From Acidobacteriaceae bacterium (GTDB lineage: Bacteria > Acidobacteriota > Terriglobia > Terriglobales > Acidobacteriaceae), in contig PLGM01000096.1 of the NCBI GenBank assembly GCA_003139795.1, positions 1-43,285 on the forward strand: a stretch of 43,285 nucleotides of DNA, written 5' to 3'. Below are positions 1 through 43,285 of this stretch, piece by piece (position 1 is the first letter of the stretch; each line of letters begins with the position of its first letter). Both the position numbers and the translations under genes were made by a program. The notes beneath the pieces were generated by a model. It was not told the origin of the DNA, did no database searches, and saw only the letters and a list, made by a program, of their open reading frames with translations.

Positions 1-13
1 AGTGAACAGTATT

Positions 14-55
14 AGGGCTAGGGGCTAGGGACTAGGGACCAGGGGACAAGGGAAC
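14..55. repeat. degenerate heptamer tandem repeat
   Basis: About six consecutive 6-7 base units of the form AGGGRCT (AGGGCT, AGGGGCT, AGGGACT, AGGGACC, AGGGGAC, then a decayed copy) lie upstream of the first gene. The 7-base period resembles the short tandemly repeated heptamers described in cyanobacteria. No coding potential is seen here, and the function is unknown. Confidence 0.6.
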
Positions 56-113
56 TGGGAATCGTAAAGACGGTGGGCGGACCAGGGAGGGCGATATAAG
101 CTAATGGCAAGAG

Positions 114-1442
114 ATGCAGCCCCTTCCCCACAAACCGCCGACGCGCGGCATGGAGGCCTTTGCCTCCCGCGACTTCAGGCGATACCAGTTGGCGCGCGTG
201 ACGGCGATCCTGGGCTCAGAGGCGCAGGCGGTGGCGGTGGCGTGGCAGGTGTACTCGATCACCCACCGGGCGCTGGACCTGGGCTTTACCGGGCTGGCGC
301 TGTTTTTGCCGGGGCTGTTGTTTCTGCTGCCATCGGGACATGTGGCCGACCGGTTCGACCGGCGGCAGATCATCCTGGTGTGCTATGGGTTGCAGGTTTT
401 TTCGACCACGGCGCTGCTGTTGCTGACGCGCGCGGGGCTGCACAGCGTTTATCCGATCTATGCGGTGCTGTTCTTCATCGGGACGGCGCGCGCGTTTTCA
501 GGGCCGGCCAGCTCGGCGCTGATTCCCCACCTGGTTCCGGAGAAACATTTTGTGAACGCGGTGACCTGGGGCGGAGCCATCTGGCAGTTTTCCAACATCG
601 CCGGGCCGGCGCTGGGCGGGCTGCTGTTTACGCTGCCGCTGGCACGACTTGTATCCGACACGAAGCTGCAGGGAGCGGGGATTGTGTATGTGTTCACGCT
701 GGGTTCGCTGGGGTGGTTTCTGGTGCTGGTGGGCAGCCTGCACGCGCGGCCGGGACGGATGGAACACCGGGCGGCGTCGCTGAAGGTGGTGCTGGCCGGG
801 TTCCAGTACATGCTGCGCTCGCCGCTGCTGCTGGGGGCGTCGTCGCTGGACCTGTTTGTGGTGCTGCTGGGCGGGGCGACGGCGCTGATGCCGATTTTTG
901 CGCACGAGATTCTGCACCAGGGGCCGCGCGGGCTGGGCTTGCTGCGGGCGGCTCCGGCGGCCGGAGCGCTGGCGATGAGTCTGCTGATGGCGCGGTTTCC
1001 TTTTGAGCGCCGGGCGGGGCTGCGGCTGTTTGTGTGCGTGGCGGTCTTTGGAGCGGCTACGGTGATTTTCGGGCTGTCGCACAGTTTGTGGCTTTCGCTG
1101 GGGGCGCTGGCGGTGGCGGGCGCGGTGGATACGGTCAGCGTGATCATCCGCGGGTCGCTGCTGCAACTGGCCACGCCGCCGGAGATGCGGGGACGCGTGA
1201 GCGCGGTGAACTCGCTGTTCATCGGCGCATCGAATGAACTGGGAGCGTTTGAGAGCGGGCTGACGGCGCAGTGGTGGGGCGCGGTGCGGGCAACGATAGT
1301 GGGTGGGGTGGGCGCGCTGGCCGTGGCGGGGCTGTGGGCGTGGCTGTTCCCAGGGCTGCGCAGGGTGGATGAGCTGACCGCCGAGGCGCTGCGGCCACAG
1401 GCGGCGCTTGGCGCGGTGCAAGGAAGCACGCCTGGCCGGTAG
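114..1442 (+). CDS. MFS transporter (EntS-like, MFS_3 type)
   Basis: A 442-residue polytopic membrane protein of about 12 hydrophobic segments. The N-terminal SRDFRRYQLARV start and the loop 2-3 signature GHVADRFDRRQ are typical of the MFS_3 group that includes the enterobactin exporter EntS and macrolide exporters. The role is probably proton-driven export of a small molecule; the substrate cannot be read from the sequence. A TATAAG box at 95-100 and a weak AAGAG precede the ATG at 114. A second in-frame ATG at 150 (MEAFASRDF) also fits family N-termini, so the start is uncertain by 12 residues. The next gene follows after about 60 bases and may be co-transcribed. Confidence 0.85.
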   Translation: MQPLPHKPPTRGMEAFASRDFRRYQLARVTAILGSEAQAVAVAWQVYSITHRALDLGFTGLALFLPGLLFLLPSGHVADRFDRRQIILVCYGLQVFSTTALLLLTRAGLHSVYPIYAVLFFIGTARAFSGPASSALIPHLVPEKHFVNAVTWGGAIWQFSNIAGPALGGLLFTLPLARLVSDTKLQGAGIVYVFTLGSLGWFLVLVGSLHARPGRMEHRAASLKVVLAGFQYMLRSPLLLGASSLDLFVVLLGGATALMPIFAHEILHQGPRGLGLLRAAPAAGALAMSLLMARFPFERRAGLRLFVCVAVFGAATVIFGLSHSLWLSLGALAVAGAVDTVSVIIRGSLLQLATPPEMRGRVSAVNSLFIGASNELGAFESGLTAQWWGAVRATIVGGVGALAVAGLWAWLFPGLRRVDELTAEALRPQAALGAVQGSTPGR

Positions 1443-1501
1443 AATCCGAAATGACCGGCTCCGCGAAACACAGCTCCTCGGAAGATCGGAAAGGAGAAAG
1501 C

Positions 1502-2224
1502 ATGAAGACCTGGCAAAAAATCCTCATTCCAACCCTGATCACGCTGGCCATTGGCGGGATCTACCTGTTTTCAGTGTGGAAGCATCGCCAGAACCCAGGA
1601 GTCATCGGGCAGAGAGATGCCAGCCAGGCCCTGAGCGAGGACGACGTGGCGGTGGTGCGTACCCTCTTCCCAGCGCACTTTGAAGACCTGCAACAACTGG
1701 AAGGCAAGAGCGTGTGGATGAAGAACGGGTATACCATGCCCTACTTTTCATACCTGGGGGGTCAAGTGGAGTTTGGCAAGCGCGTGGGGCTGATCCCCTC
1801 GGCCGAGAGGCTGGACGTGAAGAAGATTGTGAAGGCAGCCGTGCCGGCGACAGTGGACGACAGCGTGGAACACGGCAGCCGGCAGGCCTTGGCGGTGTTC
1901 ACGCTGCCGGGAAGCAAGGAGCTGTTCGCCACACCGGTTGGCTACATGCAGGGAAACGAAGAAGCTTATTACACAGATCTTCTGTTCTTCTACGACGACC
2001 CGCACGGTATCTACGACCATTGGCCGAAAGACTTCTGGGCCGCCATCGACGCGCACCAATTGAAGCCGGGCATGAGCGAACTGGAGACGCGGATGGCGAT
2101 CGGCCAGAAGATGCACCCTGACGGCGACAAGGAAGGCGACCGCACGGTGACTTACGACCAGGATGGAAAGAAGTGGACGGTGACGTTTGTGAAGAATAGG
2201 GCTACGGCGATCAAGGGCGGGTAG
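1502..2224 (+). CDS. membrane-anchored hypothetical protein
   Basis: A 240-residue protein starting at the ATG at 1502, because AAGGAGA sits 5 bases upstream; an in-frame ATG at 1451 lacks such a site. Residues about 5-24 (ILIPTLITLAIGGIYLF) form one N-terminal membrane anchor and the rest is soluble, probably periplasmic. The last 50 residues (KPGMSELETRMAIGQKM, then a YDQDGKKWTVTF strand) resemble the short alpha-beta unit of SmpA/OmlA/BamE-like lipoproteins, but this is a shape resemblance only. I do not recognise the family. It lies just downstream of the MFS gene on the same strand. Confidence 0.75.
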   Translation: MKTWQKILIPTLITLAIGGIYLFSVWKHRQNPGVIGQRDASQALSEDDVAVVRTLFPAHFEDLQQLEGKSVWMKNGYTMPYFSYLGGQVEFGKRVGLIPSAERLDVKKIVKAAVPATVDDSVEHGSRQALAVFTLPGSKELFATPVGYMQGNEEAYYTDLLFFYDDPHGIYDHWPKDFWAAIDAHQLKPGMSELETRMAIGQKMHPDGDKEGDRTVTYDQDGKKWTVTFVKNRATAIKGG

Positions 2225-2273
2225 ATCAGCCGATTCCCGGAGACTCGGGAGCCAGCGGCCTGAAAAAAGGAAT

Positions 2274-2307
2274 CGGGTGGCAGCCCAGCGAGTCGGGCGG
2301 CCACCCG
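2274..2307. repeat. inverted repeat CGGGTGGC/GCCACCCG
   Basis: Perfect 8-base arms (2274-2281 and 2300-2307) are separated by 18 bases. It lies about 50 bases after the stop of the 1502-2224 gene. There is no T-run, so it is not a clear intrinsic terminator. Confidence 0.5.
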
Positions 2308-2610
2308 AGAATGCCTTGAGAAACCAGGCCATGAGACCAATTCAGGAGACAAGCAGAGAGTACCGGCAGGTTGAGGGCTTGTCTTGAGTCGTTGGAGTGA
2401 GGCTGGACTCCATCGATAGGTGGAGGGTGAAGACCGGCATTGGCCATTGTGCGGTAGTCTGATTGCATCCTGCTGCGCTGCCGAGCATCCATGGAGTTTT
2501 CCCAAAACCTGTGGGGGTGCGCAGTTTTGCGCAGGCTGGATTCTGTCAGAGGGAAGTTCCGCCCGCTCTTGTGGCCGAAAACTGCGCCAATTCGATTGAA
2601 AAAGGATTCC

Positions 2611-2676
2611 CTCGGGGGCTAAAGCCCGGGATTGCTCTTCGCTGCCTGGCGGCGCGGCTGAAGCCGCGCCCTTTCA
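2611..2676. repeat. double-palindrome intergenic repeat (GGGCTAAAGCCC type)
   Basis: Two neighbouring hairpins: GGGCTAAAGCCC at 2616-2627, and GGCGCGGCTGAAGCCGCGCC at 2651-2670 (9-bp arms, 2-base loop), followed by CTTTCAAA. Paired GGCTAAAGCC / CGGCTGAAGCCG palindromes are a frequent intergenic element in Acidobacteriota genomes from my general knowledge; only one copy is visible in this window. Its presence argues that the reading frame open across it is not part of the kinase. Confidence 0.7.
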
Positions 2677-2762
2677 AAGCTGAGCGGCAACTGAAGACAA
2701 CGCGCCTTCTGGTCGAGGTGGGGAGATTGCTCGGGGTCGGGGTAGAGGAATTGCTCAGGCGG

Positions 2763-5700
2763 ATGAGATACCCCGCAGGTGGGGTTGCGGCTTTGCTGCT
2801 GGGGTGCGGGCTGACGGGGCTGGCGCTGGAGCCGTCCACGCCGCTGGCCAGCTTGGGGCGGCAGGTGTGGGTGATGGAGAACGGGCTGCCGCAGAACACG
2901 GTGCAGGCGTTGGTGCAGACGCGGGATGGGTTTGTTTGGATCGGGACCGAGGTGGGTCTGGTGCGGTTCGATGGCAGCGGGTTTCAAGTCTTCGACCGCA
3001 ACTCGAGTCCGGCGCTGCCGGGGAACGATATCCGCTGTTTGCTGGAGAGCCGGGACGGGGCGCTGTGGATTGGGACCAGCGAGGGGCTGGCGCGGTGGAA
3101 GGACGGAAGCGTCACTGCATTCACGACCAAGGACGGGCTGCCGGGCAATGGGGTTCGGGCCCTGGTGGAGGCCGCGAACGGTGTTTTGTGGGTTTGGACG
3201 GACCAGGGGCTGGCGCGGCTGGAGGAAGAGCGATTCGTTGAAGCCACGGCCGCGACTGGGTTGCCGGCAGGCGCGATCACCGCGGTGACGGCGGACGGAC
3301 AGGGTGTTTTGTGGGTGGCCACTCCGGAGAGCGCAACCATGTACGAGGCGGGTCGCTGGAGACAGCCTGAGCTCCAGCTTTCGATCCAGTCCTCGTTTCC
3401 CAAGGACGGGGTCGAGTTTCTGCAAACCGCAAAGGGGGGAGTAGCCGTGGCCAGCAAGAGCACGGTGGTGGTGTTGCAAGGGGACAGCGTGGCGGCGCGG
3501 CTGACGGCGGGCAAGGAGATTCCGGGCAGCCGGATCCAGGCGCTTTTCAAGGACCGCGAGGGGAGTTTGTGGATCGGCACCAATGGCGGGCTGGCGCGGT
3601 GGGTTGCGGGCAAGGTGCAACGGCTGCCGGTGACCGATCCGCTGGCGTCGGCGTCGGTGCTCTCGCTGATGGAGGATCGCGAAGGGAACATCTGGGCGGG
3701 GACCGAGGCCGACGGGCTGCACATCCTGCGCGATCAGCGTTTCCGTACGCTTGGAGCGCGGGAGGGGCTCTCTTCCGATGCGACGACAACGGTGGTGGAG
3801 GACGAGGCGGGAACGCTGTGGGTGGGAACCAGCGGGGGCGGGTTGAATGCGGTACGCAGAGCCGGAGCGGGCGCGGGGACGGTGAAGACATACTCGGTGC
3901 GGAACGGGCTGGCGAGCGACGTGATCCTGTCGCTGGCCGCGGCGCCGAACGGCGACCTGTGGGTGGGGACGCCGGATGGGTTGAACCGGATTCGCGGGGG
4001 CACGATCGATGCGTTTACTTCGGCGGACGGGCTGCCCGACGACTTCATCCGCTCGCTACTGGCGGACGCGGATGGGTCGCTGTGGATCGGGACCAGGCGC
4101 GGGCTGACGCACTGGACGGGCGAGAGTAGGGGTCGGAACGGCGGGCCTGGCAGCGGGGTTGCGGGCGCACGAATGGAGACTTTTACGCAGGCCAGCGGGC
4201 TGGGCAGCGACCTGGTGGGAGCAATGGCGCGGGACGCGAACGGCGACCTGTGGGTGGCGACGTTTGCCGGGCTGTCGCGGCTACATGGAGGCAGGATTGC
4301 GAATTACACGGCCGCGAACGGACTCTCGAGCAACGTGGTGACGGCGCTGTTGGCGCGGGGCAATGGGACGCTGCTGATCGGCACGCAGGATCACGGCTGG
4401 AACCTGTGGGATGGGCGGAGATTTTCCGCGGCAATGCACAACGGGCTGGACCAGACGAGCATTCACGCGATTCTGGACGAGGGGGGACCGGGCGGCGGAG
4501 GGCACCTCTGGTTCGCGACGGGCAATGGGATTGCCCGCTGCGACTGCAACGAGATGAGCGCGACGAGCCAAACGGCCGATTGTTCGCATTGGATCGAGTT
4601 TGGCGCCGCCGATGGGTTGCGCAGCCGGGAAACGGCGACCAACAGCCATCCATCGGCGTGGCGGTCGCGCGACGGAGACCTGTGGTTTGCCACGCCCAAG
4701 GGGCTGGTGGAGGTGGACCCCGCACATTTCCCGGTGAATGCGGTTCCGCCGCCGGTGGAGCTGGAGCGGTTTGCGGTAGACGACGTGGCCCAGGCATTGC
4801 ATGCAGCAGCCTCCTGGTTGAGGGTTTCGGCGGGACACGTACACTTCGAGTTCGATTACGCGGGAATGAGCTTTATCGCGCCGCAGAAGGTGCGCTACCG
4901 CTACATGCTGGAGGGCTTCGACCGGGGCTGGACCGAGGCCGGAGCGCGGCGGACCGCTTACTACACCGCCATTCCGCCGGGGCGGTACACCTTCAGGGTG
5001 CAGGCGGCGAACAACGACGGGGTTTGGAACATGAAGGGCGCGGCGCTGGAGTTTGAGCTGCGGCCGCATTTCTATCAGACGGTGTGGTTTTATGCGCTGC
5101 TGGCGATGGCGGCAGTGGGCCTGGTGGTGCTGGTGCAGAGGCAGCGGCTGAAGCGGGCGGAGCGCGAGTTTCGGGCCGTGCTGGGCGAGCGCAACCGCAT
5201 TGCGCGGGAGATTCACGACACGCTGGCGCAGGGGTATGTGGGGATTTCAGTGCAGTTGGAGGTGCTGGCGGAGCTGCTGCGCATGAGCAAGGCAGAGGCG
5301 GCGGCGCAGCACCTGGACAAGACGCGCGGGTACGTGCGCGAAGGGCTGGCCGACGCGCGGCAGTCGATCTGGGCGCTGCGTTCGCAGGACTCGGGCGAGA
5401 CCACGCTGCCGGTGAAGCTGAGGCGGATGGTGGAGGCCGCGGGAGGTGGTGGGCTGGAGTCGCGGTTCAGCATCTTCGGCGCGTACCGGTCGCTTCCTCC
5501 GGGCACGGAACGCGAGATTCTGCGCGTGGCGCAGGAGGCCATCCACAATGTGAAGAAGCACGCGGGCGCCAGGAACGTTTCAGTGCAGTTGGAGTACGGG
5601 CCAGGCGAGATTGCGCTGGAAGTGCGGGACGACGGGCGGGGGTTTGCGGCGGACGAGGAGTCGGCGCCGGGGCATTATGGGCTGACCGGAATGAGAGAAC

Positions 5701-5804
5701 GCGCGGCGGCGATCGGCGGGCGGCTGGAAGTGACCAGCGAGCCGGGTGGGGGAACGACGGTGAGGTTGCAGGCGGCGGCGCTGAGAGAGACACGAAGCGG
5801 TTAG
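2763..5804 (+). CDS. beta-propeller sensor histidine kinase
   Basis: A 1013-residue hybrid-topology sensor. After a short hydrophobic signal (VAALLLGCGLTGLAL), residues about 25-640 hold repeated two-component-propeller blades of the form GLxxxxVxALxxxxDGxLWIGT. A Y_Y_Y domain (VRYRYMLEGFDRGWTEAG) follows, then one membrane segment near 775-793. The cytoplasmic kinase is of the HisKA_3 type, with phospho-acceptor His818 in REIHDTLAQG, and ends in a HATPase domain (EAIHNVKKHA, DDGRGF, GLTGMRERA). The predicted role is to sense an extracytoplasmic ligand, often a polysaccharide-related one in this family, and phosphorylate the regulator that follows. The ATG at 2763 was chosen because the signal sequence begins there with GAGGAA upstream; longer starts would run through a repeat. 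Confidence 0.88.
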   Translation: MRYPAGGVAALLLGCGLTGLALEPSTPLASLGRQVWVMENGLPQNTVQALVQTRDGFVWIGTEVGLVRFDGSGFQVFDRNSSPALPGNDIRCLLESRDGALWIGTSEGLARWKDGSVTAFTTKDGLPGNGVRALVEAANGVLWVWTDQGLARLEEERFVEATAATGLPAGAITAVTADGQGVLWVATPESATMYEAGRWRQPELQLSIQSSFPKDGVEFLQTAKGGVAVASKSTVVVLQGDSVAARLTAGKEIPGSRIQALFKDREGSLWIGTNGGLARWVAGKVQRLPVTDPLASASVLSLMEDREGNIWAGTEADGLHILRDQRFRTLGAREGLSSDATTTVVEDEAGTLWVGTSGGGLNAVRRAGAGAGTVKTYSVRNGLASDVILSLAAAPNGDLWVGTPDGLNRIRGGTIDAFTSADGLPDDFIRSLLADADGSLWIGTRRGLTHWTGESRGRNGGPGSGVAGARMETFTQASGLGSDLVGAMARDANGDLWVATFAGLSRLHGGRIANYTAANGLSSNVVTALLARGNGTLLIGTQDHGWNLWDGRRFSAAMHNGLDQTSIHAILDEGGPGGGGHLWFATGNGIARCDCNEMSATSQTADCSHWIEFGAADGLRSRETATNSHPSAWRSRDGDLWFATPKGLVEVDPAHFPVNAVPPPVELERFAVDDVAQALHAAASWLRVSAGHVHFEFDYAGMSFIAPQKVRYRYMLEGFDRGWTEAGARRTAYYTAIPPGRYTFRVQAANNDGVWNMKGAALEFELRPHFYQTVWFYALLAMAAVGLVVLVQRQRLKRAEREFRAVLGERNRIAREIHDTLAQGYVGISVQLEVLAELLRMSKAEAAAQHLDKTRGYVREGLADARQSIWALRSQDSGETTLPVKLRRMVEAAGGGGLESRFSIFGAYRSLPPGTEREILRVAQEAIHNVKKHAGARNVSVQLEYGPGEIALEVRDDGRGFAADEESAPGHYGLTGMRERAAAIGGRLEVTSEPGGGTTVRLQAAALRETRSG

Positions 5805-5811
5805 GGTTCGT

Positions 5812-5850
5812 GGTCTCCCAGGTCTCAAAGGCGAGACCTGGGCACCCGGC
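5812..5850. repeat. GGTCTC-type dispersed repeat, intergenic copy
   Basis: This segment (GGTCTCCCAGGTCTC, AAAGGCGAGACCTGG, GCACCCGGC) contains an internal dyad, CCAGGTCTC / GAGACCTGG. It closely matches 12126-12165, with only a handful of mismatches and one base of length difference over about 40 bases. It lies between the kinase stop and the response-regulator start. Confidence 0.75.
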
Positions 5851-5911
5851 AGTTGTGGGAGACATGAGACCGGCGGTTGTGCGTGAAACGACAGTAGACG
5901 AAGGAGCAACA

Positions 5912-6565
5912 GTGGCAAAAGATTCTATTCGCGTGCTGGTTGTCGAGGATCATCACGTGGTTCGGCAGGGGCTGGTGGCGCTGCTGAACGTGGTGGACGG
6001 CCTGGAGGTGGTGGGCGAAGCCGCGGACGGCGTGGAGGCTATCGCGCAGTTCAGGAAGCACCAGCCGGATATTACGTTGATGGACCTGCGGCTGCCGCGG
6101 CTGGGCGGGGTGGATGTGATTCAGCGCCTGAGGATGGAAACGCCGAACGCGCGGTTTATTGTGCTGACTACCTACGACGGCGACGAGGACATCTATCGCG
6201 CGCTGCAGGCCGGCGCGCGCGCCTATCTGCTGAAGGGCATGACTTCAGAAGAATTGATTGCGACGATTCGCGCGGTTCATGCGGGCAAGTCGCATATACC
6301 GCCGGTGATTGCCGAGAAGCTGGCCGAGCGCATGGGCACCGAGGAGCTGACGCCGCGGGAGTTCGACGTGCTGGAGCAGATTGTGCACGGCAAGAGCAAC
6401 AGGGAGATTGGGACCGAGCTCGAAATCACAGAGGCCACGGTGAAGACGCACATCAACAGCTTGCTGGGAAAGCTGGGCGTGACGGACCGGACGCAGGCGG
6501 CTACGGCGGCCATCCAACGGGGCATTGTTCCGCTCGAATCCCTGAGAAAGCCGAAATCACAATGA
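5912..6565 (+). CDS. NarL/FixJ-family response regulator
   Basis: A 217-residue two-domain transcription regulator. The receiver domain (about 5-120) has the acidic pair in VVEDHH, phospho-acceptor Asp58 in TLMDLRLP, the switch Thr in VLTTYD and the conserved Lys in YLLKGM. A LuxR-type helix-turn-helix follows (LTPREFDVLEQIVHGKSNREIG, with TEATVKTHINSLLGKLGV). It should receive phosphate from the propeller kinase encoded just upstream. The GTG at 5912 is the chosen start because GAAGGAG lies 5 bases before it; an ATG at 5864 in the same frame would start within repeat-derived sequence. The stop overlaps the next gene by 4 bases, so translation is probably coupled. Confidence 0.9.
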   Translation: MAKDSIRVLVVEDHHVVRQGLVALLNVVDGLEVVGEAADGVEAIAQFRKHQPDITLMDLRLPRLGGVDVIQRLRMETPNARFIVLTTYDGDEDIYRALQAGARAYLLKGMTSEELIATIRAVHAGKSHIPPVIAEKLAERMGTEELTPREFDVLEQIVHGKSNREIGTELEITEATVKTHINSLLGKLGVTDRTQAATAAIQRGIVPLESLRKPKSQ

Positions 6566-7092
6566 AGATGACGATGAAATGTGCGATTGTGTACGGAGTT
6601 ATTCTTCTTTTGCTGTCTTCGCTGGCGCAGGCGAAAAAAGGCGCTGCGTGGCGGCAGGCCACCGATGCGGAACTGGCGGCGCTGCTGCCGGCGCGGGCTC
6701 CGGTAGAAAAGGAGCACATCGAAACCGAGATGCGCACCGCCTCAGGCATTGTGAACAGCCACGGCCATTTCATTGCGGGCGTACTGCTGATCACGGCCGG
6801 CTACTCGGCCAACGGCAAGTATTCGCACTACCTGATTGTGCAAGCGCCGGTGCGGATTGGCGGCGTTGCGCTCAAGCCGGGCGAGTATGCTTTTGGATAC
6901 GAACACAGCGCCAGCGACGTCCTGAGCGTGCACTTCCACGAGGCCGCCACGGGCGTGCTGGTGGGAACTACAGACGCGCACCTCATCGCCGGCTCCAGCC
7001 GCGTGACCAGCCTGCACATCTGGCCGCCGGGGGATAAGGCGCTGATTCAGATCGGGCGGTTTGGGATTCCGTACGAGTTGGGCGAAGAGTAG
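6562..7092 (+). CDS. small secreted hypothetical protein
   Basis: A 176-residue protein beginning with a clear Sec signal peptide (VYGVILLLLSSLAQA, probable cleavage after AQA near residue 24). The mature part is beta-rich with no cysteines in obvious motifs. I do not recognise the family. Its ATG overlaps the response-regulator stop in an ATGA arrangement, so it belongs to the kinase-regulator operon and may be a periplasmic accessory. A 5-bp dyad GAGCC/GGCTC directly after the stop (7092-7106) has no T-run. Confidence 0.75.
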   Translation: MKMTMKCAIVYGVILLLLSSLAQAKKGAAWRQATDAELAALLPARAPVEKEHIETEMRTASGIVNSHGHFIAGVLLITAGYSANGKYSHYLIVQAPVRIGGVALKPGEYAFGYEHSASDVLSVHFHEAATGVLVGTTDAHLIAGSSRVTSLHIWPPGDKALIQIGRFGIPYELGEE

Positions 7093-7114
7093 AGCCTGAG
7101 GGGCTCGCGCGGCG

Positions 7115-7492
7115 TCACTGCTTGCTAAGGATGAACAGCCTCAGCGTGAAGGCGAAGGCGGCCACGGCGATTGCCGTTGCGATGCTGTGGACCGCCATCC
7201 AGGTGGCGCTGGCCAGCCGGGGCACGGTCAGCACAGAGCCGGACGCGATCAACGCGATCATGGACACGCCAAGAATGGCAATCACGGCGAAGAGCGCGGC
7301 CGAGGGTTCCGTCTGCCTGGCCAGGTGGTAGATCTTGATTGCGGCGAAGACCACCCATGCCAGGGCAAGAAGCTTGTGAAACCCCGAAAGGGACGGATTC
7401 AAAGGCTTCCCGAGCTGGCCCAGCCAGATGCCGGTTGCAAGCGTGGCCAGAAGCAACAATCCGATCCAGATGAACTTGTGCATGACGGCCAT
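7115..7492 (-). CDS. small four-helix membrane protein
   Basis: A 125-residue, almost entirely hydrophobic protein with four predicted membrane helices (about 5-24, 37-56, 65-88 and 95-118). His residues lie in helix regions (GFHKLLALAW, IKIYHLARQ, AVHSIATAI), so a haem-binding or cytochrome b561-like fold is possible but not shown. GGAGG lies 7 bases before the ATG at 7492; an alternative ATG lies three codons inside. It is convergent with the 6562-7092 gene (22-base gap) and follows the respiratory operon by 126 bases on the same strand, which makes a link to respiration possible. Confidence 0.65.
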   Translation of the reverse strand: MAVMHKFIWIGLLLLATLATGIWLGQLGKPLNPSLSGFHKLLALAWVVFAAIKIYHLARQTEPSAALFAVIAILGVSMIALIASGSVLTVPRLASATWMAVHSIATAIAVAAFAFTLRLFILSKQ

Positions 7493-7618
7493 TGGGGCGC
7501 CTCCATGTTCGATGGGACATCCGTCAGTCTACTCGTCACTTATGAAAGATCTTTGAACGCCCATTTCCGTCCTTGAACAGAACGGATGGAAAGGGGAGTT
7601 CAAGTCGAAGCGTATTTC

Positions 7619-9010
7619 CTACTTATTGGCTGTAAGCACCTTGGCCGGCGCCGGCGGGTTGACTTGCGCGTTGAGGAAGTTGGTGAGGTCGTCTACATCC
7701 TGTTTGACGCCGACCATGGGGGGCATGAAGCGGCGGTAGGGCGAGTCGGGCTTGTAGTCGTGGAGCATGGTGATGAAGTTGCCGATGTTGGCGCTATCGC
7801 GTCCGGCAAGGAGTTGGGCGAGCGGGCGGTAGCCGTTGAGGGTGTGGCAGGAGCCACATTCACCGCGGTAGATGGCTTCGCCGCGGGAGTAGCTCGTCGT
7901 CGATCCGTTCCAGACCCAGTTAGTGTGGGCCAGATAGCCCTCGGAGTTGATGCGGGCGACGTAGGGTACGCGGACGCCGTTCGAGAACATCCAGCGGCCG
8001 ATGACGTAGGGCTTGCGGAGCATTTCGCGGGCGTACTCGCCGGAGGCAGTGGCGATGAGGGCCAGCAGGAGCACGGCCAGGGCGTGGGAGAGATTGAATT
8101 CCACGGGGTTGCGATAGGCGAGATAGTAGGCGACGCCGACGATGGTGGCCGAGGTGACGATGATGATGAGGGCAATGCGGGTGACGGTGGAAAAGGTTCC
8201 GGCGCCGATGGTGTCGATGCCCAGGGTGAGCAGGGCGCGCTGCGATGCGGGGACCATGAAGAGGTACCAGATCATGAGGAAGGGCGTGGCGACAAAGGAA
8301 GGCACGAGCCACTTGACGCTCCACTTGACGAGCGCGGTTTTGAGGGCGGGCTGCCTGTCGCCGTCGATGCGGCTGGCGCTGATGAGCGCCCAGACGCCGG
8401 CCAGCGAGGTGCAGACGCAGGTGCGCAGAAAGAGGCTTGGCCAATAAGTGGGATTGAAGAAGGCATTCCAGAATTTGAAGGCTTCGTGGCCGGTGCCGGC
8501 GACGGCGAGCCAGGCGTCGCCGGGCGTGAGCATGAAGGAGAGAATGCCGTTGATGATGACCAGGGTGCAGAACGATGCGCCGGCATAGACCCAGCCCACG
8601 GTGAGATGCAGTTTGGGGTCGATGCGGTTCCAGGTGTAGTAGTAGACGGCGGCGGTGGTGAGTTCGACGATGAAGAAGACCCACTCGATGGCCCAGCCGA
8701 AGACGAAGTTGTGGATGAGCGTGCTGGTGGCCTCGGGATGCGTGAGGCCGATGGCGAACCAGATGCCGACGCCGGAGATGGTGCCGAAGACCCCGGTGAG
8801 GATGAGGAAAAACTTCGAGTAGCTGACAAGCTGCGCGAGCCAGTCGATGCGGGTCTCCAGGTCGGCGATGCGCATGGCCTTGCGCTCGGCGAGGGGGAGA
8901 TAAAAGCCTCCGCCGACGGCAAACTGCGAGATCATGACGTGGAAGATGGCGATGATGCCGATCACCCAGCCGGAGCCGAGAATTGGAATGTCCCAGAATG
9001 GATAGTTCAT
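7619..9010 (-). CDS. cytochrome bd subunit I-like protein fused to c-type cytochrome
   Basis: A 463-residue membrane protein. The first 330 or so residues resemble CydA: an N-terminal helix with His24 in IIAIFHVMISQFAVGGG (the position of the high-spin haem ligand) and an IEWVFFIVEL helix carrying two glutamates, like the conserved pair near E99/E107. The helix where CydA has its b558 His ligand reads VYAGASFCTLVIINGILSF with no His, so this haem may be absent. The C-terminal 90 residues form a monohaem cytochrome c (CGSCH at residues 385-389; axial Met probably in FMPPMVG). It is the last gene of a minus-strand operon after the cytochrome b gene (15-base gap). It is probably an electron-accepting module for the Rieske/b complex rather than a standard bd oxidase; no CydB homologue is adjacent. 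Confidence 0.82.
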   Translation of the reverse strand: MNYPFWDIPILGSGWVIGIIAIFHVMISQFAVGGGFYLPLAERKAMRIADLETRIDWLAQLVSYSKFFLILTGVFGTISGVGIWFAIGLTHPEATSTLIHNFVFGWAIEWVFFIVELTTAAVYYYTWNRIDPKLHLTVGWVYAGASFCTLVIINGILSFMLTPGDAWLAVAGTGHEAFKFWNAFFNPTYWPSLFLRTCVCTSLAGVWALISASRIDGDRQPALKTALVKWSVKWLVPSFVATPFLMIWYLFMVPASQRALLTLGIDTIGAGTFSTVTRIALIIIVTSATIVGVAYYLAYRNPVEFNLSHALAVLLLALIATASGEYAREMLRKPYVIGRWMFSNGVRVPYVARINSEGYLAHTNWVWNGSTTSYSRGEAIYRGECGSCHTLNGYRPLAQLLAGRDSANIGNFITMLHDYKPDSPYRRFMPPMVGVKQDVDDLTNFLNAQVNPPAPAKVLTANK

Positions 9011-9025
9011 GGTTGGTCTCGCTTC

Positions 9026-10114
9026 TTATCGAATGGTCCAATAGCCGATGACAGTGGTGGCCAGCAGGGCGAAAACCGCGAGCAGGCCGAAGTAGTGAGC
9101 GGCACGGCCGCGCTGGCCGGAAGGCTTACCGGTGTCGTAGAAGGGAATGAGAATCCACAGCACGATGCCGATGGTGAAGAGCAGGATTCCCGCGATCTCG
9201 CCGGCTTCGCCGGGGAGCACGCTGCCCAGCAGCTTGAGCATCTCGAAGGGACTCATGAAGTACCACTCGGGATGGATGCCGGTAGGGGCGGGGACGAGGG
9301 AATCGGCCTGCCTGCCGAGGGCCCAGGGAAAGACCGAGGCCAGCAGGGCGAGGATGTTGAGCGAGATGAGCCACATGGCCAAATCCTTGCGCAGGAAGTT
9401 GGGCATGAAGGGAATGCTCTTGCGCTTGTTTGCGGGTTTGGCTTCTTCGCTGGGGGGCGAGGCGTTGCCGTGGCGCTGGACAAGCCAAAGGTGAAACGCC
9501 AGCAGCGGCAGGAACAAGGCCGGCAGCACCACGACGTGGAGGGCAAAGAAGCGCTGCACGGTGAATTCGCTTACATCCGGGCCGCCGCGCAGCATGTTGG
9601 CGAGGGCCTCACCGACAAAGGGAATGGCCATCGGAATCTGGAGGCCGACCTTGGTGGCAAAGTAGCTGAGCTCGTCCATGGGCAGCAGGTAGCCGGAGAA
9701 ACCGAAGACCGAGGCGATGCCCAGCAGGACCATGCCGCTGAGCCAGCCGAACTCGCGCGGCTTGCGGTAGGCCTTCATGAAGTAGACCGAGAACATGTGC
9801 ACGAGGATGGAGAAGATCATCAGGTTGGCGGACCAGGCGTGGGCGGAACGGATGAGCCAGCCGAAGTGCATGACGAACGTGATCTGGCGGACCGACTCGT
9901 AGGCCTCGGCGCCGGGGCGGTAGTAGACGAGCAGCAGGACGCCGGTGAAGCACTGGACGAGGAAGAGGAACAGCGAGATGCCGCCCCAGTAGTACCAGAA
10001 GGCTTGGGAGTGGACGGGGACGGTCTTGTGGCGCGCAAAGGCGGCCAGCTCGGAGAGGCCCAGGCGCTCATCGACCCAGTCGTAAACAGTGGATGGAGTG
10101 GTCTTTGAAGTCAT
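9026..10114 (-). CDS. cytochrome b of a bc/b6f-type quinol oxidoreductase
   Basis: A 362-residue integral membrane protein joining the cytochrome b6 and subunit IV regions. Bis-haem ligands are visible as HAWSANLMIFSILVH (13 residues between the His) and HVVVLPALFLPLLAFH (14 between, the b6-type spacing). The quinol-site motif PEWY appears in GIHPEWYFMSP. The protein oxidises (mena)quinol together with the Rieske protein encoded 18 bases upstream. The ATG at 10114 follows the Rieske stop directly. The neighbourhood lacks a classical cytochrome c1; the fused c-type domain encoded downstream may replace it. Confidence 0.93.
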   Translation of the reverse strand: MTSKTTPSTVYDWVDERLGLSELAAFARHKTVPVHSQAFWYYWGGISLFLFLVQCFTGVLLLVYYRPGAEAYESVRQITFVMHFGWLIRSAHAWSANLMIFSILVHMFSVYFMKAYRKPREFGWLSGMVLLGIASVFGFSGYLLPMDELSYFATKVGLQIPMAIPFVGEALANMLRGGPDVSEFTVQRFFALHVVVLPALFLPLLAFHLWLVQRHGNASPPSEEAKPANKRKSIPFMPNFLRKDLAMWLISLNILALLASVFPWALGRQADSLVPAPTGIHPEWYFMSPFEMLKLLGSVLPGEAGEIAGILLFTIGIVLWILIPFYDTGKPSGQRGRAAHYFGLLAVFALLATTVIGYWTIR

Positions 10115-10132
10115 GCCTTTTTATCCTTTGCG

Positions 10133-10624
10133 TTACGCGCGCGCGACTTCCACGCCGGCATCGTTGACGGCCGTTTTGAAGAGCTTGAGCGGCTTGGGCG
10201 GCGAACCGCTGACGTTGGCGCCGGTATAGGCGTTGTAGACGCCGCCGTGGCAGGCGCAGTGGATGCGGTCGGCCTGGGGCTCATACTGCACGGTGCAGCC
10301 GAGGTGGGTGCAGACCGCGGTCAGGGCAATCCAGCGGCCGTCGGCGTGATGGATGAGCATGGCCGGAGCGGTGCCGAACTTGAACATCAGCACCGAGCCC
10401 AGGGGCAGCTTTTGCGCGTCCTTGAGAGTGACTTCAGTGACGGCCGTGGCAGAGAGCGCCATCTCCTCGGGGGAGGCGAGGTAACGGTAGATGGGATAGG
10501 CAAGGGCAGCGGTGTACAAGAGGCCCGCTGCGCCGGCCGCGGCCAGAAAGGCGCGGCGCGTGGCTTGCTCGCCGGGCGTCTCGGGTTCCTGGACGATGGT
10601 TGCGGGATTTGTCAGTTCACTCAT
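10133..10624 (-). CDS. Rieske iron-sulfur protein
   Basis: A 163-residue protein. A twin-arginine-type N-terminus (TRRAFLAAAGAAGLLYTAALA, about residues 23-43) serves as signal and membrane anchor. The 2Fe-2S ligands are in CTHLGC and CACHGG, the two Rieske boxes, each with the expected Cys-His pair. It carries electrons from quinol to the c-type haem acceptor of the complex. The ATG at 10624 was chosen: it overlaps the preceding membrane-protein stop by 4 bases, and the protein has normal Rieske length from there, while the longer open frame upstream is a shadow. Confidence 0.94.
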   Translation of the reverse strand: MSELTNPATIVQEPETPGEQATRRAFLAAAGAAGLLYTAALAYPIYRYLASPEEMALSATAVTEVTLKDAQKLPLGSVLMFKFGTAPAMLIHHADGRWIALTAVCTHLGCTVQYEPQADRIHCACHGGVYNAYTGANVSGSPPKPLKLFKTAVNDAGVEVARA

Positions 10625-11748
10625 ATAGAAATCGCGCCCTCCATAACTTTCCTTGCGCGCGCCACAACGGACACGAGCCAGCCAATGACACCCAGGCCTG
10701 CGACGAAGAGGACGAGGAACAGTCCCACGACGCCCCAGTTGGTGACTACGGCGCGATCCCACACGTCGTAGCCTTTGCTGAGCAGGGTGAGGTCGCGCAC
10801 GCCGTCGCGGTAGACGGTGAAGGTGATTTCGACCAGCACGGCAAGGAGAACACCGGTCCAGGCGAGAAAGCCGGACAGGCCGATGGAGATTTTGCCGAAT
10901 CCGGCCAGGATGCCTACCAGGACGGCAACCACGACCAGGGCCAGCCAGCCATAACCGGCGAAGCCGGCGAACTTGTAGAGAGGATGCGTGGCGAGACCGG
11001 CTTTCACCACCGCGGGCTGGACGCCGGCGGCCCACAAACCGGCTGTGAGATAGACGAGGCCGAAGACAGCGGCGACCTTGCCGCCGAGCGAGGCGACGAA
11101 GCGCTTTTCCTCCGCGGTGAAGGTGCTGCGGCCGGAGAGATAGATGAGCCACAATCCGCCGATGAAGAGGCCGCCGGCCAGCATGAGCAGCCAGCGCGGG
11201 GTGAGCGTGGGGTCGCCGGTGGGCAGATAGGCGCCGGCGGCAGAGGCGGAGTACATATCGCGCCAGACTTCGGGGCGCAGCATCAGCGTCATGTTGGTGG
11301 AAAGCAGGCGGGCGATGCAACCGGCCAGCAGCCAAGCGCTGAGGCCCACCCACCAGGCGGATTCGCCTGCCTCAAGCCGTGCGGAGAAGCGGTAGAGCAG
11401 CCAGTAGGTGAGGATGAGGATGGCGACGATGGAGATCCAATAGAGGCCGATGAGGACGCTGCTGGTGTAGAGCGCGCGGCCATAGAGGACTTGAGCGAAC
11501 AGCAGCGGCGGCACGGCGAGATTGATCACGAAGGTCATCACCACCGTGAGGCGGCGGGCCAAGGCCCTGGCGGTGACCAGCGATTGCGGCGAGCCGCGGA
11601 AGAGACTGAGCAGGACGGCGAGCAGCAGTCCGCCCAGGAGCATTTCCACGGCGACAAAGTGCAATGACAGCGTCACGATATGGAGCAGCTTGAGCAGCCA
11701 TATCGGGGCTGGCAATGGAATGGGATCTACAGCGGGAAACGATTGCAT
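10621..11748 (-). CDS. polytopic membrane protein of the respiratory operon, possible CydA relative
   Basis: A 375-residue protein with about nine membrane helices and no signal peptide. The first helix, WLLKLLHIVTLSLHFVAVEM, has the His and the short Gly motif in the same relative place as the first helix of the bd-like protein encoded at 7619-9010, which suggests remote homology to cytochrome bd subunit I. This is inference. It opens the operon and its stop overlaps the Rieske start (ATGA), so it is very likely a structural subunit of the same complex. The ATG at 11748 is preferred with AAAGG upstream; a GTG at 11790 would add 14 hydrophilic residues. Confidence 0.72.
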   Translation of the reverse strand: MQSFPAVDPIPLPAPIWLLKLLHIVTLSLHFVAVEMLLGGLLLAVLLSLFRGSPQSLVTARALARRLTVVMTFVINLAVPPLLFAQVLYGRALYTSSVLIGLYWISIVAILILTYWLLYRFSARLEAGESAWWVGLSAWLLAGCIARLLSTNMTLMLRPEVWRDMYSASAAGAYLPTGDPTLTPRWLLMLAGGLFIGGLWLIYLSGRSTFTAEEKRFVASLGGKVAAVFGLVYLTAGLWAAGVQPAVVKAGLATHPLYKFAGFAGYGWLALVVVAVLVGILAGFGKISIGLSGFLAWTGVLLAVLVEITFTVYRDGVRDLTLLSKGYDVWDRAVVTNWGVVGLFLVLFVAGLGVIGWLVSVVARARKVMEGAISI

Positions 11749-11978
11749 GGCAACCTTTGAAACCCTGGGAATTGGTTTGAGTTTAGCCACGCTCAGGAAC
11801 GGGCGATTGTGACCCGGCTCACCCTAGTTCATTGGTGTGCGACCCGGTTGCCGGAAGGCGATGGCGGGGGTTGTGTGGGGCGCAATTCGGGTGGAGAATG
11901 GAGCACAGACCCTGTGCTTAAGCCGCTCCGGAATGGGCACTCCACCTTTCGGACGATACTGGCGATAATCCCGCCCCG

Positions 11979-11984
11979 TATACT
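11979..11984 (+). promoter_or_regulatory. -10 box for a leaderless transcript
   Basis: TATACT ends 7 bases before the ATG at 11992, so a transcription start at the usual distance would fall at or next to the start codon. No Shine-Dalgarno sequence precedes that ATG. No good -35 box is visible. Confidence 0.4.
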
Positions 11985-11991
11985 GGCTGCC

Positions 11992-13872
11992 ATGTTTGAG
12001 GCACTGCGCGCGACCACTTTACTGGGACTGCTGGCGGCGGGAATTCCCGCACTTGTTTTCGCACAAGCCACAGGTCCCGGTGTTCTTTCCCCAGGGCAAA
12101 CAACCGAAAAACCCGCCGCGAGCGCGGTTTCCCAGGTTTCAAATGCGAAACCCGTGGCACCCGGCGGCCAGGAGACCGGCACGCCTCATCCGCTCCTGCT
12201 TGACGAGAAGCACCGGCCGATTACGGCGGGCGGATTCGTGAAGACCGGACCGGTGGTGCTTATCGACGACTCGGAAAAGGCGGGGCTGACGCACTGGACG
12301 CACAAGATGGGCACGCCGGCGAAGAGCTACATCATCGAGACCAAGGGCTCGGGGGTGGGGCTGATCGACTACGACAACTCGGGCTGGCTGTCGATCTACG
12401 TCGTGAACGGCTCGACCGTGGACGCGCTGACGGGCAAGGAGACGCCGCCGCACGCGGCGCTCTTCCACAACAACCACGACGGGACGTTTACGGATGTGGC
12501 GGCCAAGGCGGGCGTGACCAACGACCGCTGGGGCACGGGCGTGGCGATTGCCGACTACGACAACGACGGCTGGCCGGATATTTTTGTGTCCAATGTAGGG
12601 AAAAACCGCCTGTACCACAACAATCACGACGGAACATTCACCGACGTGGCGGAAAAGGCCGGGGTGCAACTGGGCAACTGGTCGAGCGGCGCGACGTGGG
12701 GCGACTACGACGGGGATGGGCGGCTGGACCTGTTTGTGGCGGGCTATCTGCACTGGGATTGGAACAACCTGCCCAACAGCAAGGAAACCGGGGGCAACAA
12801 CGCATTCTGCACCTTCCGCGGCGAAGCTGTGGCTTGCGGGCCGCGGGGGCTGAAGGGCGAGCCGGATCATCTGTTTCACAACAACGGCGACGGGACGTTT
12901 ACCGACGTGAGCGAGAAGGCCGGGGTGGCCGACAAGCCGGGCTACTACGGGCTGGGCGCGGTGTTTGTGGACATCAACAACGACGGCAAGGTGGATTTGC
13001 TGGTGGGCAACGACTCGACGCCGAATTATATGTATTTGAACAAGGGCGACGGGACGTTTGAGGATGTGAGCTACGCGTCGGGGTTCGCGCTGAACGAAGC
13101 GGGGCGCGAGACGGCGTCGATGGGCATCGCGGTGGGCGATTACCAGAACAACGGGCAACTGGCGATCTTCGATACCACCTTTTCCGACGATTACAAGCCG
13201 TTTTACAGGAACGAGGGCGACGGCAACCTGACAGACATAAGCTACCAGTTGGGAATTGCGGAGATTTCAGTTCCCTTCCTCAGCTGGGGCGATGCGTTTC
13301 TGGACTACGACAACGACGGCTGGAAGGACCTGCTGATGGCCGACGGGCACGTGTACCCGGAGGCGGACAAGTATGCGTGGGGCACGAGCTGGGCCGAGCG
13401 GCCGATGCTGTTCCACAACATCGAGGGCAAGCGGTTCGAGGCGGTGCCGGCGGTGGAGGGTTCGGGGCTGGCGGTGGTGATTGCCGGGCGAGGGATGGCG
13501 GTGGGGGACCTGTTTAACGACGGCAAGCTGGACGCGGTGATCAACGTGATGGATGGGCACCCGGTGTTGCTGAGGAACGTGAACGCGGACAAGAACCACT
13601 GGCTGGAACTGAAGCTGGTGGGCGGGCCGAAAAGCCCGCGCGACGCGGTGGGAGCGACGGTGTATGTGACTGCCAACGGGATGAAGCAACGCGGGGATGT
13701 GATCAGCGGGGGAAGTTATCTTTCGTCGAACGATCCGCGGCCGCACTTTGGGCTCGGGCAGGCGAAGACGGTGGACGCGATCGAGATCCACTGGCCGAGC
13801 GGAAGGCAAGAGAATTTCACCGTGCCGGGAGTGGATCGGATTGTGACGATTACGGAGGGGACGGGGAAGTAG
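11992..13872 (+). CDS. secreted CRTAC/FG-GAP repeat protein with ASPIC_UnbV domain
   Basis: A 626-residue exported protein. A Sec signal (ATTLLGLLAAGIPALVFAQA, about residues 7-26) leads into a low-complexity linker, then repeated VCBS/FG-GAP blades (DYDNDGWPDIFVSN, HNNHDGTFTDVAEKAG and similar) with calcium-binding DxDxDG loops. It ends in an ASPIC_UnbV domain (HFGLGQAKTVDAIEIHWPSG). Such proteins form extracellular beta-propellers; the biochemical role is not established. The ATG at 11992 was chosen because the signal peptide starts there and a TATACT box sits just upstream; the frame opens earlier, at 11809. Residues about 46-58 (SQVSNAKPVAPGG) are encoded by a dispersed palindromic repeat. 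Confidence 0.88.
   Translation: MFEALRATTLLGLLAAGIPALVFAQATGPGVLSPGQTTEKPAASAVSQVSNAKPVAPGGQETGTPHPLLLDEKHRPITAGGFVKTGPVVLIDDSEKAGLTHWTHKMGTPAKSYIIETKGSGVGLIDYDNSGWLSIYVVNGSTVDALTGKETPPHAALFHNNHDGTFTDVAAKAGVTNDRWGTGVAIADYDNDGWPDIFVSNVGKNRLYHNNHDGTFTDVAEKAGVQLGNWSSGATWGDYDGDGRLDLFVAGYLHWDWNNLPNSKETGGNNAFCTFRGEAVACGPRGLKGEPDHLFHNNGDGTFTDVSEKAGVADKPGYYGLGAVFVDINNDGKVDLLVGNDSTPNYMYLNKGDGTFEDVSYASGFALNEAGRETASMGIAVGDYQNNGQLAIFDTTFSDDYKPFYRNEGDGNLTDISYQLGIAEISVPFLSWGDAFLDYDNDGWKDLLMADGHVYPEADKYAWGTSWAERPMLFHNIEGKRFEAVPAVEGSGLAVVIAGRGMAVGDLFNDGKLDAVINVMDGHPVLLRNVNADKNHWLELKLVGGPKSPRDAVGATVYVTANGMKQRGDVISGGSYLSSNDPRPHFGLGQAKTVDAIEIHWPSGRQENFTVPGVDRIVTITEGTGK
12126..12165. repeat. GGTCTC-type dispersed repeat, copy inside a coding sequence
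   Basis: This segment (GGTTTCCCAGGTTTC, AAATGCGAAACCCGTGG, CACCCGGC) aligns with 5812-5850 over its whole length. It lies in frame between the signal peptide and the first propeller blade of the 11992-13872 gene, where extra residues would be tolerated. Confidence 0.72.
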
Positions 13873-13875
13873 CTG

Positions 13876-13902
13876 GTCAATTGTCAGTTGTCAGTTGTCT
13901 TG
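13876..13902. repeat. heptamer tandem repeat GTCAGTT
   Basis: Units GTCAATT, GTCAGTT, GTCAGTT and a decayed GTCTTGG follow each other directly after the stop of the ASPIC gene. The 7-base period is the same as in the repeat at 14-55, although the unit sequence differs. Confidence 0.7.
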
Positions 13903-13931
13903 GGGGTCTGCGGGGTGCTTGGCACATAATG

Positions 13932-13966
13932 AGGGCCGTGGAGGCGATTGCTTCCACGGCCCTTTT
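13932..13966 (+). terminator. intrinsic terminator after the ASPIC gene
   Basis: Perfect 11-bp stem AGGGCCGTGGA / TCCACGGCCCT (13932-13942 and 13953-13963) with a 10-base loop, followed by TTTT. It is oriented for plus-strand transcription from the 11992-13872 gene and may also shield it from the convergent receptor gene. Confidence 0.85.
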
Positions 13967-14007
13967 GCCTTGCTCGAAAACATCTGTTGAAAAGGGATGA
14001 CTGCGAG

Positions 14008-17000
14008 TTAGAAGGTGATGCGCCCTGACAATTCCAGGCTGCGGGGGCCGGCGCCTTCGGCGGTTTGCAGGGCGGTGATGGAGCCGAAGCCGGAGGAGTC
14101 GACCTGCATGTTGGGCGGCTCGTAGTTGCGGTGGTTCAAGACGTTGGCAGCTTCGAGGCCGAACTGGAACTTCGACTTCTCATGGAGAGTGAGGTTCTTC
14201 ATCAGCGAGAGAGAAAAATTGGCCGTGCCGGGACCGACGACACCGCCTACGGGAGCATTGCCGAAGCGGCCGGTGCCGACGCCGGCGGGGGTTTGCAGGT
14301 TGAGGTAAGGAAAGGCGGCGGGATTGAGCCACTGGGAGGTGGTGCGATGGGGCGCGTAGAGCGAGACGTTTGTCAACTGATCGGGGCGGCTCTGGCCGAC
14401 GGTGGTGAGGATGTTGGTGTTGGCCGGATCTACGGAGTCTTCGTAGGGAGTGAGGAATGGGCCGCTCTCGAGGATGGCGACTCCGGCCAGCTGCCAGTCG
14501 CCGACAAAGCGGTTCAAGGCAGAGCCTGAGTTGAGCCAGGTCTGGCCTTTGCCAAAGGGCAGGTCGTAGAGATAAGTGGCCAGGAAGCGGTGCTCGCGGT
14601 CGTAGATGACGTTGCCGTAGTCGTGGCCGGGATTGAAGCGGTCAGTGAGGAAGCTGCCGCCGGCGACGGCAAAGGCGTTGGGCGTGGCGCCGCCGGCGTT
14701 GGATAAGTCGCGCGTAAAGGTGTAGCTGGCATCGAAGGAAAGCGACTTGCCGCTGTGGCGGGAGAGTTCGACGGCGCCGCTGGAATAGTTGCTTACGGCG
14801 GCATTGACGACGCTCTGGATGACGCTCCAGCAGGGATAGGGGCGGTGGTCGGCGATGAGGGTTCCTCCGTCGGAGATGCAGGCGCCGGAGGCTGCGGGCG
14901 CGGGATCGGTGTTGAAGTAGCCGATGGAGTTGGCGGGGACCTGGTTCAGGTCGACCATGGCCTCGAGGTTCTGGCCGTGGCTGGCGGTGTAAGAGAAGCG
15001 CGCGCCGATGCTGTGGCCGAAGTCCTGCTCGAGGGTGAGGTTCCACTGCTCGACCGAGGGGTCGCGGTAGCGGATGGGAAAGGCGTAGTAGAAGCCGGCG
15101 GTTCCAGCAGAACTTCCTGCGGCGGTGTTGAAGGGATTGGCGAAGGAGAGGAGCGGCGTGACGCCGTCGGAATCATAGGCCTGATTGTAGGTGGCCACGT
15201 AGCTGGAATGGACGGCCCAGCCGGAGACCAGCGAGAAGCCGAGCGGGGTTTCAATGAAGCGTCCCCAACCGCCGCGCAGCACGGTTTTTCCGTCGTGGTA
15301 AGGCTGCCAGGCAAAGCCCAGGCGCGGGCCCCAGTCGGTCCTGTCGGCGTAGCGCAACCCCTCGGGAATGCCGGCCTGCGCGGCAGTGAGGAGGGGAGTG
15401 GGCGCGATGGCGCTCAAAAAGGCGGAGGAGGCGAAGGACTCGGCCTGGGCGTTGGAGACAACGACAGCACCATTCACTGGCTCGCCGCCGATAGTGGCCG
15501 AGTAATCGGGCTGGAAGGTAGCGGTATTGTAGTGAATTTCATGGATGGGCGGATGGAGTTCGTAGCGCAGGCCCAGATTCAGGGTGAGGTTGGGAGAAAT
15601 CTTCCAGTCGTCCTGGGCAAAGAAGGCGTAAGCGAACCCAAGGCCGTTCATGGTTGGGTTGTTGGTAGAGCTGACCTCGGTATAGTCCGGCAGCCCAAGC
15701 AGGAATGCGGTGTAGGGGTCGCCGATGGCCTCGACGACAGCAGAGGTGTCGTTGAAGACATACCAGCCGGAGCGGTAGTTGCCGTAAACGTTGTCGTCGT
15801 GGTCGGAGATACGTTTGAAGTCGGCGCCTAATTTGAAGGCATGGTTGCGGTGAGTCCAGCTCACGTTGTCCAGCGCCTGGACGATCTGGCCGCGCTGCAT
15901 GCCGGGGTTGCCCGCGCCGGTAGACATGAAGCCGTTGATGAGCACCTGGGGAGCCTCGGACCAGTCGGTATCCGGCTGGGGAACGGCGATGCTGGTTTGA
16001 TTGAGGAGCGTGGAGGTGGAGTAGCTCTGGGTCTCCGAGGTGTGCTGGGCGTTGTATCCGCCGCGAAACTCGTTGAGCAGGTGGGGTGAGAAGACGAAGT
16101 TGTGGGCGAAGGTCAGGCCCTCGTCGATCTCAGGGGTGTTGTAGGCGCCTTGCAGCGGGCTGCCGGCCTCTGCGCAGTAGGTGAAGGTGCAGGCGGCCGA
16201 AGGCGCGGTGGTGACCTGACGGTTCTTGTAGGAGAAGCGGGCGAAGATTGTCTGCCGGGAGGAGATGGTGCGGTCCAGGCGCACGTCGCCCTGGTTCGAC
16301 GAGATGGGCGAAGGGAAGTTGATCTGGTAGTTGTTGGCGTAGGAGCCGGTTGCGCCATAGTCGGGCGTGGGCATCAGGTACTGAAGCAGGTTGGCGGAGA
16401 TTTGGCTGACGGGGACGTTGGCGGGATCAATCGGGGTGACGCCGTCGGGCTCGTAGATGGCCGTCACGCCCTGGCCGGCGAGATAGCTGGTGAGGTTGCC
16501 GTTGCGCATGTCCATGGAGGGCACGCTGAGCAGAATGGGCGTCTGGCGCGGCAGCCGCAGGCCCTCGAAGCTGATGAAGAAGAACGTATTGTCGTGGCCG
16601 TTGAAAAGCCGCGGAATCTCGAGCGGGCCGCCGAGGGTTCCGCCGAAGTCGTTCATGATGATCTTCGGCTTGGAGAGCGCGAAGGTGTTGTTGGAGTTGA
16701 GGACGGTGTTCTCGTGGTTCTCGAATGTGCCGCCATGGAAATGGTTGGTGCCGGCCTTGGAGACAGTGGTGATGTCGGCCACGCCGCCGAACTCGGCGCC
16801 GTTGTTGGACTCCGAGACGCGGATCTCCTCGATGGAGTTGAAGGAGGGAAACATCTCGTTGACGGGGCCGGAGTACTCGACGCCGACCGAGGAGATGCCG
16901 TCGATGGTGACGCTGAGCAGGGCGGCGGTGGTGCCGTCGACGGCCAGGTTGCCGCCATCGTCGGTCTGCACGCCGGCCTCGGTGGTGAGCGTGGAAATGG

Positions 17001-17514
17001 GGCTGGTGGAGCCGGTGGAGCGGGAGTAGATGGCCACCGGAAGCTCGACCAGTTCGTCGCCGATCTTGGTTTCGGCCAGGCTGGAAACATCGGTGGTAAT
17101 CACGGGTTCGGGATCGTCGATGACAATGACGGTCTGGGTCTCGGCGCCAGGCTTCAGGGTTGCATCCATGCGCCGGGTCTCGCGCGCCGTGAGCACGATC
17201 TGAGGAAGCGATTCCTTCTCAAAGCCCGGCGCCGTGAGGGTGAGGGCATAGGTTCCCACGTCGATGTTCTTGAAGGCGTAGTTTCCACTCGCGTCGGTGC
17301 CCACAGTGCGCGTGGCCGTGGTGCCGGTATTGGCCAGCGTCACCTGTGCGCCCTGGACCAGCGCTCCACTTGAATCGCGCACCGTGCCGAAGATGGCGCC
17401 GAAGGTGGATTGGGCCGGCAACCGGCTGGCCGCGAGCGCCACCAGGCAACACGCCAGGAGAAGCCGCGGAGCCACCAGGCGGCGCAAGCGGTCAGAGGAA
17501 GAAAAACCGCGCAT
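14008..17514 (-). CDS. Oar-like TonB-dependent receptor
   Basis: A 1168-residue outer-membrane protein. A signal peptide (LVAPRLLLACCLVALAASRLP) is followed by a carboxypeptidase-regulatory-like domain (about 35-115; GTVRDSSGALVQGAQVTLAN, YAFKNIDVGTYALTL), then a plug (about 120-260) and a long beta-barrel ending in the aromatic C-terminus GRITF. This layout matches the Oar-like receptors that are numerous in Acidobacteriota and are thought to import oligosaccharides or other large substrates, but the ligand is not readable. The ATG at 17514 has AAAGG upstream; a TTG at 17529 extends it by five residues. It is divergent from the OPA transporter gene with 206 bases between. Confidence 0.92.
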   Translation of the reverse strand: MRGFSSSDRLRRLVAPRLLLACCLVALAASRLPAQSTFGAIFGTVRDSSGALVQGAQVTLANTGTTATRTVGTDASGNYAFKNIDVGTYALTLTAPGFEKESLPQIVLTARETRRMDATLKPGAETQTVIVIDDPEPVITTDVSSLAETKIGDELVELPVAIYSRSTGSTSPISTLTTEAGVQTDDGGNLAVDGTTAALLSVTIDGISSVGVEYSGPVNEMFPSFNSIEEIRVSESNNGAEFGGVADITTVSKAGTNHFHGGTFENHENTVLNSNNTFALSKPKIIMNDFGGTLGGPLEIPRLFNGHDNTFFFISFEGLRLPRQTPILLSVPSMDMRNGNLTSYLAGQGVTAIYEPDGVTPIDPANVPVSQISANLLQYLMPTPDYGATGSYANNYQINFPSPISSNQGDVRLDRTISSRQTIFARFSYKNRQVTTAPSAACTFTYCAEAGSPLQGAYNTPEIDEGLTFAHNFVFSPHLLNEFRGGYNAQHTSETQSYSTSTLLNQTSIAVPQPDTDWSEAPQVLINGFMSTGAGNPGMQRGQIVQALDNVSWTHRNHAFKLGADFKRISDHDDNVYGNYRSGWYVFNDTSAVVEAIGDPYTAFLLGLPDYTEVSSTNNPTMNGLGFAYAFFAQDDWKISPNLTLNLGLRYELHPPIHEIHYNTATFQPDYSATIGGEPVNGAVVVSNAQAESFASSAFLSAIAPTPLLTAAQAGIPEGLRYADRTDWGPRLGFAWQPYHDGKTVLRGGWGRFIETPLGFSLVSGWAVHSSYVATYNQAYDSDGVTPLLSFANPFNTAAGSSAGTAGFYYAFPIRYRDPSVEQWNLTLEQDFGHSIGARFSYTASHGQNLEAMVDLNQVPANSIGYFNTDPAPAASGACISDGGTLIADHRPYPCWSVIQSVVNAAVSNYSSGAVELSRHSGKSLSFDASYTFTRDLSNAGGATPNAFAVAGGSFLTDRFNPGHDYGNVIYDREHRFLATYLYDLPFGKGQTWLNSGSALNRFVGDWQLAGVAILESGPFLTPYEDSVDPANTNILTTVGQSRPDQLTNVSLYAPHRTTSQWLNPAAFPYLNLQTPAGVGTGRFGNAPVGGVVGPGTANFSLSLMKNLTLHEKSKFQFGLEAANVLNHRNYEPPNMQVDSSGFGSITALQTAEGAGPRSLELSGRITF

Positions 17515-17681
17515 GTGGTTGCCTTTCAAGAAGAGTTCACGGAAGAAACGCTGTCTGTTCGCTTTTGAATTGTTTGCATTTCAAATGTATCGCCTGCGGC
17601 GGTGCACATTGGGGAATTTTTGACAAATAATTTACCCGGACGAAGGAAGACGGCTCACAAGGCAGCCTATCGTGGCTTTGT

Positions 17682-17712
17682 TTGACGGCGCCTGACGTAC
17701 CTGCGTGATAGT
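17682..17712 (+). promoter_or_regulatory. candidate promoter of the transporter-HD operon
   Basis: TTGACG (17682-17687) and GATAGT (17707-17712) are 19 bases apart. The GTG start at 17721 lies 8 bases after the -10 box and has no Shine-Dalgarno sequence, so the mRNA may be leaderless. Confidence 0.4.
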
Positions 17713-17720
17713 CTGCCGGT

Positions 17721-19082
17721 GTGCTAACGGAAAAGACAGCGGTTGCCGGGCAGGGCCCGCTTGACCAGCCAACGGCGCAGCGCGCCTTTACAGGCTGGCA
17801 TCTGGCTACCATCGCGCTGCTGGGGGTGGGCTACTCGGGCTACTACTTCTGCCGCTCGAACCTGTCGGTGGTTTTACCCGACCTGATTCACGATCTGGCA
17901 CATCATGGCATCACGGCGAACGAGGCGCAGGTGCGGCTGGGATTTATCGCATCGGCGGGCACGGTGGCCTATGCGGCAGGCAAGTTTATCTGCGGCTCGA
18001 TGGCCGACATGTTCGGGGGGCGGCGCAATTTTCTGGGCGGCATGGCGGGATCGATTCTGTTCACGCTGGTGTTTGTGTTGAGCGGAGGGTTTCCGCTGTT
18101 CACGCTGGCGTGGGTGGGCAACCGGCTGTTTCAATCGGCAGGCTGGGTGGGCTTGGTGAAAGTGTCGTCGCGCTGGTTTTCCTACTCGACCTACGGCACG
18201 GTGATGGCGGTGCTGAGCCTGAGTTTTCTGTTTGGCGACGCGGCCTGCCGCTGGGTGATGAGCCAACTGATGGCGCACGGAGTGGGCTGGAGGGGCGTGT
18301 TTCTGGCCGGGGCCGGATCGCTGGGGGCGCTGCTGGTGGCCAATCTGATCTTTCTGCGCGAGACGCCGGAGGAGCGCGGCCTGCCGTCACCGGAGGCCAA
18401 TCCGCTGAACGTGTATGGCGCCGACGGCGAACACAAGGACAAAAAGCATCCGGGTCTGAAGGCGATTCTGCGCCCACTGATGACCAGTTTTCCGTTCTGG
18501 CTGGTGTGCCTGCTTTCGCTGGGCACCACGCTGCTGCGGGAGACCTTCAACTTCTGGACGCCGACCTACTTTGTGCAGTTTGTGGGGCTCACCAGCAGCC
18601 AGGCGGCGGCACGCAGCGCGCTGTTTCCGCTGTTTGGAGGAATCAGCGTTCTGTTGGCGGGCGTGGTGAGCGACAAACTGGGGCTGAACGGCCGCAACCT
18701 GGTGCTGGTGTTCGGCATGGCAGCGAGCACGGCTTGCCTGGTGGTGCTGGCGCGGACGCCGGGGCACGCGAGCCAATGGACGCCGGTGGTGCTGGTGACG
18801 CTGGTGGGGTTTCTGCTGCTGGGGCCTTACTCGTATCTTGCCGGGGCGATGAGCCTGGACTTTGGCGGCAAGCGGGGCAGCGCGACGGCGGCGGGAATCA
18901 TCGATGGAGTGGGCTACCTGGCGGGCTGGCTTTCCGGGGACACGGTGGCGCGCATCACGGTGGCATTCGGCTGGAAGAATGCGTTTCTTTCGCTGGCGGG
19001 CGTGGCCTTGCTGACCGCGCTGGTGGCGCTGGTGCTGGCAGTGCATCAGCGGTTCAGGGAGCCGGAGGTTGTGGAGGCATGA
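17721..19082 (+). CDS. OPA-family MFS transporter (GlpT/UhpT-like)
   Basis: A 453-residue transporter with about 12 helices. GYSGYYFCRSNLSVVLPDL in helix 1 and GKFICGSMADMFGGRRNF in the loop 2-3 region are typical of the organophosphate:phosphate antiporter family (GlpT, UhpT, PgtP), which exchanges phosphorylated substrates for inorganic phosphate. The translationally coupled downstream gene encodes a PhnZ-like HD oxygenase, so an (amino)phosphonate is a likely substrate here; this is inference from context. It starts with GTG at 17721; no better start is visible before the first helix. The stop overlaps the HD gene by 4 bases. Confidence 0.88.
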   Translation: MLTEKTAVAGQGPLDQPTAQRAFTGWHLATIALLGVGYSGYYFCRSNLSVVLPDLIHDLAHHGITANEAQVRLGFIASAGTVAYAAGKFICGSMADMFGGRRNFLGGMAGSILFTLVFVLSGGFPLFTLAWVGNRLFQSAGWVGLVKVSSRWFSYSTYGTVMAVLSLSFLFGDAACRWVMSQLMAHGVGWRGVFLAGAGSLGALLVANLIFLRETPEERGLPSPEANPLNVYGADGEHKDKKHPGLKAILRPLMTSFPFWLVCLLSLGTTLLRETFNFWTPTYFVQFVGLTSSQAAARSALFPLFGGISVLLAGVVSDKLGLNGRNLVLVFGMAASTACLVVLARTPGHASQWTPVVLVTLVGFLLLGPYSYLAGAMSLDFGGKRGSATAAGIIDGVGYLAGWLSGDTVARITVAFGWKNAFLSLAGVALLTALVALVLAVHQRFREPEVVEA

Positions 19083-19639
19083 GACAGACGGCGCGAATTG
19101 CATCCGTTGAAGAGGTCTTCAAGCTGCTTGCCACGGGAGGCGGAGCGGCTTACTTTGGCGAGCCGGTCACCGTGCTTGAACATTCCCTGCAAGCGGCCTG
19201 GTTTGTTCAGTGCTTAGGAGGCGACGATGCGCTGATCGCGGCTGCGCTGCTGCACGATCTTGGCCATCTGCTGCACAGCGAGGGCGAAGATGCGGCTGAC
19301 CGCGGGCTGGACACGCGGCACGAAGAACTGGCGGCTGCGGCTCTCGGGGAGCACCTGCCGGCATCGGTTCTGGACCCTATCCGCCTGCACGTGGCGGCCA
19401 AGCGGTTTCTTTGCTTTGCCGAACCGGATTACCTTGCCGGACTGTCGCCGGCGTCGGTAGAAAGCCTGGCTTTGCAGGGCGGGCCGATGACGGCGGCGGA
19501 GGCCGAGGCGTTTCTGAAGCTGCCCCACGCGCGCGCGGCACTGGCGCTGCGCCGCGCCGACGATGCAGCCAAGGTGCGCGGGCTTCAAGTGCCGCCGCTC
19601 GATGCTTACCGCGCACTCGTCGCGTCGCTCTGGCGCTGA
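19079..19639 (+). CDS. PhnZ-like HD-domain phosphonate oxygenase
   Basis: A 186-residue HD-superfamily protein of the type annotated as phosphonate-degradation HD oxygenase. PhnZ cleaves the C-P bond of 2-amino-1-hydroxyethylphosphonate to glycine and phosphate using a mixed-valent di-iron site. All the expected residues are visible: metal ligands His35, His59-Asp60, His81, His104 and Asp161/162; the Tyr25/Glu28 pair in YFGEP that corresponds to the induced-fit Tyr24/Glu27 of PhnZ, with Glu contacting the substrate amine; and Lys108 in RLHVAAKR. The family block LSPASVESLALQGGPM is also present. ATG overlaps the transporter stop (ATGA). No PhnY-type 2-oxoglutarate hydroxylase is encoded nearby, so the first step, if needed, is encoded elsewhere. 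Confidence 0.87.
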   Translation: MRQTARIASVEEVFKLLATGGGAAYFGEPVTVLEHSLQAAWFVQCLGGDDALIAAALLHDLGHLLHSEGEDAADRGLDTRHEELAAAALGEHLPASVLDPIRLHVAAKRFLCFAEPDYLAGLSPASVESLALQGGPMTAAEAEAFLKLPHARAALALRRADDAAKVRGLQVPPLDAYRALVASLWR

Positions 19640-19713
19640 TTGCGGAGCAAAAAATCCGTCGCAAGGAAGTTTGCATTTTTCTCTATGCCGTGCATTCCAA
19701 CCGGCAAAACGAT

Positions 19714-19742
19714 TTGCAAAACCGGGCCGTGAGTGTTTCAAT
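19714..19742 (+). promoter_or_regulatory. candidate promoter of the thiamine operon
   Basis: TTGCAA (19714-19719) and TTCAAT (19737-19742) are separated by 17 bases. A start about 7 bases downstream would fall at about 19749-19750, just ahead of the riboswitch P1 stem. An overlapping hairpin GTTTCAAT/ATTGAAAC (19735-19756) would only be transcribed from a promoter further upstream. Confidence 0.4.
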
Positions 19743-19751
19743 TTGATTATT

Positions 19752-19829
19752 GAAACAGGGGTGCTCCACGGAGTGGGGCTGAGAAATACCCTAGAACCCG
19801 ATCCGGATAATACCGGCGTGGGAAGTTTC
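19752..19829 (+). ncRNA. TPP (thiamine pyrophosphate) riboswitch
   Basis: The conserved THI-box elements are in order: GGGGTGC (19758-19764), a variable P3 stem, CTGAGA (19779-19784), ACCC (19788-19791), GAACC (19794-19798), GATCCGGATAATACCGGCG (P4/P5 region) and GGGAAGT. P1 is formed by GAAAC (19752-19756) with GTTTC (19825-19829). It binds TPP and should reduce expression of the downstream TonB receptor, kinase and PnuC-like transporter. The operon content fits thiamine uptake. Confidence 0.95.
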
Positions 19830-19868
19830 CTGGGCCTGACGGCCTTCTTCCTCGAAACGTAGCGTGAG

Positions 19869-19901
19869 TTCTCTTGTTTCAAGCAGGTGGAAACAAGGGG
19901 A
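19869..19901 (+). promoter_or_regulatory. ribosome-site sequestering hairpin of the riboswitch
   Basis: TTCTCTTGTTTC (19869-19880) can pair with GAAACAAGGGGA (19890-19901) in a 12-bp stem with two G-T pairs, burying the GGGGAG ribosome site of the ATG at 19906. GGAAAC (19889-19894) can instead pair with GTTTCC (19825-19830), which contains the 3' strand of riboswitch P1. TPP binding would lock P1 and free the sequestering hairpin to form, giving translational shut-off. This is a pairing model read from the sequence. Confidence 0.65.
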
Positions 19902-19905
19902 GACC

Positions 19906-22353
19906 ATGCTCGATGTTGCAGGCAGCGCCTCGGTTCACAATCCAAGCCAGTCTTTCGCAACAGCCGGGTCCGCATACGGTGAGCGGCGTGCCGGGCGTGG
20001 GCCGGGCGTGCCGGTTGTGGGCCGCGGGGCGCTGGTGAAAGCGTCAATGCTGGCGTGCTGTCTGTGCGCTTCGGTTTGCGGATTATCCCAAAGCACGACA
20101 GCGGCCGGCACGGCTCAGGCGGCCGATGCGGCAAAGCCAACTGTGCAGCAGGTTCCGGGCGTGACCACCACGGTGGTGGTACACGGCGAGATGAAGGACG
20201 ATTATCTTCCCGACGCGGTTTCAGTGGGGACTCTGGATGGCGCGACGCTGAAGGAGACGCCGCTTTCCGCGATGGTGGTGACGCGTGATTTGCTGACCGA
20301 CCAGACGGCGCGCCTGCTCTCCGACGTGGTAAAAAACGACGCGTCGATTGGAGAAGATTATGCGCCGGTGGGTTACTACGGGGACTACGAGATTCGCGGC
20401 TTCACGATCGATCTGGCTACCGGACTTGAGATCAACGGCATGACCATTGCGGGGGAACAGGATGTGCCGCTGGAAAACAAGGAGCGCGTGGAGTTTCTGA
20501 AGGGCATAGCAGGCGTGGAGAGCGGCGTGGCGTCGGCGGGCGGGCTGATCGACTACGTGACCAAGCGGCCGGCGACGTTGGAGGCCATGGACCTGGCTAC
20601 CGATCATCGCGGGACCGCTTACGGAGCGGTGGATCTGGGGCGATTGTTTGGGAGCCGAAAGCAGGTGGGCGCGCGGTTGAATCTGGCTGGCGAGAAGATT
20701 GAGAGCTATGTGAACGACGCCAACGGCTGGCGGGGGGTGGGGTCGGGCGCCGCGGACTGGAAGCTGAGCCCGAAGGCGATTCTGAAGACGGACTTCGAGT
20801 ACCAGCACAAGGTGGAGCGCTCGGTGTGCGGCTATCAATTGCTGGGTGGAACGGCGGTGCCAAGTCTGAGCCAGGTTTACCCGTCGACGATGCTGGGCGA
20901 GCAGTCATGGGCCAAGCCCAACACGTTCGATGTGTATAACACCGGCGCGCGGCTGGACTACGACCTGCCCGGCGCGTGGCGGGCATTTGCCGCGGCGAGC
21001 TTCAGCCATTCGCTGATCGACGACAACGTGGTGTATGCGTATGGGTGCTCGTATGAGGCTTTGTGCACGGGGAGCGGCGGCACAGCGTCTTCTTATTTTT
21101 TCGCTCCCGACGGGGGCTACGACATCTACGACTACCGCGACCCCGGAGAGCTGCGTATCGACGCGCAGGCGGAGGCGCTGGTGACGGGACACATCAGGAC
21201 CGGGGCAATCGGGCAGGACGTGACTGGCGGGGGCGAGCTTTTCCGGCGCAGCGTGCAGCAACCCGGCGCGCCGCCCGACAGCGCGCCGGGCTGGGTGCAG
21301 GATGGAGCGGTGTACAGTTACATCGGGTCAGAGAACATCTATCAGCCCATCACGCCGGTTGCCGGGGCGAGTTACGACGGGGTGCGGGAACAAGCCGGCC
21401 CGCGCGCGCTGTGGGAAGACAATCACCAGGCGGCCGCGGTTGTGCAGGACCGGATTCATCTGCCGGGCCGCATTGAGTTACTCGCTGGGGGCCGGGAAGA
21501 TTCGCTGCGCGACCATAACTACTCGCTCTCAGCCACGAGCCCCGGCACCGCGCCCATTCTCACGGACAAGCCCATCTGGCTGCCCCAGTACGCAATCACT
21601 TTCAACCCGGTAAGCAGCCTGACGCTCTATGGCAACTACGGAGTGCTGCTGTCGCTGGGTCCGCAAGGGCCGTGGTGGGTGGATAATGCGAACCAGTTTC
21701 TTGGATCGTTTCTGACGCGACAGGCCGAGGTTGGCGCGAAGTATGAGCCGGGCCAGCGCATTCTGCTGACCACCGCGCTGTTTCATATGAGAGCGCCGTT
21801 CTTTTATCCCAAGGTGATTCAGGCCCCGGATAGTTTTTGCACGGCAAGCGAGTTCAGTGCGCCGGGCGATCTGTGCTTTGAATCCGAGGGCCGCGAGACG
21901 CACGACGGCGTGGAGTTGAACGCGGCAGGGAAGGCTGCGAGCTGGCTGCGGCTGACTGCGTCGTCGGCGGCGATTCGAGCGCTCTCCGACGAAACGGGCA
22001 CGCCGGCCTTCGATGACAAGCAGGTGCTGAATGTGCCACATCTGCGCACGGCGTCTTTTGCGGATATTTCGCTGCCGCGCGCACACGGATTGCACCTGAT
22101 GCCCGGCTGGAGCTACACGGGGCGCAAGGAGGCTACGCGCGACGACCTGGTGAGCGTGCCCGGCTACAACCTGTTCAGCCTGGGCGCGCGCTACACGCCC
22201 GGCGGCGAGCAGGGGCACGTGACGCTGCGGCTCTATGCCGATAACATTACCGACAAACGCTACTGGAAAGACACGGGGGCGAGCTACGGAGATACGTTTA
22301 TCCACCTGGGCGCGCCGACGACGGTGCGGTTGTCGGCGCATTACACTTTCTAG
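19906..22353 (+). CDS. TonB-dependent receptor, probable thiamine(-related) importer
   Basis: An 815-residue outer-membrane receptor. An unusually long N-terminus (about 45 residues) precedes the hydrophobic signal ASMLACCLCASVCGLSQS; a GTG at 20035 would start right at that signal, so the start is uncertain. The ATG at 19906 has GGGGAG upstream and is the one the riboswitch hairpin would control. A plug domain (about 110-230; GDYEIRGFTIDLATGLEINGM, AGGLIDYVTKRP) and a siderophore-receptor-like barrel follow, ending in LSAHYTF. Placement directly under a TPP riboswitch points to thiamine or a derivative as ligand, not a siderophore; this is inferred from regulation. Confidence 0.88.
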   Translation: MLDVAGSASVHNPSQSFATAGSAYGERRAGRGPGVPVVGRGALVKASMLACCLCASVCGLSQSTTAAGTAQAADAAKPTVQQVPGVTTTVVVHGEMKDDYLPDAVSVGTLDGATLKETPLSAMVVTRDLLTDQTARLLSDVVKNDASIGEDYAPVGYYGDYEIRGFTIDLATGLEINGMTIAGEQDVPLENKERVEFLKGIAGVESGVASAGGLIDYVTKRPATLEAMDLATDHRGTAYGAVDLGRLFGSRKQVGARLNLAGEKIESYVNDANGWRGVGSGAADWKLSPKAILKTDFEYQHKVERSVCGYQLLGGTAVPSLSQVYPSTMLGEQSWAKPNTFDVYNTGARLDYDLPGAWRAFAAASFSHSLIDDNVVYAYGCSYEALCTGSGGTASSYFFAPDGGYDIYDYRDPGELRIDAQAEALVTGHIRTGAIGQDVTGGGELFRRSVQQPGAPPDSAPGWVQDGAVYSYIGSENIYQPITPVAGASYDGVREQAGPRALWEDNHQAAAVVQDRIHLPGRIELLAGGREDSLRDHNYSLSATSPGTAPILTDKPIWLPQYAITFNPVSSLTLYGNYGVLLSLGPQGPWWVDNANQFLGSFLTRQAEVGAKYEPGQRILLTTALFHMRAPFFYPKVIQAPDSFCTASEFSAPGDLCFESEGRETHDGVELNAAGKAASWLRLTASSAAIRALSDETGTPAFDDKQVLNVPHLRTASFADISLPRAHGLHLMPGWSYTGRKEATRDDLVSVPGYNLFSLGARYTPGGEQGHVTLRLYADNITDKRYWKDTGASYGDTFIHLGAPTTVRLSAHYTF

Positions 22354-22401
22354 GTTTGTAAACTGCCGGTTTCGCTGGTTCTGGCGAAGGACGATCTTTC
22401 G

Positions 22402-23604
22402 ATGAGCGCAACAGCAAAAGCGCACGGAATGGACGGAACGCTGGTTGAGCCTGACTGGACGCCGCTTAGGCTCGGCGAGGTGCGCTCGCTGCTGAGCCAA
22501 TTCCCTGACTGTGGCGAACCGATTGAGATTCTGTCGGTCAGTCCGCGGCCGTTTTCGGCGGCCGGCGTGGTGGCGACGGCGAGTGGCCGGGTGTTCATCA
22601 AGCGGCATCACCGGACGGTGCGCGATGCGGAAGGATTGCTTGAGGAACACCGCTTCATGGCGTATCTGCTCGGCGCTGGAGCACCGGTGCCTCGCGTGTT
22701 TACGAACGCATCGGGCGAGACGGCAATCGAAAGTGGCGAGTGGACGTATGAGGTGCACGAGGCGCCCGACGGCGTGGACCTTTATGGAGACGCGCTTTCC
22801 TGGACGCCATTTCGCAGCGTAGCACATGCGCGTTCCGCAGGGCAGGCACTGGCGCGGCTGCATCGTGCGGCAGAGGGATTTGCCGCGCCACGACGCAGGC
22901 CTCGGCCACTCGTGGCAGGCTTCACGATCTTTGCCGCGGAAAATCCGCGCGCCGAGGTGGAACACTATCTGGCTGCACGGCCGGCATTGGCTGGAGATGC
23001 GGCTGTACGCGAACACTGCGAAGGGGCACTCGAACTGCTTGCGCCGTTTCATGCGGAGTTATGGCCACTCCTGCCTGCGCTCGAGCCGCTGTGGACGCAC
23101 AACGATCTGCACGCGTCGAATCTTTTGTGGAGCGATTCATGCGACGATGCGCAGGCCACGGCGGTCATCGACTTTGGGCTGGCCGACCTCACCAACGCCG
23201 TCCACGATCTGGCCCACGCGATCGAGCGCAACATGGTGGAGTGGCTGATGCTCGTGGCGGACCCGGCGCACCCTGAGAATGTGCCCGTGCATATTGACCA
23301 TCTGCGCGCGCTGCTGGACGGATATGAGCAAGTACGTCCGCTCAGCGATGAAGAGGCCGCGGCACTGGCGCCCATGGCCGCTCTGTGCCACGCAGAGTTT
23401 GCACTGAGCGAGGCGGATTATTTTCGCGGCGTGCTACGGTCAGAAGAAAAGGTGCTACTGGCCAGCGACGACTACCTGGTGGGACATGCGCGCTGGTTCC
23501 GCGGCCCGGGCGGCGCCAGGTTGCTGAATGCGTTGCGCCGATGGGCCGCGGAGTGCAAGCGCAAGCCGCGAGGAGTTTCGGCCCTGGGAGCCGGGCATTC
23601 ATGA
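22402..23604 (+). CDS. APH-family kinase, possible thiamine kinase
   Basis: A 400-residue phosphotransferase of the aminoglycoside phosphotransferase/choline kinase fold. An N-lobe carries the Lys in GRVFIKRHH; the catalytic loop HNDLHASNLLW and metal-binding VIDFGLAD lie near residues 235-265. ThiK-type thiamine kinases belong to this fold, and PnuT-type transporters carry unphosphorylated thiamine that must be trapped by a kinase. Its position between a riboswitch-controlled receptor and a PnuC-like gene supports that role. Homoserine-kinase-like or antibiotic kinase activity cannot be excluded from sequence alone. GAAGGA lies 9-10 bases before the ATG. Its stop overlaps the next start by 4 bases. 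Confidence 0.8.
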   Translation: MSATAKAHGMDGTLVEPDWTPLRLGEVRSLLSQFPDCGEPIEILSVSPRPFSAAGVVATASGRVFIKRHHRTVRDAEGLLEEHRFMAYLLGAGAPVPRVFTNASGETAIESGEWTYEVHEAPDGVDLYGDALSWTPFRSVAHARSAGQALARLHRAAEGFAAPRRRPRPLVAGFTIFAAENPRAEVEHYLAARPALAGDAAVREHCEGALELLAPFHAELWPLLPALEPLWTHNDLHASNLLWSDSCDDAQATAVIDFGLADLTNAVHDLAHAIERNMVEWLMLVADPAHPENVPVHIDHLRALLDGYEQVRPLSDEEAAALAPMAALCHAEFALSEADYFRGVLRSEEKVLLASDDYLVGHARWFRGPGGARLLNALRRWAAECKRKPRGVSALGAGHS

Positions 23605-24191
23605 GCTGGATGGCAATTGCGAACTATTTCGCCGCGAACTGGGTGGAGATTGCGGGGACCGTCACCACGGTACTGGGCATCTGGCTGACGACGCGGCGGC
23701 TGCTCATCTGCTGGCCGGTGGTGCTGGTAGCGGACGTAATCTACCTGGTCGTCTTTTATCGAGCGCGGCTGTTCTCCGATGCACTGCTGCAGGTCTTCTT
23801 CGTGGCGTTCACGCTGTACGGCTGGTGGCACTGGTGGCGCGGCGTCCGCGAAGAGGGCGAGGTGCGCGTGGTTCCCCTCAGTGTGCGAGGCTGGATTGCG
23901 GGACTTGCCGCGGGCGCGGTGGGCGCGGTGCTGCTGGGGTGGTTGATGGTGCGCGTGGGAGCGGCGCTGCCCCACCTGGATGCCGCGCTGACCAGTTACA
24001 GCCTGGTGGCCAGCTGGTGGCAGGCGCGCAAACACACGGCCAACTGGTGGCTGTGGATTGCGGTGAATGTGGTGTACATCGGCGAGTATCTCTACAAGGA
24101 CCTGAGGCCAACGGCCGCGCTCTACGCGGGGTTGGTGGCGCTGGCCGTGTTAGGGCTGCGGGACTGGCGGCGCGCGGCGGCGGCTGGCTAG
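23601..24191 (+). CDS. pnuC: PnuC/PnuT-family vitamin transporter
   Basis: A 196-residue inner-membrane protein with about seven helices. WVEIAGTVTTVLGIWLTTRR, FVAFTLYGWWHWWRG and NWWLWIAVNVVYIGEYLYKDL match the PnuC family (facilitated diffusion of nicotinamide riboside, PnuC; riboflavin, PnuX; thiamine, PnuT), including the aromatic WxxW and NWW regions. The TPP riboswitch upstream and the coupled kinase point to the thiamine subtype (PnuT). ATG overlaps the kinase stop. Its own stop overlaps the convergent dehydrogenase gene by 4 bases. Confidence 0.88.
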   Translation: MSWMAIANYFAANWVEIAGTVTTVLGIWLTTRRLLICWPVVLVADVIYLVVFYRARLFSDALLQVFFVAFTLYGWWHWWRGVREEGEVRVVPLSVRGWIAGLAAGAVGAVLLGWLMVRVGAALPHLDAALTSYSLVASWWQARKHTANWWLWIAVNVVYIGEYLYKDLRPTAALYAGLVALAVLGLRDWRRAAAAG

Positions 24192-25159
24192 ACGGCGGCC
24201 TGGACTACGTTGTGCATCGGCTCGCCGTTGATGTAGCGGCGGAGTTCGCCTGCAGCGGTGCGCAACGAGCGGGGCGCAAACTGCGGGCTCGACCCGGCTA
24301 CGTGGGGAGTGAGCAGCAGATTGGGACAGCTCCACAACGGGTGTCCATCCGGAAGCGGCTCGGGATCGGTCACGTCCAGGGCGGCGCGAATGTGGCCCGC
24401 GTTGAGCGCCTCGACCAGCGCGTTGGTATCTACAATGGGTCCACGCGCGGCGTTGACCAGCAGCGCGCCCTGCGGCATGAGGGCAAGCTGGCGCGGACCG
24501 ATGAGTCCGCGCGATTCCGCGGTGAAGGGCAGGATCAGAATCACTATTTCAGCCTGAGGCAACAAGCTGTCCAACTCGCTGACGGCATGAACCTCGGGTT
24601 CGGTGCGCGCGCCGCGGGCCACGCGCAGCAAGTCCACACGAAATGGCGCGAGTATGCGCTCAATCTCCTTGCCAATGGCGCCGTAGCCCACCAGCAGCAC
24701 CGTCTTGCCGGTGAGTTCCTCCAAAAGCACAGGCGGATACAGGGGCCGCGTGTCGCCGGTGATGGCGGCATAATGCGCGCTGGCCTGGAAACGGCGCTTC
24801 CACTGGCCGGCGCGCTGGACATCGAGATAGAACGGAAAGTACTTCAGCATGGCCAGAATCGAGGCCACAGTCCACTCCGCGGTGGAGATGTTGTGCGCGC
24901 CATGGGCGTTGCAGATGGTGACATGAGGGCCGACCGTGCCCGGAATCCACTCCGTACCGGCCATGAGCGACAGGACCAGGCGTACTCCATGAAGCCGCGG
25001 CCAAAGCCGAATGGCGCGCGTCGGATAGGGATCGGGAATCCAGACGTCGATGTCAATGTCCTGGTCCAGTTTATCGGGCAACGGAATGAGCTCGACTTCC
25101 GGGGGAAAATCGCTCAACAGCTCCGCCGCCAATGTTGGGGGGTATCCGACTCGCAGCAT
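24188..25159 (-). CDS. D-isomer-specific 2-hydroxyacid dehydrogenase
   Basis: A 323-residue NAD(P)-dependent oxidoreductase. The Rossmann motif GYGAIG is near residue 155. The catalytic triad is visible as Arg in NAARGPIVD, Glu in DPEPLPDGHPL and His in TPHVAGS. The family reduces 2-oxoacids such as glyoxylate or hydroxypyruvate to D-2-hydroxyacids; the substrate cannot be assigned. It is convergent with the PnuC-like gene and appears to be a single-gene unit, divergent from the FUSC gene. Confidence 0.9.
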   Translation of the reverse strand: MLRVGYPPTLAAELLSDFPPEVELIPLPDKLDQDIDIDVWIPDPYPTRAIRLWPRLHGVRLVLSLMAGTEWIPGTVGPHVTICNAHGAHNISTAEWTVASILAMLKYFPFYLDVQRAGQWKRRFQASAHYAAITGDTRPLYPPVLLEELTGKTVLLVGYGAIGKEIERILAPFRVDLLRVARGARTEPEVHAVSELDSLLPQAEIVILILPFTAESRGLIGPRQLALMPQGALLVNAARGPIVDTNALVEALNAGHIRAALDVTDPEPLPDGHPLWSCPNLLLTPHVAGSSPQFAPRSLRTAAGELRRYINGEPMHNVVQAAV

Positions 25160-25283
25160 GGTATTTGCCGCCCCGACCGATGCGGGCGCCTCAATCCTAT
25201 GTTAAATGGGCAGGCCGATAGCGGGCGCTTCGGCTAAGCTGGTAGCCTTTGGTGGAGTGGCATGGGACAAGAGTAAGACTGGC

Positions 25284-25307
25284 CGCCGGGATGAACCATG
25301 CCCGGCG
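25284..25307. repeat. inverted repeat upstream of the FUSC gene
   Basis: CGCCGGG / CCCGGCG arms of 7 bases with a 10-base loop, about 40 bases before the ATG at 25348. It could be a leader hairpin or an operator; nothing else supports a function. Confidence 0.4.
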
Positions 25308-25347
25308 ACCCTGTACACATGAGGGTTTTCGACAGCGAATTAAAATC

Positions 25348-26481
25348 ATGCGCCTGAAGGCAAACAAGACGATGTCCCAGCAGCAGCTTGCGATCAAGCT
25401 GCGCGTGGAAGAGAAGGAGAAGCCGCGGATTCTTTCCTGGGAGCGGCAGCGGCTGCTGATCCACGCCGCAAAGACGGCGCTGGCCGCGGCCCTGTGCTGG
25501 TGGCTGGCGCTGCGTTTTGGGTGGCGCGACGGTTACTGGGGCTCGATCAGCGCCATCATCGTGTTGCAATCGAATGTCGGTTCCACGGTGAACGCCTCGC
25601 GGGATCGGATTCTGGGCACGCTGATCGGCGCCGTGCTTGGCTTTTCGTTTTCCCTGTTTGGCACGCTTCCGTGGAACTACATTCTCGCGGTGCTCGCGGC
25701 GGTTATCGTCTGCGGCTTGCTGGGACTGCGCAGCAGTTCGCGGCTGGCCGGGGTCACCATCACGATCATTATGTTGGTGCAGAAAACGGGACCACGCTGG
25801 ATCCTGGCGCTGGACCGCGTGGGCGAGGTGGTGCTGGGCATCGTGGTGGCGCTCGCCGTGACCACGCTGGTGTTTCCCGACCGCGCGAGGCTGAGGCTGC
25901 GCGACGGGCTGGCGCAGGAGTTTCTGGTTATGGGCGCGTTCTTCGAGGCGATTCTGCAGGGGTTTCGCGGCGCGCCGGCCGAGAACCTGCCCGCGCTGCA
26001 CGAGGATGCGCTGGCCATGCTGCGCGGCAACAATCAACTGCTGGAGGAAGCACGCAATGAGCCGTCAGGGGGCCCCGGCTGGCGCGAGGGGCTGGGCATG
26101 CTGGCGCAGTTTGGCCGTTCGCTCTTCGACGCCCTGGTGGCGCTGGAATTCTCAGTCAAAGACAGCCACCACGATGCGTTTGCGCAGCAACTGGAGCCGG
26201 AACTGGGAAAGCTGGCCGTGGACATTCGCAGCGGGTTTCGCCACGTGGCCGGCCGCATTCACGCATGGCGCTTCAATGTGGCGCCGACACAGATGAATCT
26301 GGAAGAGGACATCGCGCAACTCGAAGCGCGCATGGACGCAGTGCGGCACACGGGCATCGGATTCTCGCAGGCCGAGATTCTGCGCGCCTATGCCGTGCAA
26401 CTGCATCTCAAACAGATTGCCCGGCTGCTGCGCGCCTCGCGCGTTGAGACCAGCCGCGCCATCGGAGAGACGCAGGAATAA
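25348..26481 (+). CDS. FUSC-family membrane protein
   Basis: A 377-residue protein with six N-terminal helices (about residues 28-175; DGYWGSISAIIVLQSNVGST, RILGTLIGAVLGF) followed by a soluble helical domain. This is the half-unit layout of the fusaric-acid-resistance/aromatic acid exporter (FUSC, ArAE) superfamily, which is linked to efflux of hydroxylated aromatic acids. The start is uncertain: the ATG at 25348 has no good ribosome site, an ATG at 25372 is possible, and the frame opens at 25249. No adaptor protein partner is adjacent. Confidence 0.85.
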   Translation: MRLKANKTMSQQQLAIKLRVEEKEKPRILSWERQRLLIHAAKTALAAALCWWLALRFGWRDGYWGSISAIIVLQSNVGSTVNASRDRILGTLIGAVLGFSFSLFGTLPWNYILAVLAAVIVCGLLGLRSSSRLAGVTITIIMLVQKTGPRWILALDRVGEVVLGIVVALAVTTLVFPDRARLRLRDGLAQEFLVMGAFFEAILQGFRGAPAENLPALHEDALAMLRGNNQLLEEARNEPSGGPGWREGLGMLAQFGRSLFDALVALEFSVKDSHHDAFAQQLEPELGKLAVDIRSGFRHVAGRIHAWRFNVAPTQMNLEEDIAQLEARMDAVRHTGIGFSQAEILRAYAVQLHLKQIARLLRASRVETSRAIGETQE

Positions 26482-26488
26482 AAGTCTG

Positions 26489-27658
26489 CTACGCGAAGAA
26501 CCTGCGCAGCGCTTCCACGCAATCTTCGATCTCCTTCAGCGTGATGGCGTAGCCGAAGCGCAAATGCCCTTCGCCCTGGGCGCCGAAGACCGATCCCGGT
26601 ATGGTGGCGATGTGCGCCTTATCGAGCAGGATCTGCGCTGCCGTGCGGCTGTTCTTGTGCACCTTCTCGGCGTTGGGAAAGGCATAAAAAGCACCCGCAG
26701 GCGACGGGCACTCGAGGCCCACTTCATTAAGGCCGGCGACCAGCAGATCGCGGCGCTGGCGATACTCTTCGCGGAGGCGGGCGATCTCTGCCTCCGGCGT
26801 GGTGAGCGCTTGGATCATCGCGTACTGCACCGGCGTGGCGACGCCGTTGGTGGAGTAGAGCACGATCTTGCGCAAGGCAGTCATGAAGGGCTCTTTGGCC
26901 ACCGCGTATCCGGCGCGCCAGCCGGTCATGGCGTATGTTTTCGAGAAGGTGAAAGCGGTGATGGTCCGCTCCGCCATGCCGGGCAGCGAGGCGATGGAAA
27001 CATGCGCGCCGTCATAGAGCAGGTCCTCGTAGGCCTCGTCGGCAATCACCACCAGATCTCGCTCGATGGCGAAGGCTGCAACCTCTTGCGCCTCGGCGCG
27101 CGTGAAGACCAGGCCGCTGGGATTCTGCGGCGTGTTGTAGTAGATGGCGCGCGTCTGCGGAGTTGAAAACTGCTCAAGAGTATTGCGAATGCCGTTGCGG
27201 CGCGCGGTGGATGTGGGCACAAGCAATGGCCGCGCCTGTGCTCCGGTGACGAGGTCGCTGATCGGCGTCCAGTAGGGCGAGAAGACCAGCGCATCGTCGC
27301 CGGGGTCTAGCACGCCTTGAAAGGCCGCATACAATCCCTGCGAGCCACCCACGGTGGCGATCACTTCGTCGGTGGTGACGTGGATGCCGTTTTTGGCCGC
27401 CAGCTTGTCGGCCAGCGCCTTACGCAACGGCAACACACCGGAAGACGGCGCATAGTGCGTCTGATTCTCCACCAGCGCCTTGATGGCCGCGTACTTGATA
27501 TCGGGCGGCGTCTCAAAGAACGGTTCGCCCCCGTGCAGCGCATGCACATGGAGACCTTCCGCGCGCAATGCCATCACCTTGTTGCGAATCTGCACAATGT
27601 CGGAGAAGCCGACCTCATCCAGCCGCTTTGCCAGCCTGATCCCGCTCTGCCTCCTCAT
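26489..27658 (-). CDS. class I/II PLP-dependent aminotransferase
   Basis: A 389-residue aminotransferase of the aspartate/aromatic type (AT-I). Visible are the cofactor phosphate/ring regions GGSQGLYAAF and YYNTPQNPSGLVF, the Asp in VVIADEAYEDL, the Schiff-base Lys in FSKTYAMTGWRAGY and the C-terminal substrate Arg in HLRFGYA. The specific amino acid is not clear. It lies 117 bases downstream of hisA on the same strand and is convergent with the FUSC gene, with a gap of only 7 bases. It is distinct from the dedicated hisC further upstream. Confidence 0.92.
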   Translation of the reverse strand: MRRQSGIRLAKRLDEVGFSDIVQIRNKVMALRAEGLHVHALHGGEPFFETPPDIKYAAIKALVENQTHYAPSSGVLPLRKALADKLAAKNGIHVTTDEVIATVGGSQGLYAAFQGVLDPGDDALVFSPYWTPISDLVTGAQARPLLVPTSTARRNGIRNTLEQFSTPQTRAIYYNTPQNPSGLVFTRAEAQEVAAFAIERDLVVIADEAYEDLLYDGAHVSIASLPGMAERTITAFTFSKTYAMTGWRAGYAVAKEPFMTALRKIVLYSTNGVATPVQYAMIQALTTPEAEIARLREEYRQRRDLLVAGLNEVGLECPSPAGAFYAFPNAEKVHKNSRTAAQILLDKAHIATIPGSVFGAQGEGHLRFGYAITLKEIEDCVEALRRFFA

Positions 27659-27775
27659 CTTGGTTCCGTTTCCTTTCTTAACCGGGTGGGGGAAGTCTTT
27701 CTTACCAGCATATCCGATTCCCGCTTTGGCGCATTCAACTCTCCCGCTTAACCGTTCAGGATTGCGCGGCGAGCA

Positions 27776-28453
27776 TCAGACCGCGAGCAACTCGGTGTAG
27801 ACGGCCATGCCCACCACGGCGTCTGCGCCCAGCGCGTCAAGTGCATCCACCTCCTGCTGGCTGCGAATGCCGCCTGCCACAATGAGCTGCCTTTCCGTGA
27901 GCTTGCGGAGGCGCGCGGCGGTCGCGATGGGAAAGCCCTGCATCAGGCCCTCGCCGTCCACGTGCGTGTAGAGGAATGCGGCAGCGTAAGGCTCAAGCTG
28001 TGGAATCGCTTCGTCGGGCGTGAGAGCGACCTGCGCCCTCCAGCCTTTTACGGCGATGCGGCCGCTTTTGGTGTCGATGCCGGCGACCACGCGCTCCGCG
28101 CCCACGCCGGCGGCCAGCTCGGCGGCAAACGCTGTGTTGACCGCGCCATTTTCAGAGAAGAGCGCGGAGCCGATGATGACGCGCATGGCGCCCGCATCGA
28201 GCACCTGGCGGGCGCGCTCGATGGAGTGGATGCCGCCGCCGGCCTGGACTGGCAGCCGGTTCGCAATCTGCGCAACAAGTTGTGAATTGTCGCCCTGGCG
28301 CATGGCTGCGTCGAGGTCGATCAACTGTACGAGAGGAAAGCGCGCGAATCTTTCGATCCAGTATTCGAAATCGTCGAAGGCGAGGCGCAGTTTTTCGCCC
28401 TGCACCAGCTGAACGATGCGGCCGCCCAGCAAATCGATGGAAGGAATCAGCAT
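27776..28453 (-). CDS. hisA: HisA, ProFAR isomerase
   Basis: A 225-residue TIM-barrel enzyme that isomerises ProFAR to PRFAR in histidine synthesis. The catalytic Asp in IPSIDLLGG and the second Asp in VAGIDTKSG are in place; phosphate loops AGGGIHS and VAGGIRS are present. It is about 20 residues shorter than typical HisA, and the usual YTDIxRDG loop reads YTHVDGEG, so it is a somewhat divergent member. Its start overlaps hisF by 7 bases. It is the last his gene of the operon. Confidence 0.9.
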
Positions 28454-29226
28454 GGAAGCCTCACGGAGACGCCGGCGCGAGCCAATTCTTCTTTAAGCGA
28501 ACGCGAGCTCGAAACGCCGAAATGGAAGATGCTTGCCGCGAGCGCGGCGTCGGCTTTGCCGCGTGCGAATACTTCGATAAAGTGTGCCACGGTTCCGGCG
28601 CCTCCCGAGGCGATGACGGGAATGCCGACCGACTCGCTGACCGCGGCGGTGAGCTCGCAATCGAAGCCGGCGCGGGTTCCGTCGGAGTCCATGGAGGTGA
28701 GCAGGATTTCGCCTGCGCCGCGGGCTTCAGCCTCGTGCGCCCACTCGACCACGCGGCGGCCTGCCGGCTTGCGTCCGCCCTGCACAAATACCTGCGCGTC
28801 GCGGACCGGATCGGCGGCTTCCGGGTCGCGGCGCGCATCGATGGCGACGACGACGGCCTGTGCGCCAAATGTACGGCCGATGGCATCAATCAAGGTTGGG
28901 TCGGCGAGCGCAGCGGAGTTGACGCTGACCTTGTCGGCGCCGGCCTCGAAGACCTGCGCAGCGTCGGCGGCGGTGCGAATGCCGCCGCCTACGGCGAAAG
29001 GAATGAACAACTCACGAGCGGTTCTGCGCACGGTGTCGAGCAGTGTTTGCCGGCCTTCGTGCGTCGCGGTAATGTCGAGCAGCACAATTTCGTCGGCACC
29101 TTCGCGGGCATGGCGGGCAGCGAGGGCGGCAGGATCGCCGGCGTCGATCAGGTCGACGAACTGCACGCCTTTTACGACACGGCCGCCGTGCACATCGAGG
29201 CAGGCGATGATTCGCTTGGTCAGCAT
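28447..29226 (-). CDS. hisF: HisF, imidazole glycerol-phosphate synthase cyclase subunit
   Basis: A 259-residue TIM barrel that uses ammonia from HisH to convert PRFAR to IGP and AICAR. Catalytic Asp is in ACLDVHGG and the second in VVAIDARRD; phosphate loops VGGGIRT and ASGGAGT, and [10 protein letters not shown], match the family. GGTAGGG precedes the ATG. It follows hisH by 8 bases. Confidence 0.96.
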
Positions 29227-29234
29227 GCTGTTCC

Positions 29235-29837
29235 CTACCCTTCCCAGGAGAGAAAATTGGCTAGGATCTTGAGGCCGGTTGGCCCGGATTTTTCCGGATG
29301 AAACTGGACGCCCATGACGTTGGCGCGCTCGACTGCTGACGCGAAGGGTTCGATGTAGTGGGTGATGGCCGCGGTGTCGGCTGTGACCGGAGCTTTGTAG
29401 GAGTGCGTGAAGTAGACGAACTCGCCGGGTTCGACGCCGGCTAAAAGGCGCGAGCCTTTGCGTACTTCAAGGGAGTTCCAACCGACGTGCGGGACCTTTT
29501 CGTGGCTTTCAGAGAAGCGCGTGCAGCTCTCGGAGAATTGCGCTAGTCCCGGCTGCTGGGGCGCTTCGCTCGAGCCCGCGTAGAGCCACTGCATGCCCAC
29601 GCAGATGCCGAGGAAGGGAACGCCGCGTGCAATGGCTGCGCGGACAGCGGCGATGAGGCCGGTTGCGTCGAGGCGGTTGGTGGCCGCGAAATGACCTACG
29701 CCGGGGAGGACGATGCGCGTCGCGGATTCAACGAAAGACAGATTGCCATCTGTGACGACTGGCTCTGCACCCAGGTGGTGCAGGGCCTTGAGCACCGAAG
29801 TTAGATTGCCAGCTTTGTAGTCGATGACAGTGATCAT
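29235..29837 (-). CDS. hisH: HisH, glutamine amidotransferase subunit of IGP synthase
   Basis: A 200-residue class I glutamine amidotransferase that feeds ammonia to HisF. The nucleophilic Cys is in GICVGMQWL, the oxyanion region is PGVGHF, and the His-Glu pair is in QFHPEKSG. The ATG at 29837 gives the usual [11 protein letters not shown] start; an open frame of 22 more codons upstream is not family-like. It is separated from the preceding small membrane-protein gene by 46 bases. Confidence 0.95.
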
Positions 29838-29883
29838 TTGACCATTACCCAAAATGCGATATCGCTGAACCATAAGTACGCAG

Positions 29884-30117
29884 TTACACACGACGCGCAG
29901 CAATCGCCACTGCCCATCTTGGTCGCAGACTTATTGGGGCAAGAATGACTTCAGCAATGCTGATAACGAAACCAACCTCTGCGCAAATTACCATTGTGGA
30001 GAAATGGTCCTCATAAAATTGCTTATTCAAGAGGAGCCTGCCGATGTAGAGCAAGAAATTGGCGACGAAAGCAACGATTGCCGCCAATCGAACTCTGTCT
30101 CGCCATGTAATACTCAT
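29884..30117 (-). CDS. small two-helix membrane protein inside the his operon
   Basis: A 77-residue protein with two predicted membrane helices (about 10-29, LAAIVAFVANFLLYIG, and 42-63, VICAEVGFVISIAEVILAPI) and basic ends. It is not a known histidine enzyme. Its ATG overlaps the hisB stop by one base (TAATG), so it is translationally coupled. Its codons are visibly AT-richer than those of hisB and hisH, which suggests a later insertion into the operon. I do not recognise a family. Confidence 0.6.
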   Translation of the reverse strand: MSITWRDRVRLAAIVAFVANFLLYIGRLLLNKQFYEDHFSTMVICAEVGFVISIAEVILAPISLRPRWAVAIAARRV

Positions 30118-30746
30118 TAGAGAAGTCCCTTCGTGGATGGCAACAATTCGCCCAATTGTTTGTCCCGCGAGCAGGCCACGCGCAGGGCTCGCGCGAAGGC
30201 CTTGAAGATGGCTTCGATCTTGTGATGGTTGGAGCGGCCGTACATGGTCTTCACGTGCACGTTGGCGCGGGCGCCGCGCGCGAAGCCTTCAAAGAAATCC
30301 GTGACCAGTTCGGTTTGCAGGTCGCCCACCAGGCGGGTGCGGACTTTGGTTTCGACGGCGAAGGCCGCGCGCCCGCTCAGATCGACGGCGGCGATGGCGA
30401 GGGTTTCGTCCATGGGCATGAGGAAATATCCGGCGCGGAGAATGCCTCGCTTGTCGCCGAGGGCGCGGTCGAAGGCCTCGCCCAGCGCGATTCCCACGTC
30501 TTCAACGGTGTGATGCTGATCCACGTCGAGATCGCCGTCGCACCTGAGTTCAAGGTCGAAGGCGCCGTGACGCGTGAACAGCTCCAGCATGTGATCGAAG
30601 AAGCGAATGCCGGTGGAGATTTTGTACTGGCCGCGGCCTTCTACGATGAGGCGGATTGAGATGCGGGTTTCCGCGGTGTTGCGCTCAACGATGGAGGTGC
30701 GCGCGCTGGATTTGATTGCGGATTTCGCTTTTTTCCCGGTTGTCAT
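30117..30746 (-). CDS. hisB: HisB, imidazoleglycerol-phosphate dehydratase
   Basis: A 209-residue monofunctional IGP dehydratase (no histidinol-phosphatase domain). The manganese-binding motifs [23 protein letters not shown] and [14 protein letters not shown] are all present. A 15-20 residue basic N-terminal extension precedes the domain. GGAGGAG lies upstream of the ATG, which overlaps the hisC stop by 4 bases. Confidence 0.96.
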
Positions 30747-31852
30747 TGCGCTTCTCCTCCCAGTTTCAAAGCGGCGATGGCTTCGTTGAGGGCCAAAACG
30801 GCTTGCTGCATCTGCTCGCGGGTTCCAATGGTGATGCGGACACGGCCGTCGCAGCCGGGATCGCTGGAGCGGTCGCGGACCAGCACGCCGGCGGCGCGCA
30901 TGAGGCGCACAAACTCCGCGTGTTGAGGGCCGATGTCGACGAGGATGAAGTTGGCGCAGCTGGGCCAGCGGCGGAGTTTGGCTGCATCGAGGGCGGCTTC
31001 GAAATCGTGGCGCGCTCGAAGCACTTCGCTTACGTACCAGTCTATATAGGACGAGTCTTCGAGAGCGGGCGGAAGACAGGCCAGCGCGAGCGAGTTCACG
31101 CTGTAGGGCGAAAGGACGCGGCGCACCCAGCGCATTAACTCCACCGGACCCGCAAGCAAGCCGAGACGCAGGCCTGCGAGGCCGTAGGCCTTGGAGAAGG
31201 TTCGCGCGACAACCAGGTTGGGAAGGGCGCGGACCAGATCGATCACCGTCTCGCCGTGGAAGTGAAAGTAGGCTTCGTCGACAAGGAGCACGGCGTGAGG
31301 CGCGCGGTGAGCGATCTGAAGAAGCTGCGCGCGGGAGGCGACGCTGCCCGAGGGGCTGTTGGGATTGGCGATGGCGATGATTTTGGTGCGCGGCGTGATA
31401 GCGGCGATGAGGCGCTCGATGGGAAACTGCAGGTCGTCGGCGGCCAACACGGGGACCAAGTGTGCATCCGTGGCCGATGCATAGACCTCGTACATGGTGT
31501 AGGTGGGGACGGGCAGCAGCAGTTCGTCGCCTGCTTCAAGGAAGGTTTCAAAGAGGACGTGAATGGCTTCGTCCACGCCATTGGTGAGAGCCACCTGCGG
31601 CGCGGCGAGACCGAGATGGGCGGCGACGATGGTTTCGACGGGTTCGCGCTCGGGATAACGCGTGAGATCGCCAGCGGAGATGCGGCCAAGCACTTCGCGC
31701 ACCCTGGGCGAACAGGCGAGCGTGTTCTCGTTGAAGTCGAGGCGGAGCAGATCGCGGTTGCCGAGAGGAGGGTGATACTCCTTCATCGACTGCACGCGCA
31801 GGCGCGGCGCTGGAGTGATTGCAGTCACGGCTTCAGGGGCGGCTTCCGTCAT
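30743..31852 (-). CDS. hisC: HisC, histidinol-phosphate aminotransferase
   Basis: A 369-residue PLP enzyme that converts imidazole acetol phosphate to histidinol phosphate. LDFNENTL at the N-terminus, [16 protein letters not shown] and the Schiff-base Lys in [16 protein letters not shown] mark the HisC group; RVRITIGT carries the C-terminal substrate Arg. The ATG at 31852 has AAGGAG 5 bases upstream and lies 20 bases inside the end of hisD, so the two genes overlap. Confidence 0.95.
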
Positions 31853-33122
31853 GGTGACTCCTTCTCTGCAAGCGGGTGCGAATGGCCTCGGCGTGGCCTG
31901 TGAGGCCTTCGGCATCCGCGAGCAACGCGGCTTTTGGACCGAGCGAGCGCAGCGATTGCGCGGAGTACTGCTGCACGGTGATGAGCTTGACGAAGTCGTT
32001 GACGCTGAGGGCCCCGCGGACACGGGCTGTGCCGCCGGTGGGCAGCGTGTGATTGGGTCCGGAGATGTAATCGCCCATGGGCTGCGCGGACCAGCGGCCG
32101 ACGAAGACCGAACCCGCATTCCGCACCCAATCGAGGTCGCTGGGGGCGTCCACGGTGAGGTGCTCGGGGGCAAGCCGATTGGTGATGATGCGCGCCTCGT
32201 CGACGGTTGAGGCGACGATCACGAGGCCGTTGCGATCAAGGGCGGCGCGCGCGACGGGATTCTTGCGGCTGCGCATCTTTCCTTCGGCGATGACCTCTTT
32301 TGCGAGCTCTTCGCGCGTGGTGATGAAGATGGCGAGGGCCTCGGGATCGTGCTCGGCCTGCGCGACGAGGTCGGAGGCAATGGCGGTTGGGTTGCCGCGC
32401 TCGCTCGTCACCACAATTTCAGTGGGGCCGGCGAGCATGTCGATGGCGCAATCGAAGGCTACGAGGCGCTTGGCCGCGGTGACATAGAGGTTGCCGGGGC
32501 CGACGATCTTGTCGACGCGCGGGAGTGTTGCGGTTCCGTAGGCCAACGCGGCGACAGCATGCGCGCCACCGAGGCGATAGAACTCCGGGATGCCGAGCAG
32601 GTGGGCGGCGGCGAGGGTTTCAGGCGCGGGTTTGGGCGAGACGACCGCGATGCGCGCGACGCCCGCGACCTGCGCGGGAATGGCGGTCATGAGCAGCGTG
32701 GAGGGCAACGGATGGCGGCCACTTGGGACATAGCAACCCACCGAGGCGAGTGGGCGGACAAGTTGGCCGGTGGTGAGGCCGGGGATGGGAGATAAGTTCC
32801 ATGAGGCAGGAAGTTGTTGCTGGGCAAAAGTGCGAATCTGCCCTGCCGCCGTGGACAATGCGTCGCGCAGAGCGGGATTGATGGATTCCCATGCAGCGGC
32901 CATTTCTTCTTTCGTGACGCGCAGGCTCGATGTCTCGGTGAGGCCGTCAAATTTTTCGGCGTAACGTAACAGAGCGCGGTCGCCTTGCTTGCGCACATCG
33001 GCGACAATGCGCCTGACAGCGGGCAGCACACTGTCGAGTGCGGCCCCGCCACGTCGTTCCAGGGTGGCGAGAATTTCCTCCGATTGTTGAGCGCCGCGTC
33101 CTTTGGTCCGGATTAACCTCAT
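31833..33122 (-). CDS. hisD: HisD, histidinol dehydrogenase
   Basis: A 429-residue zinc enzyme that oxidises histidinol to histidine in two steps. Recognisable blocks are CYVPSGRHPLPSTLLM, GGAHAVAALAYGT, VDKIVGPGNLYVTAAKR, DMLAGPTEIVV, QAEHDPEA and GDYISGPNHTLPTGGTARVRGALSV, including the zinc-site Gln and His in LVAQAEHD. AAGGGG precedes the ATG. It is separated from hisG by 116 bases of palindromic sequence, the one loose joint in the 5' half of the operon. Confidence 0.96.
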   Translation of the reverse strand: MRLIRTKGRGAQQSEEILATLERRGGAALDSVLPAVRRIVADVRKQGDRALLRYAEKFDGLTETSSLRVTKEEMAAAWESINPALRDALSTAAGQIRTFAQQQLPASWNLSPIPGLTTGQLVRPLASVGCYVPSGRHPLPSTLLMTAIPAQVAGVARIAVVSPKPAPETLAAAHLLGIPEFYRLGGAHAVAALAYGTATLPRVDKIVGPGNLYVTAAKRLVAFDCAIDMLAGPTEIVVTSERGNPTAIASDLVAQAEHDPEALAIFITTREELAKEVIAEGKMRSRKNPVARAALDRNGLVIVASTVDEARIITNRLAPEHLTVDAPSDLDWVRNAGSVFVGRWSAQPMGDYISGPNHTLPTGGTARVRGALSVNDFVKLITVQQYSAQSLRSLGPKAALLADAEGLTGHAEAIRTRLQRRSHHDGSRP

Positions 33123-33169
33123 GATTCCCCTTCGTCGTCTCCCACCCTAGCGACAAAAACAAAAACGTC

Positions 33170-33211
33170 GTGCCCCGACCCTGAGGGTGTCCCGGCGCCC
33201 AGGTGGGGCAC
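33170..33211. repeat. palindromic insertion between hisG and hisD
   Basis: Arms GTGCCCC / GGGGCAC (33170-33176 and 33205-33211) enclose a smaller palindrome ACCCTGAGGGT (33178-33188). The surrounding sequence, with CCCACCCTAGCGAC and GGGGCACCC, looks related in style to the other intergenic repeats here. It could attenuate or stabilise the his mRNA between hisG and hisD; no T-run follows it. Confidence 0.5.
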
Positions 33212-33238
33212 CCAAATTTTGGTGACGGTGAAAGCGGT

Positions 33239-34114
33239 TCAAAGCACCACCTTGTTGAGCGGGTATTCGACGATGCCTGTCGCCTTGGCTGCTTTCAGGC
33301 GCGGGATTACGTCGCGGGCGACGCGCTCTTCGACGATGGTGTTGACCGCGACCCATTCCGAGTCGCTCAACTGAGAGATGGTGGGCGAATTCAAGGCGGG
33401 CAGCACGGCGAGAACGGCTTCGAGGTCCGCGCGCCTGACGTTGAGCATGAGGCCGACCTGCGATTGAGCGTCGATGGCGCCGCGCAGCATGAGCGCGATC
33501 TGATCGAGTTTCTGGCGCTTCCACGGGTCTGCAAGCGTGGCGTTGCCGGCGATGAGATGAGTCTCGCTCTCCATGACCGTGTCGATGATCTTGAGGTGGT
33601 TGGCCTTGAGGGAGCTCCCGGTCTCAGTGACTTCAACGATGGCGTCGGCGAGCATGGGCGGCTTGACTTCCGTTGCGCCCCAACTGAATTCGACCTTGGC
33701 GTTGACGCCCTTTTCAGCCAAGTAGCGCCTGGTGACTTCGACCAGCTCAGTGGCGATGATTTTGCCTTCGAGGTCCTCGGCCTTTTCAAAGCCGCTGCCT
33801 TCGGGAACGGCGAGCACCCAGCGAACCTTGCGGCGGCTCTGCTTGGCATAGGTGAGCGAGGCGACGCTGGTGACGTCGAGGCCGCTCTCGACCACCCAGT
33901 CGATGCCGGTGAGGCCCGCATCGAGAACGCCGTGATCGACGTAGCGCGCCATCTCCTGCGCGCGAATCAACATGCACTCGATTTCGGGGTCGTCGATGGA
34001 GGGGAAGTAGGAGCGGCCGTCGGCGTAGATGTTCCAGCCGGCGCGTTTGAAGAGAGCGACGGTGGCATCCTGCAGGCTGCCCTTGGGGATGCCGAGTCTA
34101 AGCTTGTTGGCCAC
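33239..34114 (-). CDS. hisG: HisG, ATP phosphoribosyltransferase (long form)
   Basis: A 291-residue enzyme for the first committed step, joining ATP and PRPP. It has the full catalytic domain ([11 protein letters not shown] at the N-terminus, [14 protein letters not shown], and the PRPP loop [14 protein letters not shown]) and the C-terminal regulatory domain (about residues 215-291) of the long form, so it should be histidine-feedback-inhibited and need no HisZ. The start is GTG at 34114 with GAGGAAA upstream, 17 bases inside the end of hisI. Confidence 0.95.
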
Positions 34115-34490
34115 GGGTTTCCTCTTTCTGATTGTCAGGCTCCTGGTTGGAGGCGCCTACGGGCAGCGGTTTGGTGAAGCAACTGACGGTGCCCTCGTGG
34201 CAGACCAGGCCGTCGCCCTCGACTTCGACGCGGAAGAGCAGGGTGTCGTTGTCGCAGTCGGTGGAGGCGGAGATTACGCGCAGACGGTTGCCGCTGGTCT
34301 CGCCCTTCATCCACAGCTTCCGGCGGGTGCGGCTCCAGAAGGTGACGAAGCCGGTTTCAAGGGTTTTGGCATAGCTGGCTGGATTGAGAAAGCCCAGCAT
34401 CAGCACTTCGCTGGTGCGCGCATCCTGCACAATGCCGGGGACGAGGCCATCCATCTTGCCGAAATCGATTGTTGCGGTTTCAATGCTCAT
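34098..34490 (-). CDS. hisI: HisI, phosphoribosyl-AMP cyclohydrolase
   Basis: A 130-residue monofunctional cyclohydrolase that opens the PR-AMP ring. The signature [18 protein letters not shown], the metal-binding DCDND and CHEGTVSCF motifs are intact. There is no fused HisE (PR-ATP pyrophosphatase) domain, and no separate hisE is seen in the window. AGGAAAAG precedes the ATG. It is the first enzyme gene after the attenuator, about 41 bases downstream of the terminator T-run. Confidence 0.95.
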
Positions 34491-34531
34491 TCTTTTCCTG
34501 GTCCTGGTTGATGTTTGTGGCTGGGAATGTG

Positions 34532-34564
34532 AAAAAGCCCGCCGGCTTGGGTCGCCGGCGGGCT
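34532..34564 (-). terminator. his operon attenuator terminator
   Basis: On the minus strand AGCCCGCCGGC pairs perfectly with GCCGGCGGGCT (11 bp, 7-base loop) and is followed by a U-run (TTTTT). It lies between the His-rich leader and hisI. Its 5' arm contains CCGCCGGC (34554-34561), which can alternatively pair with GCCGGCGG in the leader codons (34613-34620), an 8-bp antiterminator. Confidence 0.9.
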
Positions 34565-34592
34565 TGGGTGCTTCTTAGATCTCTCTGGCCGC

Positions 34593-34670
34593 TTACATCA
34601 GGCCATGGCAGTCCGCCGGCATGGAGGTTCCATGATGGTGGTGGTGACCGTGATGGCGGTAGCTCTGCAT
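34593..34670 (-). CDS. hisL: HisL-like his operon leader peptide
   Basis: A 25-codon frame read on the minus strand: MQSYRHHGHHHHHG followed by TSMPADCHGLM and a TAA stop. Eight of 25 residues are His, seven of them within eight consecutive codons (6-13). It precedes the his terminator, and the stretch encoding residues 17-20 (34613-34620) is the antiterminator strand. Ribosomes stalled on the His codons would leave that strand free to disrupt the terminator; ribosomes that reach the stop would cover it and let the terminator form. This is the classical attenuation logic of enterobacterial hisL. No Shine-Dalgarno sequence is present and the promoter lies very close, so the leader may be translated from a leaderless or very short 5' end. 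Confidence 0.85.
   Translation of the reverse strand: MQSYRHHGHHHHHGTSMPADCHGLM
34620..34634 (-). promoter_or_regulatory. possible pause hairpin in the his leader
   Basis: CATGGA / TCCATG form a 6-bp stem with a 3-base loop spanning leader codons 13-17, directly before the antiterminator strand. It is a candidate pause or 1:2 hairpin. Confidence 0.4.
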
Positions 34671-34678
34671 CTGTTTAG

Positions 34679-34708
34679 AACGTAAGGGGAAACCCCTTGT
34701 GGTGTCAA
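34679..34708 (-). promoter_or_regulatory. candidate his operon promoter
   Basis: On the minus strand, a consensus TTGACA (34703-34708) and TACGTT (34679-34684) are 18 bases apart. The spacer holds a palindrome AAGGGGTTTCCCCTT (34684-34698). A start about 7 bases after the -10 would be almost at the leader ATG (34670). The -10 match is weak. Confidence 0.45.
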
Positions 34709-34768
34709 ATGTCTCTGTCGCGGCAGTAGAGCCGGCGCGTATCCCCCTCCGTTCAGGCCGCCTGCGGC

Positions 34769-35758
34769 TCAAGCGCTGGCCAGAATGGCGTGCACGATCT
34801 CGGCGTTCTCCTTGACTTCGTCCTTACCCCTGGGAAACACGCCTACATAAACGCCATCGTGCGGCTTGATGCTTGCATACGCTGTGCGGAAAGCCTGCGC
34901 CACGCCGTCGTCGCCGACGCGTCCGGCGGCCAGAATCTTGAACGCGAAGCAGGTTTTTGCGGTTTGCCGCATGACCTTGTACATGCGCGCCGGATCGCTC
35001 TGCAGAAAGATTTCGCGGGGCATCTCGAGCAACTGGCCGTTGAGAACCTGCTTCCATTCCTCCACTGTCCTGGTGCGGTTGTAGACGCAGCCGGCGTAGA
35101 AATCGATATCCCAGCCCTGTTCCTCCACCAGTTCGATCACCTCCGGTTTGTGTGTGCCTACGCCGACCAGCACGCCCAGCTCCCGCGCTCGTTTGCACCA
35201 CTCCCGCTCGCTCGCCATCGTGCCATTCTGGAAAGCAGCGTCGATCTCCTCGCCCCGCCTCTGCAAGGCAAGCGGCTTGAGATTCTGAACCAGCGCGGCC
35301 GGATCGTCGTTCGCCGTAACCTGAATGATGAGGTGCATCCTGCCGCCCTCGGCTTGAAACCGCGCCAGGTCCTGCGGGGCGCGGCCCATGTTCACATAGT
35401 TGAACGCATTGATCCCGAAGCGGTTGGCGCGATGAAGGACATCGCATACTCTGTCCTGCGTGTACCACTCTCTCATCGCTCCGCTGAAGTTGTTGTTGTA
35501 ATGGGCAAATCCGTAGAGCGGGTTGACGCCGAGAACCAGACGGCCGATCTCGACGTTGCCGAACTTCATCGTGGGAATCTGGACCTCCGGAGTGGAAGCC
35601 GATGGCCCGGCGCTCTGCGTTTCCTGGGGTCCCGCAGGCGCGTTCCGGGCCTGGGACCCCGCGGCCGGCTCCGCTGCCAGCGTGGTTGCCGCGCCGCCCA
35701 CCATTCCGATGGCGAGAGCCGCGCTGGATTGCAAAAATTCCCGACGCGTATTGGACAT
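34769..35758 (-). CDS. Tat-exported aldo/keto-reductase-like protein
   Basis: A 329-residue protein. The N-terminus NTRREFLQSSAALAIGMVGG is a twin-arginine signal, followed by an Ala/Pro-rich linker to about residue 60. The folded part begins MKFGNVEIGRLVLGVNPLYG, similar to the first strand of aldo/keto reductases and related TIM barrels, but classical AKR catalytic residues are not obvious. The function is unknown; it is probably periplasmic. The ATG at 35758 has AGGAAGG upstream and starts right at the Tat motif; a longer frame exists. It lies just upstream of the his promoter on the same strand with no clear terminator between. Confidence 0.75.
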   Translation of the reverse strand: MSNTRREFLQSSAALAIGMVGGAATTLAAEPAAGSQARNAPAGPQETQSAGPSASTPEVQIPTMKFGNVEIGRLVLGVNPLYGFAHYNNNFSGAMREWYTQDRVCDVLHRANRFGINAFNYVNMGRAPQDLARFQAEGGRMHLIIQVTANDDPAALVQNLKPLALQRRGEEIDAAFQNGTMASEREWCKRARELGVLVGVGTHKPEVIELVEEQGWDIDFYAGCVYNRTRTVEEWKQVLNGQLLEMPREIFLQSDPARMYKVMRQTAKTCFAFKILAAGRVGDDGVAQAFRTAYASIKPHDGVYVGVFPRGKDEVKENAEIVHAILASA

Positions 35759-36004
35759 AAAGACGCCTTCCTTCCCTAGCCAGTTGAGACCGCCAACCTG
35801 GCGCGCGGCTTTCAAGACGGATCATTTTAGCGCTCGCTTGGCAGGAGTCCATGTGACAAGGGACACGGCGATCCAGACCTGCCGCAGATCTGATGTGAGC
35901 GCGATTTCGGGAGCGGCTTTGAGTGGGCAGGGATGGTTCCAGGCATCCTTGAGCCAGTTTGCCCCTGCTTGCGGCCGGCCCCGGAACAGGCGGAGAATGG
36001 AGCC

Positions 36005-36331
36005 GTGCGAGCAAAGGCGCGATGGACGGCTTTGGCGGTTGCGATTCTGTGTGTGTGCCTGGGCGGGGCTGCGCAGAACCAGGATAGAGATCCTTACAGA
36101 GCTAGCAAAACATCCGCGACGGCTCCAGCGGCGGAGGCGCGCATTGACATCAATCATGCGACCGTGGATGAGTTGCTGAAGGTTCCCGGCATGACGCAGA
36201 GTTGGGCAGGGCGCATTGTGCGCTTCAGGCCCTATCGCACCAAGCAGGACCTGGTGGAAAAGGGCGTCGTGAGCAGCGAGGTCTATGACCGCATCAAGGA
36301 TTACGTGATTGCACACCACGAGAAGCAGTGA
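36005..36331 (+). CDS. ComEA-like helix-hairpin-helix protein
   Basis: A 108-residue protein with an N-terminal signal or anchor (ALAVAILCVCLGGAAQ), a short linker and one helix-hairpin-helix domain (IDINHATVDELLKVPGM, then VEKGVVSSEVYDRIKDYV). Such domains bind DNA backbone and occur in ComEA, but also in many small exported proteins of unknown role. The GTG at 36005 was chosen because the signal begins there and GCGGAG lies upstream; an in-frame ATG at 35933 would add 24 residues. It is convergent with the RND gene (9-base gap). Confidence 0.72.
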   Translation: MRAKARWTALAVAILCVCLGGAAQNQDRDPYRASKTSATAPAAEARIDINHATVDELLKVPGMTQSWAGRIVRFRPYRTKQDLVEKGVVSSEVYDRIKDYVIAHHEKQ

Positions 36332-36340
36332 CGATTGACC

Positions 36341-39300
36341 CTATGCCGCGACCGGCTCTCCGGTGCTTTTGTCCCCACGCTTCAACAGCCGGCTCAGGAT
36401 CACGTAAAGAACCGGAATAAAGAACAGATTGAGGACCGTGGAGAGCAACATGCCGCCCACGACGGTGGTGCCCACGGAGCGGCGGCCCAGGGCGCCCGCG
36501 CCGGTGGCGAAGACCAGCGGAAGAACGCCGAGGATGAAGGCGAACGAGGTCATCAGAATGGGGCGCAGGCGGAGTTCCGCGGCCTCGATGGCAGCCTCGG
36601 CGATGGAGCGGCCCTTGCGGCGCAACTGCTCAGCAAACTCGACGATCAGAATCGAGTTCTTTGCCGAGAGGCCGATGAGCATGACCAGGCCGATCTGGCA
36701 GTAGACGTCATTGGAGAGGCCGCGCAACGACACCAGGCCGAGAGCGCCGAGCACCGCCATGGGCACGGCGAGAAGAATGATGAAGGGCAACGCGAAGCTC
36801 TCGTATTGCGCCGACAGAGTGAGATAGACGACCAGAATTCCCAGGCCGAAGATGATCAGCGCCTTTCCGCTGGATTCAAGCTCGTCGAGAGTGAGGCCGG
36901 TCCACTGGAAGGCCATGCCGGGCATCATCACCTTTTTGGCAAGATCCTCCATGGAGGCGATTCCCTGGCCGGAGCTGTAGCCGGGGGCGGGTGAGCCGTC
37001 GATCTCGACGGCGCGGAAGAGATTGTAGTGCGAAATCACTGGCGGGCCGGAGCTTTCCACCACGGTGGTCAGGTTGTCGAGCGGGACCATCTGTCCGGAG
37101 TCCGAGCGAACGTAGAAGTTGTGCAGGTCCTTTGCCGTCATGCGGAAGGGCTGATCGGCCTGCACGAAGACGCGATAGGTGCGGTTGTTGAAGTCGAAGT
37201 CGTTGATGTATTCCGAGCCCATGAAGACACTGAGCGTGGTGGTGATCTGGGAGAGCGGAATGTTCATGGCCTTGGCCTTCTCGCGATCGATGGTGACCAG
37301 CATCTGCGGGTCGTTGGCCGAGAAGGTGGTGATCAAGCCGGTCAGATCCTTGCGCGCGCGGCTGGCGCCCACAATCTGGTGGGCCACGCGGTCCAGGTCG
37401 CTGAGGGTGTTGTTTCCCTGGTCCTGGAGCATGAACTGAAAGCCGCCGTAGCTGCCCACGCCCGCAACCGCGGGGGGCTGGAAGATGGCCACCAGGCCGC
37501 CATTGGGAGCGAACATCAGGCTTCCCAGTTTGGGCGTAAGGTCGGCCACGATGTCGGCGGTGGAGTGGCCTTTGCCGCGGCGCTGGTCGGAGGGCGTGGT
37601 GCTTATGAACATCATGCCGGCATTGGACGCGCTTCCGGCGAGGCTGAAGCCCATCACCGAGAAAGATCCGGCGATATCGTGATTCTGGGCGATGATGGCC
37701 CCCGCCCGATCCGACAACGCAGTGGTGTAGGCCAGTGAAGATCCAGGCGGGGCCTGCACGATGACCATCAGGAAGCTCTGATCCTCCTGGGGGATGAATC
37801 CGGTGGGAACGTGCTGGTAGGTCCAAACCGTGGCGCCGAGGCCGGCGAAGAAGACCACGAGCAACAGGAAGCGCAGTTGCAGTCCCACATGGATGGCTTT
37901 TCCATAGGTGCGGGCCGTCCAGCTGACCGCGGCATCGGCCCCGTGGATGAAGGCGGCAAAGCCGCGTGAAACGGGACGAATATGAAGGAAGTCGAGCTGC
38001 CTAGGACGGTCCTCTTCGCCGCGCAGGAAGATGGCCGACAGGGCCGGCGACAGCGTGAGCGCGTTGAAGGCCGAGATGGCGATGGCAAAGGCGATGGTGA
38101 GCGAGAACTGGCGGTAGAGAATGCCGGTGGTTCCGGGGAAGAAGGAGACCGGCACGAAGACTGCTATGAGCACCAGCGAGGTGGCGATGACGGCGCTGGT
38201 GACTTCGCCCATGGCGCGCGACGTGGCCTCGTGGGGATCGGAGTGCTCCATGGCAATGTGGCGCTGCACGTTCTCAATGACCACGATGGCGTCGTCGACC
38301 ACCAGCCCGGTGGCCAGGGTGATGCCGAACAGGGTGAGCGAGTTGACGGAGAAGCCGAAGACTTTGATGAATGCGAAGGTTCCGATCAAAGAGACCGGAA
38401 TGGTGACGGCGGGAATGATGGTTGCGCGCCAGTCGAGAAGGAAGAGAAAGATGACCGTGATGACGATAAAGATGGCCTCGGCCAGGGTCACCAGCACTTC
38501 GCGGATGGAGTCGCCGACCACGGTGGTGGCATCGAAGGCAATGGCGTAATCGAGGCCCGGCGGAAAGCTCCTGGAAAGCTCCTTCAGGGCGGCCTTGGTT
38601 CTGGTGTCCACGTCGAGAGCGTTGGCGTTGGAGAGCTGCATGACGCCGATGCCATTGGCGTCGCGCCCGGCGTATTTCAGCGCGGTGCTGTAGTCCTCGG
38701 CGCCGACCTCGGAGTGGCCGATATCCTTGAGCAGGACCAGGCCGTTGGTGGAGTTCTTGACGATGATGTTGTCGAACTCGGCGGGACTGGTGAGCCGGCC
38801 CACGACGCGCACCGGGACCTGGAAGGCCTGCTTGGAATCGGAAGGAGGCTGGCCGAGCTGGCCGGCGGGGATCTCGACATTCTGCTCGACGAGAGCGTTG
38901 ACCACATCCGTGGCAGTGAGGCTGCGGGCCGCCATCCGCACCGGGTCCAGCCAGACGCGCATGGCGTATTTGCGCTCGCCGAAGATCATCACGTCGCCTA
39001 CGCCGGGGACGCGCTTGATAGCGTCCTTCACATAGACATCGAGGTAGTTGGAGATGAACTCGGGCGAGTAGCGGCCGTCCTGGGTAAAGAAGCCCGCGCC
39101 AAGGACGAAGTTGCTGTTGGCCTTGGTGATGGAGATGCCGGTGGCGTTGACGGCCGAGGGCAGCCGGCCTTCCACGCTGGCCACGCGGTTCTGCACATCG
39201 ACGGCGGCAATGTCCAGGTCGTAACCGGTCCTGAAGGTGGTGGTGATGGAACTGGTGCCGCTGTTGGTGCTGGAGGAACTGATATAGCGCATGCCCTCGA

Positions 39301-39517
39301 CGCCGTTGATCGACTCTTCAAGGGGAATGGTGACGGCCTTCTCGACGGTGTCGGCGTTGGCGCCCACATAATTGCTGGTAACCCCCACCTGCGGAGGGGC
39401 CAGAGTGGGATACATGGCAACCGGGAGGTTGGGGATGCAGATGGCCCCGGCAAGAATGATGAGCAGGGCGCAAACCGTGGCAAACACAGGCCGATGAATG
39501 AAGAAGTCGACAAACAA
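36341..39517 (-). CDS. RND efflux transporter (AcrB/MexB, HAE1 family)
   Basis: A 1058-residue inner-membrane proton antiporter. FFIHRPVFATVCALLIILAG at the N-terminus, the proton-relay Asp pair in GLVVDDAIVVIENVQ and the conserved Lys in GLSAKNSILIVEFAEQLR are intact; two large periplasmic loops lie at about 35-335 and 560-870. It exports drugs, solvents or other amphiphiles in a tripartite complex with the adaptor encoded upstream. Translation appears to start at a TTG (39517) with AAGGAAGG 6 bases before it. No TolC-type channel or TetR regulator is encoded in the window. Confidence 0.95.
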   Translation of the reverse strand: MFVDFFIHRPVFATVCALLIILAGAICIPNLPVAMYPTLAPPQVGVTSNYVGANADTVEKAVTIPLEESINGVEGMRYISSSSTNSGTSSITTTFRTGYDLDIAAVDVQNRVASVEGRLPSAVNATGISITKANSNFVLGAGFFTQDGRYSPEFISNYLDVYVKDAIKRVPGVGDVMIFGERKYAMRVWLDPVRMAARSLTATDVVNALVEQNVEIPAGQLGQPPSDSKQAFQVPVRVVGRLTSPAEFDNIIVKNSTNGLVLLKDIGHSEVGAEDYSTALKYAGRDANGIGVMQLSNANALDVDTRTKAALKELSRSFPPGLDYAIAFDATTVVGDSIREVLVTLAEAIFIVITVIFLFLLDWRATIIPAVTIPVSLIGTFAFIKVFGFSVNSLTLFGITLATGLVVDDAIVVIENVQRHIAMEHSDPHEATSRAMGEVTSAVIATSLVLIAVFVPVSFFPGTTGILYRQFSLTIAFAIAISAFNALTLSPALSAIFLRGEEDRPRQLDFLHIRPVSRGFAAFIHGADAAVSWTARTYGKAIHVGLQLRFLLLVVFFAGLGATVWTYQHVPTGFIPQEDQSFLMVIVQAPPGSSLAYTTALSDRAGAIIAQNHDIAGSFSVMGFSLAGSASNAGMMFISTTPSDQRRGKGHSTADIVADLTPKLGSLMFAPNGGLVAIFQPPAVAGVGSYGGFQFMLQDQGNNTLSDLDRVAHQIVGASRARKDLTGLITTFSANDPQMLVTIDREKAKAMNIPLSQITTTLSVFMGSEYINDFDFNNRTYRVFVQADQPFRMTAKDLHNFYVRSDSGQMVPLDNLTTVVESSGPPVISHYNLFRAVEIDGSPAPGYSSGQGIASMEDLAKKVMMPGMAFQWTGLTLDELESSGKALIIFGLGILVVYLTLSAQYESFALPFIILLAVPMAVLGALGLVSLRGLSNDVYCQIGLVMLIGLSAKNSILIVEFAEQLRRKGRSIAEAAIEAAELRLRPILMTSFAFILGVLPLVFATGAGALGRRSVGTTVVGGMLLSTVLNLFFIPVLYVILSRLLKRGDKSTGEPVAA

Positions 39518-39611
39518 GGTAAGCCTTCCTTTTCACTTGCAGCGGGCGCGCACTCTGGAGCGCCCGGCCACGGCCCGCGGCGCCAGGCCGGAGGCGCGCG
39601 GCCCAATTCGT

Positions 39612-40727
39612 CTAGGCGCCCATGGGTATGACCGGCATATCGTTCACCAGGAACTGGGTGCTGGACACGATCACCTTGTCGCCCGCGTTCAATCCTGAAG
39701 AGACGGAGTAGGTATTGTCGACCGTATCGCCCAGCGTGACCGCCGTCTGATGAGCGAACCAGTGCCCGTTCTGCTGCCGCGCCACAAAGACGAAGCTCTG
39801 CCCGCCCTGGCGGGTGACGGCCAGCACCGGAATGACCGCCATGGGCGTGGTGCTCCAGACGACCCGCGCCTTCACCATTTGGGCAGTGCGGAGAATCTCC
39901 GGAGTGGCATGCACCGGGGCCTTCACCAGAATTCCCTGCAGCGTGCTATCCACCTCCGACGAGAGAAAATCGATCTTCGTCTTCTCCAGCAGATTGCCGT
40001 TAGTGTCCGTCAGATCCACTTCCAGCCCCTGGCGGACCTGGCCGGCGCGCTCGGTGGGAACGTAGATGTAGGCTTCGAGGTCCTTGTTCTCATCCACCGT
40101 GGTGAGTATGGCGGCGGGGGAATTGACGGACGAGACAAAATCGCCCACGTGCACGGGAATGTCGCCCGCCACGCCGTCGAACGGCGCGCGGATGGTGTAG
40201 TAGGCCAGTTGCTCCTCCTGCGTCTTGCGCAGACCCACCGCCGACTCGTAATCCGCCTTGGAATTGTCATAAGACTGTCGCGCTTGGTCGTAGGCGTCGT
40301 GGCTGGTCACGCCGGCCTCGAAGAGCTTGCGCTGGCGCTCGATCTCCACCGCGTTGTAATCGAAGACGGCTTTCTTCTGCCGCTCGGTGGCGCGCGCCGA
40401 TTCGACTGTGGCCATCTGCAGCCGCGGATCGATCTCCATCAACACCTGGCCCGCCTTCACGTGATCGCCCGACTGAACGTGTATCTGGGTCAGCATTCCC
40501 TGCACCTGCGGCTGCAATGTGGCGGAGCGGCGCGACTTGATGGTGGCTACATACTCGCTGCTCTGCGGCACCGGCGCCAGGGTGACGGCGACCGTCTGCA
40601 CCGGCATGCCTTGCATTCCGGCCCCCGCCGGCGGTGCGGCCGGTTTTTTCTGGCAACCGGTGGCCGCAAGCCCTGCCAGAACAAGACAAACTATCCCATG
40701 AGTGCGTTTCAACGCGTTCTTCCTCAC
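39612..40727 (-). CDS. RND periplasmic adaptor lipoprotein (AcrA/MexA family)
   Basis: A 371-residue membrane-fusion protein. A lipobox (LVLAGLAATGC) is followed by a lipoyl/barrel-sandwich half (VQGMLTQIHVQSGDHVKAGQVLMEID), an alpha-helical hairpin (about 90-165) and the second lipoyl half (YTIRAPFDGVAGDIPVHVGDFV), then beta-barrel and membrane-proximal domains. It links the RND pump to an outer-membrane channel. The GTG at 40727 has AGAGGAAG upstream and was chosen; a TTG at 40757 or 40712 is also possible. It sits 94 bases upstream of the pump gene in the same operon. Confidence 0.92.
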   Translation of the reverse strand: MRKNALKRTHGIVCLVLAGLAATGCQKKPAAPPAGAGMQGMPVQTVAVTLAPVPQSSEYVATIKSRRSATLQPQVQGMLTQIHVQSGDHVKAGQVLMEIDPRLQMATVESARATERQKKAVFDYNAVEIERQRKLFEAGVTSHDAYDQARQSYDNSKADYESAVGLRKTQEEQLAYYTIRAPFDGVAGDIPVHVGDFVSSVNSPAAILTTVDENKDLEAYIYVPTERAGQVRQGLEVDLTDTNGNLLEKTKIDFLSSEVDSTLQGILVKAPVHATPEILRTAQMVKARVVWSTTPMAVIPVLAVTRQGGQSFVFVARQQNGHWFAHQTAVTLGDTVDNTYSVSSGLNAGDKVIVSSTQFLVNDMPVIPMGA

Positions 40728-40944
40728 TTGACGCTTCCTCTGTACCCGCTGTTTCAAGCTGGAGTTCCTGTTTTTGCCGGATGGATTGCGATGCTGGGCC
40801 GCAGGACGTGTATGCCTGCCGCAAGTTACCCTTCCCCGGAGCTTGCCGGCCGGAGAGTACGCCGCCTGCCGGGAGAGAACCGATTCAACAAGCCCTTTTC
40901 TATTGTGACGCTTTGAGCCGGTTTATTGACGCAAAAAACTCCAC

Positions 40945-41005
40945 GCCTGGCACTGCGCCGGGGCCGGAAGAACATTCCTCTGGCGGGCCACCCGCCGTGC
41001 CAGGC
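40945..41005. repeat. nested inverted repeat upstream of the RND operon
   Basis: Outer arms GCCTGGCAC / GTGCCAGGC (9 bases, 40945-40953 and 40997-41005) enclose an inner hairpin GGCGGG-CCA-CCCGCC (40982-40996). It could be an operator or a leader structure for the RND operon; there is no direct support for either. Confidence 0.5.
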
Positions 41006-41026
41006 ATCTGCGCGAGGGCGTTTTTT

Positions 41027-41055
41027 TTGACACGGCCCTGCCGAGTTGGTAGCCT
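41027..41055 (+). promoter_or_regulatory. candidate tRNA-Glu promoter
   Basis: A consensus TTGACA (41027-41032) and TAGCCT (41050-41055) are spaced by exactly 17 bases, about 48 bases before the tRNA 5' end. Confidence 0.5.
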
Positions 41056-41103
41056 TCAGAAGGGCGCTCCCGGCCAATTCATGCCGCTTCTTGCCCTCCC
41101 AGC

Positions 41104-41181
41104 GTCCCCGTCGTCTAGCCCGGCCTAGGACACCGCCCTTTCACGGCGATAACACGGGTTCAAATCCCGTCGGGGACGCCA
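41104..41181 (+). tRNA. tRNA-Glu (anticodon UUC)
   Basis: A complete cloverleaf: acceptor GTCCCCG (41104-41110) pairs with CGGGGAC (41171-41177); the anticodon stem-loop CCGCC-CTTTCAC-GGCGA gives TTC; the T-arm is CGGG-TTCAAAT-CCCG; a G discriminator and an encoded CCA end the gene at 41181. It inserts Glu at GAA/GAG codons. Its 3' half is the probable attachment site of the adjacent integrated element. Confidence 0.95.
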
Positions 41182-41238
41182 ACAAAACAAAAGACTTATC
41201 GAAAATCACCCTCAAAAGTTGGCGTCCGATAGCTCCCA

Positions 41239-42402
41239 TTAAGCAGTTCCCTCCGGTTCCTTATCCTTCCCACCAGTGACCATACGCACGATCCGATGTT
41301 GTGCCTGACGCTTGAGTTCGGTGACTCCCTGCGCATAGACGTTCATCGTGACCGAGATATTTGCATGGCGCAGCAACTCCTGCACGGTCTTGATGTCCTC
41401 ACCATTTGCCTTGAGCAAAGTGGCGAAGGTGTGCCGGAACGTGTGCCAGCCGATCTTGCCGGGAATGCCGGCGGCCTTTGCGGCGGGCTCAAGATGCGCC
41501 CGATACAAAGTGCCTGGCCAGTACGGTTGTTTCCCGTCCTTGGCCGGACTGGCAAAGACCCAGTCCTCCGGCTTTGGATAGCCGCTGTTCTGGCGCCAAC
41601 TCCACAGAGCCTCAGCGAGTTCGGCGTCCATCGGAACCGGCTTGCGGCTTGCTTCTGTCTTGCAGTCGCCGATGTGTTGCAGTGAAATCGAGCGGGTCAC
41701 TGAAATCTCGAAGTTCTCGAAATCAATGTCCTGCCACTGCAAGGCGAGGAGTTCGCCGATTCGCAACCCGGTCGATACATCCACCAGCGCCATTGTGCGC
41801 ACAGGCTCCCGGAGATGCGTGAGCAGCGCCTGAATCTGGACGATACTCAGTACAACCGGGATGCGCGACCGCTTCGCGCTCTGACGAACGCGACTGATGG
41901 GATTTTGGTCGTGCCATTCCCATCGCATAGCGTGATTGAAAATCGCGTGCATCATGTTGCGAATCTTGGCTCGGCTCCCATTCAAGAGTGGAAGCGATTT
42001 GAGCCACTCCTCCACTGCAACCGATTTCACATCGCGCAGACGATAGGACTTCCACCGAGGAAGAATCCATTTACGGAGATAGCCTTCATACGTCTCGCAC
42101 GTTGCAAATGTCTTGCCTGCGTCCTCGCCCATTTCCTTCAGCCGGTAGTGTTCGACGAGAGTGTCGAAACTGATCGCCTGAATCTGAGCGCGAGGAGATT
42201 CCATGTTGATGTTTGCCCGGAGAGCGGAGACCGCCCGCATTGCAGCAGCCTCCGTTGGATAGTCCTTAATGGAACCCAGAATGACGCTGCGCCGCTTGCG
42301 CAATCCGTCAATCTGAATTTCATACCATCTGTACTCCCAGGTCTTCTGACCTGAGCGCTCTCTGAGCCGTAAACTTCCGTCTTGGTATCGTGTCCGTCTC
42401 AA
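41239..42402 (-). CDS. tyrosine recombinase / integrase
   Basis: A 387-residue phage-type integrase. An N-terminal arm-binding region and SAM-like core-binding domain (about 70-170) precede the catalytic domain: Arg in STGLRIGELLALQW, the HxxR box in WHTFRHTFATLL, and His plus the Tyr nucleophile in LLRHANISVTMNVYAQ. It inserts and excises the island at the tRNA-Glu gene whose 3' end lies 57 bases from its stop. Translation most likely begins at TTG (42402), which has a strong AAGGAGG 5 bases upstream. Confidence 0.94.
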   Translation of the reverse strand: MRRTRYQDGSLRLRERSGQKTWEYRWYEIQIDGLRKRRSVILGSIKDYPTEAAAMRAVSALRANINMESPRAQIQAISFDTLVEHYRLKEMGEDAGKTFATCETYEGYLRKWILPRWKSYRLRDVKSVAVEEWLKSLPLLNGSRAKIRNMMHAIFNHAMRWEWHDQNPISRVRQSAKRSRIPVVLSIVQIQALLTHLREPVRTMALVDVSTGLRIGELLALQWQDIDFENFEISVTRSISLQHIGDCKTEASRKPVPMDAELAEALWSWRQNSGYPKPEDWVFASPAKDGKQPYWPGTLYRAHLEPAAKAAGIPGKIGWHTFRHTFATLLKANGEDIKTVQELLRHANISVTMNVYAQGVTELKRQAQHRIVRMVTGGKDKEPEGTA

Positions 42403-42511
42403 TGCGTCCTCCTTATGCGTTGAGAGGCCACGGATGGCTATCTACAAGCATAAAGCCGCATCGCTACCGTGAGGCAGTCGATTTTAGCGTTGAATTTCAG
42501 CGATCTTGCTG

Positions 42512-42754
42512 TCAGCTAGCAGCGCGCTCGCTCCGGTTGAACCACTCGTTCAAATCGGACGCGCGGAACCGCCATAGTTTGCCGATGTGCGTGCCGCGGA
42601 TCTCGCCGCGCCGCGCCAACTTCTGCAAAGTCTTGTGGTGGATTTGCAGCAAGTCAGCAGCCTGCTCACTGTTCAGGAGAGGCTCGAATTCAGTGACACC
42701 GAATCTGCCGCGGCTGTCGATCCTGGAGGTAACTGGGGGAAAGGCGTGTGCCAT
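42512..42754 (-). CDS. excisionase-like helix-turn-helix protein
   Basis: An 80-residue DNA-binding protein of the MerR-like HTH_17/excisionase family (LLNSEQAADLLQIHHKTLQKLARRGEIRG, then HIGKLWRFRASDLNEWF with the typical wing). It is likely the directionality factor or regulator of the neighbouring integrase. The ATG at 42754 has AAGGAGG 5 bases upstream. The integrase gene starts 109 bases downstream on the same strand. Confidence 0.85.
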   Translation of the reverse strand: MAHAFPPVTSRIDSRGRFGVTEFEPLLNSEQAADLLQIHHKTLQKLARRGEIRGTHIGKLWRFRASDLNEWFNRSERAAS

Positions 42755-42795
42755 ATCAGCCTCCTTTTCCCACACAATGCCCAAGTTTTCCACAA

Positions 42796-42808
42796 AAGTC
42801 CAAGACTT
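42796..42808. promoter_or_regulatory. small dyad upstream of the excisionase gene
   Basis: AAGTC-CAA-GACTT, a perfect 5-base inverted repeat about 45 bases before the excisionase start. It is a possible operator for autoregulation; no further support. Confidence 0.3.
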
Positions 42809-42857
42809 CTTCATGTGGCTTTGATAACGAGTGAGCATCAAGGAGGAAGCTAGAGGA

Positions 42858-43181
42858 GTGTGCTGGGACGCTTCGGCATTCGCAAGGACGGACTACTCAA
42901 CTCAATACCAGTCAATCGATGACATGCTGTGCTGTCGATCATTTCAAGCTCTCAATGCGGAGATCATCGAATTCCTATTTGCTACCACCGAACCGAGCAC
43001 GGAGCAAAAAACCACCCGTCATCGAAGAATCACCAGACTAACCTTCGGCACGAACCTGCACATACAGTTTGAAGCAGCGGTATGCGCGGGCTTTTTCCCC
43101 CCACAAAAGGCAGGTGCCCGAAGCATCCCATCGTCAGGCGGTACGATTTCGAGGTGCATAGGTGGTCCCAAGGCAACCTAG
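42858..43181 (+). CDS. doubtful small open reading frame on the island
   Basis: A possible 107-residue protein from a GTG at 42858, with AGGAGG about 11 bases upstream; a GTG at 42831 is also in frame. The composition is not strongly protein-like (many Ser, Thr and Cys, no clear domain, no hydrophobic core pattern). I do not recognise it and give it little weight. Confidence 0.2.
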   Translation: MCWDASAFARTDYSTQYQSIDDMLCCRSFQALNAEIIEFLFATTEPSTEQKTTRHRRITRLTFGTNLHIQFEAAVCAGFFPPQKAGARSIPSSGGTISRCIGGPKAT

Positions 43182-43285
43182 CGTAAAGCGAGAATCCCTA
43201 ACGGTCACATCGACGTTTTTCAGGAGTAATCCCGACAATCGCGCATAATCGGCTGTCAATGAGCGGTTTGGCCTGTTAACCGGCC
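43182..43285. other. unassigned end of window
   Basis: About 100 bases of AT-richer island DNA with no gene or clear signal visible; any gene here would start beyond the window. Confidence 0.4.

Follow-up and report, generated by a model that had tools for sequence, protein, structure and literature searches.

What does a short, His-rich reading frame do immediately ahead of hisI in a genome of the Acidobacteriaceae, and how would a ribosome come to read it? We analyzed a contig of 43,285 nucleotides, the whole of which is called the window here, together with its relatives. With a probability of about 0.88, we favor the reading that the his operon is under ribosome-mediated transcription attenuation and that its leader peptide is made from a leaderless transcript.

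Layout and distribution of a His-rich leader ahead of hisI

The window contains a his operon in the order hisI-G-D-C-B-orf-H-F-A, with all genes on the same strand. Genes were identified by Pfam and gene order: hisC is a Pfam aminotransferase and hisH a Pfam glutamine amidotransferase, both assigned by place, and hisF and hisA, the two His_biosynth proteins in Pfam, were assigned by order only. The 77-aa ORF between hisB and hisH (29884 to 30117, minus strand) matched no Pfam family. Elsewhere in the window, a TPP riboswitch scored above the Rfam gathering score (19747 to 19841, plus strand), and Rfam also identified a tRNA gene (41104 to 41178, plus strand). The roughly 500 nt before trpE in the same genome, and the same before ilvB (L274 and L276), held no convincing Trp or Ile/Val leader peptide.

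Read along the minus strand from 34708 to 34490, the locus opens with TTGACA and, after an 18-nt spacer, TACGTT. Eight nucleotides separate TACGTT from an ORF of 25 codons, eight of which are His, and 27 nt separate that ORF from a terminator with a G/C-rich stem of 12 bp and a T run. The hisI ATG is 41 nt further on. Its features, with the evidence for each, are as follows.

34703 to 34708, minus strand: -35 box TTGACA of the predicted his promoter (30/30 genus loci; TTGAC placement in genera)
34679 to 34684, minus strand: predicted -10 box TACGTT, separated from the -35 box by 18 nt and from the leader ATG by 8 nt (best promoter fit, L001)
34671 to 34672, minus strand: predicted transcription start (A or G), giving a 5' UTR of about 1 to 2 nt (from the -10 spacing)
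34593 to 34670, minus strand: leader peptide ORF (hisL), 25 codons plus stop (ORF reading and comparison with relatives)
34632 to 34655, minus strand: regulatory codons 6 to 13, seven of the eight being His (translation of the leader ORF)
34613 to 34620, minus strand: segment 2, GCCGGCGG, predicted 5' strand of the antiterminator (8/8 pairing with 34554 to 34561; coevolution)
34532 to 34565, minus strand: intrinsic terminator with a 12-bp stem, a 7-nt loop, and a T run, its 5' arm including segment 3 at 34554 to 34561 (folding)
34098 to 34490, minus strand: hisI, phosphoribosyl-AMP cyclohydrolase, first gene of the operon (Pfam PRA-CH, E = 7.3e-29)
27776 to 34114, minus strand: rest of the his operon, namely hisG, hisD, hisC, hisB, the 77-aa ORF, hisH, hisF, and hisA (Pfam and order)

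The leader ORF, running from 34670 to 34593, encodes MQSYRHHGHHHHHGTSMPADCHGLM, with His at codons 6, 7, 9 to 13, and 22. Only one stretch of the window has seven or more His within 10 codons, and 20 mononucleotide shuffles produced none. Segment 2 (34620 to 34613) pairs at eight of eight positions with segment 3, CCGCCGGC (34561 to 34554), inside the 5' arm of the terminator; it lies 17 nt from the leader stop codon, which is itself 102 nt from the hisI start. By folding, the terminator stem is AAGCCCGCCGGC/GCCGGCGGGCTT, with G-C at 10 of its 12 pairs, and in our own reading it takes up part of the T run. The folding z-score here is -3.8.

When the coordinates of the initial sequence-only reading were rechecked, they proved exact for the 25-codon leader with eight His (seven in codons 6 to 13), for the strong terminator upstream of hisI, and for the eight-base complementarity between leader and terminator arm. 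The terminator it had called a perfect 11-bp hairpin is indeed strong and G/C rich but folds as 12 bp, a slight miscount. We confirm that the attenuator-like layout ahead of hisI, as first seen, is real. In addition, the leader stop codon lies within a short hairpin (UGGCC...GGCCA) in the genus, at about 34606 to 34586 (minus strand) in the window; this hairpin is located within the antiterminator loop and is retained in L004 with changes on both sides.

Conservation in relatives, the absence of which had been set as the refutation of the initial reading, was found throughout the genus. The first 30 loci, comprising the window and 29 relatives, were the 30 best of 91 matching genomes and belong to one genus; all 30 share the leader layout, terminator included, before hisI. 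A sequence model built from these loci (R1) recovered the leader in 76 of 80 genomes of the genus, the window's own included, and the four genomes without a leader match were all without a hisI match. These four are G053, G034, G007, and G105; three genomes of the same family, G210, G361, and G242, are also without a hisI match. Completeness is 98% for G053 and 98 to 100% for the latter three, and genomes of this kind could be histidine auxotrophs or carriers of a divergent hisI.

Across the class, the R1 model matched 190 of 299 genomes at E up to 0.1, eight of which belong to the genus. Sixty of the 182 matching genomes outside the genus, mostly those with better scores, were inspected, and 55 had a real leader while 5 were false. 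A subset of the 109 class genomes without an R1 match was checked for the leader; among genomes of the same family that carry hisI and escaped the model, it was present in four of four. In the order and class outside the family, and independently of the R1 model, a leader was found in 25 of 35 hisI-bearing genomes (21/31 plus 4/4), under a loose criterion of at least three His in 8 codons by which L142 and L104 are the weakest cases. The 10 without a leader all belong to families f4, f9, and f10, and in several of these the DNA just upstream of hisI resembles, in our reading, the end of a HisF protein.

Outside the class, 5 of 18 inspected matches were real and 13 were false. The real leaders were those of three f37 genomes and one f59 genome, before hisI, and of one f80 genome, before hisG. 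The f80 case is the His leader of L173 (G561), which has the same layout and precedes a hisG-like ORF instead of hisI. Named HisI loci carried the leader in 13 of 80 cases: 11 of the 13 Acidobacteriota loci with enough upstream sequence, a 14th (L196) having too little, and 2 of the 66 others. Terracidiphilus gabretensis S55 (L191) is among the carriers. L207 and L216, from metagenome-assembled genomes titled Cyanobacteria and Armatimonadetes, show a comparable arrangement of His leader and terminator upstream of hisI, with a GTG start in L216; mislabelled bins, transfer, and convergence are possible explanations. The full leader set comprised 111 leaders from 56 genera and 13 families, with 3 to 8 His in the best 10 codons across the 56 genera. 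In 109 of these leaders, all but L109 and L134, a terminator with a T tract could be placed.

Predicted start of the leader transcript

The TTGACA box is invariant in 30 of 30 loci of the window's genus, and 40 of 56 genera have TTGAC where it would be expected. The TACGTT box, in our own reading, agrees with the -10 consensus at three of six positions only, and the AG preceding the leader ATG is at least 90% conserved over the 30 loci. With one sequence taken per genus, 46 of 56 genera had a fitted -10 box 5 to 11 nt upstream of the leader start, compared with 20% in shuffles. A TAnnnT ending 6 to 12 nt upstream of that start was present in 52 genera of the 56; the rate in shuffles was 9.2%. 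About 7 nt separate the -10 box from the transcription start in Corynebacterium glutamicum (PMC3896937); at that distance, the placement of the -10 box would leave a 5' UTR of about 0 to 5 nt.

The translation signals point the same way. Anti-Shine-Dalgarno pairing before the leader start showed no excess in 51 genera (-0.53, versus -0.67 in the leaders' own shuffles), and the energy before hisI at the same loci was -5.87; hisI starts could be located for 51 of the 55 genera in this comparison. Pairing of -4.5 kcal/mol or better was found before hisI in 37 of the 51 genera and before the leader in 3. Leaderless genes have been estimated at 13.3% on average for three Acidobacteria genomes (PMC3160421), which makes a leaderless leader plausible for the phylum. 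We predict from these signals that the leader ORF is translated from a leaderless transcript, a point that goes beyond the model of the sequence-only reading.

The same attenuator might instead be carried by a conventional leadered transcript that starts farther upstream and includes a ribosome-binding site. It would suit this alternative that a generic consensus scanner flagged no promoter (and no terminator) at the window's leader region, missing the predicted one, and that three of the genera do pair well with the anti-Shine-Dalgarno sequence; a signal before the leader no higher than in shuffles, when most of the same loci have one before hisI, and a promoter spacing that leaves only a few nucleotides speak against it. 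We regard a leadered transcript as unlikely, if the most probable of the alternatives, and retain the leaderless start as the working model.

The genus consensus between the -35 and -10 boxes (34684 to 34699 in the window, minus strand) reads GGGGTTTGCCCTTA, and the interval in the window itself contains a near-perfect inverted repeat (AAGGGGTTTCCCCTT), which may be an operator or a product of chance.

Coevolution of leader and terminator arm

RNAalifold, applied to the genus alignment, returned the antiterminator helix almost without variation, and covariation was therefore tested across genera. The set for this comparison held 107 leaders from 55 genera; L109, L134, L004, and L114 were left out, the last two because the terminator arm was mis-parsed. 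Native pairing between a leader and its own 5' arm averaged -19.8 kcal/mol, compared with -17.2 kcal/mol for permuted arms (z = -7.6; 0 of 5000 permutations; 55 genera, 13 families), and in a larger run 0 of 20,000 permutations were as good as native. With one genus per family (13 families), permuted pairing equaled or beat native pairing in 0.1% of 2000 draws. No native pairing excess appeared for any of four control segments: z was -0.5 for the first 36 nt of the leader and +0.5 for promoter DNA, and the leader versus the 3' arm (+1.8) and the spacer from stop to arm (+2.7) both leaned the opposite way. The terminator's own two arms gave z = -16.7 in the same permutation test. The signal is uneven, with more than 85% of foreign arms pairing at least as well as the native arm in each of L160, L119, and L176.

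Both sides of several pairs change, the kind of compensatory change in the stems that the initial reading had expected. Pair types at one helix position were GC 27, AU 12, GU 8, and UA 1, and at another CG 18, UA 13, UG 8, and GC 4; because these tables were built on the best duplex of each genus, they are biased in favor of pairing, and the permutations serve as control for this. L014 and L071 have a frame shift after the His run that changes the tail of the peptide, and they keep the segment-2 RNA. Comparison across genera thus argues that the antiterminator between leader and 5' arm is real. The core of the sequence-only reading, an attenuator made of a His leader, a terminator, and an antiterminator, draws its support from this coevolution and from conservation.

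A stalled ribosome could also govern the translation of hisI, by translational attenuation or reinitiation, rather than transcription termination. We consider this very improbable: the T-tracted terminator is present in nearly all leaders, with the antiterminator aimed at its 5' arm, and hisI has a Shine-Dalgarno signal of its own. Reinitiation at leader genes near the next gene has been argued for several phyla, including Acidobacteria, in a study in which the distances described are 10 to 11 bp (PMC4833913), against the 102 nt found here between the leader stop and hisI.

Less probable still is that the ORF encodes a functional His-rich, perhaps metal-binding, small protein, with a terminator that is there by chance or is part of another transcript. 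Good conservation of the peptide within the genus would suit such a protein. Against it, the peptide diverges beyond the genus except for the His run, the two frame changes preserve RNA and not peptide, segment 2 coevolves with the terminator arm, and the true cases examined all precede hisI, or in one instance hisG.

Direct sensing of tRNA-His or histidine by a T-box or another riboswitch is the least credible of the alternatives, for although his genes are under T-box control in Firmicutes and Actinobacteria (PMC9413887), the conserved feature here is a translated His run, and the leader region had no Rfam match at the gathering score and, at E up to 5, nine sub-threshold matches, none of them to a T-box or to RF00514.

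Simulated ribosome positions and relation to known attenuators

Under the favored leaderless attenuator, RNA polymerase would start 0 to 5 nt upstream of the leader start codon, and a ribosome would load onto the 5'-terminal AUG. If charged His-tRNA were scarce, the ribosome would stall within codons 6 to 13 and leave segment 2 free, to pair with the 5' arm of the terminator once that arm emerged; with the antiterminator formed, the terminator would not form and the genes from hisI to hisA would be transcribed. If His-tRNA were plentiful, the ribosome would proceed over codons 15 to 25 and cover segment 2, and the terminator would form. The operon would in this way be controlled by His-tRNA charging and respond to histidine.

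We modeled these states with transcripts cut just after the 5' arm and a simulated ribosome footprint. Over 55 genera, the mean probability of the antiterminator was 0.80, 0.83, and 0.66 with the first, middle, and last His in the A site, 0.13 once the ribosome had reached the stop codon, and 0.47 when the transcript carried none. In these simulations, the pattern over the 55 genera is that of a classical switch. The initial claim that a ribosome at the stop codon covers segment 2 would fit the mean over these genera but holds only partly in the window's genus, and in the window it depends on the assumed footprint. With a 15-nt upstream footprint, the antiterminator of the window was favored at A-site codons 1 to 13 and blocked at codons 15 to 24. 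A ribosome at the window's stop codon reaches only the edge of segment 2, and the antiterminator probability there was 0.98, 0.85, and 0.00 for upstream footprints of 12, 15, and 18 nt. Across the genus, the antiterminator was still favored in 20 of 30 loci with the ribosome at the stop codon (15-nt upstream footprint) and in 26 of 30 with no ribosome.

Segment 2 was paired upstream, as in a protector hairpin, with a probability above 0.5 in 23 of 55 genera; in the window's genus this hairpin is weak, with a mean probability of 0.11 over 30 loci. Only 23 of 55 genera have 13 nt or more between the final His of the run and segment 2 downstream of it, so a ribosome stalled at that His may partly cover segment 2. 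At equilibrium, the full-length leader of 25 of the 30 loci folded preferentially into the terminator, even when codon 12 was occupied by a ribosome; antitermination would therefore have to be kinetic, with the order of synthesis mattering.

The enterobacterial his attenuator (Rfam His_leader, RF00514) likewise places a short ORF with a His run and alternative antiterminator and terminator structures ahead of the his operon. The Acidobacteriota leader differs from it in having no RF00514 match at the gathering score or at E up to 5, and in its first gene, which is hisI here and hisG in E. coli. No Shine-Dalgarno sequence and almost no 5' UTR are predicted here, segment 2 lies within the coding region, and the protector hairpin is weak in the window's genus; an untranslated trp or his leader of E. 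coli terminates. The his leader peptide of E. coli and Salmonella has 18 residues, with seven consecutive His (PMC3896937).

The leaderless layout predicted here is described for trpL of Sinorhizobium meliloti, the transcript of which begins at the ATG of the leader ORF, in another phylum and with a 14-aa peptide carrying Trp instead of His (PMC7298713). Ribosome-mediated his attenuation has likewise been predicted outside Proteobacteria in Firmicutes, for hisS paralogues of bacilli and for his genes in the B. cereus group, Peptostreptococcaceae, and Erysipelotrichales (PMC2965389, PMC9413887); those leaders come from a few small lineages, and the leader set assembled here covers 56 genera and 13 families. 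The string "Acidobacteri-" has no occurrence in the main text of PMC9413887. Leader-peptide attenuators of trp, cys, and ilv genes are reported for Actinobacteria, in a study that reports no conserved RNA structure ahead of histidine operons (PMC1262725). PMC4833913 cites a conference paper from 2015 that deals with actinobacterial leader peptides containing His. A survey of 104 motifs includes two from Acidobacteria, both marked as not cis-regulatory, and histidine goes unmentioned in its accessible text (PMC2864571). Among the matches listed in a search of the open-access literature, we found no report of a his leader peptide in Acidobacteria. Lopatovskaya and colleagues reportedly made a comparative survey of attenuation in 2010.

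The analysis presents a his leader peptide distributed across a class. Its natural compensatory changes open the mechanism to testing, and a named carrier strain, T. gabretensis S55, could serve as a bench system. The predicted leaderless layout raises the question of how transcription and translation are coupled when the ribosome loads on the first nucleotides of the RNA. We suggest, tentatively and as something rather more apt to fail than to hold, that control of histidine synthesis by a leaderless his attenuator is both old and standard in Acidobacteriota, and that in the window's genus the switch has only three segments and its protector hairpin does not work. An untranslated leader would then read through. 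If this three-segment reading is true, the switch would report failed leaderless initiation as well as shortage of His-tRNA.
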